Source: Gonatopus flavifemur
Taxonomy: Eukaryota; Arthropoda; Insecta; Hymenoptera; Dryinidae
Length of the DNA: 64,000 nt
Reading direction: 5' to 3'
Assembly: GCA_018340375.1 (NCBI GenBank)
Contig: JAFFJZ010000029.1
Span: 2,418,001 to 2,482,000, forward strand
The position numbers and the translations under genes are program-made. Each line of letters opens with the position of its first letter. Positions within the stretch are counted from its first letter, which is position 1. The notes beneath the pieces are model-generated. The model did not search any database. It was not told the DNA's origin and saw only the letters and a program-made list of their open reading frames with translations. Shown piece after piece: positions 1-64,000 of this stretch.

Positions 1-1767
1 TTGAGTCACGTCCTACGGTTCATCAAGTACACTCGATCCCCTTCAGATGCTCTAGCTCAAAAGGATTCCCTGCGTCATACCGATGTGATGTGCCAACCAA
101 AAACTTGACCCCCTCATTCTCTTCTGATTATATTAAACCTTTTACCCATAAGCAAGATGAGGGTTCGAATTCATTCAGAGGATACTGTCAATGAATTTAA
201 TACAAAAATTATCAAAACATATTCACAACATAGGTCTCAAAATCATAGAAATTACTTCCAATAATGAACATGAATTCGAAGGCTTCTCTCGTTATATGGG
301 ATATCGCTGCTATCCATTTATTCATCAGATTCACCAAAGTTAATACAGATAATCTATACTTGGATAATTCGGACATGGAAGGCCTGATAGAGAACTCGCA
401 AGGTCAAAATATCAACGATTTCTCCCAATGGTTTTCTCGGGAGAAAGCGATAACATGTAATTCGGGAGAACACTTGAGAGGGTGGGATAGAGACGAAATA
501 TTGGAAACATAGAACAACTCCTCTGCATTTATCCGAAGCGAAAATGAAAGTGCGCATACATGCGAGGAAAGATAAACGAATTCACCTAAGATTCTCTATC
601 ATTGGACCTCCTGTTGTCATTATTTTTAAACTCATTCAACTTTTTGTCAAATAATCATCATAACATATCGATATGCGGAGAATTTGCTGACATTCTTCTG
701 TTCATATGAAGACTAGGTCACTTGCAACATTTCGATGTGCGAAGAATTTGCTGAAACTGCATCGAGCTGAGTCCAAGGTGGCCCGCGCACCTTCCATCCA
801 TCCCCTTCCCAATTCATTACTTCTCTCTGACACACATTCATTGATTATGGAGCATGGTAACTAAAGCAAATTCGAAATCGGCAAAAATTCAATCGCGTGA
901 TTCCCCACTCCCAACGGCAAAAAGACATCATTCGCTCTTTTAAATAAGAGCGATCCTGATGGAAATTCAGAGTATACTTCCGGGATCTATCTGGGACACG
1001 CCTTGCGAAAGCAGGCTCGATAACACGCGGATTTACCAAGTTAAACGAGACAAAGTTCTCGGTTTGCACCGTGATCGAACTCGCGCAAGTTCCACGTGCT
1101 GGTAACAATTTTTGACGGAATACCTATTCCGCCAAACCCGTTTGTACCGCTCTCACTCTCTTATTCAAATCTTCGCACTCGGACTTTCCCAGTTGATTTT
1201 TGAGTCAGAGTATTACTAACTTCAGTGCATCCGAACCGTATCCAAACTCCTGATCCAGTTGCCACCATCTACAAGATCTTGGACGCTCACTTTGGATCCA
1301 GCTCGCCGCCAGATATTCAAAGGTCAGCTTGAACGGAAGTAGGTTCGTAAATTATTCCCATATATACACACACATACACATACACATACTTTCCCCCATC
1401 AGAAACTATCTTGATGTCACTGTTAAAAATCTTGTAATTAAAAAGTCATTGTATCTGTTATTCCATTCTATTCGAATCGTTTTATTGTAATATCTTTCAT
1501 TCATTCCCTCTCTCTCTTTCTCTTTCCAAGAGGAATAAATAATTATGCGAATAACACTCGCCTCAGAAACTAAAGATCAATCTATCAGTTCATTTCTCTA
1601 CCCTTCCATCATTAAAAAGAAATCATTGAACATATCTACGGGTGCCGCCCTGGAATTCGGAGTTCCTCGGCAAGCTTAGAACGTGAGCAGACCCACACAT
1701 TCGATTCGGTCGATTCATCGTCCCAGTTGATAGAACCTAAATATTCACAAATTGCACTGTAATTCGC
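1..1767. other. No recognisable gene; short simple repeat
   Basis: I see no coding region with family resemblance in this stretch. The open frames are short and lack motifs. A small (CA/TACA)-rich run lies near 1365-1390 and a CT-rich run near 1505-1530. The 1440-1740 part is A/T-rich and could be remains of an LTR or UTR, but nothing proves that. Confidence 0.5.
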
Positions 1768-2535
1768 CTAATTGAAATTATATTTGATGATTTTATTGAG
1801 GACCAGTAAAACACTTTCACGTAGGTTGAGCTTAGATACAAGAGAAGAATGAAAGTTGTCACACGCGAGAAAAGGATCCAGAGCAATATTGACATCAATA
1901 CGATCGTTATCAGAAAAAATAAGATCTCGTATGTTACCATGAGAATTTCTGAAAGTATTAGGTTGAAACAAATTCAATTCATTGAAATATTCGAGAACAT
2001 ATTGCGCAGAAGTCATTTCATTGAGAGTCGAACCAGGTAACGCTGAGAAAGATAATTTGGGATCAATATTGCTCCAGGAAATATGAGGTAAATTGTAATC
2101 CCCGTATAAGTATAAGGAGTTGAAGTTCTCCTTGAGGAGGATTTCGCCAACGCTTTTACAATGGTCCAAGTATATTGAAGAATCCGAAGAAGGTGGAATG
2201 TAGACAGTCCCAAACAACAACGACAAAGAACCAAAATAAACTTTGACGTAAAGATGTTCAACTTTGGAATAGGAAGATGAGACGACACAGCTCCTATGGG
2301 TATCCTTAACGGCAATTAAGACACCACCTCCCCGTGAAAATTGACTGGTGAGTCCATTTCTATCCATACGATAAACTGCATAGCCATGCAAACCAATTTC
2401 AGAAGATAGAATATCCTCGCGCAGCCAGGTTTCAGATAAGATAATAATATCATAACATGGATCTGATATAGCAACAGAGCAATGAAGTTGATCAAGTTTA
2501 GTTCTCAAGCCACGAACATTCTGATGATACACCAA
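1768..2535 (-). pseudogene. Non-LTR retrotransposon ORF2, endonuclease domain only
   Basis: This is an apurinic-like endonuclease domain of a Jockey/CR1-type non-LTR retrotransposon, the enzyme that nicks target DNA to prime reverse transcription. Visible motifs in order are NVRGLRTKLDQL near residue 7, the catalytic-type ILSETWL near 32, a glycine-rich SRGGGVLIAV near 67, and LYLYGDYNLP near 142 (usually GDFN). The terminal SDH motif is altered to CDNFH near 225. The frame stops about 30 residues later, and no reverse transcriptase follows. It lies just downstream of ORF1 on the same strand with an overlap/gap of a few bases, as in complete elements. Loss of the 3' half is unusual, because most such copies lose the 5' half. 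Clade assignment (CR1 or Jockey) is an inference. Confidence 0.85.
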
Positions 2536-2543
2536 ATGGTCGA

Positions 2544-3362
2544 TTAAGCGGTTTTTCTTTGGTGAGCAGGAACTATCCTAGGTATCCCATTGAAATAGCG
2601 AATAGTCCTTGGAGGGTCATTCAGATTTTTCAACTCTTCACGTAAGTTCGACAGATGATTCCGTTGCTTCAAGGGACGATCTTGCGATATTCCAATTGAA
2701 CCATTGTACAACAATTTGTTACGAAGAATCTCAATGGGTATGTTCCGTGATGCAAATGTGACACAGATCGGACGAGTTTTAGAAGCATCCTTCTTTTTAC
2801 CGATACAACGAATCTGCACATTGTCGTAAGTATCAGGTCTGATTTTTTGAAGAAGATTAGTAACTATAACATGATCAGGAGACCCATCCCTCGGAGATTC
2901 TTCAACGTTGAAGAGTAGAATGTTACATGCTCTTCGATGTCGTTCATTCAGCTCATCTATCAAATCTTCCTCATTGTAGAAACCTTGTGAAGAAGAAGGG
3001 GCAGACGATTCCAAGGTGGATAATCCCGTGGATAATTCCGCCACAGTGTTGGATAAAGAATTTAATTTGATCCCAAACGCGTTGAGCTGGTTGCTGAGTT
3101 TCGAACAAGCAGAATCAACGATGCTCTGAATTTCCGATAAAAAACCTGACTGATCCAACACGCCATCAAATTTTTCCACAAGATCAACAGAAGTATCAGG
3201 AGACGGAAGAGGCCCCTCGTAGTCAATCAGTACTCCATTATGCCATGGATGGTGACTTCTCGCTAAACACGACGAACCAGGATGAGATATAACACTGCAT
3301 GAAGCACAAGATACCGGTTCATCCACAACTCTGGAACATCCTTTACACACTTTTTTAGGCAT
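2544..3362 (-). CDS. Non-LTR retrotransposon ORF1 (PHD-like finger, coiled coil, RNA-binding region)
   Basis: ORF1-type nucleic-acid-binding protein of the element whose endonuclease lies immediately downstream. I place the start at the methionine before PKKVCKGC (position 3362). A longer frame reaches 3464 but adds sequence without family features. Near the N-terminus a Cys/His cluster (CKGC, CASC, later H and C) resembles the PHD-like finger of many insect ORF1 proteins. It is followed by a Leu/Ser-rich stretch compatible with a coiled coil around residues 80-130. Then comes a conserved-looking region beginning ERHRRACNILLFNVEES, as in RRM-like ORF1 domains. The frame is intact, so the element may be fairly young, although its ORF2 is cut short. 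Confidence 0.75.
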   Translation of the reverse strand: MPKKVCKGCSRVVDEPVSCASCSVISHPGSSCLARSHHPWHNGVLIDYEGPLPSPDTSVDLVEKFDGVLDQSGFLSEIQSIVDSACSKLSNQLNAFGIKLNSLSNTVAELSTGLSTLESSAPSSSQGFYNEEDLIDELNERHRRACNILLFNVEESPRDGSPDHVIVTNLLQKIRPDTYDNVQIRCIGKKKDASKTRPICVTFASRNIPIEILRNKLLYNGSIGISQDRPLKQRNHLSNLREELKNLNDPPRTIRYFNGIPRIVPAHQRKTA

Positions 3363-3462
3363 TCTGAGTTTTATATGATTCATATGATAATACAAAAAAT
3401 TTTGAATTCCAATAAACGGCAAGTATGAGACCCACTGTACCGAGGTAAACACACACGCACAC

Positions 3463-3794
3463 ACGAAGAGTGTCTTATCATACGTGAGTACACGAGATGT
3501 GTATAAGTATCAACAAATAGGATAGACCTCGTGGAAACAATATGTAACGACGAGTGAATAAACCAATGTATTAGGAATAGATTCACTAAAAATCGCGTGT
3601 CAAAACCCAGTCGTTCGGAGAAATTTACACAATACGCCTACTAATAGAACAATCAACGATATAACAAAGAATAAGAATTAAGTGTGCACGATAAATCATT
3701 ACGAAATTTTGTAGAGAGCGAAACATGTTACGTTGTCACAACTATACTGCCTAACAGTTATAGAAAGAATTGAATCGAAACAGTTTCGCTGAAC
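3463..3794. other. No recognisable feature
   Basis: AT-rich sequence upstream of the non-LTR ORF1 and of the family-1 remnant. It may hold the 5' UTR of the non-LTR element, since upstream in-frame ATGs exist, but no promoter motif is convincing. Confidence 0.4.
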
Positions 3795-4482
3795 ATTGAG
3801 AGAGGAACATTATTCTATCATAAAAGAGCCTGGTCCTGTTTATTTATGTCACCCAAATCCCGGGTCTGCTGAAGACATTGCAGCTATCATTTCATCATAA
3901 CTTACTGAAGACGGCATTCCACTAGAATATCTAGATATCGTTGGCTGTAATGATACAAATACCAATACTGGGTGGGAAAGTCGTGTTATTAGACGACTTG
4001 AAGTGTATCTTGGACGACCATTACAATGAGCTGTTTGTTTACTACATTTTATTGGGGAACCTTTCTGCCATCTCTTTCAATATCTGGATGGGGAAACAAC
4101 TGACCCAAAATCATTTCGTGGATTCATTGGGAAAAGTCTCAAGGGTTGTGAGGAACTCCCAGTAGTAGATTTCCAACCGATTGATTGTGACATACCAGTA
4201 GTTGACAGGAAACTGTTGAGCAAAGACCAAAGATATTTTTTCAACATAAGTCAAGCAGTTAAAGATAGCAACGTTCCGAATGAGTTATTAAATCGTGACC
4301 CTGGCCCGGTCTCACACGCCAGGTGGCTCACTCGTGCTAATAGAGTCCTTCGACTATATGTAAGTGTAAAAAATCCCTCAGAAGCTTCAAAAGATATTGT
4401 GACATCCATTTTGAAATCTTATATGCCTCTCTGGTTTCAAATGAAGTGCAGAAAGTACATTACGGAAGGATCTATCCATGTA

Positions 4483-5776
4483 CGAGAGTGGATTGATAAG
4501 TTTCCGGCCTGACCAAGAAAAACAACGTTTTTAAGAATTTTTTTTTTTTCATTTCTCAACATAATCTTCTCCAAGGCTGATACATTTCTCATAGCGGTGT
4601 TCTAGTCTAGTAATGCCATCTCTATAGACTGATTCGTCAAGCTCCTCAAAATACCCATTTACAGCTTCGATTACTTCTTCATTGTCCGCAAATCTCTTAC
4701 CGCCAAGCCATTTTTTGAGGTTAGGAAACAGATAATAGTCACTCGGGGCTAGGTCTGGAAAGTAGGGAGGGTGCGGCAATAATTCAAACTTCAGATCGTT
4801 GATTTTAGCCATCGCAACGATTGACGTGTGCGCTGGTGCGTTATCGTGATGAAACAAGATTTTTTTCTTCGCCAGATGAGGTCGTTTAATCTTCACTTCG
4901 TGGCTCAAACGTTGCAATAAGTCTGCGTAGTATTGACCAGTGATAGTTTCACCCTTTTCAAGGTAATCAATGTATATAATACCTCTTGCATCCCAAAAAA
5001 CAGTAGCCATAACCTTGTTCGCCGAAAAAATTGTTTTTGCCTTCTTTGGAGTTGGTTCCCCTGGTCCAATCCACTGTTTAAACTGTTCTTTGGTTTCAGG
5101 AGTGTAGTGGTGGACCCAAGTTTCGTCAACGGTTACGAATCGACGCAAAAATTCGCTTGGATTACGCTTATACAACGCCAAATCGGCGGTAGAAATGTTC
5201 TTTCAAATCAATTTTTGGTCGACTGTTAGCAAACGCGGCACCCATCTTGCACAGAGCTTTTCCATATACAAATGTTGGTGCAAAATATTTTGTACACGTT
5301 CATATGACATCTTACAGGTCTCAGCTATCTCACGAACTTTTAATCTGCGATCTTTCAGCACTATTTGATGGATTTTTTCGATCATATCTGGAGTTGTGAC
5401 CTCAATGGGGCGTCCTGAGCGAGGCTCATCAGAGGTGCTCACACGACCCTTTTTAAACTCGGAAACCCACTGCTTAACGGTTGAATATGATGGGGAGGAT
5501 GTCCCCAGTGTTGAGTCCATCTCTCCTTTAATTTCCTTCGGCGTTAACCCCTTCAAATAAAAGTATTTGATGACAGCACGATTTTCCAGCTTTTCCATTT
5601 TTACGAAAAACACAGAGGCGTCTTGGTCAGCGTGCTCTCAAAACTAAACTAACATGGCGATCGGACTGAAACTATAGCTACAAGCTATCTAAGGATGGTA
5701 CTATAGAACGCCACCTCAAGGTAGGCCTAGTGGCGCCATCTCTTGGTCAGGCCGGAAACTTATCAATCCACCCTCG
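4483..5776 (-). mobile_element. Full-length mariner element (DD34D), TA target duplication
   Basis: Both ends are visible as inverted repeats of about 35 bp sharing GTGGATTGATAAGTTTCC and then GGCCTGACCAAGA, with one or two mismatches. TA flanks each side (4481-4482 and 5777-5778), and the interrupted family-1 reading frame continues across, so the 1294-bp length is well fixed. The single transposase gene is on the minus strand. Confidence 0.93.
4549..5598 (-). pseudogene. Mariner transposase with one in-frame stop
   Basis: Cut-and-paste transposase that would bind the element's inverted repeats and integrate at TA. The N-terminus [20 protein letters not shown] begins the paired helix-turn-helix region. 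The catalytic aspartates lie in TVDETWVHHY, HHDNAPAHTS and PDLAPSDYYLF, with 34 residues between the second and third (DD34D). Length is about 349 codons, normal for mariner. The frame is open from end to end except for a single TGA at 5203-5205 (after VDQKLI), most simply a CGA arginine codon changed to TGA. A second start, 15 bases upstream at 5613, is possible. The subfamily is not certain. Confidence 0.9.
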
Positions 5777-6540
5777 TATACAAAGCAATTGAAACATCTC
5801 GATACTCATCAGATGATCTGAAAACAGTAATGTTTCCTGTAATCGAACGAAACTCGTTTTTTGCCCAACCTGAAAATTGACCGTTGGCTATAATCTTCGA
5901 TGACAGAAGAAATGTAACAGAGCTCGGATAGCAATTTAACTTTGCCACAATGTTGTCAGGCAGGCTTGTGACAAGGTTGATATAAGCCTCCTAGTTGCCA
6001 CACGGCGAGGGTACAAGCTTACGAAACCCTTGCAGCAGGGCTGTAGCAACCTTAAACTGACAAGATTGTCAATAACAAGCCAAAAACGATCGAATGACAA
6101 GTGTGACAGGGTTATGACAAGCCTACATGTTATCTGGGAGTTAGGATTGAGCAAAGTGTCGAAGGCCAGACACTGTGTTTGGAAAGGTGAAAATATCAGA
6201 AACTTTATCAATCCTACTTTGAATTTGAATGCTTTAGATTATTCAAAAATGATAGATTGGAACCTGACATAATTATCATCTCCCCCCCTCCTTCGGAGAG
6301 TTACAAATGATGGAATTCACTCCGTTTTAAATTCAGGTAATATACCAAACTGGAAACTAAAAAACTTTCCCTGTCATACGCGAGTCGTCGAGCGGTGCGT
6401 TAAATTAGTGACGAAAGCTTCGCTCAAAGTATGCGGGTTCAAATCGAAAAATGGATTTATCATAACCTCATTAGAATCTAGATCTATAATGCCTGATTTC
6501 ACGAAGAAGTCTGATTATAAGTTGGTTCCAACGAGCAGAT

Positions 6541-6818
6541 CTTGGAAAATGATTGAAAAATGATAATGATAGCGTTAATGAGTACTAAGATGAGAAGAGA
6601 AAATATATATATGTAAGTTGAAGATCGGATAGAGGGAATGGTGTGGGGAAAACTCAAAGTGTAGCCACCTTCTTGTAGTGAGTTCCACATATTTGCAACT
6701 TCGGACTCAGTGCTGGCCAAATCTGATCTCCTTTCGAATTTACTGAAAACACCGAGAGACGGTTCTTCATCATGGATTTGAGGAGATTTGGCGCGATCGG
6801 GAAATATGTTCTTGATCA
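6541..6818. other. No recognisable feature
   Basis: Sequence between the family-1 remnant and the palindromic element. I see only short frames without motifs. Confidence 0.4.
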
Positions 6819-7310
6819 TTTCAAGTGATACAGTCAAATATCTCGGAAACTAGTGGAGATGGGAAGAAATGTTTCCAATAAAAAGTTCGGAGTTCCAGGG
6901 GGAAAGTATGGTGCTGACCTTGAAAACTTTCTCAGAGGTCATTTTGAAAGTCATTTAGGGGTCAAGATGGTTTTTTTGAACCGGACCCCTATTTTTTTAC
7001 TATGGCATGTGGAAGCTGGTTTCAAACTCATTACGAAACACTGGTCATGGACCCCTTTTCACCTATTGGGGTGCAACTGGGGCTACCGAGAGTGTAAGTG
7101 CGTGGATAGGCGTGATAATTCTCATAGAGAGACAAAGATTAGCGATGACCTCAATTTTCCTGTGAATTATCTGAAAACTGGGAGGATGTTTGTGTCTGTT
7201 CGAATGCGCATCTCAATCAACGTTATGTGGTATGGTAAATACTTCCAATGTTCCGAGCCAGCCCTTCAACAATTTTTGAGAGTCGATACTCATTCATAAC
7301 CCTGATTGAA

Positions 7311-7618
7311 TTGGATGGAATAATTCAACGGATTTCAAATGCAATAGTGAATCGTGATAAACCGAACAAATAACTGCCACTAATGATAAGCAGGAATTCG
7401 ATGTTCCCGTTTTTTTATGTTTAAAGTTTTCTTCACAATGAAATCAACTCTAATCTCCATTGTAATCAGTCACAATCTTCGGAAGACAGCGAAGAAGGAA
7501 AATCCATAAATGAATGGAAACATCGAATCTCTGCTTATCATGAGTGACAGTTATGTATTCGGTTTATTACGATTCACTATTGCATTTGAAATCCTTTGAA
7601 TCATTTCATGCAATCGGA
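7311..7618. repeat. Inner palindrome (foldback MITE-like)
   Basis: GATTTCAAATGCAATAGTGA near 7328 is matched in reverse complement near 7580-7600, and the two arms stay alignable for about 100 bases, with blocks such as AATGATAAGCAG and GATTCGATGTTTCC. It sits inside the larger palindrome. No coding potential is seen. Confidence 0.65.
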
Positions 7619-7659
7619 GTTCAACAAGGGTTCAATCAAGAATCAAACATTCTTGTGCT

Positions 7660-7878
7660 ACTTGGGTAATTTATGGATTCTTGGCGTTTGTCTGACCCGA
7701 ATCAAAATATTTACGTGAACGAACCTTTGAAAGTCCCATAATTTCTTGGACTTTCATGAAGAAGTATGGTACCTTCTCCATTAAAGTCCCAGCCATTATG
7801 GTACTTTTAGAGATATATTCACGGAAATATTTTGACTCGGGTTAGACCAACGCCGAAGATCCATAAATCATTGTATTT
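7660..7878. repeat. Second inner palindrome
   Basis: TTTATGGATTCTTGGCGTTTG near 7670 pairs with CGCCGAAGATCCATAAAT near 7850-7868. TGACCCGAATCAAAATATTT pairs with AAATATTTTGACTCGGGTTA. The centre is around 7775. It is a separate hairpin beside the first one. Confidence 0.6.
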
Positions 7879-8749
7879 TTCAAGATACCTTCTCCTCCGT
7901 GTATTCACCATACCACATAACGTTGATTGAAAAGCGCATTCGAACAGACACAAAAATCCTTTGGGTTTCCAGATAATCCACCGGAGGATTAGGGTGATCG
8001 CTAATCTTTGTCTCACTACTGGAATCATCACGCCTATCTACGCAGTCAAGCTCTCGGTAGCCCTAGGTCACCGCACGGTCATCAATGACTTTGACGGTCC
8101 ATAACTTGCACCCCAATGGACGGAAGGGGGTCCATGACCAGTGTTTCGAAAAGGGTTTGAAACCAGCTTCCAAATGCCATAGTAAAAAAATGGGGGTCCG
8201 GTTTGAAAAAACCATCTTGACCTCCAAATGACCTTCAAAATGAGCTCTGAGGAAATTTTCAAGGTCAGCACCTTCAAAATGACCTCTGAGGAAATTCTCA
8301 AGGTCAGCACCATACTTCCTTCTTGAAACCCTAGACTTTTTATTCGTAACATTTTTCTCCATCCCTACTAGTTTGGGGGATATTTGACTATATCACTCAA
8401 AATAGTCCACCCTGTATATAGGAATATTCTTTCTCTTCGTTCAGCACTAGCAGTCCCAAAGTTCCTAAACTATAGCGTTGGAAATCAAAACGGGCGGCAA
8501 ATTTTCGAAAATTATAAAAGAATTATGAAATGTACCATTTTCTTGAATCTTCGGACGTTGTGCGGATTCGGAAGATATTATCCGATCTGGATACCTTTTT
8601 TTGTTCTAAATGTATCCACCAATCGCAAGTTCCCCGCACTATACCGACTTGGGAATATCAAAGTGAATTTCTTCGCATCACCCTAGCCCACATGAGAGTC
8701 ACATATGACGAAGGATATTGGACTTCTTATCGTTCTGGATTTTTCCGCT

Positions 8750-9080
8750 AATATATTTTCAATAGAATATTCTGTCGCTCATCAGTCCCGATCCATTGGG
8801 AGCCTTATCAGCCACAAAGTCCAAGAATATAGTGGGAAATTTCTTCACAGACCCAGAAAGCCCGGGTTGGAGTGACCCGTGACCTACGATTCTCGATTTC
8901 CAATGATTATCGATTGTGTCGCTCGGTGATTGTTCATGGGATATTTTGTCGCTCAGGCAGTCCGATTCAATGGAAGCCTTATCAACTACAAAATCCAGAA
9001 ATATGGTGAGAAATTGGATTACAGACCCAGATTGCCCACGTTGAAGTGACCCCGTACAACAGCCAAATACTGGCGCCAAA
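8750..9080. repeat. Two-copy tandem repeat, unit about 185 bp
   Basis: A block with GAATATTCTGTCGCTCATCAG, a GGAAGCCTTATCA-type stretch, ACAAA(G/A)TCCA(G/A)AAATAT and CAGACCCAGA near 8765-8870 recurs with about 80% similarity near 8935-9050. The function is unknown. Confidence 0.55.
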
Positions 9081-9229
9081 AAGCTGGCGAAAACTATGAG
9101 GAGTTCTCAAATGTGCTTGAAACTTGGTAGTTGGGAATTTATCAGTCCGCTGATTACGAATCCTATGTCGGAATCCTGGAATTCAGAATGGTGGACTAAG
9201 GACCTACAATCCAATGGATTCTCTCCAAA

Positions 9230-9610
9230 CTGGGCAACTGCTCAAAGTTTGTGAATTTCTCATTATTCCGGAATTTTCAAGTATTATAGATGATAATTCC
9301 CTTAAAGCCCATAACCCACATTTATTCTCCATCAAGCCCCTCAGAGAGGTTCAAATTCACCCAAGAATAACACTTGGGAACTCCCAGATTGGTCAGACAA
9401 TATTAACACGAGCCCTCCGGAGCTTAAAGTTTGGAGATTCTCCATTATTTTGCCGTCCTCAAATATTATAGATGATGACTCCCTGAATACGCATAACCCA
9501 AATTTTTTTTGCCTCAGGCCCTCCGTGGAGGTTCGAATTGACCTAAAAACACTACCACTTGTAAAATCCCAGGTCGATCAGGCAATATTAACACGTGACC
9601 TCGTGTATTT
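9230..9610. repeat. Diverged tandem repeat, unit about 190 bp, forward copies
   Basis: The block AAxTATTATAGATGATxxxTCCC occurs near 9280 and again near 9465. Each is followed by a GCxCATAACCCA(C/A)AT block, a GAGGTTC(A/G)AATT block and CAATATTAACACG. The same unit is found inverted at about 10370-10720. Confidence 0.6.
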
Positions 9611-10369
9611 GTTAGGTACTCCACAATGTACTCACAATATAATCCACAATCATCATCAAAAATCCCATGGGACAATGATTTTCATGTACTTTTATGCGAA
9701 AATTGCGGATCTTCTTTACAGTGTGGGATTAAAAGGTATTCACATTGTGGAGTGATTAATATATACACAGATAGGGAATTTCCCATGAATATTCGGAAAA
9801 ATCCTAGAAATTAACATAAAAAATCTCATAGAAACAATGATTTTCATGTACTTTTATGCGAAAACTCTGAATATGTTTCACGGTGTAGAATTAAAAGGTA
9901 TTCACATGGGATGATTTCAATCGTTAAATATACCAAAATTGTATTCATACGTCTGATTGTCAATTCCTTCCAATGGAATATTTTTCACAGGGAAGATGGT
10001 TCAAAAAATGCTGAAGGAATTTTTGCATTTGCAGAAATGAATTTAGGAAAAAGTAGCCAGCCTCGAGGAGACTATCGGAAACTTTTAGAGTGACCAGCAA
10101 TTTTCCTTGACTATATTCCACCTCGTGAAACATCTTTTCGCACTCCGGAAACTATGCATCATGTGAGGTGGATGTCGAAAGCACTTTATTTCACCAAAAT
10201 TTTGTCATTTCTAGAATGTCGATTGAGAATCAAAGAACAAAATGTGATGTCTAGTATCGGTCTGTTCATTATGAGTACGTATGTTGAAACATGATGTATA
10301 ACTCTGGTGTGCACAATCATGAGGCCGAGCTGGAGCGAGGCTTGGCTCCATGCTTATACATACCGGGGA

Positions 10370-10720
10370 ATCATCCCCCAACACATTTAGAAACTCCAAA
10401 CAGATGAAAAATTTCGGAACTTCGTGACACGCCTCCGGGGACACGTGTTAATATTATCTGATCGATCTGGGAGTTTTCAAGTGTCGTTCTTGAGTGAATG
10501 TGAACCTCTTTAGGGGGCCTGATGGAAAATAAATGTGAGTTATGCGCTTTGAGGGGGTTATCATCTATAATACTTAAAAATTCCAAAATAATGAAAAATT
10601 CACAAATTTTGAGCCTCGGAGGGAACATGTTAATGTGGTCTGATCCACCTGGAGGCTTTCAGGTGTCATTTTGGAGTGAATAGTAACCCTTTTGAGGGCG
10701 CTAGGACAAGACAAATCCGG
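10370..10720. repeat. Inverted copies of the 190-bp tandem repeat
   Basis: Reverse-complement matches to 9230-9610 are clear: CGTGTTAATATTATCTGATC near 10445, ATCATCTATAATACTTAAAAATT near 10560, and a second CATGTTAATGTGGTCTGATC near 10625. The period is about 185-190 bp. Forward and inverted arrays are separated by about 760 bp without a recognisable gene. Confidence 0.6.
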
Positions 10721-11110
10721 CTCACGCGCACTTGGGATTCAAAATGGCGGATCGAAAACCTCTTTGATTGCGATGAAAATTGGTACTTGGGGGTTTTGAG
10801 AGTTGCTGATTACGAATTTGAAGTCCATTTCCCGGAATTCAGAATGCCGGATCCGATATGGCGATCATGGAATTGGAAACCTTCGATTACGATGATAATT
10901 GATACGCGGGGGTTTTGAGAGTTGCTGATTACCAATCTGAAATCAATTTCTCGAAACTGAATATAGTAGACCCCATATGGCGGTCGTGAAATTGGGAATA
11001 TTATTGACTGCAATGGTAAACAGCACATTACAGTACAGTGAAATGGAAGACGCAAGATTTTGGTGAGAATAGTAGTCCAATGGATAAAAGATACGAAATG
11101 AAGAAAGGTA
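10721..11110. repeat. Short tandem duplications (about 115 bp)
   Basis: The phrase GGGGGTTTTGAGAGTTGCTGATTAC occurs near 10790 and near 10908, with CGATTACGATGATAATTG-like sequence before each. This indicates a local duplication of roughly 115 bp. I see no gene. Confidence 0.5.
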
Positions 11111-11122
11111 CTACGTGAAATC

Positions 11123-13007
11123 TCATTTCTGGTTAATCAAAGTAACTTCCTGTCCGTGTGGAGCATTGGAGTATTTTTTCATACACAGTTTTCCCGATGG
11201 TAAGATTGAGAAAGAGTGATTCTTCGAAATTTCGGGAATACTTGATGCCGAAGTAAATCGTTCATTCAGCTTTCGCGACATTTTATCATGGTCGGTTTTA
11301 CTGAAATAAAATATTTTTATTTTTTCGTAATGGGTTTGCACCCATCGTACAAGGGCATCTGGTGAAAGGGAAGCTTGTGACGGTTTTACTATGAGATTCC
11401 TCCTATAAGCTTCTCTTTTGAAGATTGCTCCGACACCATCATAGCCGCTCTTGTCATGTGCAGTGGCGTGATAATGCCATCCCGCCTCCAAACCGGAATC
11501 TTCCTTGTGGTTACTCAGATTAGCGATTTGAAATCTATTCTTAAAATGCTGTTTTGCCACATCCGTTATATAAATAAGTTTTCAACTCCTTTCACATTCT
11601 TCTTAATTTCTGGGATTAATTGTTGCTGGATTGTCAAGACTGCAGCAGTATCATGCTCCACACTATAAGACAGGGAGATACAAGTATTGTGGTTTAATTC
11701 CTGGTCTTCTTTGGAATAACACATAACTGGGAATACAATACATTGCTCATTGTTGGAGTGAAATGCTTGGGAAGCATCTTGAGCAACGTACGAATAATTC
11801 TCCGAAAAGTCGAACATCACAATTACTTCATCTTCACGTAAATTATCTCTCCTTTGCGCTATGAATTGTGCTTGCTATTTCGCAATGAATGAATGCGGCT
11901 TTAGGATTGGCATCTCATCACTCACCTCTGATACAAAGTCATCTACGTTGACTTTGAATGTTTTGAACGTTGATCTGTCTGTACTCGTCCACGAGCTGTA
12001 TTCTATCTCATCAATACATGCATCATGGAAAGCTTCAAGTCACAATGCTTGAAATTCTTGAATATCTGGGCACTGCCCACATGTATTGAGAAAACAATCA
12101 GGAGTAGGAAGTTTACAAACCATCAGTTCCAGGCAATCTTCATAGTCACGAATTGGAGTATTCAGGTTTTTTCTTGAATTTTCTACATTGATTGCATCCA
12201 GCATTAATTTGCAATTCTGGTGGATGGCACGAACACACATTGAATGGGTTCCGTTAGCCCCAGATGAAATGCACTGTCGTGGACGAAGTCTTGCAAAGGC
12301 ACTAAAACTGATTGGACTTTCTGGATGTGATGTTTCAAATAGTGAATGTAATTTTTCCAGGTCCATCAACGAAAGTCGTTTCTGCCTTTTCTCACGTCTA
12401 CCATCAACTTCAACTGATACTACATCCTTCATCCCAGGCATTATTCTACTAATCGTATCACAGTTGTGAAAACCTTCTACTTTCGTGACAGTGGAAACTG
12501 GTGATGCATTCCCTACTCTAGTATGGACTTCAGCTAAGACACCTGCAGTGAATTTCAATTCTTTGGCTTTCCTCACCAATTTTTTGGATGCTCGAAACTC
12601 GTTACTAATTTTGTTGATACTCCAGCAGTCAGCAGCAATTGTGAGGATCCTCACCTCCATAGTATGATTAACTTCTAAGCTGTCAAATTTATCTTTCAAT
12701 CCTTGGAGTGATTCCTCTAATTCTCGTAAACGTAAATGACTTTCATGATTCAATGAGGAATTTGTAGTATCGACATTCGTGTCTTCTAGACATTCCATTT
12801 CAACATTTCCAGAACAATCAGCAACGATGGGCTCTTCATTATCGATTTTATTAACATTGCGTTGCAGCTCCCAATCATTGCATATCATGGCACCTGTTGG
12901 CAGGTGTGGAAATTTTTGCCGAAGCGTCTTTGATATAAGTCGGAACCTGTGTGAGCTCTTGATTTATATGGATTGACACATCTATCTTTACGAATCTTCC
13001 CTGGCAT
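11123..13007 (-). pseudogene. Family-2 uncharacterised multicopy gene, possibly a DDE-like transposase
   Basis: One gene, broken by at least two frameshifts and two stops. The start is taken at 13007. The N-terminus reads MPGKIRKDRCVNPYKSRAH, then after a frameshift near 12940 KTLRQKFPHLPTG and ICNDW. This is a small Cys module of the C-x-N-P-[FY]...C type. A coiled-coil-like acidic segment (LRLRELEESLQGLKDKFDSL) follows, then a long middle region to about 12040. A stop near 12038 and a TAG near 11868 interrupt FKTFKVNVDDFVSEV...KPHSFIAK. Next comes VMFDFSENYSYVAQDASQ (11820) and, after a 1-base frameshift near 11565, DVAKQHFKNRFQIANL. A His/Asp-rich stretch WHYHATAHDKSGYDGVGA (near 11470) follows. 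Spaced acidic residues in FDF, DVAKQH and YDG suggest an RNase-H/DDE fold. I recall similar multicopy proteins in other arthropods but no established function. Confidence 0.65.
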
Positions 13008-14560
13008 GATCACTGTGAGCTGTGTAGCAACCCAGCGGAAAGTAGTTCTTAGAAGAACTGATATGATATGAAATTCTGAGGGAAATGCTTATTTATTTTC
13101 AATAAATATGAATCATTGATTATTTTTCAAAAATTGGCTTCAATCCTAGGCAAGATAGTGATCACCGCTACGAATTTCAAAATCATTTTTCTCCGTGTAT
13201 TCTGGCCCACTTAACACGGAAATCACACTCAAAAATTGTTTTATGAAAATGTTTTCCAGGCATGAATGGTCGGAATCGTTTTTTTTTCAATTTTCAAGGT
13301 TCTTCGGACGTTTTTGAGTGTATGTCGAGTTTTGATTGACCGATTTATCCCAACGGGTGCTGAAATTGGAGGGGATGGAATACTTCATGACTTTCCATGA
13401 TGAGTTTTTAGATCCGGCCAGTACTTCAAATGCTGGCGATCATAATAAGTTGAAAAATTTGGACTTTTTAGCATAAACCGAAGTCGAAAATTCACATATT
13501 GTCCTGGAAAGCATAGCAATCACTCTCACAAGAGAAATAAGCCATCCCGACTGGAATGTATCATAGGGTTAACCTGACATATGAAGAAGACCTAAGAAGG
13601 TCATCCGAAATACGGAATACCTGCTGAAATCCTAATCAGAATGAAATGTGGATACCCCATGTAGGGATACACCCATTTGATTCTAATTAGGTTTCCCTTA
13701 AATTATTCTAGAACGTTGAAATAGGGTTCTCTCGCTGTAATCTCATCAAGACCTTGTTATTTTATCCTGAGATTATGAACATATATGTTTGTAAGCTTGT
13801 GTGTGTTATCAAGCTTGACTTTGTCATGTAATGACTGTTAAGTTAGAGGCAGTATGGAATAAGATTGCGAGCTGCTAGCATCGTTATTGTGTGATGTTAT
13901 TGTACCGATGTATATAGAGGTTTGCTATCGGCAATTGTATAGATTCAAGTTAGTTTAAATTCATTCGTTTACTGTAATATTTTATTGGCTTTTGTGAATT
14001 TGTTCATATTGTTAATATTACAGTTGTTCACTACATCATACAAGTGTTGATTACCAAACCTAAACTCCGCTCATCACCAATCGTGGCTTACATGTTTATA
14101 AAGTATACTTTAATGAAGTGAATATGGCTTAATGCAAATATGGCTTAATTTCAGATAGTATACTCCTTGGTAAGATAAATTTTCTCTAGAATAGGAAAAT
14201 ATTTCTGAACAAATGTCAACTGTGCATATCTTCAAGTTAGATCTCTCCATGCCGAATACAACATTTTTGGGTTGCGGATTTCCTGTTTATATCCTAATTT
14301 CAATTTATTCTGGAAGTTTTGGTATGGGACTCTGCATCAAATCCTTATTAGTCTCGCCTCATAAGGTCCTGATATTAGTATCACTCATTGTCTCAGTGAT
14401 TAGTATCACGAGTTCATCACGGCAAACCATCGCCGAAGGCATACGCGACGACCAACATATCGTGCAGCGGTGCCTTTGTCTTAATATATCGCTGGAAATT
14501 CTTGGACGATGTGGATTTCATGTTTGTGTCTGTGGTTCACCTTATGTAGGGATATAGTTC
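13008..14560. other. No recognisable gene
   Basis: AT-rich sequence. 13700-14100 has an LTR-like look (long T/A-rich stretch, TGTTATTTTATCC, CTGTAATATTTTATTGG) but I could not find a paired copy, a primer-binding site or a duplication. A 114-codon hydrophobic frame at 14213-14557 has no supporting motif. Confidence 0.35.
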
Positions 14561-14817
14561 ACTTCGGATATTATTCTTTGAGAATGGCGCGGGCACGGTT
14601 CATACATCTAACCTACTACGCCGTCGGCACTGTCAAGCATCAGGATAGTTTGTGAATTAAGGTGATGATTAATGAAGCACACCCCATTACCCCCCACAAA
14701 TTGGTACACCTTGACGTGGTGTGGGGGCACGGCCGGCCGCCAAGTGCCAATTGTCGTTATATATTGACGTGATGGTCGAACATATGTGTGCTATGTATTA
14801 CTGTTTCACCTTAAAAC

Positions 14818-15381
14818 ATGACTCGAAGGAGGGGAAACCGTCGGCCTTCCGCTCGACGGCTTGACTTGCTGCATGATTGGTGGGGTGGAGTGGTGCCTTC
14901 AAACACACAGTCCACATATACTCTGGGAGATTCCATCGTACCTGGAGACCGAGCATTCCAAGTGAAAGGGATCGACGTCGAGGTCGTTGCACACCATCAA
15001 ATGGCAGCCTGTGTCGTAGTTGATCTCTTCGGCCCGACGAGTAACGTACACCCGATCGCTACAGGCGGACCACGGGTAGTGGGGGTTACCCCCATAAAAG
15101 TGAAAGTGCGTCCACGAGTTGCCGTTCCCTTCGCTCTCGGTATAAACACTGGATACCCGCTGGCGAGAGTCCAGTGTATCCAGCAGTCTTCGCAGCCGAA
15201 CATCTCGGCCATCAACTTCGTGGCCAAGCTGGCATTCTGCTTGCAACCGCAGGAGTTCAAACTTACGCCGACCACCAAACTCGCCTCTCCCTCTGATCCT
15301 CCATCGGGGGGCGGGGGCCAGAGCTCCAACCAAAACCAAACCAACCAACCAAGCTCCGCCAAACCTGTGATCACTGACTGA
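14818..15381 (+). CDS. Isolated GC-rich 187-residue ORF, possible endogenous viral element
   Basis: The frame is intact, with an Arg-rich start (RRR, then RRP and ARR within 20 residues). A middle region of alternating hydrophobic segments looks like a beta-sandwich, and the tail is Gly/Ser/Asn/Gln-rich and probably disordered. Base composition is far richer in G+C than the surrounding AT-rich DNA. The opposite strand and another frame are also open through the same region, typical of GC-rich inserts. A basic N-terminus followed by a beta-rich domain of this size resembles small capsid proteins of some positive-strand RNA viruses. I do not recognise a specific family, so viral origin is only a hypothesis. 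Alternatives are a degraded host exon or a transposon protein. No replicase-like sequence is seen next to it. Confidence 0.4.
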   Translation: MTRRRGNRRPSARRLDLLHDWWGGVVPSNTQSTYTLGDSIVPGDRAFQVKGIDVEVVAHHQMAACVVVDLFGPTSNVHPIATGGPRVVGVTPIKVKVRPRVAVPFALGINTGYPLARVQCIQQSSQPNISAINFVAKLAFCLQPQEFKLTPTTKLASPSDPPSGGGGQSSNQNQTNQPSSAKPVITD

Positions 15382-15690
15382 TGACCATCGTCTTCTTGTG
15401 TGTTCCAGGTAGGTGTCCCCCAGGCCCAGACATACATCGTCAATATTTGATCAATAAACTCATGACTTATCAGGTCCTGACGAGGTTGCCTTACTAGGAT
15501 CTGGGCTGGATCAAAGTTGACCTGATCTGATCCATAGAGTAAATTTCTAGTCGGAATCATTGATCGAAATCTATGGATAAATGACTGAGTTATGACTTTG
15601 TGTAGTGGAAGGCGAAAATTCAAATTTTTTACGATTTTCTTTCTGTTCATTCTTGCAACTGATATTAGACATGGAGCAAATTACTATCTC
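15382..15690. other. No recognisable gene
   Basis: Sequence between the GC-rich ORF and the family-3 remnant. A pyrimidine-rich CTTCTTGTGTGTTCCAG near 15390-15408 could be a splice acceptor, but there is no evidence for a following exon. Confidence 0.3.
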
Positions 15691-15694
15691 GTGA

Positions 15695-17045
15695 CTAAAC
15701 AAATATATCTATAGAATTCGGGCTTTTGGTGGGTTTCTTGTTGGTGTTGGAATTTGTTTCTCGTACGTGTGACCAAATATAATCGCCCATCACGGCTGCA
15801 TCCCAGAAGACATGATACTGTGATTGCATAGTTTTCATTTGTTGATGAAAATGTTCTTCGTGCTCGTCACTCGTGTCCCCCAAATTATCCGGGAAAACAT
15901 CCTAATGTGGATGGAGTGAATGAATTTTCAATGATATGTGCATTCGGTGAGCCATAATCAACCCAAAGTGCAATAGTTCCGAAGTCAGTAAACTCGAACG
16001 GGGTAAAACCATAATTTATAACAATCAACACATATGAAGTGATATATTGAATAAGGTAGATACACACTCATTGCTTCGTGATTTCGGAGCAAATCATCAA
16101 CGATACCCTTAGGAACATCCCCTTATCCTAAGCAAAATACTTCATTTTTGTGCCAATTTTTTGGAGGAAAAATGAAGCGTTTCAGTCAAAATAGCGGAAA
16201 TGTTCCGAATCGTATGTTTGTAGTTTGCGCTTTCATTGTTTCCAAGAAAATTGGTAACAACCAGTTTAGATGAATTCCAAGCCTCAGCTTCAACGGGTAA
16301 CAAAAGTGTTGGAAATTTGTTGTCTTTCCCTAGGTTTCCAATTCCAGGTCCTGCGAAAACGCCTTCTTTGATCTCCTCATATAAAAGATGCGTGGAAATG
16401 GATCGCAAATGCGCGAACGCTTCACCCTCTTAATCCAGTTTCTTAACAAAATCCCTATGAGACCCAATGTGATGGTCAACGGGGGAAGAATAGTATTCTT
16501 TCACTTCACGATGGGGTCACATGTGATATTGGCTTCACCAATCGTGGTGTTTGTTCTTGCTGGGCATTCTTTTTGTCTATAATAGAGAGCATCTGCGCAA
16601 CCATTCCAGAGACAAAGACAGCAGCGATTTTTGATATACCTCCTTGCATCCTACACAACATACCAACGACTTTGAGGTCACAACAAATTTTCCATTCATA
16701 CTTTCTATAGTTGATACATTTATACCGCGATTTGACCATTGTCCAGTAAGTTTCTTCAGTACTAACAGCTGCTTTTTTTTCGTCAAGTCCAAAACTCGCA
16801 CCCAATCGTTCAATATTGGCTGTGATAGTAATTGTTGCTCCGTCTTTGATTCGGTGTCACTCCCAATTGATATAGCCACATCTCATGAAGAGTCTGACAA
16901 TTCTCCGACTGAAACAGGGGACAATCGATACGGAACATCACTCGAATGAGGTACCGGAAAGATCACTGATCCCACTTGGGCGTAATTCCATTCCCAAAGC
17001 CACTCTTACCAAAACTACTTTTTCTGCTGAGACAGTGATAACCCT
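15695..17045 (-). pseudogene. Family-3 uncharacterised multicopy gene, copy 1
   Basis: Reads leftward from about 17045. Recognisable blocks are AISIGSDTESKTEQQLLSQP near 16870, WKICCDLKVVGMLC near 16670, and a THLLYEEIKEGVFAGPGIG block near 16385. NFLGNNESANYKHTI near 16245 and SDEHEEHFHQQMKTMQSQYH near 15865 follow. Frames change several times. Compared with copy 2, about 330 bp coding for the middle (the NRNEPYVKYW region) is missing: LDLTKKK joins directly to TEETYWTMVK. The C-terminal DEHEEHFHQ block is present here and absent from copy 2. Function is unknown. I recall related multicopy proteins in other invertebrates, which suggests a transposon-encoded gene. Confidence 0.65.
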
Positions 17046-17049
17046 ACTG

Positions 17050-17660
17050 TGGATTCCTAGTTGGTTCGCATGCGAAATTTCCCATTCGAATGTGGGACTG
17101 GGTTCATTTCACATGTGATCATGTCCTACAGCAACTTTTCACATGGGTTCCCCATGCGAATGTTTCGCATGGGAAAAGAATCATGCGAATTTTGAACTGG
17201 GTTCGTCTCGCATGTGATAATGTGCCATTGGAATTTTTCACGTGGGTTTCCATTGAGAATATGTCATATGGGGGAACCCTTGCGGATTTGGGACTGGGTC
17301 AGATTCGTATGGGTATCACATATGCGAAATTCTCCCATGGGTCATACATGCGACAGTATCCCATGAGTCACTTATAGGAAAATGACGCATGTGTGACCCA
17401 TGGGAAAATGTCCTATGTGCAACTCATGGGAAAATTCCGCATGGGTGACCCATGAGAAAATGTGGTATGGATGTTGCAACCCACTCCATCCTTATGCAAA
17501 TACTTGATTCCCACGCGAAGACCCGTGCGACCAACTCGGTTTCCATGCGACCCACTTGATTCCCATGCGGCGACCCACGTAACTCACTCGATTCACATCG
17601 AAGATCCAAGTAACCCACTTGATTCCCATACGAAGACCCATGCGAACTGACTGAGAATTG
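17050..17660. repeat. Degenerate short-palindrome array (CATGCGAA / CCCATGGG type)
   Basis: About 600 bp in which short words such as CCCATGCGAA, TTCGCATGGG, CCCATGGGAA and GATTCCCATGCG recur in both orientations every 20-40 bases. The left half is dominated by one orientation of the ACTGGGTTCG phrase, the right half by ACCCACTTGATTCCCATGCG. This looks like two arms of a foldback element. It lies between the 5' ends of the two family-3 copies. Confidence 0.6.
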
Positions 17661-18039
17661 ACAGTGAGAAATAATCAGTCGCGTGGAAAAATGGCTTTTT
17701 CCAGACAATTGACGTGTCAGAAATCATTTGGTTCATTTATGCACTCGAATTCTCGTTTTCTCTCACCAACTTCACAAAATTTCCTCCACCGAATAGTACA
17801 ATGAATAAACATTCGATTACAATGATTCGATACAACAATATCTCTCAATTCATATCCTTTCCGGACGAGAAGCGCAACAATAAGAATGGCCCAAACTCAT
17901 TTTTTGGGGGAATCCGATTCAGTGTGGGTAATCATATGTTTCGGAAGGCAAACCATTCCTTAGAAATGCAATGAAAAAAAACTGAACATCGTCAAACATC
18001 GTTAACGACTTTCAATTCTTCTATTGGGAGTACAAATTA

Positions 18040-19100
18040 ATTCGGTCCGTTTTTTACAGTTATGATGCGTTTATTTCAGAAGAACATAGATTATCAAATT
18101 AATCAAAGTATTGTCCATCACTTTTTCCCATCTTTCGGGTAATTTTCGAATCCCGTTACGAAAAAACGTCTCGTCTTTCGAGGTGATCCAAGTTGAGCCA
18201 ATTTTCGATTTCTTCGAACAAAGTGAACCGGTGGCCTGCCAAATCGTGCTGCATCTGTTGGAATAACCAGTAATCAGAAGGAGCAATGTCCGGCGAGTAC
18301 GGCGGGTGCGGTAGAATATCCCACTTCAACGTTTCCAGATGATTTTTCACTACTTTTGCGACATGAGGCCGAGTGTTATCGTGTAGAAGAATAACTTTGT
18401 CATGTCTTTCCTTGTATTCCGGACGTTTTTCTCGTAACGCACGACTCAAACGAATCAATTGTAGCCTATACTGATCACCCGTAATAGAATCACCAGGTTT
18501 TAGCTACCCATAGTATATAACACCCTTTTGGTCCCACCAGATGCACAGCATGATCTTTGAACCATGAATATTCCTCTTTGGTGTCGATGTTGAAGTCGAT
18601 GGCAACGATTGACGGGGCATAGCATAGTAGTTTCTTTTCTTGGGGTTATCGTAGAATATCCATTTCTCATCTCCCGTCACAATCCGATGTAAGAACCCCT
18701 TTCTTCGTTGTCTTCGAATTAGCTGCTCGCAAGTGAAAAATCGCCGTTCAATGTCTCTAGGCTTCAAGTCATAAGGCGCTCAATTGCCTTGCTTTTGAAT
18801 CATGCCCATGGGTTGTAATCGTACGGAAACTGCTTGTTGCGTAACTCCCAATGATTCCGCAAGCTCCTGTTGCGTTTGACTCGGATCTTCGTCGAGTAAA
18901 GCCTCCAATTCCTCGTTTTCGAATTCTTGTGGTTGTCCTGAGCGAGGCTTGTCTTCGACACTGAAATCGCCATTCTTGGAACGTCGAAACCATCCCCTAC
19001 ATGATTTATCAGTTGGAGCTGCACTTTTTTTACAATTAAAACGGAAAACAAGCACCTCCCGCAAATGCTGCTTAGTTGAAACGGAATTTGATATACTTCA
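18040..19100 (-). pseudogene. Degraded mariner transposase (DD34D), different lineage
   Basis: Fragments in successive frames cover a whole transposase. The N-terminal helix-turn-helix part is 19064 to 18780 (FRRSKNGDFSVEDKPRSGQP, then DEDPSQTQQELAESLGVTQQ). The first catalytic aspartate is in IVTGDEKWIFYDN (near 18680). The second is in LLHDNTRPHV and the third in PDIAPSDYWLF (near 18275), with 34 residues between them. Stops or frameshifts separate the pieces near 18780, 18500 and 18170. Inverted repeats are not clear at either end. The sequence resembles the cecropia-like mariners more than the copies at 4.5 and 37.4 kb. Confidence 0.85.
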
Positions 19101-19689
19101 CTGAGTGAAAATCGGGATTCTAGAAGGAACTCGGAGTGATATCAACTGAATATTATTCACAGGTGTCTAACCTCTCTGAAACAATTGGAATCGGTTGTGA
19201 CTATGAAACATTCATGAGAGCGAGAGTCATATTTTCAAACCGGACCGAACTGATTTGTGCTCCCAATACTTGGTGCGCTTTTCATCTGGAGGGATTATGT
19301 GAGAGATTTTGTTGTATCGAGTCATTATAGCCTGATATTCGATCTTTGATTTTTGAAATTCGTAAAATGAGTAAGAGAGGACGAGAATTCCAGTGCATAA
19401 ATACACCAAACGATTCCTGCGATGTGTGTAGAGAGTTTGTGTTAAAAAAATGTACAAAAATTCACTGATGCATTACAAAAAAGTTATCGGAATTACTTTG
19501 GAATATCACCGAATCTTATCGACCCATGGGCACCAAAGTCTCTGTGTGCTATATGCCAATCAATTCTAAGCAAATGGGCTGCGGGCCGGAGGTATGAATT
19601 TTTTTTTCCCTCAATGTATTTAACATAAACAGTCATATGCTCACTTCAGTTGATACATGAAATTCAACACGCCAATGGTTGGGAGAGAG

Positions 19690-21845
19690 CCATTTTGTCA
19701 TGCGACTGATTATTATCACTATCCCAGCGAAAAGAGTGGCTTTGGAGAGAGTCTGAAATGGAATTACGCCCAAGTGGGGTAAATGATTTTTCCGGTACCT
19801 CATTCGGGTGATGCTCTGTATCCACTGTGCCCTGTTCCAGTCGTAGAATCGTCAGACTCTTCAGGAGGAACAGCTATATCACTTGGGAGTGACTACGAAT
19901 CAAAGACAGAGCAACAATTACTATCACAGCCAATATTGAACGATTGAATGCGGGATTTGAACCTCCCGAAAGGAAAATCAGAACTACTCGCATCCCGCAT
20001 AAAACAACATGACTTTCTAGCTGCAGGTGTGAGAACTACGATCTATAGGAATCGTAATGAGCCTTACGTGAAGTATTGGACGAAGATAAACCAAATTTGT
20101 CGTTGCAAAGACGTTTTGTGGTGTGTTCAAAGAGCTTCACCAAGCCCATAATCCAAGCGAGTGGCGGTTGTTTGTCGATAACAGCGAATAGGTCTGAAAG
20201 CAGTTCTTTCACACAATGGGAATAAAAGGCCATAAATTCTCATCGCACACGGAAAAAAAGGACTTAGGCATATGAGCTATTTTTGCGTAGTTGTATAAGA
20301 GATAGTTGTGATAATAAATCAAATATCTGTCTGAAATAGTTCGTGAGTTCTCATAACTATTTCTAATATTTGTCACAAGTGAATTATATAGTTGTGAAAA
20401 AGTAGCTGATCGAATAAGAGAAATAGCTACTTGATTTACTTTACTTTGAGATAGTTCGTGGAGCTACTTCCCATTGCTCCCATCGTTACGCACGTAGTTC
20501 CTGCAGCAATGTGAATTTTGTTGAAAACAATCGAAACGCGGTGAACTCTCGCGTTATTCATTGAGGTTACCTGTCGTGGTTACCGTGTATATATTTCATT
20601 TTATAATATTTTCAATACATATTCGTGTCAAATTACTAATTTTCAAAAACCTCGTATGTCCAATTTTATTTTCGGAATTAAATGACCGATCATTTGTAGA
20701 ATGATAAATCCTCTCTATGTATACTCTGAGTATATGAAAATACACAATCAAAACGATCAAAACATATCCAAGGCTTTTTTTACGATATAATCAGCGTTGT
20801 CGGTTTAGCTGCGATCATTAAGGCATAGGTTAGGTAGATTTAGGTATAGCGTATAGGTAGGTTATGACAGGGGTTCGAAACCCAAGGTAAGTTAACATTG
20901 GAACTTGAATATTTCAACCACCTCCTCCCAAATCTATATACATTGAACAAATATCACAATCGGAAATAAATTTTTTTTTCGAAATTTACAATTAAATGTT
21001 GCAAAGAGTCGACGAGCACGTGCAGAAATAATAGAAGATCTTAACCTTAAACATCAGAACCGGCACTGAAAATTTCTCTTCTCAATTAATAAAATAGTTC
21101 ATCGGCCTACATATATCGTCATACTTGATATTTTATGTAGATCCTGCATCTTAGAAAAGTAGTTGTAACAACTACTCGAGTTGATATCCCGACAATCTGG
21201 GGTACATCTAACAAAAGTACCTGCCACAGCTACTTTCGTAGCTGGTCGAAAATCGTCTACGTAAAGTAGTTGGAACAGCTAATTATTAGTTGGGAGAACT
21301 ATTTTTTTTTCTCCGTGCACGTGTTGTTATCACTGAAGCAACTTACGAAACGATGGTCAAATTGCTAGAATGTATCGACTATGAAAAACATGGGTGGCAA
21401 ATTTGTTGCGATCTCGGAGTCGTTGGTATATTGTGTGAGGTGCAAGGAGAATATACCGGAAATTGCTGCTCTCTTCGTTTCTGGAATAATCGCGCAGATG
21501 CTCTCTATTATGAACAACAGGAATGGCCAGCAAGAACGAACACCGTGATTGGTGAAGCCAATATCAAATATGATCCCATCGTGAAGAGGAAGGATACTAT
21601 TTTTCCCCCGTTGAACATCACAATGGGACTGATAGAATATTTTGTCAAAAGACTGGATAAAGAGAGTGAAGCGTTCACGCATTTACAATCCATTGTCACG
21701 CATCTTTCATACGAAAAGAGTAAAGAAGGCGTTCCCGCAGGACCTGGCATTGAAAAGCTGATGGAAGACGACAAAGGACATAGCAGGATAAACATGCGGG
21801 AATTGCCCCCAGCTCCATTTGTTCCATATATCACAGTAAGTTGAC
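19690..21845 (+). pseudogene. Family-3 uncharacterised multicopy gene, copy 2 (interrupted)
   Basis: The 5' part runs from about 19715 to 20248 and contains blocks matching copy 1 in inverse orientation (GTGGCTTTGG, ATTACGCCCAAGTGGG, ESSDS, SLGSDYESKTEQQLLSQPIL). It also has a middle region absent from copy 1 (RDLNLPKGKSELLASRI, YRNRNEPYVKYW). After a 1068-bp insertion the frame resumes at 21317 with ARVVITEATYETMVKLLECI, then HGWQICCDLGVVGILCEVQGEYTGNCC and KEGVPAGPGIEKLMEDD. It fades near 21845, before the C-terminal block. The 21290-21844 frame is open. A possible 3' splice site (CCTGTTCCAG) lies before ESSDS near 19840. Function unknown. Confidence 0.65.
20249..21316. mobile_element. Non-autonomous DNA element, 4-bp (GCAC) duplication
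   Basis: It interrupts family-3 copy 2. GCAC is repeated at 20245-20248 and 21317-21320. Short inverted ends are ACGGAAAAAAA and the reverse complement of TTTTTTTTTCTCCGT. Removing the element and one GCAC rejoins the reading frame to give a continuous match. The interior has no gene. It carries many TAGTTG/CAACTA-type words near both ends, such as ACTATTTCTAA, AGTAGTTGTAACAAC and GTAGTTGGAACAGC. Because the terminal bases are repetitive, a 2-bp duplication with CACGG ends cannot be excluded. Confidence 0.75.
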
Positions 21846-21899
21846 ATTGATTCCCCCAAAACCTCACTCCGTGAAAATGAGTTTAACGGGAGTTATGAG

Positions 21900-22775
21900 G
21901 ATTTAAAAAAAAACGAGAAATCCGTTTGTCTCAAAACCAACTGGGTCGATGTCAATGAGGAGGATATGTGTTATTGCTATCGATTGGTTCAATATGAAAG
22001 CGGGATATCAAGGATATTCGTCGCGAAGGAATGCGAAAAAAGATTCTCGGAAAATAGAAAAAATTTTTTCATAGGCTATGTTTGAATGTCGATCACCATT
22101 TTTTTTGCATAAAACACATGTGCTTTCTCCAAGAAACACCCTTGAATTTCAAGGCGATTAGGGGGTATAACGTACTTGAAAAAAATTGACAAACTCGAAA
22201 AAGCCGTTTTTCTTCAAAACGGCCCGACCAATTTCGATAAAAGAAATATATGCTGTGCTGTCCGATAGATACAATATAAGAAGAAACCATCAAGGATATT
22301 CATTGCGGGAGAATGGGAACAAATTCCCGAGAACTGAGAAAAATTTTCTTTGTATAGCTTTGGTCGAGTGTCAATCACAATTTTTCTTACGAACCCGTGT
22401 TGTCCCCCTATGAAACATCCTTGAGTTTCAAATCGATTTAAGGGGTAGAACGTATTTGAACAAAATAGGAAAGCAGAAGAGACCGTTTCTCCCCAAAACG
22501 CCTCAGCTAATTTGAAGAAAAATGTTATATGTTGTGGCCTTCGATAGTTCCGAAAAACTAGAAAGAAACAGAACATTGAGTGTAGTTATTGCAGAGAATG
22601 TCAGAATAAAAATTTATCGGCGATTGAGGAAAAATTTGTTGCAGAGTATGTGACAGGCTCAAACACTTTTTGCCCATATAACACATGTGAGGCCCTATTG
22701 AACATTCTTGAGTTTCGAAGTGATTGAGATTGTAGAACGTACCTGAAAAAATTAACATTTTCGGAACGCACATGC
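21900..22775. repeat. Three-copy diverged tandem repeat, unit about 285 bp
   Basis: Each unit contains, in order, a T/C-rich GTTTxTCxxCAAAAC block, ATATGxTxTTGxxxTxCGAT, ATTxxTTGCGGGAGAATG or equivalent, a GAGAAAAATTTT block, ACACATGTG-like sequence, a CTTGAxTTTCxAxxxGATT block and GTAGAACGTAxxTGAA. Units begin near 21905, 22190 and 22480. Similarity is roughly 60-70%. No gene is seen. Confidence 0.6.
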
Positions 22776-23430
22776 TGCTCCATTATATTGATATAGTTCT
22801 TTACGAAAACTTGATAATACGTTTCGAGAGCAACTCACTGATGCAGTAGCGTAGGCAGGAGAGTACAGTTAGTGTGATGCGCACCGGGCAGCGCTGCACT
22901 AAGTGGGACGGATTTGTCAACTTGAGAAAAAAATATATAAATGGGGGACCTCACACCAAGTGTACCAACTTGAAAAAACAAAGTTTCCTGAACGGGCAAA
23001 AACTTGGGTGAAGTGTCGCCCTATTGGATGGCAATCTGTGATAGAACGCATTTCCCGATAGGACAAATATTCATCACAGGGGTGGGGTCAGAAGTTTCGA
23101 TTTTTGTGCATATGCCATATATTTTGAAGATTTCTCGCTGAATCTGAGGCGATGGAAAACATTTTCTGTAGATTAGTTCCGATAGATTTTATCACGCTCC
23201 TCCCCTTCGATGAATCATATTTTTTCGAAATATGATTATTTGACCTTGAAAAACGTCATTTGAAGTTGAAATCGAGTTTTTTTCTGAAAAGGATATATTT
23301 TTTCTCCCAAACGAAAGATCGGGTTTTTTTCTACGAAATCGTGTAGGTGGAGAAGTGGGATGCGACCTTTCAATCCATTAAAATCAGTGTCGAGAACATC
23401 GGTACATACACTATCACGCTGGCATTCGAG
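22776..23430. other. No recognisable gene
   Basis: AT-rich stretch with one GC-richer patch (near 22860-22920). The longer frames have no motifs. Confidence 0.4.
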
Positions 23431-24715
23431 CCGCTGCCCATGCGTGCAATGACGCACGTACCGGAATCGACCCAACAGAATGTAGATGACGGGCCGAATT
23501 CGGCAATGATGACAGCGAATGATAATCGGGCCAATTGAAAAAAACAAATATCGTTGCACCGAAAGCCGGCTGGTATTTATCCGGAGATTAGTAACGAAAT
23601 CTCGCAAATCATGGAACGACAGACGATTATAGATAATAATCCAAGATGACGGATATGCCCATGTTCTCCTACACTCTGAAATATAGTGAATATATGAGAC
23701 GAGAGTGTTTTAATGGGAAATACTTGTAATGAGAATCCCAATGGAAGATGAATCATTTGCCCACTCATCATTCTCAAGACTCAGTTAACAAATATTGACG
23801 AAATCGTGAATTTTTTATTTATTCATGTCAGAATTTCAACTTTCAAAACCACCTGAGTCTTTCTCAGTAGATACTCATTGATTATCAATCCATACAAACT
23901 CACGTGGAATCAAATTGACAAATTTATATAAGAATTCGCAATTTCCTATTCCATATTTCATTGTGGATTCGCTAATTTATCGTGTTTCACTTCAAGACAC
24001 GATAATTTGTGCTTGAATAGAAAAACTTGATATACCATGTGCCCGTGCAGAAAAAAATTGGCTGGCAAAAGTACCCACATAGCATGAAAGTTTTGAGAAC
24101 ATTCTGAGAACGTTTCTGAAACGTTTAAAGCTCTCTAGAGGTTCTGACAACGTTTAGCGAACTCTCAGTGCTATGTGGGTATGACACGGATCTCACAAAG
24201 AATCTGGCCACAGTCTAAGAATACGCACAGAAAGATTCAGAAATAATGTGGGAAAAATATGAGAATGATCTTGGTGGAGGTTTGGCTACGGTATGAGCTG
24301 AGTATTGGGAGAGTATGGGTGGGAATTTGGGAAAGGATCTGGGGTTTGAGACTCAACCAAACTTCTCCCATACTGCCATAATCAAAATTGATGGCCTTGC
24401 AAGAGTATGGGAATAGTTTGGCAAAAATTATAACGAAAAGTGTGGCAATAGGTTATGGTACTAAAACTTTATTTCAGTGCTATGATAATAATATACTAGC
24501 AAACCGATTCAGGTTCTTCAAACCCGGGGGGAAAAAGCCACGTGGAAAACAACGTTGGGAACAACGTTGGGAACAACGTTGAAAATGTGACAAAAACAGT
24601 TACATTCCTGAATGAAAAAAAAAAATTGATTTTCCTCGGAATCGAACTTGGATTTTTGAGATCTAAGATCCGACTTCCCTCCCTCTTGGCTACGGTTTTG
24701 TATGAATGTAGCAGA
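23431..24715. repeat. Dispersed repeat, copy A
   Basis: Begins near CATGCGTGCAATGACG and ends after TTTTTGAGATCTAAGATCCG. It aligns with copy B at 27815-30420 at about 95% through most of its length. It carries a small inner MITE (24074-24179) and ends with three AACAACGTTGGG units. A sequence with a tRNA-type B box (GTTCGATTCC) lies on the minus strand near 24640-24655. There is no coding capacity. It provides the empty site for the AGATCT element found in copy B. Confidence 0.8.
24074..24179. mobile_element. 106-bp MITE with CCCACATAGCA ends
   Basis: Terminal inverted repeats are CCCACATAGCA and TGCTATGTGGG, flanked by TA (24072-24073 and 24180-24181). The interior has several AACGTTxxxxGAAC words. 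The same MITE sits at the same place in copy B (29567-29672), so it inserted before the two copies diverged. Confidence 0.75.
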
Positions 24716-25329
24716 GCTCAAAAATGTATATCAACTTTGCTTGGATCAAAATCATCTTGGAAAAAAATAATTGATCCGATGAACAAAACCCCAGCGAATT
24801 CCATTAATTATTACAACAACTGAAAGGTCTGGTTGAATTTCATCTGATTATTCGTCAATGACATGTGGTCAGATTTACAGATGTTCTTGTGTTCTTTTTA
24901 TGTTCGAATCAACTCCTTGGCACTGGAAACATCGTTCCAAGAATGTAATGCAAGATTTTGCATCTTCATCAGCTGAATATTCCAAAATTCGATTGCCAAT
25001 TCGTTTCGATGAACGATTCAAACTTCCACAACATGACTTTTTTTTTTTAAATTTTATTGCCTGTTGCCGAATCTCAACGAGTTTCAGACGAACTATATAC
25101 ATTCGTATAATAAATCATGAGAGACGATTCAGAAGAATATCATGTTTTAATAATAATTCTTCAAGTTTCCTGAAAACAATCATCTCAGATATCCTCTAGA
25201 AATATTACGATAACTTGAAGTTGACTTTAATTCTTTCGTGGTTATTCACTGTTTTACCGACGATCAAAGAAATAGCATTTTTCCAATTAATCTGTTTTCT
25301 CATTCAATAGAGCATGAATCAAAGATATT
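24716..25329. other. No recognisable gene
   Basis: AT-rich sequence between dispersed repeat A and the truncated DD41D element. Only short frames without motifs are seen. Confidence 0.4.
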
Positions 25330-26433
25330 GACCGTTAACAGTTCCATGAAAAAAATACGGCCCAATAACTTGATTGTCTAGAATTCCACACCAAACATTT
25401 ATACTCCACCGATGCTGATGATCAACTTGTTAAGTCCAGTGCGGGTTTTGCGCTGACCAATAGTGGCTATTGTGACGATTTAACAAGCCAGTACTTTGAA
25501 ACGTTGATTCATCACTGAAAAGAACATATCGAAAGAAATCGGGCGCTTCGTTCAACCTCTGTAAAGCCCAATGGCAAAAGTTAACCCGATTCTGCATATC
25601 TTGTTGAGATAATTCTTGGGTCAGTGTGATGTGGTACGGATGATATTGAGCAGCTTGTAGAATTCTGTGTGCCGTACTGCGTGGAATACCCAAATCGCGT
25701 TCAATATCACGTAAACTAACATGAGGATTCATGTGTATTATTGCTAAAACAGCAACGCATCGAGGATCGTTAAAGTTGAAACCTTGATTGTTTCGGCGTT
25801 GACCTATCCTTCCTTGTCGACAATTTCTTCCAACTTGGCGAATGACTTCTGGAGAAGGATGATGCTGCCGATCTCCAAACCGCTCTCTGTACAATCGTGA
25901 CGCTATTTGATACACTCCGCGACACTCACCCAAGATCTTTAAAATATCAACACATTCGTTAGGTGAATAAACCATTTTGAACCCGCACTTACACTTGATG
26001 ATCATTTTCGTACTGATATGAAGAATAAACTCTGAAGGTTAGTTCTGTTTACTTTCAATTCAAGGTCGAAACGTGGGGTTTCACTTTAACTTTAATAACT
26101 TTGGTCAGAGAAACAACTCGTTTGAGGCTTTTCCGTGAAAATCCATATGATATGGTTTTTTGACCTTCAAATGACCTCTAAATGACCTGATATGTTAACA
26201 TATTCGGACGTAAAATTTTCCGCTCTTTCCATTTCTGAGGTCGAACGTAGGGTTTTCCGTTTGAAAAAACATACTTTGACCATCAATTATGCTCAAAATT
26301 GACCTCAAGGTCAAATTCAAGGTCACCATCTTATGGCCCCCTTCGAACCGTACAACTTTTATCTGAACAATTTTTTTCCCCCTCCATTTCCTGAAGAGTT
26401 ATTCAGCTGTCCTGTTCCAAATAGGACGCCATG
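25330..26433 (-). mobile_element. 3'-truncated DD41D Tc1/mariner-type element
   Basis: Close relative of the element at 35401-37434, in the opposite orientation. The outer end with CTGTTCCAAATAGGACG lies at 26433, followed by TA. A ~380-bp terminal repeat region runs to about 26050. The transposase reads from 26005: helix-turn-helix region with SPNECVDILKILGECRGVYQ and LRDIERDLGIPRSTAHRILQ, then the first catalytic aspartate in LFSDESTF. The open frame ends at a TAA near 25430 where the paralogue has CAA, and homology stops near 25330 before the second catalytic motif. It is dead. Confidence 0.88.
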
Positions 26434-26590
26434 TATACATAGATAAACTCATCGTATCGATAAGTAACTGCCCACTGCATCAAAAATCAAAATATCCACG
26501 CCTCAAACAGAGTCGGCGCTCACATACATACATGAGATCACCTTGAAACGAGAGAAATGTAAACTACTCTGAGCTGATACATTCAACAAA
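26434..26590. other. No recognisable feature
   Basis: Short AT-rich spacer between two element fragments. Confidence 0.3.
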
Positions 26591-27268
26591 GCGAAAGAGA
26601 TATAAGAGCGAGAAGAGCACAAGGACAACAAGCTTCCAACCAAAAGAAACAGTTACTATGCTCAAAGAATATTGGCTTAGCAGTAAGGAAAAAATTCTTG
26701 AAAAGTTATGTTTGGAGCACAACATTATAAGAGCAAGAATAGCACAAGGAAAAGTGGCTCTCCACCAAAAGGAACAGTGACTGTGTTCGAAGAATATCAG
26801 CTTAGCAGTAAGGAAGAAATTCTTGAAGAGGTATGTTCGGAGCACAGCATTTTATGGTTAAGAAACTTGAACGATTGGAAAAACGGACCAACGAAGACTT
26901 GAAGCTTCTGAAATGTGGTGTCATAGGAGGATGCTCGGAATAAAGTGGATAGAGAAAATGAAACATGAAGAAGTACTTGAGAAGACAAATGAAAGAAGCA
27001 GTGTTTTGAAACATGTCGTGAAAAGAAGAAGTAATCTGACAGGACATACATCAAGGCATGATAGTTTATTGAAAACAATATTGGAAGGAAAAATGAATGG
27101 TGAAATTCGCAAAGGTAGACCTAGATTGAGTTATATGAAGCAAATTATACATAAGGTTGATAAGGGTTATCGTAGATATGTAGAAATTAGGCGTTCAGCG
27201 GATAGTACACAGGGTTTGAGGATCTCATCGAACCAGTCATAAGACTGATTACTTTATGATGATGAGAA
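26591..27268 (+). pseudogene. Non-LTR retrotransposon 3' fragment with internal duplication
   Basis: Matches the 3' end of the reverse-transcriptase element at 41040-43300, in the opposite orientation. RIAQGxxALxQKxQ-LCSKN and KKFLKSYV-like blocks occur twice (near 26600-26715 and 26735-26860), indicating a local ~125-bp duplication. The last 109 codons (26913-27242) are open and read WCHRRMLGIKWIEKMK through HTSRHDSLLKTILEGKMNG. The fragment ends with AAGACTGATTACTT followed by ATGATGATGA, the same 3' end as the larger copy. Confidence 0.8.
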
Positions 27269-27814
27269 AGTTTCTCGATAGTTTTTTTCCTTGATACTTG
27301 GAAGCGCGTGTATTGATAGTATAGGTTAATTATTAACTGTTGAACCATTAGGGTTGCAGTCTTCTGACCAAATGAACAGACTTGTTGTTATGAGGAATGA
27401 ATGACAGAGCAGTATATCAAATTTCAAGTGATTCCGATCATTCCTCGTTGATTAATTAATCGTACAATAAATTTTGGACAGGTAGATACAGTAAGTTTCT
27501 TTCATCGACCGCATGGTATCCCGAGCACACAGGTCATTGGGCAAACCAAACGCTTGATGATCTTTATGAATTGGGAATTGTACACCCATTCTGTGGTATA
27601 CTTGACCTTTCTGACAGAGAAACTTGAGTCTTCGTTCGAGATCAGAATAGAAGAACAGAAACAAGTATAAGAAAAATTGATTCTCATTTTTAACTTCATT
27701 TTTGAAAATTTCGAACTGTTTATCCGCAAAATAGATCTTACCAATAGAAAGGGAGTGGAAAAATCTATCAACAATGAACTGAAGAAAAATGTTTTTATGC
27801 GTTTGCCAACGCAT
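27269..27814. other. No recognisable gene
   Basis: AT-rich sequence. The 27452-27814 minus-strand frame lacks motifs and I do not support it. Confidence 0.35.
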
Positions 27815-28253
27815 ACACCGATGCGTGCAATGACGGACGTACCGAAATCAGCCCAACAGAATGTAGATGACGGGCCGAATCGGCAATGATAACAGCGAAT
27901 GCTAATCGGGGCAATTTAAAAAAACAAATATCGTTGCACTGAAAGCCGGCTGGTATTTATCCGGAGATTAGTAACGAAATCCCGCAAATCATGAAACAAG
28001 AGAAGATTATAGATAATAATCCAAGATGACGGGTATGCCCATGTTCTCATACACTCTGAAATATAGTGAATATATGAGACGAGAGTGTTTCAATGGGAAA
28101 TACTTGTAATGAGAATCCCAATGGAAGATGAATCATTTGCCCACTCATCATTCTCAAGACTCAGTTAACAAATATTGACGAAATCGTGAATTTTTTATCT
28201 ATTCATGTCAAAATTTCAACTTTCAGAAGCACCTGGGTCTTTCTCAGTAGATA

Positions 28254-29364
28254 CCCGGGAAAAAATCATCAGATCTAATCAGATCTGAGCAGATCTAAAT
28301 CGTCAGATCTGACCAGATCTGAATTTTGGTCAGATCTAAACAGATCTGAGTAGATCTGAATAGATCTAAGTAGATCTGGATAGATCTAACTAGATCTAAA
28401 CAGATCTTACTAGATCAAGATGGTTTATGGTAAATATTGTTAGATCTGATCAGATCTAAACAGTTCTGCATAAACATGGAGAAAAAAGATATGAGAAATT
28501 TTGCTATTTTCCATGCTAAAGCTGAAACAGAAAGGTTTGTAAAATTATTTTTTACATGAAAATATGGGGGATTATGAATTGTTAGCCGAATTTTACAAAG
28601 CGTATAGTGAAATTTGACTATCCAACCATAATCTTGCCATCTGATAACGGTATGACAAAAGGTCTTAATTGTGAATCTGTATATATCGATAATTACATCT
28701 AACTGAATGTTGATTCCACCACATCCAACTTATGAAATTTGATATCTGTTACCAAACGCTAATATATATATATATATAATATATATATATATAATTGAAT
28801 ATTTTTCTTAGTGTGAGTCTTCACCAAATCGCATCTGATATGCTCAAATCTAATAAAATTTCATCAGATCTGAGCGGATTTGATCAGATATAGGAGCAGA
28901 TTCAATCAGATCTGGGTAGATCTAATCAGATCTAGGATCAGATTTGATCAGATCTGAGCAGATCAAGTGAGATCTGGGAAGATCTACTGAGAATCCACCA
29001 GGTCTAATGCTGATGAGAATTGAATTTCATATTATGCAAAAGCAGATCTGAACAGATCTGAATAGATCCAATCAGATCTGAGCAGATCTGGTCAGATAGG
29101 AGGGGAAATCCAACCAAATATGATTGATCCAATGAAGAGATCTGTTCAGATCTGACTAGATCTGTTCAGATCTGACTAGATCTGTTCAGATCTGACTAGA
29201 TCTGTTCAGATCTGACTAGATCTGTTCAGATCTAGTCAGATCTAGTCATGTATGGGGTTAGATCTAATCAGATCTGATTAACCCAAAAGGAAGATCTGTT
29301 CAGATCTGATGAGATCTGATTAGATCTGATCAGATCCGATTAGATCTAATGAGTTTTTCCCGGG
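28254..29364. mobile_element. Non-autonomous element built of AGATCT palindromes
   Basis: It interrupts dispersed repeat B at a site that is empty in copy A (AGTAGATACTCATT near 23870). The ends are CCCGGGAAAAA and TTTTTCCCGGG. TA flanks each side (28252-28253 and 29365-29366); a 3-bp TAC duplication with CCGGG ends fits equally. Both arms (about 28264-28470 and 28840-29350) consist of AGATCTGA/AGATCTAA words spaced about 10 bases apart, dozens in all, including a regular 20-bp tandem near 29140-29230. The central ~370 bp is unrelated AT-rich sequence with an (AT)n run near 28763-28795. No ORF. Confidence 0.85.
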
Positions 29365-29566
29365 TACTCATTTATTATCAATTCATACAAACTCACGTGA
29401 AATCAAATTGACAAATTTATATAAGGATTCGCAATTTCCTATCCCATATTCCATTGTGGATTCGCTAATTTAACGTGTTTCACTCCAAGACACGATAATT
29501 TGTGCTTGAATAGAAAAACTTGATATACGATGTGCCCGCGCAGGAAAAAATTGGCTGGCAAAAGTA

Positions 29567-29672
29567 CCCACATAGCATGAAAGTTTTGAGAACATTCTGA
29601 GAACGTTTCTGAAACGTTCAAAGCTCTCTAGAGGTTCTGACAACGTTTAGAGAACTTCCAGTGCTATGTGGG
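29567..29672. mobile_element. 106-bp MITE with CCCACATAGCA ends, second copy
   Basis: Orthologous in position to 24074-24179 within the dispersed repeat, with identical termini and TA flanks (29565-29566 and 29673-29674). Confidence 0.75.
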
Positions 29673-30029
29673 TATGACACGGATCTCACAAAAAATCTGG
29701 CCACAGTCTAAGAATACGTACAGAAAGATTCAGAAATAATGTGGGAGAAATATGAGAATGATTTTGGTGGAGGTTTGGCTACAGTATGAGCTGAGTATTG
29801 GGAGAGTATGGGTGGGAATTTGGGAAAGGATCTGGGGTTTGGGACTCAACCAAACCTTTCCCATACTGCCATAATCAAAATGGATGGCCTTGCAAGAGTA
29901 TGGGAATAGTTTGGCGAAAATTATAACGAAAAGTGTGGCAATAGGTGATGGTACTAAAACTTTATTTCAGTGCTATGATAATAATACACTAGCAAACCGA
30001 TTCAGGTTCTTCAAATCCGGGGGGAAAAA

Positions 30030-30315
30030 GCCACCTGGAAAACAACGTTGGGAACAACGTTGAACACACTAGGTTGAAAACAACGTTGTTTAACATGGTA
30101 AAATGGTCCCACCTTGAGAGAGGAGGAAACAACGTTGAAAACAACGTTGGAAACAACGTCGAGAACAACGTTGGGAACAACGTTGAAAACACTAGGTTGA
30201 AAACAACGTTGTTTAACATGGTAAAATGGTCCCACCTTGAGAGAGGAGGAAACAACGTTAAAAACAACGTTGGAAACAACGTCGAGAACAACGTTGGGAA
30301 CAACGTTGAAAATGT
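30030..30315. repeat. Tandem duplication around AACAACGTT microrepeats
   Basis: A unit of about 130 bp (AACAACGTT words, CACTAGGTTG, ACATGGTAAAATGGTCCC, CTTGAGAGAGGAGG) occurs twice in a row here and is absent from copy A. Within it, the 12-bp AACAACGTTGGG/AAA word recurs with the palindromic core AACGTT. Confidence 0.75.
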
Positions 30316-30420
30316 GACAACGAAAGTTACATTCCTAAATGGAAAAAAAAAAATCCATTCTCCTCGGAATCGAACTTGGATTTTTGAGATCTAAGATCCG
30401 TCTTTCCTGCCTCTTGGTGT

Positions 30421-32745
30421 AACGTCCAGGATCGAACATACAAGAATATTTGTTCTTTCTTATTGAAATTTGGAAATTTCAATTTTATGAGTTTTGAGTC
30501 AAATGCCTCCAAGTAGCGCGAGGCTTTAGAAAACTGGATCTGGGGCTAAAACTGATGACCACGGGACCAGTGCTTTCTCATATGGAGTTGAAATTTTCAT
30601 CAGTGGAATGGAAATTATAATAAAATTTGAGCTGTCAGTTAAGAGGCTTTAATAGTGAAGTAAAAATCACAATTGGAGAAAAAATTGGACTTCAATATAA
30701 ATTTTGAAACTCATGGAAAAAATCCTTCTACCTTGGCTGTCGCTTCGAAAGCCTCCATTTTGTTCGTGATGGTTCGTCTTTACACACACACACACACACA
30801 CACACAATTGTCTTTTCTTCTAAAAAAAAAAAATGTAGTCTCTTGAAATAATGATCAATCACTTTGATTTACTCAAGAATCGCGGATAGAACTCTGACCT
30901 TTTTTTACTAAGAGAATCGCGCATCGAAGGAGACTCTGAATTTTCCTTTCGAACTCTAGAGTTGGAGATGGAAGTTGACTCTGAGATTTTTTTCATCCAC
31001 CTCACAGTGATAACCTCGGTTCACCCCCAATTTTGCCGATCTTGGTCAGTTAGTGGGGTAATCCACTAATTAGAAACTAGTAATGATCCCACTCACTTTG
31101 ATTCTCTTTCATGGTGGGAGGCATTGACAGATCACCCTTCGTGAATAGGTCAGTGGCCTAGCCATCTTCTTGCACATATATTTCATATATCGCAAAGACC
31201 ATAGGCGGGATCATTGCCCAATCTTGAAGAACATTGGTCGAAGGGGTTTTCCACCACCCCTTCCTTCTGTATGGTTCTCACACTCAGCTTCTGAATCATC
31301 GTGGTTCAATTCTTATTGTGAGAACATATGTATTGTTCATGTAAAATATAAACACAACGTCGGTTATCCACCGTCCGATGCCAAGATCATGCCACCAATG
31401 TTGGAACTTGAGGAATATTCCTCAAGTTTCAGTATATAATAAATCTTCCTATTATCAAAGGAAGTCTGGTCTTTGGTAACGTTCCGAATAAAGAAATCGT
31501 CGTCCATGGGATCCATGCAGAGTCATATGCTCTGAACAATAGAAAATTTTTTTTTCTCAAAAGGCCCACTGTCTAACCAAGAATCGTACAAAATCCGTTA
31601 CATAAAAAAAATGTATTACATCAAATCAGAGTATTCTCCCATACAACCTGAATCTAACTCACGATAATATTAATTCATGAAATCAAAATCATCTGATTAT
31701 GAAAAATTACACATGACTAAACTCGAATTCATTCTGCTTTAAACCATGCACTACAATAAGAATAACACTGAACTTGCATACAATGCAACATGCATTTCAA
31801 TCATTCCTATTCGAATTCAATGATATGGAATTCCCATAAATATTCTTATAACTATCATTAATAATTATTGCTACCCTGTGAAACTGTCAATTGCAATGGA
31901 TGGCATACTTGCATCGTGAATAGGATATTGGATTAATTTCAGAACATGCGAGATGGTTCTAGACTGATAAATCATGAATTATAATATTGTAATTGATTAC
32001 AATCAATCAAATATTCCTTCAACATGCTTTCGAACAGAGGTGTCATTGAGACTCGATTCTTCCATTCGATTTGATTAGATTTCCTTCCCTTTTCACAGAG
32101 TAACGTGATGAAACTTATAAAAGCCCTTAGAAATATGATGAAATTGCATAAAACAAAAGAAAACTACATGCTATCCATCATTCCAATTCCCCACGATAAT
32201 TACTATACAGGTGATTACCTCTTAGCTCATACAGATATCTAATCATGTCTCAAAAGATTGAAAATTTTATGCAATGATAGAATATTGAAGATAGATTACC
32301 CTGTGAATGAAATCATGTGAAATTGTTGGTGGTTATAATTAAAAACTAAGAGAAATAACTTTCAATCAAAAAGAAAGTATTAGGAGTACAGGAATCATAA
32401 GAGGTGACTCGTCAAAGATTTGTCAATGGACCTACACTATTATGATTATGTCCATTTCGTCGACCTATGTTTGAGAGTCATATTGCACTCCAGAGTTGAG
32501 ATGTATAGGTACGCATTGGTGTGCGTACGTGCATGTGTGCACACAGCGTACCATTGTTCCGTTCTTCACGGAGTGCCGATACAGAGAAGAATGATTTCAT
32601 CATGCATACTTCTTGCACGTATAACATAGAATTCTTCTCCTCGATTTAACGCATTCCTTATTTGGAGAGAGATGAATCTTTGAGAAAAATATCAATTCTA
32701 TCGTAATTAAAATGAATATATATATAGATATAAATTGAATGAATA
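30421..32745. other. Gene-free AT-rich stretch
   Basis: No supported coding region. A (CA)n microsatellite lies at about 30783-30807. Near 31399 the sequence TGTTGGAACTTGAGG could be the start of a Copia LTR, because the LTR ending at 38791 finishes in AACA. The ~1.4 kb of native DNA between these points is long for a Copia LTR and no second LTR is visible. Confidence 0.4.
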
Positions 32746-33198
32746 CAGGGTGGGGCATTTAAAGTGTCGCGGGCGTTTTTTCCAAAAATAAAATGAGATA
32801 CGAGAAAATTTTTCGGACAAAAATTGTAGGGTATCGAGGGAGACATCCGATGGCGGCCTTGGCTTTGACCTCAAATCTCATCTTCAAGGGCATTCTGAGG
32901 TCAACTCTTGTTTTTTAAATAGCATCTCATATTTTTTACTGCAGATTTGGATTCTAGGTCAAAAACCAAGACACTTTTGTCCGAACCATTTTCCTGAAAT
33001 CCGCAAAGATGGCGCTCTAATCGATATTGTTCCATACTGAATCTGACATTAGAATAACTCGAAAACGAATGGTCTTGGAGAATGTTTCGGACAAAAGTTG
33101 TCTGATTCCAAGGGGGACCCCTTGAACTGAAACGGAGGTGATGGGGTATAACAGACAAAACACAACACATTTCAATCGTCTACATCACTTGGATAATT

Positions 33199-33446
33199 TT
33201 AATGCAGTAGATGCTCAAAATGATGGCCTTCGACTTCAATACACATTTCAAAACGTTTTACAAAAGATTGCTGAACTCGTGATAAAATATCTTCATTGAT
33301 GCTCGCGCATGCATTGATGATTCGTTGACGCATATTCTCAGGTGTAGTCGGTGCTTGTTGATAAACTGTATCTTTTATGTATCCCCACAAAATAAAATCT
33401 GGAGAAGTAAGATCCGGAGAACGGGCAGGCCAATGAACTGGTCCAA
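33199..33446 (-). pseudogene. Inverted duplicate of the transposase C-terminus
   Basis: Reads leftward as WGYIKDTVYQQAPTTPENMR to the HHFEH end, nearly identical to the C-terminus at 34669-34912. It belongs to the copied right end and has no start of its own. Confidence 0.9.
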
Positions 33447-33848
33447 ATAATGTATATTCTATGTACCAAAGGGTCTTTTATACCCGTATAAACAAAATAG
33501 ATAAATAAATGAATAAATGAATATTTTTTACTGCAGATTTGGATTCTAGGTCAAAAACCAAGAAACTTTTGTCTGAACCATTTTCCTGAAATCCGCAAAA
33601 ATGGCGCTCTAATCGATATTGTTCCATTTTGAATCTGACATTCGAATAACTCGAAAACGAAGGGTCTTGCAAAAGAATGTTTCGTACGAAAGTTGTCAAT
33701 ACACAACACATTTCAATCGTCTACATTACCACCATTCAAAGCTCACGCGATGTCAACAAACGACGGGGTTCAGTGAAAATTCACGATTTTGAAAGTCAGT
33801 TTGTCAGTTACATTTGATTATTACTTGGTTTATGACAAATTGAAGATC

Positions 33849-34912
33849 ATGGATATCCGATACACGGTTTCTGAAAAGATCGATATGATCTACATTTACG
33901 GTGAAGTGCATAAGAACCCCAGACAAGCATATGACTTGTATGCAGAACGATTTCCTGAAAGAACAACGCCATCCATTAGGTATTTTCAACGCATCACAAA
34001 ATTATTCTCAGAAACGGGAAGTGTTACAAGGGAAAAACGACATCGAATGAGAACTGTTAGCGGAGAGAATGCGGAAGTTAATGTACTAGCTGCAGTAGCC
34101 AATAATCCACACGTGAGCTCTCGTGAAATTGAACTCCATTCGGGAATTTCTCGAAGAAGTGTTCTTCGAATATTGAGACGTCACAAATTCCATCCGTATC
34201 ACATTTGTTTGCATCAAGACCTTCACGGTGATGATTTCGAAAATGTGTACAGTTTTGTCGATGGGGTCTAGCGCAAATGCACAATAACAACTTCATGAAC
34301 ATATTATTTTCTGATGAGTCGACGTTCACCAATCATGGTCAAGTAAATCGACATAATATGCATTACTGGGCGACAGAAAATCCAAGATGGTTACGTCAAG
34401 TAGAGCATCAAAGACAATGGGCTGTGAATGTTTGGTGTGGTATTTTTCGATCTCGAGTAATTGGACCGTACTTCATTGCAGATACGCTAAATGGAGAGAA
34501 GTACAGACATTTCTTAGATCAAGTACTTCCAACATTACTTGAAGACATACCTATTCAGGAACGATTGAATACGTGGTATCAACACGATGGTTGTCCATCC
34601 CATTATGCAGTCACAGCTCGAGAAATATTGGACAGAGATTATCCTGGACGATGGATAGGACGTCGTGGACCAGTTCATTGGCCTGCCCGTTCTCCGGATC
34701 TTACTTCTCCAGATTTTATTTTATGGGGATACATAAAAGATACAGTTTATCAACAAGCACCGACTGCACCTGAGAATATGCGTCAACGAATCATCAATGC
34801 ATGCGCGAGCATCAATGAAGATATTTTAGCACGAGTTCAGCAATCTTTTGTAAAACGTTTTGAAATGTGTATTGAAGTCGAAGGCCATCATTTTGAGCAT
34901 CCACTGCATTAA
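33849..34912 (+). pseudogene. DD41D transposase, one frameshift
   Basis: Tc1/mariner-type transposase. The start MDIRYTVSEKIDMIYIYGEV is followed by a paired helix-turn-helix region (SREIELHSGISRRSVLRILR near residue 100). Catalytic aspartates lie in LFSDESTF (34315), YQHDGCPSHY (34583) and ARSPDLTSPDF (34707). There are 41 residues between the second and third, which defines the DD41D (rosa/Visitor-like) group. A 1-base frameshift near 34255 separates the two halves: the first ends SFVDGV, and the continuation begins CRWGLAQMHNNN in another frame. Otherwise full length, about 350 codons. Confidence 0.88.
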
Positions 34913-35400
34913 AATTATCCAAGTGATGTAGACGATTGAAATGTGTTGTGTTTTGTCTGTTATACCCCATCACCTCCGTTTCAGTTCAAGGGTCCCCTTG
35001 AATCAGACAACTTTTGTCCGAAACATTCTCCTCCAAGACCCTTCGTTTTCGAGTTATTCTAATGTCAGATTCAGTATGGAACAATATCGATTAGAGCGCC
35101 ATCTTTGCGGATTTCAGGAAAATGGTTCAGACAAAAGTTTCTTGGTTTTTGACCTAGAATCTAAATCTGCAGTAAAAAATATGAGATGCTATTTAAAAAA
35201 CAAGAGTTGACCTCAGAATGCCCTCGAAGATGAGATTTGAGGTCAAAGCCAAGGCCACCATCGGATGTCCCCCTCGATACCCTACAATTTTTGTCCGAAA
35301 AATTTTCTCGTATCTCATTTTATTTCTGGAAAAAACGCCCGCGACACTTCAAATGCCCCACCCTGTATATGAATATTTGTATATGTGAATACTGTGTATA

Positions 35401-37434
35401 CAGGGCGTCCCATTTGAAACAGGACAGCTGAATAACTCTTCAGGGAATGGAGGGGGAAAAAAATTGTTCCAGATAAAAGTTGTAGGGTTCGAAGGGGGTC
35501 ATAAGATGGTGACCTTGAATTTGACCTTGAGGTCAATTTTGAGCATAATTGATGGTCACAGTATGTTTTTCTAGATGGAAAACCCTACGTTCGACCTCAG
35601 AAATGGAAAGAACGGAAAATTTTACGTCCGAATATGTTAACATATCAGGTCATTTAGAGGTCATTTAAAGGTCACAAAACCATTTTCTATGGATTTTCAC
35701 GGAAAAGCCTCAAACGAGTTCTTTCTTTGACAAAAGTTATTAGTTGAAGTGAAACCCCACGTTTCGACCTTGAATTGAAAGTAAACAGAACTAACCTTCA
35801 GAGTTTATTCTTCATATCAGTACGAAAATGATCATTAAGAAGTTTTCATCGTTTACGGTGTAAGTGCGGGTTCAAAATGGTTTATTCACCTAACGAATGT
35901 GTTGATATTTCAATGATCTTGGGTGAGTGTCGCGGAGTGTATCAAATAGCGTCACGATTGTACAGAGAGCGGTTTGGAGATCGGCAGCATCATCCTTCTC
36001 CAGAAGTCATTCGCCAAGTTGAGAGAAATTGTCGACAAGGAAGGATTGGTCAACGCCGAAACAATCAAGGTTTCAACTTTGACGACCCTTGATGCGTTGC
36101 TGTTTTAGCAATAATGCACATGAATCCTCATATTAGTTTACGTGATATTGAACGCGATTTGGGTATTCCACGCAGTACGGCACACAGAATTCTACAAGCT
36201 GCTCAATATCATCCGTACCACATCACACTGACCCAAGAATTATCTCAACAAGATATGCAGAATCGGGTTAACTTTTGCCATTGGGCTTTACAGAGGTTGA
36301 ACGAAGCGCCCGATTCCTTTCGATATGTTCTTTTCAGTGATGAATCAACGTTTCAAAGTACTGGCTTGTTAAATCGTCACAATAGCCACTATTGGTCAGC
36401 GCAAAACCCGCACTGGACTCAACAAGTTGATCATCGGCATCGGTGGAGTATAAATGTTTGGTGTGGAATTCTAGAAAATCAAGTTATTGGGCCGTATTTT
36501 TCTGATGGAACTGTTAACGGTCCTAATTATCTACAGTTTTTACAGAATGAATGACCAGTTCTCATGGAAGATGTGACATCAGCAACTAGGCAGAGGATGT
36601 GGTATCAGCAAGACGGTGCACCACCACACTTTGCTCGATGTGTGAGGGATTATCTGAATATCCTTTTCCCCAATCGTTGGATTGGTCGAGGTGGATTTGT
36701 ACTGTGGCCGGCAAGATCTCCTGATCTCACCCCTCTAGATTTTCATTTGTGGGGTTACGTAAAAGATGTCGTTCATACCAACCGACCAACAACACCTGTG
36801 GATCTACAACAACGCATCAGATACGCAATTGCGAATATTCGTGCAGAAGTTTTTCAGTCTGTTCTTGGAAACTTTCGACGCCGGCTGGAGGTATGTATTG
36901 GAAGAAAATGGCGGTCAATTCGAACATCTCCTGCAATAAGTGTGTCTTACCCGTCAACGGATTTGTGCCATCTGTAATTATAAAACGACGAACTGGAAGA
37001 ATAAATAATTTTTTAATTATTGTTCCAAATTTGGCATTCATTATCGTTCTCAAGGTCGAATTCAAGGTCGAAACGTGGGGTTTCACTTTAACTTTGATAA
37101 CTTCGGTCAGAGAAACAACTCGTTTGAGGCTTTTCCGTGAAAATCCATAGAAAATGGTTTTTTGACCTTCAAATGACCTCTAAATGACCTGATATGTTAA
37201 CATATTCGGACGTAAAATTTTCCGCTCTTTCCATTTCTGAGGTCGAACGTAGGGTTTTCCATTTGAAAAAACATACTTTGACCATCAATTATGCTCAAAA
37301 TTGACCTCAAAGTCAAATTCAAGGTCACCATCTTATGGCCCCCTTCGAACCCTACAACTTTTATCTGAACAATTTTTTCCCCCTCCATTCCCTGAAGAGT
37401 TATTCAGCTGTCCTGTTTCAAATGGGACGCCCTG
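35401..37434 (+). mobile_element. DD41D Tc1/mariner-type element with ~380-bp inverted ends
   Basis: The ends CAGGGCGTCCCATTTG and CAAATGGGACGCCCTG are flanked by TA (35399-35400 and 37435-37436). Inverted repeats run about 35401-35780 and 37055-37434. It starts only 35 bases after the previous element ends. The single gene is the transposase. A truncated relative is at 25330-26433. Confidence 0.93.
35877..36947 (+). pseudogene. DD41D transposase with two in-frame stops
   Basis: The helix-turn-helix region contains NECVDISMILGECRGVYQ and LRDIERDLGIPRSTAHRILQ. Catalytic aspartates lie in LFSDESTF (36335), YQQDGAPPHFARC and ARSPDLTPLDFHLWGY (near 36720). The spacing is 41 residues. Stops: TGA at about 36090 (after NFDDP, where the paralogue at 25.7 kb has CGA) and TGA at about 36552 (after FLQNE). 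Compared with the relative at 25.9 kb there are extra bases before the start codon. The element is inactive as it stands, but little degraded. Confidence 0.9.
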
Positions 37435-37441
37435 TATATTA

Positions 37442-38733
37442 CAGGTTGGTTGAAAAGTTTTGAAAGCAAAAATGAAAGAATGTGTATTTTTTGATGAAAT
37501 GATTTTTTTTATTCAATATAGTCTCCCTCAACTTCAACACACTTATTCCAACGATGCTCCAATAATTTAATACCATTTCTGTAATGATTTTCCGGAAGCT
37601 CCGCAAAATACTGTTCCACAGCTGCAATAGCTTCTTCATTCGACGAAAAACGCTTTCCACGAAGGAATTGTTTCGAATTTCTGAAGAGATAATAGTCGGA
37701 GGAAGCCAAATCTGGTGAATACGGTGGTTGTTCAAGCAATTCGTACTTCAATTCGTTCAGTTTAGCCATCGCCAGAACACTTGTGTGAACACGTGCATTG
37801 TCTTGATGAAAAATGATTTCTTTTATTCCGTAAACCGGGTCTTTTTTCACGTATTTTTTCATCCAACTGGTCCAAAAGGTTGCAATAATATTCAGGGTTG
37901 AGTGTAATACCTTTTTCGAGATGATCAATCAACAAAACCCCTTTTGCGTCCCAAAAAACCGATGCTAAAACCTTTTTTGTCGATCGTTCTGACTTCACCC
38001 GTTTTGGAGCTGAACAACTAGCTTAGTCCACTGTAAACGTTCTTTTTTCAGTTCAGGATCATGATGGTGGATCCAAGTCTCGTCCACAGTTACGAAACGA
38101 CGCAAAAAATCGGTCTTATTCTGCTTAAAACGCTCCAAATTACGCTGAGAAATTTGTTTTCGATTCAGTTTTTGTTGAATTGTCAACGAATGCGGCACTA
38201 AGTTTCCAAAAAGCTTTTTCATATATAATTCTTCCTGTAAAATATGGAGTACTCGTTCATCCGAGATGCCTATGGTATCAGCAATTTCACGCTTAGTCAA
38301 ACTCGGATCTTTACAAACAACATCATAGACTTGCTCAATGATTCCTGATTCCGTTGCACTTTTTGGACGTCCATTACGTGATTGATCTTCAACGCTTGTA
38401 CGACCACGTTTAAACTCTAAAACCCATCGATGTACAGTTGGAAATGAAGGAGCAGATTCCTTCAACACTTTCTTCATTTCAGTATGAATTTCTGTTGCTG
38501 ATAAACCTTCCAAGACAAAGAATTTTATCACTGCACGATATTCGGATTTTCCCATTTTCACAAAATACACTGACACGTCAACTTCGAATGGCTTGTAAAT
38601 AAAGGATGAATTGATAGATCGGAATAAAATTGTGTGTGTGTTCAAATGAAGGATGAAATATAAAAATAGCGTATGAATTTTGATTCCTGTACTGGTTGAT
38701 AGGTGTCGCTTTCAAAACTTTTCAACCAACCTG
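37442..38733 (-). mobile_element. Mariner element (DD34D), full length
   Basis: The ends CAGGTTGGTTGAAAAGTTTT and its reverse complement are flanked by TA (37440-37441 and 38734-38735); length 1292 bp. It begins five bases after the TA of the preceding element and has landed within what remains of a Copia LTR. Confidence 0.93.
37509..38555 (-). pseudogene. Mariner transposase with two frameshifts
   Basis: The likely start is MGKSEYRAVIKFFVLEGLS near 38555. The helix-turn-helix part includes LTKREIADTIGISDERVLHI. The first catalytic motif is TVDETWIHHH (near 38080). A frameshift near 38000 leads to KSERSTKKVLASVFWDAKG. A second, near 37860, leads to FHQDNARVHTS and PDLASSDYYLF, with 34 residues between the last two aspartates. 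The C-terminus is complete. The lineage is related to, but distinct from, the mariner at 4.5 kb. Confidence 0.9.
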
Positions 38734-38735
38734 TA

Positions 38736-38791
38736 TATTAAAGTCTCTAGTTAATACAAAATATAGTGTTTTCACTCTTTTATTTATAACA
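38736..38791 (+). repeat. 3' remnant of a Copia long terminal repeat
   Basis: Fifty-six bases between the mariner duplication and the primer-binding site, ending TTTATAACA as an LTR should. The rest of this LTR is displaced or lost upstream through the chain of transposon insertions. Confidence 0.6.
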
Positions 38792-38803
38792 TGGTAGCGG
38801 AGC
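38792..38803 (+). promoter_or_regulatory. Copia primer-binding site (initiator tRNA-Met)
   Basis: TGGTAGCGGAGC matches the complement of the 3' end of insect initiator tRNA-Met at 11 of 12 positions and follows the LTR end directly. It fixes the orientation (+) and the LTR boundary. Confidence 0.7.
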
Positions 38804-38879
38804 ACGGTTGAGTTTATTAAAATTGATAAAAGAAGTGATACGTGAAATTAAATAAAGTGAATAAAGAAATAAAAATGGC

Positions 38880-40272
38880 GTGTAGGATATTGTAATACCG
38901 ATATTTGATGGAGTGGAGTATAGCCATTGGAAAACACGGATTATGGAATTTCTGGAGCTCAAGAAATGCAAGAGTGTTGTTGAACGAGAGAGAACTGCTA
39001 CGGATAAAGCTGAAGAATGGAATCTATTGGACATCAAGGCAACAAATTATATATATGGTGCGATAACAAATACGCAACTAGAATATGTAACTGATCTAGA
39101 TACAGCATATGAAATAATGAAAAAATTTGATGATATGTACGAGAAAAAATCTACAGCTTTACAAATTATCTGCAGAAATAATTTAGGAAGAACAAAATTG
39201 CAAAACTATCGGGATGCAAGTGCTTTTTCCGATGTTTTTGAAAAAAATGTGAATGAATTGAAAGCAGCAAGAGCTTATGTGTCGGAAAATAAAAAACTCA
39301 ATTATATGCTAAGAGCTTTGCCAAGAGATTATAACTATATTGGAGATCTCATTGATGTTATACCAGAAAAAGAAAGAACAGTCGATCATTTGAAAAGCAA
39401 AATCAAGTTGGAAGCACCGGAAGATATAAACGAGCCTTGATTAATCAAGTGTGTTTGTTGCTAACCAGGAATCAAGGCCGTTTAGAAGATTTTCTCAAAA
39501 CAAATGTTTCAAGTGTGGCCAACACGGTCATATACAAAGGAATTGCCACGTGAGTGATAACGAATCTGGAAACTACTGCAGAGCACATCAAGTTGGACGG
39601 GACATACAACAGCAGACCAGAGGCAATCGTCACAATGTAAACAATCGAGGGTATCAACATAATAGTCGAGGAAATTTTCGCGGGAATTATCGAGGAAGAG
39701 GACGAGCGTATTATAATAACGGTTATGGACATTCGACTCAAGACAGTAACAGCAACTGTTTCATGGTTGGTATAAGTAATGAAAAGAATGCATGTTCAGA
39801 TGTCAATTCGTCCGGCAAAAATGAGATAGTATGGATGCTTGAAAGTGGATGTACCAATCACATAATCAATATTGATGTTCATTTCAATGAATATGTCATT
39901 TTAAACAAACCGATCAATGTTAAAGTAGGTGATGGTCTCCTCCTTCAAGCCACAAAGGTAGGAAATGTGCGAGTAAATTTCTATGTTCTTGGAAAACCAT
40001 CTAATGTAACAATATCCAATGTTTTTTCCGTTAAAAAGATGGAATCGAATTTATTGAGCTATGGAAAAATAACAGAGAAGAATAGAGTCGTTTCTATAGA
40101 TGATACATGTAAAATCTACAACAAAGCGAACAGTGAATTAATAGCTGTTGCCAATAAAATTAATAATTTATATGTTTTGAAAGGATTTGTAAATTTGAAT
40201 AAATCGTCAAATATAAACGTCAATGCTACAGTCAACACTAATACGAGCAAAATGTTCTCGAAAGAAAAATAG
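38880..40272 (+). pseudogene. Copia gag and protease region
   Basis: The first frame (IFDGVEYSHWKTRIMEFLEL to about 39440) is a UBN2/Copia-type Gag with the usual YSHWKTRI start and ALPRDYN block. A frameshift or stop separates the next frame (39451-40272). That begins near a CCHC zinc knuckle, CFKCGQHGHIQRNC (39508). Then comes a Gly/Asn/Arg-rich stretch and the protease motif WMLESGCTNHI (near 39833). The catalytic Asp of the usual DSG is Glu here, so the protease is probably inactive. A further integrase N-terminal region follows in broken frames (40270-40500). Confidence 0.85.
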
Positions 40273-40479
40273 CATAGAATTTTTGAACATATAAATTTTG
40301 ACTATCTTGATATACTATGTGAAAATAAGTTGCTTGAAGGTTGACCAGATAAACTCGAATCAGATTACATGAGATGTGCTATTTGTATTGAAAATAAAAT
40401 GCATAATATACCATTCGAAAATAATCGAATCAAAGCAACTGAAATACTCGAGATTAAACACACTGATTTAAATTGCCCT

Positions 40480-41036
40480 CACAATTTTTGAAAACTGCGG
40501 TGAGAAATATTTCGTATCGTTTATTGATGATTATAGTAAATTGGCTGAAGTATACTGTATAAGAAGTAAGGATCAAGTTTATGACTGTTTCACTGAATAC
40601 GTCAATGAGGTAGAAAATTTGACAGGTGAAAGAATGAAAAAATTGAGGTGTGACAACGGAAAAGAGTACTTGAATACGAGGTTCCTCAATTTCACAAAAA
40701 ATGAAGGTATTAAAATTGATCCACGTCCAGCATACGTACATCAGTTGAACGGAACAGCGGAGAGGTTTAACAGAACTATTATGGATATGTCCAGGTGTCT
40801 GTTGACCGAAGCGAAAGTGAATAAGAGATTCTGGCCAGAGATAGTTAAAACTGCGGTTTATTGTAAGAATAGAACATTAGCCAACACAATCGAAGGAAAG
40901 AAAACCTAGTGTAAAAAATCTGCGTTTGTATGGGAGTAAAGTATTCGTAAAATACCTGAAGCGAAATAAAAATCTAAGTGGAATAGGAGAGCTGATTGCG
41001 GAATATTACTCGGTTATACTGATGTTGGTTGAAGAA
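40480..41036 (+). pseudogene. Copia integrase, truncated
   Basis: The catalytic core is visible. FIDDYSKLAEVY (near 40520) carries the first Asp, LRCDNGKEYLN (near 40645) the second, and HQLNGTAERFNRTI (near 40740) the Glu. A TAG stop lies at 40907-40909. Weak homology (GSKVFVK-like) continues to about 41030, where the non-LTR element begins. The reverse transcriptase and the 3' LTR are missing. Confidence 0.85.
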
Positions 41037-41039
41037 TTT

Positions 41040-43300
41040 TGGTCATCATCATCATGAAGTAATCAGTCTTACGACTGGTTTGATGAAACCCTCCACCCCT
41101 GTCTATTATCCGCCGAACGTTTAATTTCTACATATCTACTACATCCCTTGTCTTGTACGATTTGCTTCATATAACTTGATCTAGGTCTACCTTTACCAGT
41201 TTTACCATTCATTTTCCCTTCCAATATTGTTTTCAATAAACTCTCATGCCGTAATGTGTGTCCTATAAGATTGCTTCTCCTTTTCACGATGTGTTTCAAA
41301 AGATTTCTTTTTTCATTTATCTGCTCGAGTACTTCTTCATTTTTGACTTTGTCTATCCATTTTATTCTGAGCATCCTCCTATAACACCACATTTCAAAAG
41401 CTTCAAGTCTTCGTTGATCAGTTTTCCCCATTGTCCAAGTTTCGCAACCATATAATGCTGTGCTCCAAACGTAACTTTTCAAGAATTTCTTCCTTACTTC
41501 CAAGCTTATATTTTTTGAGCATAATAACTGTTTCTTTTGGTAAAAAGCCTGTTCCCCTTGTGCTATTCTTGTTCTTATATCTCTTTCGCTTTTGCCGTTT
41601 TCTATAATTATGCTTCCTAGATATTTGAATTCTTTCACCTGTTCAATTGTCTCGGTATCTATTTTGATTTTCGTTCTTCTAGCTGTTTTCGCTGCTGTAC
41701 ACATCATGAATTTTGTTTTGTCTTCATTTATATTCATACAATAGTTTTCCAATAATATTGTTCTCATAGTGTTGAGAATATTTTCTCACTCAGTACTAAT
41801 CGTGGCAAGTGAAGCTATGTCATCCGCGAATCTCAACATACTTATATTCTCTCCCTGAATCTGTGATTGCGATTGAATTTCCTCCTTCACTTCGTTCATT
41901 GCTTCTTCTATATATAAATTGAAAATCAGTGGCGATAATGAGCATCCTTGTCTCACCCCTCTTCTTATTTGTGCTTCCCCTTCCTGACCCTCTACGTCTA
42001 TTATTGCACTTTGATTTTTATATAATTCGTATATCGTTCTTCTATCTTTATAATTTATTCCTACCTTCTTCAGGATCACAAACATCTTCTTCCAGTCCAC
42101 ATTATCGAAAGCCTTTTGTATATCTACAAAACCTATGTACACAGATTTCTTCAGCGCTATCCTTTTCTCTATTACTGCCCCAAGTGCTAAAATTGCTTCT
42201 CGCGTTCCCCTATTTTTTCTAAAACCAAACTGATCTTCTGCCAGTCTACTCTCTATTTTATTTTCCATCCTCCAGTATATAATTTTGGTCAGTATTTTCG
42301 AAGCATGTGGAGTTAAACTGATCGTTCTGTAGTTCTCGCATTTGTCTGTCCCTTGTTTTTTCGGGGTAGCGACAATTTTATTCTTTTGGAAATCTTCCGG
42401 TACTTCTCCTTTTTCGTACATATCTCTAATCAATTCAAACAGTGCGTCACGAGTTCCTTCACTGGAGGCTTTTATAAGGTCCGCACTTATGCCATCTATG
42501 CCTGGCGCTTTATTATTTTTCAATTCTTTCAAAGCCTTGTCAAATTCTGATCTCAATATCGAATCTCCCAATTCTTCCTCATCTACATCCTCCTCCTGCT
42601 CTGAAAGTGCTGTATCATCGTTTCCTCTATACAAGTCCTCCGAATGATTGATCCACTGTTCTATTTTCTCTTCCGTTTTTATCAATTGTCGTCCTAGAGA
42701 GTTTCTAATCTTATTGCTTCTAGATTTCATTTGTCCGAAAAATCTTTTAATAATCCTGTATGCTTCATCTATTTTTCCTAAATGCAATCTTATTTCTATT
42801 TCCTGACATTTCTCTTCTAACCACTGTTTTTTTGCTTTCCTCGATTTTCTTATTATTTTATTTCTCAATGATTTGTATCGTTGCTGGCCTTCTTGGCTAT
42901 CATTATTCTTGTATTTTTTTCTTTCATTCATCAATTCTAAAATTTCTCCCGTTATCCATGGGTTTTGAGATTCTACTCCATCATTCTTCAAAATCTTATC
43001 CGCACATTCTCTTATATTCCCCTTCATCTTTGTCCATCTCCTCTCTATTCCCAAGTCTTTCTCTTTTTGATCTCCCAATTTTTCATCCAACATGTTCTCG
43101 AATGCCTCATGTGTTTGCTTTTGCTTGAGGTTCTTCAAATTCAATCTTTTCTGCATTTTCTTTTTCTTCTTCAGAGATTCGAATTTCAGAAAACATTTCA
43201 TCATCAACATATTATGATCACTATCTATATCTGCACTGGGATAAGTTTTACAGTTTTTCACTTGGTTTCTAAATCTTTGTTTCTCTGATGCTCGAACATG
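41040..43300 (-). mobile_element. 5'-truncated non-LTR retrotransposon
   Basis: Reads leftward. It starts in the last part of the endonuclease (SDHNMLMMK near 43205) and ends near 41040 with AAGACTGATTACTTC followed by an ATGATGATGATGA tail. The microsatellite-type 3' end is shared with the fragment at 26591-27268. 5' truncation is typical of target-primed reverse transcription. I place it near RTE-like elements but the clade is unresolved. Confidence 0.85.
41069..43261 (-). pseudogene. Non-LTR reverse transcriptase
   Basis: The first frame (41786-43261, 491 residues) holds the connector after the endonuclease, a Lys-rich region and the RT fingers and palm. Blocks are KAPGIDGISADLIK, ENYRTISLTPHASKIL, DQFGFRKNRGTREAIL, FVDIQKAFDNVDW, GVRQGCSLSPLIFNLYI and the active site MLRFADDIA (FADD instead of the more usual YADD). 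A stop near 41787 follows ATISTE. The sequence then continues (41069-41767) with the thumb and C-terminal region: EFKYLGSIIIENGKSERDI, LYGCETWTMGKTDQRRLEAF and RRMLRIKWIDKV. The copy is little decayed. Confidence 0.92.
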
Positions 43301-43931
43301 TGGGGGATATAGGAAAGAGATGACTGTACTTCCTTCGATGTCTCCTTTGTATGATGCCCAAACTGTTCTGATAGATACAAACGAGAATAATTCATCTGAG
43401 GTAGTTCTACTTTATCAACAAAGAATGGCATTCAATCAGTCTAAGTGATTTTCACTGATTTAGATGCTGAAAACTACAGCAGAATGAATTTCTCATTACC
43501 ATAAAATATTATTATACAATATTGGTTCAGTGCTGTATTCATACACGATTTTGGCGGGTGGACGCGTGGGATCCGTGCACTTGAACTCCTTAATTCCAGA
43601 AAATCTTGTTGTCCCATTTTTGAATCTAAACGATTTTGAAACTAAAGAGTCGAGCTTTCGATATATCAAGGTCTTATCGGACTCAAAAGGGTCGCATTGA
43701 ACGAAAGATGCAAAAATATACTTTCATAATTTGAATTTCTATGTGAATTATTTTTCCCACGTGATTGAATATATTTCTATTGCAAAATTCCGGAAAAATC
43801 CCATTAATATCAGGGATAACATGTTTCCATTGAACAAAAATGATGAGGATTATGATTTTCCGAGAAAATGCGGGTTGAAAAAATTTTCAACATTTGAACC
43901 CCTGTAATATGACAACCCGACTTTACAGACA
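43301..43931. other. No recognisable gene
   Basis: AT-rich sequence between the non-LTR element and the inverted end of the Penelope-like element. No supported feature. Confidence 0.4.
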
Positions 43932-44312
43932 CCTGTTGTTAACACAATTCGAAGAGGTTTACTGGTACAACAAATTTATGGAATTCCATTAACATTGATG
44001 AGATTGAAATTTCGAGGTGGTAACACTTGAATTTCACACCTTATGTAGGGTAGGCGGGAATGGTCATGCGTAACTAAGCCGTTTACTCACTCTTGACCAC
44101 TGCGGGAAGGGAGGGGGGGGGCTCGTGGAGTAGGTGATTCTTCATCATTCGTTTTTAGTGTGACGATCGTTGTTACAATGTTTGTTACTTATCTGAGTAC
44201 TATTTATGGTACCGTGATGGTGTGTTTCTCCTAGGACTGCGGTCCATACCCTGGTAGAAATTTGTCTAGTAATTCACGAGTTGCAACACTTCTCCTCGTG
44301 GAAAACTAGAGA
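43932..44312 (+). repeat. Inverted terminal segment of the Penelope-like element
   Basis: 43932-44250 is the reverse complement of about 59865-60185. Shared blocks include CCTGTTGTTAACACAATTC, GGTGGTAACACTTGAATTTC, GTAGGGTAGGCGGGA and CGTTGTTACAATGTTT. 44251-44312 (CCCTGGTAGAAATTTG onward) is the reverse complement of 47345-47403. Penelope-like elements often carry such an inverted partial terminal repeat next to a main copy. Confidence 0.8.
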
Positions 44313-44334
44313 CCTCATATGTATATTCATTATA

Positions 44335-45355
44335 CAGGGTGAGGCATTTATCTTGAGACAACTGAATATCTTGATGGGATCACTTTTTTTTGGAAAATGT
44401 TTCATACAAAAGTTGTTATACAAAGAGGGGGCCACAAAACTACGATATCAGTTTCATCATAGATGGCGTTATGATCGATTAAAATGGGGTCAACATCATT
44501 TTCTTAAACGGGAACCCCCACTTTCTATTGCATATCTTGATTCTACGCAAAAAACTGAGTAACTTTGGCTCGAAACGTTTTTCTAAATTTTCGAAAATGG
44601 CGCCAAAATCGATGAAGAATAAAGTCTATGAAACAATATGCGGATATCTTATGGAATGCATCCAAGAGCCGAAATATCTCATTCGAATGTTGTTGTTAAC
44701 AGAGAGGACGACACAATGGCGATATCAGTCCCGTAGTAGATGGCGCTGTGGTCAGTGAAACTGAGGTGAACCTCAATTTTTCAAATGGAAACTCCTACTT
44801 CTTAACGCATATCATGATTCTACGCGAAAAAATGAGGAAGTTTTGTTTGGAACATTTTTCCTAAATTCTTGGAGTTCAAACAGTGGAAAATGAGGTTGAT
44901 GGAATAGTTCTACTGCATTAGAAGAGTTACATTGAATTGAAGTCATTTACAATGTTTTGGACATGACATTTGTTGTGTTTTGTGTTCGATTTCTTCTCTG
45001 AAATTATTATTGTTTTCATTTGTTTGTTGAGCGTTGCTTCACACATAATGCAGTAGAACTTTTTCATCAACCTCATTTCCCCCCGTTTCCATCTTCAAGA
45101 ATTCAGGAAAAATGTTTCAAACCAAAATCCCCCTTTTTCTCGCGTAGAATCATGATATGCGATAAAAAGTAGGAGTTTCCAATTGAAAAAATGATGTTGA
45201 CCCCATTTTAATGGATCATAACGCCATCTATGATGAAACTGATATCGTAGTTTCGTGGCCCCCTCTTTGTATAACAACTTTTGTATGAAACATTTTCCAA
45301 GAAAAAGTGATCCCACCAAGATATTTAGTTCTCTTAAGATAAATGCCTCACCCTG
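44335..45355. mobile_element. Foldback MITE with CAGGGTGAGGCATTTATCTT ends
   Basis: TA flanks (44333-44334 and 45356-45357). The terminal repeats are ~200 bp (44335-44560 against 45130-45355), including GGGGCCACxAAACTACGATATCAGTT-like blocks. Between them is a partial direct repeat of the arm near 44640-44880. No gene. It lies inside the Penelope terminal palindrome. Confidence 0.85.
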
Positions 45356-45427
45356 TATATTCCATGTTGATAGATATACATAATATGTATATATACAATG
45401 TACAATGTAATATCTCTATATATTATA

Positions 45428-47279
45428 CAGTGTGATTCAAAATTCCCGCACTCTTTTTTGGGAGTAGATTCCTGATGAAATTCTAAAACGATTTGTCCTT
45501 TTGCACAATGCTCTCCGACGCATAATTTCCGAGATATAATTAATTAAAGTTGACTAATTATGAGGTAGATCCATCGGTCATTCAGGAGCGTCATAACAGA
45601 ACAAGAGAGGAAGGTGCTTGCAAAGGGCGCTCATACGATCAGCTGATCGGTATAATCGATACGATTTACCAGCATACAAATTGGTAAATTTTCTATGTAG
45701 AACGATTGAATTCGTCGACACTGTGGAAAAATTGATTATTGTCATGAATTCTTATCACGATATGCTGTAGGTGAAAGTTGTAATTTCAGTAATGATTTTT
45801 ATTACGCGGACAAATGTAAAATAGTGTTATTTCGTAGGGATAGGGATTCAAGTGATAGAAAGAAGTATAACTACTCGTTTTCAATCAGAATTTTCATGTG
45901 AAGAAGGAAACATGAGAATTTTCATTCATCCGATACCCAATTTGAACGGTTTGATCAGTAAGTTTAACACAAGAGATTGGATTCCGAATCCTGTATTCTG
46001 ATTGGTCGAGAATCAATGTATGTTATATCAATCCTCGGCCGTTTCAAATGATTCTTCTGAAGAATGTGTTTTCGACTTATCCTAACCACAACATTGAACA
46101 ATGATGAATTCGTTCGAATTCACCCTTTTTACATCATTCGACGATTATAAAGGGTTTATCGATCGTTAATAACTTACTTGAGATCACTCAAGATCATTCT
46201 AGTTTAAATCAAAATCTAATTCAAATGTGTGCAGGTTCGAGCGCGTTTCTACGTTTAGAAAATGTATTCGTCCTCAAAAGGACGGATTTGGTTAATCTTC
46301 AAAGACAATTCTTTTTCCATTTGAAATAACAATATGCCCTTTGAAGTCATATGTGCTTTCAATGAAACTGTTTCGAGCTGTCACCTGATTGGTTGATTCG
46401 TATCACGAATGGTTGATTTAAGCTAAACAAACCGTATGTGATTACAATGTCAATCAAGTGCAATGATTGGGTCGTATACGATGTCACACCTCGTATTTTC
46501 GTCAAAATTGATGGATTCTGCAAGTTGAAGTAAGTTATTAACATTCGATAAACCCTTTATAATCATCGAATGATGTAAAAAGGGTGAATTCGAATAAATT
46601 CATCATTGTTCAATGTTGTGGTTGGGATAAGTCGAAAACACATTCTTCAGAAGAATCATTTGAAACGGCCGGTGATTGATATAACATACATTGATTCTCG
46701 ACCAATCAGAATACAGGATTCGGAATCCAATCTCTTGTGTTAAACTTACTAATCAAACCGTTCAAATTGGGTATCGGATGAATGAAAATTCTCATGTTTC
46801 CTTCTTTACATGGAAATTCTGATTGAAAACGAGTAGTTATACTTCTTTCTCTCACTTGAATCCCTATCCCTACGAAATAACACTATTTTACATTTGTCTG
46901 CGTAATAAAAATCATTACTGAAATTACAACTTTCACCTACAGCATATCGTGATAAGAATTCATGACAATAATCAATTTTTCCACAGTGTCGACGAATTCA
47001 ATCGTTCTACATAGAAAATTTACCAATTTGTATGCTGGTAAATCGTATCGATTATACCGATCAGCTGATCGTATGAGCGCCCTCTGCAAGCACCTTCCTC
47101 TCTTGTTCAGTTATGACGCTCCTGAATGACCGATCGATCCACCTCATAATTAGTCAACTTTAATTAATTATATCTCGGAAATTATGCGTCGGAGAGCATT
47201 GTGCAAAAGGACAAATCGTTTTAGAATTTCATCAGGAATCTACTCCCAAAGAAGAGTGCGGGAATTTTGAATCACCCTG
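45428..47279. mobile_element. 1852-bp foldback element with ~750-bp arms
   Basis: TA flanks (45426-45427 and 47280-47281). The ends are CAGTGTGATTCAAAATTCCC and its near reverse complement, ATTTTGAATCACCCTG. The left arm is 45428 to about 46178 and the right arm about 46531 to 47279, roughly 95% complementary. The ~350-bp centre is unique and has no ORF. The ends resemble Tc1/mariner-type termini, so it is probably mobilised in trans. Confidence 0.9.
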
Positions 47280-47344
47280 TATACATATATAAGAACACTT
47301 ATAAATTGGTGATTGAACTGAAAAGTTACTGAATGGGAACTCTA

Positions 47345-47577
47345 GTTTTTTGCGAGGACAAGTGTTGTAACTAGCGAATTACTAGAGGAATTTCTACCAG
47401 GGTATTGGGTTTATGTATACTCCATCGTCACGGTTGATGTTATTAAGTTGTTTTCGTATTTCTTTTGCTTAGCGGATTCTTCTGCTCGTCGTGTATGGTG
47501 CTCTCGCTATGGTTCTGGTTTTCTCCAAGTGTACAGTGTGACCGGTTTCCATTGCGTGTTCCGCTATTGCCGACTTG
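47345..47577 (-). pseudogene. Penelope-like element, 3' part (end of GIY-YIG domain and terminal segment)
   Basis: Read leftward from 47577, the sequence gives NPKSAIAEHAMETGHTVHLE, the C-terminal part of a GIY-YIG endonuclease, followed by a stop in the next ~90 bases. 47404-47462 then repeats, in inverse orientation, 59816-59880. It continues the coding sequence interrupted at 58707 by the Pao insertion: the two sides join at the GGATT duplication. Confidence 0.8.
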
Positions 47578-47582
47578 GGATT

Positions 47583-47966
47583 TGTTGGGGGAGCTGGGAT
47601 TTGGAATTTTGAATTGTTGGACTCATCTCGAGAGGAAAAACGATAGGAAAGCGATATGAACGAAGCATTAAGAATAACAATTAACTCGAGAGTTTATTCT
47701 CTTCAAAAATACAAAGTCGAAAATTGAGGTATCGATTACACTGTATACTGATATGGAATGTAATGATATAGGAATTCGCGATCACCACGTGGTTGAATTT
47801 AGTTATGAAAACTCGACGTAGGTCTAGTACATACTCTTAGAATCACGGTTACAAGACGACTCTCTCGAAGAGAGGGAAGAGTACTGAGTAAAGCGTATAC
47901 ACGTGATCGGGTGTGAAATTTGGCGCGATACAATTTTGAATGTAAAATTACACACAAGTCAGAACA
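47583..47966 (-). repeat. Pao 3' LTR
   Basis: Begins TGTTCTGACTTG and ends CCCCCAACA in element orientation. About 95% identical to the LTR at 58319-58701, so the insertion is not brand new. Just upstream in element orientation is a purine-rich stretch (CGAGGCGGGCGGTGA) that could serve as polypurine tract. Confidence 0.93.
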
Positions 47967-48140
47967 TCACCGCCCGCCTCGAAAGGGTACATTCGAAAGA
48001 AAAAAAAGATATATGAGCATGTTGATTTACAAAAAGTATCATCGAAGACATCGAGATCGAAACTTTCGAGCTGAATTTATATATTACTTACTACTATTTA
48101 CAAACTCTCATTTTGAGAACGATGGGATGACATTGGATAA

Positions 48141-49807
48141 TTAAGTCATCGGGATAGATCGAATAATCGGTAGTTGCCGCCCGCCGTGGTTGATTTGATC
48201 AGTTTCGGTTTTGATGTCCACAGGGAGGAAACTTAATTTTCCTATTGGTCGGACGTATTCGGACCGAGCAGTCTTAATTTCTACAACACGAACGATGCCA
48301 TCTTGGCCGGGGTAGCAAGCAATGATTCGTTCGAGTTCCCAGTGACTTGCAGGGAGAGATGGGTTTCGTAATGGAACCATTCGTCCCACGCAGGCTAGAT
48401 TTTGCGAAACGCGCCACTTAGGGCGTTGTTGGAGGGTGTGCAGGTAATTCTTTGACCAGTACTGCCAAAAACCTTCTGAGATACGCTGTACGAGTTGCCA
48501 TCGGGACAACCGATTTTCGTCAAGTCTGAGCACGCTAGGTTCTGGGATCGAACGTAATGGGGCTCCTATCAGAAAATGACCTGGTGTTAAAGCATGGTAG
48601 TCATCGAAATTCTCAGACACAGCGGCAATCGGTCGTGAATTCAAGCACGCTTCGATGCGACAGAGTAGGGTAGTCATTTCTCCGTACGAGAGAGTATGAG
48701 TGCCAGTACATCTTTTCAAGTGATATTGCACACTCCGCACTCCAGCCTCCCATAGGCCACCAAAATGCGGAGCGGATGGAGGAATAAAGTGCCACTCTAC
48801 TCTCTCGCTAGCTAGCTTATTCAAAAGGTTTGAGTCTGAAATGGCAGCGTGGAATGCTTCATCCATTTCGCGGCTTGCGCTTTGGAACGTGGTTCCATTA
48901 TCCGAATAAACGTGAGTGGGTACCCCACGGGGAGATGTCAATCGGATGAAAGCCGCAGTGAATGCAGCAGAAGTGTATCCATCGACGACTTCAAGGTGAA
49001 TCGCTTTGGTTGTCATGCAACCGAAGACGCCGATGTAGGATTTGTAAGATTTGGAACCACGTCCCGATCGCGAGCGCACGAGGATGGGTCCGGCATAATC
49101 TATGCCAACATGTACGAAGGCGCGAGAAGTTCGATTGACTCTAAAATCTGGGAGTTGACCCATAAGTTCTGTCGGTATTTTTGCAGATTCACGGCTGCAA
49201 ATTGTGCAGCGATACAAGACTGATCGCACGGTACTTCGCGCTCGCAGAATCCAATATTTCTCTCTGAGTAGCGTAAGAATTAAAGTGGGTCCGGCGTGTA
49301 GGTTTTGGATATGGTAGTGAGAGATTATAAGAGACAGCAGGAAGTGGTTTTTGAGAATAACTGGATGTTTTGCAGTGTCTGGAAGATTCGAATGACGGAG
49401 TCTACCTTCCACTCTAATAAGATTATTCCTGTCCAGATATGGATTGAGGCTAGCTGAAGAACTCCTCTTTTGTATGGGAGAATTATTCTTGAGGTGATGA
49501 AGTTCTTCGGGGAATAATTCGCTTGCATATATTTTAACCAATAGATTTCGGCCTTTTCGATTTCATGTGCCTGGATGGACCTTGATGGATAAATCTTGTC
49601 GGTAGGTTTAATTAACCCACTGTTGGGAGAAGTTTTCTTCTTGGTTGGAGTGGGACAGCGATGAAGGTATCCCGTAATTCGAAGGAGCTTTGGCCAGGAT
49701 GAATAACGCTTTGCAAGATCCCAATGTTCATAAGCAGCTAAATTGCTAACGACCGTAGCGCGCTGTTCTTCTAAAAGAATTTCTGGTGCGATTGGAGGTT
49801 GTTCAGT
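48141..49807 (-). pseudogene. Pao pol, integrase part (downstream of the insertion)
   Basis: Resumes at the target-site duplication with PPIAPEILLEEQRATVVSNL (49800) in one frame. A frameshift near 49525 leads to the 48141-49541 frame. In that frame a zinc-binding H-H-C-C type region lies near LHAGPTLILTLLREKYWI to CTICSRESA. The core follows: VGIDYAGP (first Asp), VYSDNGTTFQ (second Asp) and GGLWEAGVRSVQ (Glu). The C-terminal part includes RWQLVQRISEGFW and WELERIIACYPGQDGIVRVVEIKT, the extension usual in BEL/Pao. The integrase core itself is undamaged. Confidence 0.92.
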
Positions 49808-50397
49808 AGGGTGGGCCGAAAAACCAAAATTTTTGGAATCCGGAACGTAATAGTGCGGAAAAGACGGTCTGGAGGAACGCAAATCGAATGGAAAAAAGAT
49901 CATTCAAATCGGTCAACATTTGACCCTCGCGCATCGAGCTTGAAGTTTTTCAGTTTTTACAATATTTAGCGAATGCAATATATTTAGTCGGAAAAATTTA
50001 TATTTCACTATTTAGTATGGAGAAATAATTGTTGAGTATATAAGAGAGGTTGCAATCCCTCATAACTCCGCAGGAAAGCTTCAAATCAAAGAATGCCAAA
50101 GGAAAAATCGAATGAATTTTCGTGAGGATTGGGCTCCTGAAGAAATTGAAATTATCTTAAAATCATCTTGTATACAATATAAAAGTTCTTGCTCGTGCAG
50201 CTCTCGGCTCGACTTGAATATCTTCAAGCGACTCAAAACTCACCACGGGAAGGTAGCTACACTTCGAGTTCCGCCCACACCATTCCCAACCAACCATCCA
50301 AAAAGGGCATACATGTTTTTTCTTTATTTTTATGTTTTTTATTTTTTCATGAGGGCATACATAACATACATATTATTGAATATGTAATGGTTTATTG

Positions 50398-52757
50398 TCA
50401 ATTGAAAGTGATCTTCCACTCCCAAACAGGGAATTGTGCCTCGTTCCAGAACAAAGGCATGCTTTTTCTGGACATCAAAGTGGTTCGGATAAAACCATCC
50501 CTATTCTTATACCCAACAACTTTTCCTGCTGCCCCTGTCACCAGCTTAACACAGCGCTCAACTGATTGAGTATGGCAAGGAAATCCTTCAACATCCCAAT
50601 CTGGAATAGATGTAGATTCTATCTGCGAGATTATGTATTCAGTTGAGACATAGCGTAAAAGGGGTGGCGAAGCCGGTTTAGTGGAGTTCCAGTCGATACA
50701 TTGTGAATAGTCTATCGCAGCAAAGTTGATTTTTGGGATCAAAAAATCACGAACTGGCTTCTTTTGCTTTGGATTTGCTGTTCTTGCCTCAATTATTTTT
50801 TTCAGGCAAAGTTCTCTAATATCTCTCCTGTCATCCATTGTCATTGATAAGAGTAAGTTCTCTGGATGAGCGAAGTACGCGTTGCGTTGGATAACAGGAT
50901 CTATAATTTGGAGGAGATTTTCAGGTAAGTACCTTGAGGTTTCGATAACCTTGAACACATGTTTAGGCCCGTCTAGGATAGAACTATTCTTCTTGATGGC
51001 GAACCATGCAGGCATATAACAAGTAAGTATGAACCTCACTATCTGTATCAGTTCATTGGATTGATTGGTTGTTGATACGTATAACCTAAGAGTTCGATTT
51101 GCAGCTGTGAGCCACCGAGCATGACACAGCGGACCAGGATCTGAAACAGCTAAATCTGCAGGACAGTATCCTGATTTGACAGCCGAAACGATATTCAACA
51201 GATACTTCTGATCCTTGCTAAGTTGTTTGAAAATTTCCTCATCAAGAGATGGGATGTCACAATCAATGCTATCGAACTCAACGACGGGTAAACTTTCGCA
51301 CCCCACAAGACATTTACCAATTGAACCAGAAAACGATTTTGGACCTGTAGTTTGGCCATCTAAATGCTCAAATAAATGTCTCAATGGGAGCTCATTAAAA
51401 TGTAACAAGCAAATGATCCATTGGAGTGGTCTTCTGAGAATCATTTCTATATTGTGAATTACACCATTCTTCCATCCAGTATTAGTTGCTGTTCCATCAC
51501 AACCAATTACATCTAAGTCCTCGAGAGAAATCTTACATTCATTTAGATGTGACATAATGCTATCAGTAATATTTCTTCCAGAGCCTGACACATTGGAGAC
51601 ACATGACTGATGTAATTAGACCCTGGCTCTTGAATCAATGAAATGTGTTCCTCTTTCACCAGCCTGCGAAAGTTCTTGGCATGCATTGTTTCAACAACCA
51701 GAGTATCATCTTTCCTGCCATCAAAGTATAACCCTCGAACGATAATATCAATACTATTCTGTAAGTTGGATCTTACACGTGTCTTTGCTCTCCTTAATTT
51801 ATTCTTGTCAATAACGAGTGATTTGTCAGATCCATTCATAATCCCTATATCCTTAAGAACACTCGAGGCCATTGCTGCTGTTGCCCTGTCAGAAATTCCG
51901 TACCTATCGCTCACTAACGCAGTCAATTTGAGTGGAATCCTCATCTGTGTGCTTGTTGATGGCTTATATTTTTTTACAGGGACAAAAGTTTCATCTCCAT
52001 GATTCTCTTCAGATTCAGGCTCTTGGTGTTCGACTTTTGCTGGAGTCGGTTTAAGAGAACTATCGTGCAAGTCTATTTCATCTGAGTTCATGACATGGAA
52101 TTGGCACGAAGATTCTGACCTTTTTCTATCGAAGTGAGTGAGTTCTCGCTCTTGCCTCAGAAGTCTTTTGGTAAGTCTCGTAGATTCTGTTTTGTCAACT
52201 TGTCCTATTTTTCCAAATCTCCCATTCCTTTGTCCGTACATAAATCTAATTTCAAGAAATGGAATTTTCTTTGATTTCTCACAATCACAATCAATGGAAA
52301 TTGGACATGTACAACTTTGAATGCTGTTTTTACAGATGCAGTTCCGAGTCATTGGACATTCACAGTGTGCTACATCGAAAAGTTGTACAGCTTCCTTCTT
52401 GAACTTTCTCAGCTTAACTTTAAAACTTTCTTTTTCTTTGTCCCTGGCGTAAGATTTCCGTATTCTGTAATATGAATCGTGGTATGATTTTATCATTTGT
52501 ATGATTCTTGTTTCTTTAACTGTAGGGACAGTTACTAAATCGTACTGAGCCATAATTTTTCGTGCAACTGCTCCAGCTACAGTGGAAAAACTGACTGTTT
52601 CGTAATTGACTTCCGAAGACAGGTCAAATCGTTCTTCAAAACAACATCTCAAAACTTCTTTGTACGTAGGAAGTTGGGAAGTTGGTAGGTCCTTTGGACT
52701 CCCGAAAATTGGACAAGAAAATACTTTCCGACCCATGTGTTTCCTTGGCGCTTCCAT
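50398..52757 (-). CDS. Family-1 protein, candidate transposase, one frameshift
   Basis: Two overlapping frames (51543-52757, 404 residues; 50398-51591, 397 residues) form one ~790-residue gene. The N-terminal half starts MEAPRKHMGRKVFSCPIFGS. It has a helical Lys/Arg-rich region around residues 110-160 and then a dense Cys cluster (CECPM, CICK, CTCP, CDCEK near 145-180), probably zinc binding. Next are an acidic linker and KLTALVSDRYGISDRATAAM. The C-terminal half has LDVIGCDGTATNTGWKNG, LLHFNELPLRHLFEHLDG, DPGPLCHARWLTAANRT, FPCHTQSVERCVKLVTGAAG and NRDGFIRTTLMSRK. Asp in GCDG, a conserved His and later Glu/Asp residues could make a DDE-like site. The frames join if one A is restored in CCAATG near 51590; the paralogue at 3.85 kb has CCAAAT there. 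Transposase function is inferred from the TIRs. Confidence 0.8.
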
Positions 52758-53129
52758 CTTTCAATGATGGGAAAGCCTTGGAACTACGAAATGTACCCAA
52801 TATAATCAGATGGAATGAAGGCCTACTACGCTCTAAATACCGTGAATATCAGTGAAAAAATAACAAAGTTGTTGAGGTAGTAATTTCTGGATCTCTACGA
52901 AAGAAGATCAGCAACCGCCAGTATGACCGCTTGCTAAAACAAATGAAGTACTTGCTGGAAAAAATGCAACGCCTCTGCTGTGCGCGTATATTTCTGTGCC
53001 GTTCGCGTCACGTGAGTGAGGTAAGCAGTCGATCCGAATATCTGAGCAGTACACTTCTGATCAGCGTGTCCACAACGGATACGAGAACTTACGCATACGG
53101 TGCACACGCAAAACTTCTATATTGCGTAT

Positions 53130-53192
53130 ATGTATGTTTGTATGTATGTATATTATATGTATGTATATATATATATATTTATTTATTTATTC
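53130..53192. repeat. TATG/AT microsatellite
   Basis: Runs of TATGTATG, ATATATAT and TTTATTTAT immediately before the MITE. Confidence 0.8.
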
Positions 53193-53203
53193 ATACATTA
53201 ATC

Positions 53204-53461
53204 CAGGGGGCATAAACTGAAATATAAAATTTTCAGGACTGAATGTGACGCTCTCCAGTGTAGATTAGTGAAAGTTCGAATGGAATGCAGGGAGTGGGGG
53301 TATCAAGTGAATTGATGTTGTATTACCAACACAAGTATACTTGTGTTGGTGATTATAGGTGATACCCCCACTCCCTGCATTCCATTCGAACTTTCACTAA
53401 TCCACACTTGAGAGCGACACATTCAGTTCTGAAAATTTCATATTTCAGTTCATGCCCCCTG
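53204..53461. mobile_element. 258-bp hAT-like MITE with perfect central palindrome
   Basis: The ends are CAGGGGGCATAAACTG and CAGTTCATGCCCCCTG. The 8-bp duplication CATTAATC is exact (53196-53203 and 53462-53469). CAG ends and an 8-bp duplication are typical of hAT. The arms of ~115 bp are nearly complementary, and the centre is a perfect 26-bp palindrome at 53325-53350 (half-site ACCAACACAAGTA). Confidence 0.9.
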
Positions 53462-53719
53462 CATTAATCCAACACTATCAACTATGTTTGTATGCTTGAC
53501 AATCATTTTCTGACACCGAATAATGGAATTTAAACTTTTTCGAGAAAATATATTGCATATTGAAAATTGTAAAAACTGAGAAACTTCAAGTTCGATGCGC
53601 GCGGGTCAAATGTTGACCGATTTGAATGATCTTTTTTTCATTCGATTTGTGTTCCTCTAGACCGTCTCCTCCGCACTATTACGTTCCGGATTTCAAAAAT
53701 TTTGGTTTTTCGGCCCACC

Positions 53720-56700
53720 CTATCGTTCAGTTGGGGGATCTATCTCAAAATTCTTCAGCCACGAAGGTCCGGCCCACCAGAGATTAAGAGTTGATAATTC
53801 TTGTGCAGGTAAGCCGCGGGAGGCGCAATCAACCGGATTCTCGGATGTAGAAACATGACGCCATGTTGCATTTGGAAGGAGCGTTTGAATTGTGGCAACT
53901 CGATTGGCGACAAATGTTTTCCATCGAGATGGAGACTGATTGAGCCAAGCTAATGTGATTGTGGAGTCGGTCCAACAATGACATTTGAAGTTCGAGATAG
54001 GGAGAGCCTTGCGAGTATAGTTGATCAGTTTTGCCAAAAGCAAAGCAGCAGAAAGCTCCAATCGCGGAATGCTCAAAGTTTTGAGCGGAGCGACGGCAGA
54101 TTTGGCAGCAAGCAGAGAATCATGGACGGATCCGCTTATTGAGATGATTCGCAGGTGGAGTACTGCTGCATATGCAGTTGCAGATGCATCAGCAAACCCA
54201 TGAATCTCGACGCAGCTGGTATCTGAACCATACGCTATCCATCGAGGAATTTCAAGTTGTTCGAAATAAGGTAAACTTTCAAGGTATTTTTGCCATTGAG
54301 TCAGTGAATCGAGTGGGATAGGATCATTCCAATCACATTTGAACAGCCACAATTTTTGCATGAGAATTTTCGCTACGATTACAACGGGAGTAACCCATCC
54401 AAGTGGGTCAAACAGCCTTGCAATATTAGATAATATAGTCTGCTTGGTATTTCCGGCAGTGGATGACCGGGTTACTCTGAATTGAAAGTTGTCGCGATTA
54501 GAAATCCACGCAATTCCGAGAACTTTCAGTTGGTTGTCGGAATCTTGTGTATTCATGGATTTCGTTTCGGCAAGACCATGATCGGATGGATCGATGTCTT
54601 CTAACAAGCTTGGACAGTTACTTGCCCACTTTCGCAAGCGGAAATGTCCCTTTTCGAGTAAGGCGACAAGTTGATGCCAGGTGGCGATGGCTAATTGACG
54701 ATCGTCAGCACCAAAAAGACAATCGTCAACACAGAATTGATCCAATAGAACCGGCGAGGCGAGGGGAAATTGTGGTCCCTCGTCACACGCGAGTTGTTTT
54801 AACACGTGTAACGCTAAATAGGGTGCGGATGCTGTGCCGTACGCTATGGTCAGCAATTGGTATTCTTCAATCGGTTCGGAGGGGGATTCACGCCAAAGAA
54901 TGCGTTGATATTCGACATCATTGACGTGCATAGAAATTTGTCTATGCATTTTTTCGATATCGGCGGCATGAACACACCGGGGAAAACGCCATTTGATTAA
55001 TATAGACGCTGCTTCGGTTTGGAGTTTTGGTCCAACTAGGAGATGGTCGTTAAGTGAAGTACCATTCGAACTACGAGAGGAAGCGTTAAAGACAACCCGC
55101 AACCGAGTTGTTGCGCTGCTGCTTCGATATACTGTATGGTGTGGGATGTAATAGACTTGATTTGGATAGCGTTGTGTCGGGTTTGAGACTTTTCTCATAT
55201 GGCCCATTTTTTCATATTCAGAGAGGAATAATCTATATTCGCTGGCTAGAGCGGGATTGCGTTCTAAGCGCTTTTCCGTGGTGAGAAGGCTGCGAACAGC
55301 AGCGGGGCGCGAATCGCCAATATCGATTGATGGATCGTGTTCAAATGGTAATTCAACCACATATCGTCCATCTGAGGAACGGGAATGCGTTTTTTCGAAG
55401 TGACTCTCACATTGTTGCTCTTCGACACTAAGACATTTAGTTGGTGGGATAGCTTCGAGTTCCCAGAAACGGCAAACATCGCTATCTAAGGTTCCAAGAA
55501 TGGTTTGATGGTGAATATGGAATGTTGGAATGGCGGGAGTGGAAGGAGAACCAATAGGTCCTGTCAAAATCCAGCCAAAGGCCGTATTTTGCGCGAACGG
55601 TTCATTCTTGGAGCCATGACGCACGCCTTCACGTATGATTTGACTATATAATTCACTTCCAATGAGAATATCAACCGATTCAGAACTCATTGGGTCTCGA
55701 TCTGCGAGTGATAGCCCGATAACGTGCGGCCAATTTGGTTTCGTGTTGACTCTAGTTGGAATATATTTCGTAAGTGATTTCATAAGGAGAGCTGTAGTTG
55801 AATCAACCGGTTTGTCAACAGTTGTAGGGCTTATTAGAAGTGACGCGGAATAACGAGTCGGTGTTGTTACATCTCCGACTCCGGTGACAATCGTTGAACA
55901 TTTATCTTTTATTGAACGAAGATCTTGCGCAATCTTTTCAGTTATCAAATTAACAACAGATCCAGGATCGATTAACGCCCGGACTCGGACTGAGCGACCT
56001 TGTGGTGACCGTAAAATAACATGCGCGGTAGCTAGCAAAATTCCCGTACGAGGTATTGATGCTTTCGAAAGACAATGAGATGCGAGAGGAGTATCAACTT
56101 GAGTTGAAGTACTAGCGAGATTTGGTGGTTGAGGATCACTACGAGGTTGCTCAGTTTTTTCTGGGAAATGTAAGAGCGTATGGTGTTTCCTTTGGCATGT
56201 TCTACACAAGCGCGTATTAGTACATGCGGTGACGGAATGTTTTGTACTAAAACAATTGATACAACGTTTGCTTCGTTTAATGTAGTCATATTGCTGTGAT
56301 GGCGATTGATTTAAAAACGCAGTACATTGATATAATAAATGAGCCGTGTTACATATTGGACAACTTACATTCGTAGTTGTAGCAGCGTGTGTTGGAAAAG
56401 ATTTAGTTTTCGCGGGTTGTGTCGACTGGTTGTTTTTTTCAGTTTTCACATTAGTCTGCGGGAGAACTTCTAGTGCTCTAATCCGAGATTCGATGGATTT
56501 ATCAAGGGCTCGATAATTTGGCATATTGACTGAACTACCTAGATGAAATTCCCATGCCTTTCGCGACGCTTTATCGAGTCTTTGAGTTACCAAGAAGACT
56601 ATCATATCATCCGATTGGTCAACGGGTCGGCCTAAATTTTTTAGCGCTTCGATTGACATATTGGTTTTATCTCGTAATTCCTGAAGATCTTTGGCAGTTT

Positions 56701-56869
56701 CTGCATCAAGTTGCAGTAAAGAAAACAAGGAATTTGAATGTGAAGAGATTAGGCGATGTTTGTTTTCATATCTCTCTTTGAGAATATTCCAAGCAACCAA
56801 AAAATTCGCGTCTGTTATTGTTAAATGAGTTAAGGAATTAGCTGCATCACCCTTTACACAAGAAATCAA
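53720..56869 (-). pseudogene. Pao Gag-Pol (Gag C-terminus, protease, RT, RNase H)
   Basis: A 1049-codon frame. It begins in Gag (ISCVKGDAANSLTHL, then YENKHRLISSHSNSLF). Cys/His knuckles follow: CPICNTAHLLYQC (near residue 170) and CINCFSTKHSVTACTN to CRTCQRKHHTLLH. The protease motif is VRALIDPGSVVNLI near residue 300 (usual D-S/T-G replaced by DPG). RT blocks are LRVVFNASSRSSNGTSLND, ADIEKMHRQI, AYGTASAPYLA and the active site QFCVDDCLFGA (VDD). RNase H follows with HGFADASATAYAAV, PRLELSAALLLAKL, CHCWTDSTITLAWL and PVDCASRGL. The frame ends at the transposon junction: the last native residues are FEIDPPTE. Confidence 0.93.
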
Positions 56870-57273
56870 AAAATGGAGACTTCAACATTGTCTAAATTTT
56901 TATCGTTTATAATCATGGACGTGAAACGATCGCGGAAACTTTCCCAATCATGAAATAAACCCATAAACGTCGGTAAGGTGATGCGCGGTAGATTCGATAG
57001 TCGAGAAGTTGCTTCGAGAATTGATTGATGAAGTTGACTTACATCTGGAGGTGGTGAGCGTTGTGATGTTTGATTTTCAATAAGCTCTGCCATGAAATCC
57101 GCAGCTTCATGGTAAGCCAGATCGCACTCGTCAAATTCTTCGTTGTTGAAATATTCATGAGAGGTTTTGATTTCTTCGTCCGCTCGGGCATTAATCTGAC
57201 TATCCAAGTCTTGGCACTTGGAGAAAAGAGTTCCCAGAGCGGCTAATCGGTTTTTTGTAACACCGAGGGTCAT
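56866..57273 (-). pseudogene. Pao Gag N-terminal part
   Basis: The start MTLGVTKNRLAALGTLFSKC is followed by an acidic helical segment (EEFDECDLAYHEAADFM) and LPRITLPTFMGLFHDWESFRDRFTSMI, the block usual before the main Gag domain. A 1-base frameshift near 56875 separates it from the pol frame: the frame ends NVEVSIF, where the family has a short bridge to ISCVKGDA. The 57289-57510 stretch (QQRRYIYSLKRALPNF) may be the true N-terminus in a shifted frame. Confidence 0.85.
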
Positions 57274-57510
57274 ATTAGCTCTGCCTAGTTATTTAAAGTT
57301 CGGTAGAGCCCGCTTGAGAGAATAAATATATCGTCGTTGTTGATTGATCAGAGTTTCAATCGACATTTCAATGGCTAAGAGATTAGAATCGCCAGATTCG
57401 ACCGACATCATAGATGTATTCAATGACCCACAAGACGAGAATCTTCGTTGGGAAGAAATGTGGGAAATATCAATCTGATATCCACTGATGAGAGTAAAAG
57501 TGATCGACAA

Positions 57511-58294
57511 CGAGTGTCTTGATCGAATAATGGAATGTCGAAGATTTAATTTGAATTATCGGATTGGATGAACGTGAGAAATCTTGACTAGAAACTCACG
57601 CATGGAAAGAGATTTGGTCGATCCAGATGTCTGAGTAATACACTTACTCTCTCTGTAAGATTACAGAGAGGACACGTAGGACGATTGAACGGATTGTGTG
57701 AATCGATTAATTGATTCGATCACAATGATATAAGATTTACTTCTCAATAATTTAATAGAAAAGACAAAATGTTCTATTGGAATGTTTCGAGATTTTGCAA
57801 CGAAACATGTACTACAAAATCCAATGTTCGATTCGTAAGAAAAAGGAAGTGTCAAGAACACGTATCGCTTGATATGCGAAAAGAATACACGATACCAGAT
57901 GATCGTATGATGAGACGATACCAGTGACTGTGAAGCTTGTAGGCGCGGTAGTTGCGGGACCGAGAGATTGCACTCGGTGACGAGGTCGCAGCGGGGTCGA
58001 GAGGTTGAACTCGGTGATGAGATAGCCTGCGGAGGCAAGAGATTCACCTTGTAGATGAAGCAGTTGCGGAGACGAAGGATCAGCTCGTAGACCAGGTAGG
58101 TGCGGGGTCGAGGTTGACACTATGATGTCATTGGAATTCGTCACGCACGAATTATCTAATGTCTCCACAGCACTTTTCTTTTCAGATTTTCACACGTTTG
58201 AAAGTTTCCAAATTTCGATTGTCGTATAGAGTTTTCAGTCACTTTTTTTTTATTGTTATTCTTAATGTTGGAATTAAGGATCAGGATCTTGAGC
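57511..58294 (-). other. Pao 5' untranslated leader
   Basis: The ~780 bp between Gag and the primer-binding site. A short repeat of about 45 bp (GAGGTTGAACTCGGTGA / GAGATTGCACTCGGTGA) recurs near 57960-58110. No gene is supported. Confidence 0.5.
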
Positions 58295-58315
58295 CGAATC
58301 CGGCTCGAAGGACCA
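58295..58315 (-). promoter_or_regulatory. Pao primer-binding site (tRNA-Tyr)
   Basis: Read leftward, TGGTCCTTCGAGCCGGATTC is complementary to the 3' end of insect tRNA-Tyr including CCA. It lies three bases inside the 5' LTR. Confidence 0.85.
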
Positions 58316-58318
58316 TTT

Positions 58319-58701
58319 TGTTGGGGGAGCGGGGATTTGGAATTTGAATTGTTGGACTCAACTCGAGAGGAAAAACGATAGGAAGGCGATATAAACGAAG
58401 CATCAAGACTAACAATTAACTCGAGAGTTTATTCTCTTCAAAAGCACAAAGTCGAAAATTGAGGTATCGGTTACACTGTATACTGATATGGAACGTAATG
58501 ATATAGACATTCGCGATCACCGCGTGGTTGAATTTAGTGATGAAAACTCGACGTAGGTCTAGTACATGCTTTTAGAACCACGGTTACAAGACGACTCTCT
58601 CGAAGAGAGGGAAGAGTACTGAGTGAAGCGTATACACGTGATCGGGTGTGAAATTTGGCGCGATACAATTTTGAATGTAAAATTACACACAAGTCAGAAC
58701 A
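58319..58701 (-). repeat. Pao 5' LTR
   Basis: Direct repeat of 47583-47966, differing at roughly twenty positions. In element orientation it begins TGTTCTGACTTG and ends CCCCAACA. GGATT follows at 58702-58706. Confidence 0.93.
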
Positions 58702-58706
58702 GGATT

Positions 58707-59951
58707 TCTAAATCTCAGACATCTTCCGTGTTCTCTCTGGTGCTGATTTTTCTTCCTATTTTCCCTATGTAGACTTTGTCGCAAGAGCAGGGAGTTACAT
58801 AGACTCCGGATCTGTTTAGTGGTGGTCGTTTGTCTTTTGGGATCTCTAGAATATCGCAGTTTTTATTGGAGGGTTTGAAGATGGTTTGGACTTGATGTTG
58901 TCTGAGTATCCATACGATTTCGTCGGTGGTTCCTTGTATGTAGGAGAGATAGATGGACGGTTTGTTTCGTGTAGGTTCAGGGGTAAGGTTCACTCTTGTT
59001 GCTCTGTTGATGGTTTTTCGTATAATTCTTTGGATTGCTGCTCGCGAGTAGTCGTTATTCACCAGTGTGTGTGTGTGTGATGTGGTTCAGTTCTTTGTGG
59101 AGGTGTTGTGGTTGACATATGGTTATTGTTCGGTTGATCAGGGAGCGGAAGAGTGCTTGTCTTTGTGAGGGATGGTGGTGTTAAAGTCCGTTCAGGTAGC
59201 GTTCGGTGTGAGTGGGCTTCCGGTATACGTTGTGTCCCAAAGTTACTTCGTCTCTTCGTTCTTCTAGGATGTCCAGGAAGGGCAGGCTTTGGTTCGATTC
59301 TATTCCCATGGTGAATTAGATTTTGGGATGTAAGGAGTTGATGTAGTCTAGGAAAGTCGGAAGAGTGTTCGCGCCGTGAGGCCAAATGACAGAGGTGTCA
59401 TCCACATATCTCCAACAATGCTCCGGTTTCAGAGGGGACTCCCGCAGAATTTTGTCTTCGAGATGTTCCATGAATATATTTGCTATTAGTAGAGATGGGG
59501 TGAACCCATGGCTGCGCCAATGGTTTGTTCGTAGGACTTTCCATCGAAGGAAAAATATGTGGTGGTGAGGCAATGTTAAATGAATGGAATGCACTTTTGT
59601 GGGAGGTTGTGTTTTTTTATGATGTCGAGTGTTTCTCGTATCGGCACATTGGCTGAGAGTAAGTTACCACCGAAGCTGACCAGGATGTCTTTTGTATTAG
59701 TTTTGAGTTGACTGATTTTTTCGATGAAGTCGGTGGAGTTTTTCACTGTCTGACGTCCAGGGACTAGCAATGAGTTCAGTTGCTTTGTCAGGTATCGGGC
59801 GAGTGCTGGCATTGGAGCTACAAAAACAACCTAACAACATCAACCGTGACGGTAGACTATACATAAACCTGATATGGACCACAGTCTTAGGATAAACACA
59901 CCCTCGCGGTTCCATAAATAGTACTTCGATAAGTGAAAAACATTGTAACAA
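58707..59951 (-). pseudogene. Penelope-like element: reverse transcriptase and start of GIY-YIG endonuclease
   Basis: Reads leftward in several frames. The RT region starts near 59812 (MPALARYLTKQLNSLL, then VKNSTDFIEKISQLKT). It has a damaged FDVxSLF-like block (ILVSFGGNLLSANVP) and continues in another frame with LLIANIFMEHLE. The active site is CWRYVDDTSVIWPHG (YVDD, near 59400), followed by FLDYINSLHPKI. A third frame (58715-59062) gives a connector and then the GIY-YIG domain, GVYVTPCSCDKVYIGKIGRK. It is cut at 58707 by the Pao insertion. The combination of YVDD...VIWPHG and GIY-YIG is diagnostic for Penelope-like elements. Confidence 0.9.
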
Positions 59952-60185
59952 CGATTGTTACACTAAAAATGAACGATAAAAAATCACCTACTTCACAATC
60001 CCACCCATTTCCCGCAGTGGTCAAGGGCGGCTGAACGGCTTAGTCACGCATGACCACTCCCGCCTACCCTACATAAGGTGTGAAATTCAAGTGTTACCAC
60101 CTCGAAATTTCAATCTCATCAATGTTGATGGAATTCCATAAATTTGTTGTACCAGTGAACCTCTTTGAATTGTGTTAACAACAGG
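59865..60185 (-). repeat. Penelope-like terminal segment (inverted match to 43932-44250)
   Basis: The 5' terminal segment of the main Penelope copy, about 85-90% complementary to the left segment. The outer boundary is at the AACAACAGG block (60177-60185). Confidence 0.8.
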
Positions 60186-60199
60186 ACTCAACGGAAGGA

Positions 60200-60470
60200 C
60201 AAATCAACGAAACCATTAGTTGAAAAGGAAGAGATGTATAATGTATGATGTCTTATTCTTTCCAACTAACGGTTTCGTTGATTCGGCCCCCATCCACCGA
60301 GACCGCTTTTACCCTCTCCATCGACCGCTTCCCCTTCCTCCCACCATGCGAGATGAGTCGGGCGAACGACAAAGAAAGAGTAACTATCACTCTCTCGCTC
60401 GCCCGACTTGTTCTGCATGGTGGGAGAAAGGAAAAGCGGTCAACGGGGTGAGTAAAAACGGTATCGGTCT
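60200..60470. repeat. Two consecutive hairpins
   Basis: Hairpin 1: AATCAACGAAACCATTAGTTG near 60200 pairs with CCAACTAACGGTTTCGTTGATT near 60263-60285. Hairpin 2: CCGCTTTTACCCTCTCC...CTCCCACCATGC (60300-60350) pairs with GCATGGTGGGAGAAAGG...GTAAAAACGG (60415-60462). Its loop-proximal part is GTCGGGCGA/TCGCCCGAC. The sequence is markedly more G+C-rich than its surroundings. Confidence 0.75.
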
Positions 60471-60659
60471 GGAATCAAGCATCACCGCTTCGAAATGGGA
60501 CGCAGGCTCATATTACCCTGAAGAAGCCAGCTGCAATGATGACAGAACGTCGGCAACCAACCGATGCAAGACGCGGCTCCACCCCGGAAGCTCAAAAGTT
60601 ATTTGATTTTGCAAGCCGCGGAATACCGCACAGCGAATCTTCGCTGAAGCAACCCTAGA

Positions 60660-61445
60660 ACCCATGTTTCATATGCACCCGTCCACAAATGCGAAAGTTA
60701 CTATATTCATGCCCACTGTACTAGCTCCACTATCTTGAATAATTTTTTGACGTCAGATTTGCATCTAGCACCCTAAAAACCCCTAGAACCCATGTTTCAT
60801 AAGAATCTGTCCACGAATGCAGCCCGGCCCCCTTCAAATTTCGCTTCGCTCATTTGGAATAGATCGTGGCCCACATGTGCTCGCTTCGCTTGCATTTTGA
60901 GCGATTCAGATATCCGGGGATATATGAAAAGGCACTCATCAGTTTTTTACTCAATTGAGAAACTTTGTAAATGTAATATTCAGGAAGCCTGAAACTTATC
61001 GCCTACCATCCTTTATACCATCTCCAAATGATTCAGAAACATGTACCTGGAGAACTGCAGAATTTCAACTGTCGTTGTAAAAATGAAGCCTGGGAGCGCG
61101 ACGGAAAGGTGAGCTAAGAGGCATTCAAGCGTAATAAGCGCAACGAAGAATTATTTAGGCGTAATTGAGGAATCAATCGGAATATTCTCAGGCTTCATTT
61201 GTTTCATTAGCTACTTCCTTCACTTTTGGACTCTCACTAGTGCGTGGTTGTCATAACGTCGAACAGCTCTTGAAGAGTCTTCGGATGCAGTAAAGTCAAC
61301 GCGGGAAGATCGAAATTATTATTTTCTCCCAACATCGAAGCCCGGATTTTGTTTCAGCACCCCGAAAAATCCCTAGAACTCGTGTTACATATAACAATAT
61401 AATCTTGTTCATTAGAGCCGGAATTACTATATTCACGTGTGCCAT
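60660..61445. repeat. Satellite-like sequence, left part (diverged)
   Basis: Contains scattered copies of the unit found at 62580-63190 (CCCTAGAACCCATGTTTCAT near 60651 and 60781, CCGAAAAATCCCTAGAACTCGTG near 61362) separated by unrelated DNA. Confidence 0.6.
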
Positions 61446-62573
61446 CCCAACTAACATTTCAATTCTTGAAGATATCTAAAAGAATACTTAATTGAGAGAT
61501 CTTTAAGAACTTTCTTGAAGAGTTCTTAAAGATATCTCTTAGAAGTGTTGGAAAGACATCTTGTACAAGATTTCTAAAAGATGTCTTGATTCAGAGAGAT
61601 CTTAAAGAACGTTATTGAAGAGTTCTTGAAGATATCTTTTGGAAGTCTTGAGGAGATTTCTGAAAGATATCTTGATTTAGACACGTTTAAGAAGATAAAT
61701 TTTTCAGCAGCTTTGAGGTTATATGAGCACATGATCATGAATAACACAGAATAAAACTTTGAGTGTACCTGTTATTACAATCGTATTGCAAATGAGGTGA
61801 CTCCATATCCATGAATTAAAAGCTTGAATCAATCATTGAGATATCAAGAAATTTGAAAGTTTGTAAAAAGTACGATTTTGTCGCCTTATGACGTGCACAA
61901 TAAAATTACCGAATATCCACTTCGCAACAATTCGTCAGAAATACTTTAGGAAGAATCTGCGGTATTCACGAAATATTAATGACCACTAGAACACAGAATT
62001 GATTTCTAAATATGTTTCACTAAATTTATTCATCTTTCCTATTTGTAATTACATTCAACTCTTTTGACATTTATTCATGTGATAACAGTTTGTTCAAAAG
62101 ATCATTTTCACTTTGAAACTGGACACCGCTGACATATTTCATTATGTCATATTGACAATTATGGGCGTCTCTACCATGTTGTACGTATAGCTCAAGTGAC
62201 CGGGACGTAAATATATCGTCAAGTGAATGGGTTCGATTCCCGTAACAACAAGGGTCGAAATCAGGTAAACTTTATCGGAACGCGAGGGCAGTTGGAGAAA
62301 CAGGAGGGAAAGGAAAAAGAAAAGGTTAAGAAGTTTTTTGCGAACAAATTCAAAAGTCTTCCAAGACGTTTTTAAGAATTCTCCAAGACATCTTTAAGAA
62401 CTCTTCAAGACATCTTTAAGAACTCTTCAAGATATCTTTTCGAATTCTATACGTGTTTCATAAGACATCTTTTAGGATTCGTTTCGGCATCTTTTAGAAC
62501 GTTTTTTAAGACTTCTTACAAACGCATTGAGACTTCTTAAAGATATCTTTGAAATGTCTGAATGTTAGTTGGG
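61446..62573. mobile_element. Non-autonomous element with AAGATATCTT-rich arms
   Basis: The ends CCCAACTAACATTTC and GAATGTTAGTTGGG interrupt a satellite unit. Removing the element and one AT restores GCCATATTGG, close to the GCCATCTTGG of the intact units, so a 2-bp AT duplication is likely. Both arms (61460-61690 and 62330-62560) consist of recurring TTCTTGAAGATATCTTTTAG-like words. The centre is AT-rich and holds a tRNA-like module. Confidence 0.75.
62177..62250 (+). ncRNA. tRNA-like module (A and B box)
   Basis: TAGCTCAAGTG resembles an A box, and GGTTCGATTCC (62230-62240) is a perfect B box. The T arm ATGGG-TTCGATT-CCCGT folds, and six of seven acceptor pairs form. The anticodon loop is not canonical and there are extra bases before the D arm. 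It is a tRNA-derived relic or SINE head, not a working tRNA. Confidence 0.4.
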
Positions 62574-63190
62574 ATATTGGATTTGCCATTCTCAATTCGT
62601 TTTTTGACGTCAGATTTGAATTCCTCACCCTCCAAAACCCCTAGGACCCATGTTTCATACAAATCTGTCCACGAATGCGAAGTTGACTAAATTCACGTCC
62701 ACCATCTTCGATCCGCTATGATGAATTTGAGATTTGATCCCAGATTCGAATCAGCACCCTCGAAAACCCCTAGAACCTATGTTTCATAAGAATCCGTTTA
62801 TAAATGCCAAAACGACTGAATTCACGTCCGCCATCTTGGATCCGTCATCTTGGATTCGTATTTCAACGTCAGATTCGAATTCCTCACCCTCGAAAACCCC
62901 AAGGACCCATGTTTCATATAAATCTGTCCACAAATGCGAAGTTGACTAAATTCACGTCCGCCATCTTGGGTCCGCATCTTAAATTCGGGATTTGACTCCA
63001 GATTCGGATTCAGCACCCTGGAGGACCCCTAGGACCCATGTTTCATAAGAATCCGTCCATCAATGCCAAAACGACTGAATTTACGTCCACCATCTTAGAT
63101 CCACCATCTTGAATTCGTTTTTTGACGTCAGATTCGGATTCAGCGCCCTCGGAAACCCCTAGGACTCATGTCCCATAATAACTCATCGAT
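62574..63190. repeat. Satellite-like tandem array, ~130-bp unit in a dimeric pattern
   Basis: The CCCC(T)AGGACCCATGTTTCAT block recurs at about 62638, 62768, 62898, 63027 and 63156, a period of 129-130. Odd units share TCCAC(A/G)AATGCGAAGTTGAC and even units share AATGCCAAAACGACTGAA, so the higher-order unit is about 260 bp. CGTCC(G/A)CCATCTTxGATCC also recurs. Confidence 0.85.
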
Positions 63191-63498
63191 TCAAGCCAAG
63201 ATAACGAATATTCAAAGACCCCGGAGAAAATGACATTCAACTTTGAAATATTACCGAAATGTATTTTCGGCCTGGAACTTTTCTTGGTACGTGGTCATGA
63301 CTTCTTCGTGCATTTAAAATGTTCCACTCAGCTGCGATGCGATCAACTTCAGTTTATTTGGTGACTATCAACTTGGATTCGGCTGATTTCAATTGTTGTT
63401 ACGCGTTATTCATATGTCGATGCGACTGAGGTTAGTCTGTTCAGATCACAATCAATTTGTTTCCAGCTCAAATTATTCGACTTTACTTATGAATCGAT

Positions 63499-63858
63499 AT
63501 GAGTCGGCCAAAGAGAAGGCTTTGCTGGAATCCATTCGGAACCTGCAGTGGCCGTAAGTTCTCGTATATCAGTAGTCTTCTTTTTACACGTTCAAGTTTC
63601 CAATTGTTGAGTAATGCTCTTTTGCATTATTGACGTAGCACTTTTTAGCTCACTCCACTATTGTTGTGATCTCTTTCTTTTTTTGTAGGTAGTGTCAAAG
63701 ACTTGAGAAGATTATCGGAAGAAAATCAACAGAAATTTGAATCGGTACCTGATAATGCAGTAGTTCGCACCAGATGTAGGATAAAAATTAATGGGGTCCA
63801 ACCAGAACAAGCCCCCCCAATCACACTTAGAATTATGCTCGTTGGACAACGACGATAA
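63499..63858 (+). pseudogene. 5' end of a multicopy gene with C-x-N-P-F module, one intron
   Basis: Exon 1 (63499-63553) encodes MSRPKRRLCWNPFGTCSG. A GTAAGT donor at 63554 and a T-rich TTTTTTTGTAG acceptor ending 63688 define a 135-bp intron. Exon 2 continues SVKDLRRLSEENQQKFESVP and RTRCRIKI. The Cys-x-Asn-Pro-Phe...Leu-Arg...Cys pattern matches the N-terminus of family 2 at 13.0 kb. A run of seven C near 63814 probably hides a frameshift, because an acidic segment (DNDDKTEEF) continues in another frame; in the direct frame a TAA occurs at 63856. Later codons (LNTALAALYESRIDDSKYV near 63905) lie in a third frame. The rest lies beyond the window. Confidence 0.5.
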
Positions 63859-64000
63859 AACAGAAGAATTCACAGAACGGGTGTACGTAAACAAAAACTC
63901 AATACTGCACTTGCTGCTTTATATGAGAGCCGAATTGACGATAGCAAGTATGTAAATGCATTACATTTTTGATTCCATTGAAAAACTCTTCTTATATACA

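What the first reader, a model, noticed from the sequence alone, without database searches (positions are those of the whole stretch)
49808..53724. Complete unclassified transposon: ~200-bp TIRs, 7-8 bp duplication and a single large unknown gene
The ends, the duplicated target and the empty-site reading frame (Pao pol) are all visible, so this is a bounded mobile unit and not just a repeated gene. The gene has a Cys cluster and the motifs GCDGT, LLHFNELPLRHL and FPCHTQSVERCVKLV, which I cannot assign to hAT, P, MULE, Merlin, piggyBac or Tc1/mariner. Members of this protein family appear, as I recall, in many arthropods as uncharacterised proteins. If the TIR association holds, they encode the transposase of an undescribed superfamily or a very diverged branch.
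Basis: partly seen in the sequence, partly recalled or inferred. Interest (0 to 1): 0.88.

Follow-up and report, generated by a model that had tools for sequence, protein, structure and literature searches.

The report
Diverged hAT-like jumping gene family
This is a real cut-and-paste jumping gene with long mirror-image ends, whose mobility enzyme looks structurally like the hAT (Hermes) enzymes but is so diverged that standard family models miss it.

Summary
The element spans 49807-53722, with TIRs of 207 columns at 89.9% identity and 8-bp flanks TTGTTCAG/TCGTTCAG. The four other Pao copies fetched, of ten other matching places, are uninterrupted there.

TIRs and gene belong together. Of 21 own-subfamily copies, 12 have both ends placed: 9 exact 8-bp duplications, 2 with one mismatch, 1 with none. 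Subfamilies 53-60% identical in protein have their own long TIRs; 6 of 8 copies show exact 8-bp duplications and 7 of 8 intact 759-777-aa genes.

No Pfam hAT or BED domain was found and the TIRs are long. I call it a deeply diverged hAT-like lineage. Repbase and Dfam were not searched, so "undescribed" is untested.

The parts
49807..53722 (.). whole element, TAGGGTGGGCC...GGCCCACCCTA
   Evidence: same ends in sister copies
49807..50012 (+). left TIR
   Evidence: 207 columns, 89.9% identity to the reverse complement of the right TIR
53519..53722 (-). right TIR
49799..49806 (.). left copy of the target duplication, TTGTTCAG
   Evidence: present once in the empty sites L050-L052
53723..53730 (.). 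right copy of the target duplication, TCGTTCAG (one mismatch)
50398..52757 (-). transposase gene, one frameshift; frames 51543-52757 (404 aa) and 50398-51591 (397 aa)
   Evidence: homologues; intact single-frame relatives
51720..51722 (-). codon of first catalytic Asp (FDGRKDD), D340 of P0001
   Evidence: position; on strand beta-1; conserved in 191 of 192
51496..51498 (-). codon of second catalytic Asp (GCDGT), D414 of P0001
   Evidence: right after beta-4; 192 of 192
51400..51411 (-). CxxH motif (CLLH)
   Evidence: C and H each 192 of 192
51106..51120 (-). RW motif (ARWLT) in the helical insertion, candidate counterpart of Hermes R318-W319
   Evidence: R 179 and W 180 of 181 ungapped; hAT TRWNST aligns to the Hermes stretch with W319 by profile (residue number by counting)
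50557..50559 (-). codon of catalytic Glu (HTQSVER), E724 of P0001
   Evidence: on helix 721-736; 168 of 170 ungapped
52275..52364 (-). Cys cluster (CEC ... CDC), putative zinc site of the N-terminal domain
   Evidence: position; C134, C136, C159 and C161 of P0001 invariant in the 76 sequences of A1
53204..53461 (.). nested palindromic insert, later than the element, with 8-bp duplication CATTAATC (53196-53203 and 53462-53469)

Best explanation
A cut-and-paste DNA transposon whose single intronless gene encodes a DDE transposase of a deeply diverged, hAT-like lineage. The N-terminal domain (helices plus a Cys cluster) is presumed to bind the long TIRs. The RNase-H catalytic domain (D340, D414, E724 in P0001 numbering), interrupted by a long helical insertion carrying the CxxH and RW motifs, cuts at the TAGGG ends and joins them to a target across an 8-bp stagger at sites like nTnnnnAn, giving the 8-bp duplication. 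Shown here: bounded unit, duplication, empty site, gene-TIR linkage across subfamilies, conserved DDE/CxxH/RW set, predicted fold. Inferred: that the protein is active, that the N-terminal domain binds the TIRs, and that excision leaves hairpins on the flanking DNA as in Hermes.
Confidence: 0.77

Rival explanations
1. A separate DDE superfamily, sister to hAT but not part of it, with its own N-terminal domain and long TIRs, made of at least two clades (this family and the P0196 family). This overlaps with the best explanation and differs in rank.
For: No recurrent Pfam family in the 34 members of A2 (best E 0.0074 among the 25 of 30 families shown) or the 45 of A4 (best E 0.00098 among 25 of 35 shown), none of the shown ones a transposase family except single weak hits to hAT-like_RNase-H and CxC1; N-terminal domain without a solved counterpart found; long TIRs; A1 and A4 are clearly one group.
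Against: Target pattern nTnnnnAn, Hermes as best fold and A4-hAT profile similarity tie it closely to hAT; whether it lies inside or beside hAT was not tested by a tree.
Confidence: 0.35
2. A diverged MULE (Mutator-like) element: long TIRs, 8-10 bp duplication, CxxH and W are MULE features too.
Confidence: 0.1
3. A diverged P element (THAP-type transposase, 8-bp duplication).
For: P element transposase 6p5a and 6pe2 are third and fourth by Foldseek (E 3.8e-4 and 6.3e-4).
Against: No THAP domain by Pfam in the window's pieces or P0001. No P-element profile was compared: that family search did not complete.
Confidence: 0.04
4. The gene is a passenger captured inside TIRs mobilised by another, known transposase.
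For: 18 of 40 scored TIR hits had a listed gene match within 4 kb, and 22 did not.
Against: Eight stretches covering 11 of the 22 hits were fetched: L040 and L043 hold the gene; L037, L038, L039 and L044 are two-ended deleted or rearranged derivatives, L039 with a nested non-LTR retrotransposon; L041 and L042 show one end and partial element sequence. Frames of 100 aa or more in L039, L041 and L042 include no DDE transposase recognised by eye apart from a piece of this gene. Eleven hits were not examined. None of the 40 has one of the 150 scored PF05699 places within 5 kb inward. Different TIRs accompany the gene in subfamilies only 53-60% identical in protein, and the protein is itself a DDE enzyme by predicted fold.
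Confidence: 0.02

Closest known systems
hAT superfamily (Hermes, Ac, Tip100)
   Same: 8-bp duplication at nTnnnnAn, predicted DDE RNase-H fold with a long helical insertion of similar length, CxxH and RW motifs in the same order, best VIA-align match Hermes; the TAGGG start resembles hAT ends as I recall them.
   Different: No PF05699 or BED domain found, A1 profile not significantly similar to hAT, TIRs of 115-441 columns instead of 10-25 bp, own N-terminal domain with a Cys cluster.
MULE / IS256 (Muta1, ISCth4)
   Same: Long TIRs, 8-10 bp duplication, CxxH and a Trp between second D and E, helical insertion, H-to-W distance.
   Different: D2-E 310 against 136 in Muta1 and 107 in ISCth4 (D241, E348); Trp far from Glu; target preference present; no PF10551; lower fold score for ISCth4.
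P element / THAP9
   Different: No THAP domain found; Foldseek E slightly weaker than for Hermes.
P0196 family (uncharacterised proteins of snail, lobster, crab, aphids, moth; some named Cc8K15.2-like)
   Same: Homologous over 683 profile columns with DG, DTTASN, CRHH, ARW and ER at the equivalent places.
   Different: Lacks the Cys cluster; 17% identity in the profile alignment; TIRs and duplications of these elements were not examined here.

Membership tests
hAT | 8-bp target site duplication | tested here: met
   15 exact cases, 2 with one mismatch, 1 two-ended copy with none
hAT | target pattern nTnnnnAn (Hermes / Ac type) | tested here: met
   12 of 15; 9 of 9 in the own subfamily; pattern from PMC10368747 (passages)
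hAT | short TIRs of 10-25 bp | tested here: not met
   115-441 columns; definition from PMC3942097 (passages)
hAT | DDE RNase-H domain with long helical insertion, Hermes-like | tested here: met
hAT | CxxH and RW between second D and E | tested here: met
   Sequence; same order in five hAT proteins of this genome; superposition on Hermes not tested; shared with MULE
hAT | C-terminal dimerisation region PF05699 by profile | tested here: not met
   Absent from the window's pieces and P0001 at E up to 1; positive control
hAT | N-terminal BED zinc finger | tested here: not met
   No BED hit for the window's pieces or P0001; the five hAT frames of this genome show no BED hit either, so this test is weak
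hAT | significant sequence-profile similarity to hAT transposases | tested here: inconclusive
   A1 no (23.9 against shuffle maximum 24.5); sister A4 yes (52.0 against 22.6)
MULE | TIRs over 100 bp and 8-10 bp duplication | tested here: met
   definition from PMC5225508 (passages)
MULE | MULE domain PF10551 | tested here: not met
   Absent (window's pieces, P0001)
MULE | Trp close before the catalytic Glu (Muta1 W401, E419) | tested here: not met
   185 residues apart here (Muta1)
MULE | closest to MULE by sequence profile or structure | not tested
P element | THAP DNA-binding domain | tested here: not met
   No such Pfam hit in the window's pieces or P0001
P element | best fold match to P transposase | tested here: inconclusive
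   Third in Foldseek; not among the entries shown by VIA-align 2, which does not exclude it
Tc1/mariner, piggyBac, Merlin, Kolobok, Dada, Novosib | their domains, TSD lengths or profiles | not tested
   Only one mariner-like frame was compared, as a control, at shuffle level; TSD lengths of the others are recalled

The most novel reading that the evidence does not exclude
The family and its P0196 sister together form an undescribed superfamily-level lineage of animal DNA transposons, present in insects and other arthropods, a leech and a snail, that keeps hAT target choice and catalysis but has replaced the BED domain with an N-terminal domain unlike any solved one matched here, and evolved long TIRs.
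Probability: 0.35. Interest if true: 0.72.

Novelty: new variant of a known kind. Interest (0 to 1): 0.6.

Why it matters
Hundreds of proteins in public data (885 at E up to 0.001, among 7991 candidates scored; 120 listed), called uncharacterised, hypothetical or unnamed where a name was shown, or plainly misnamed in one thrips, can now be read as transposases with a defined active site, ends and target. The lineage sits near hAT with MULE-like TIRs, so it bears on how the C/DxxH group of transposases (hAT, P, MuDR, Kolobok, Dada; PMC9587614, passages) split, and intact, nearly identical copies make activity directly testable.

Tried and rejected
Passenger, MULE and P readings: see rivals. Sequence routes that gave nothing: Pfam and NCBIfam on the two gene pieces, the PDB by sequence with one piece, with profile A1 and with profile A4. 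Fold search of the N-terminal domain: nothing above noise; this does not show that the fold is new. P element chains are not among the 50 entries shown by VIA-align 2. P0179 was meant as a piggyBac control for hhalign but is a member of this family fused to a piggyBac gene, so it is no control; the mariner-like frame (named by eye) and the Pao frame scored 13.8-19.7, at shuffle level. From the conservation count I dropped 4 of 196 proteins (P0176, P0179, P0191, P0195: partial or fused). The own-subfamily copies were the 20 best-scoring other places, so they lean towards complete ones. Duplications were read by eye. The Pfam table showed 25 of 30 families and that showed 25 of 35. Paper searches for a prior description: (six motif strings) found 0 papers, and the 10 papers listed of 635 show no occurrence of Cc8K15. 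This covers open-licence PubMed Central papers only; Repbase, Dfam, bioRxiv and subscription papers were not searched.
Full report
What is there. The unit 49807-53722 begins TAGGGTGGGCC and ends GGCCCACCCTA. Its TIRs align over 207 columns at 89.9%. Besides the window, ten places in the genome match the right flank, five of them over nearly its whole length. I fetched four of these five (L050-L053). In all four both flanks align contiguously with a 6-bp overlap, and in L050-L052 the printed junction reads GGAGGTTGTTCAGTTGGGGG, i.e. one copy of the 8-mer. So the original site was most likely TTGTTCAG, and the right copy has one later change.

The window copy is damaged. Its gene has one frameshift. 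A 258-bp palindrome, 53204-53461, with CATTAATC on both sides is missing from the 9 of 20 sister copies that run cleanly across the place, so it is a later nested insertion, probably a short non-autonomous element.

Family in the genome. The host genome (636 Mb, unnamed) gave 106 matches to the C-terminal half, 104 scored of 1296 candidates, with identities in several tiers down to 53%. The 20 best other places were fetched. With the window copy, 21 were examined: 12 had both ends placed, of which 9 have exact 8-bp duplications, 2 (window, L027) have one mismatch, and 1 (L014) has none; 9 had one end only. Eight copies of other subfamilies were fetched. Six of eight (L030-L035) have exact 8-bp duplications around their own TIRs, although in L031 one end carries 3 extra bases; in L029 and L036 the outer ends were not resolved. 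The TIR alignments in the eight span 115 to 441 columns. Ends are TAGGGTGGGYCG or TAGACCGGAGCG. Seven of the eight have an uninterrupted frame of 759-777 aa; L029 is broken. L033 and L034 are 99.5% identical over 3726 bp at different sites, which means recent movement.

Gene and TIR linkage. A DNA search with the left TIR gave 40 hits, 40 scored of 394 candidates, the window's own among them and some being two ends of one element. A listed gene match lay within 4 kb inward of 18 of 40. Of the other 22, eleven were examined in eight stretches. L040 and L043 contain the gene. L037 is an internal deletion. L038 and L044, and less fully L039, are two-ended derivatives in which the gene's 5' side of the element stands in both orientations. 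L041 and L042 show one end and part of the element. L039 also carries frames that look by eye like a non-LTR retrotransposon. Frames of 100 aa or more in L039, L041 and L042 show no other DDE transposase by eye. The remaining 11 hits were not examined. None of the 40 had a hAT match (PF05699, 150 scored of 1955 candidates) within 5 kb inward.

Target choice. Fifteen exact 8-bp duplications were tabulated: T at position 2 in 14, A at position 7 in 13, both in 12; in the own subfamily both in 9 of 9. With independent frequencies of 0.32 per base the chance of 12 or more is 4.5e-10. The sample was read by eye. Hermes prefers nTnnnnAn (PMC10368747, passages).

The protein. No Pfam, NCBIfam or PDB sequence match worth the name. 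A homology search found 885 proteins at E up to 0.001 among 7991 scored, 120 listed; a second search from another subfamily found 118. Named hosts include beetles, flies, thrips, aphids and phylloxera, a moth and the leech Helobdella robusta (two clusters, on contigs of 7.4 and 5.9 Mb). In an alignment of 192 homologues the first D is kept in 191, the second D and the C and H of CxxH in 192, R and W in 179 and 180 of 181 ungapped, and E in 168 of 170 ungapped.

Sequence link to hAT. The lowest-ranked homologue, P0196 (24% identity over 38% of the query, E 6e-8), led to a sister family (194 proteins at E up to 0.001, 120 listed), named in snail, lobster, snow crab, aphids, a scale insect and a moth. 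Profiles of the two families align over 683 columns (E 2.1e-47). Five hAT transposases from this genome were taken as reference; they hit PF05699, and their profile finds Hermes at E 3e-27, with TRWNST aligned to the Hermes stretch that holds W319 (residue number by counting from the printed rows). Sister profile A4 scores 52.0 against this hAT profile over about 80 columns of the D2-CxxH stretch, against a maximum of 22.6 in 60 column shuffles and 22.2 for the reversed profile; both families together score 49.2 against 21.4; the family's own profile A1 scores 23.9 against a maximum of 24.5, i.e. nothing. Single hAT proteins score 31.5-53.2 against A4 and 17.1-25.3 against A1; the mariner-like and Pao frames score 18.0 and 19.7 against A4. 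So the sequence link is real for the sister family and only indirect for this one, and it was not compared with a link to MULE or P.

hAT or MULE. MULEs share long TIRs, 8-10 bp duplications, CxxH and the Trp (PMC5225508, passages). What separates them here is the D2-to-E distance (310 here, 324 in Hermes by recalled residue numbers, 136 in Muta1), the Trp-to-Glu distance (185, 253, 18), the target preference, and the fold score against the MULE-like ISCth4. The H-to-W distance (93) is that of Muta1 (94) rather than of Hermes (51), which speaks the other way.

How it likely works. In Hermes the His of CxxH contacts the scissile phosphate (PMC7780238, passages) and W319 positions flanking DNA (PMC5225508, passages). 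The conserved set here suggests the same chemistry: nick, hairpin on flanking DNA, and joining across 8 bp. The joining outcome is shown by the duplications; the hairpin step is inference from what I recall of Hermes.

Conclusion. A bounded transposon, mobile in the recent past judging by its relatives, of a large, diverged, hAT-like transposase lineage. It is hAT-like in mechanism; membership in hAT is not claimed, because short TIRs, PF05699 and BED were tested and not met.

Noticed in passing
53196-53469: Nested 258-bp palindrome (arms 109 nt, 94% complementary) with TIR CAGGGGGCAT and 8-bp duplication CATTAATC, possibly a hAT-type MITE inserted into this element.
   Followed up: partly
L038, L039, L044: Derivatives with two inward TIRs in which the gene's 5' side of the element stands in both orientations (fold-back), suggesting a recurrent rearrangement path in this family.
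   Followed up: partly
BFVD O92526 and proteins P0256, P0263: A protein of Bracoviriform inaniti is the second-best viral structure match (E 1.4e-3), and crab members of the sister family are named Cc8K15.2-like, a name I recall as a bracovirus gene; such transposases may sit on bracovirus segments.
   Followed up: no
P0148, P0157, P0164, P0189, P0195: Members of the family bear wrong names in public records, e.g. RNA polymerase beta', TPR 30-like, NusB and helicase mph1 in Frankliniella fusca and an ABC transporter (with that domain, so probably fused) in Araneus.
   Followed up: no
P0179: In Brassicogethes aeneus an annotated protein fuses a member of this family with a piggyBac transposase gene (PF13843), probably a nested insertion misannotated as one gene.
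   Followed up: no
L028:6474-7541: A 355-aa frame that looks by eye like a mariner transposase lies next to or inside a copy of the element.
   Followed up: no
28241-29357: A long array of about 10-bp units around AGATCT lies elsewhere in the window.
   Followed up: no
45424-47283: Inverted repeat with 756-nt arms at 97% and 348 nt between them, another likely fold-back mobile element.
   Followed up: no
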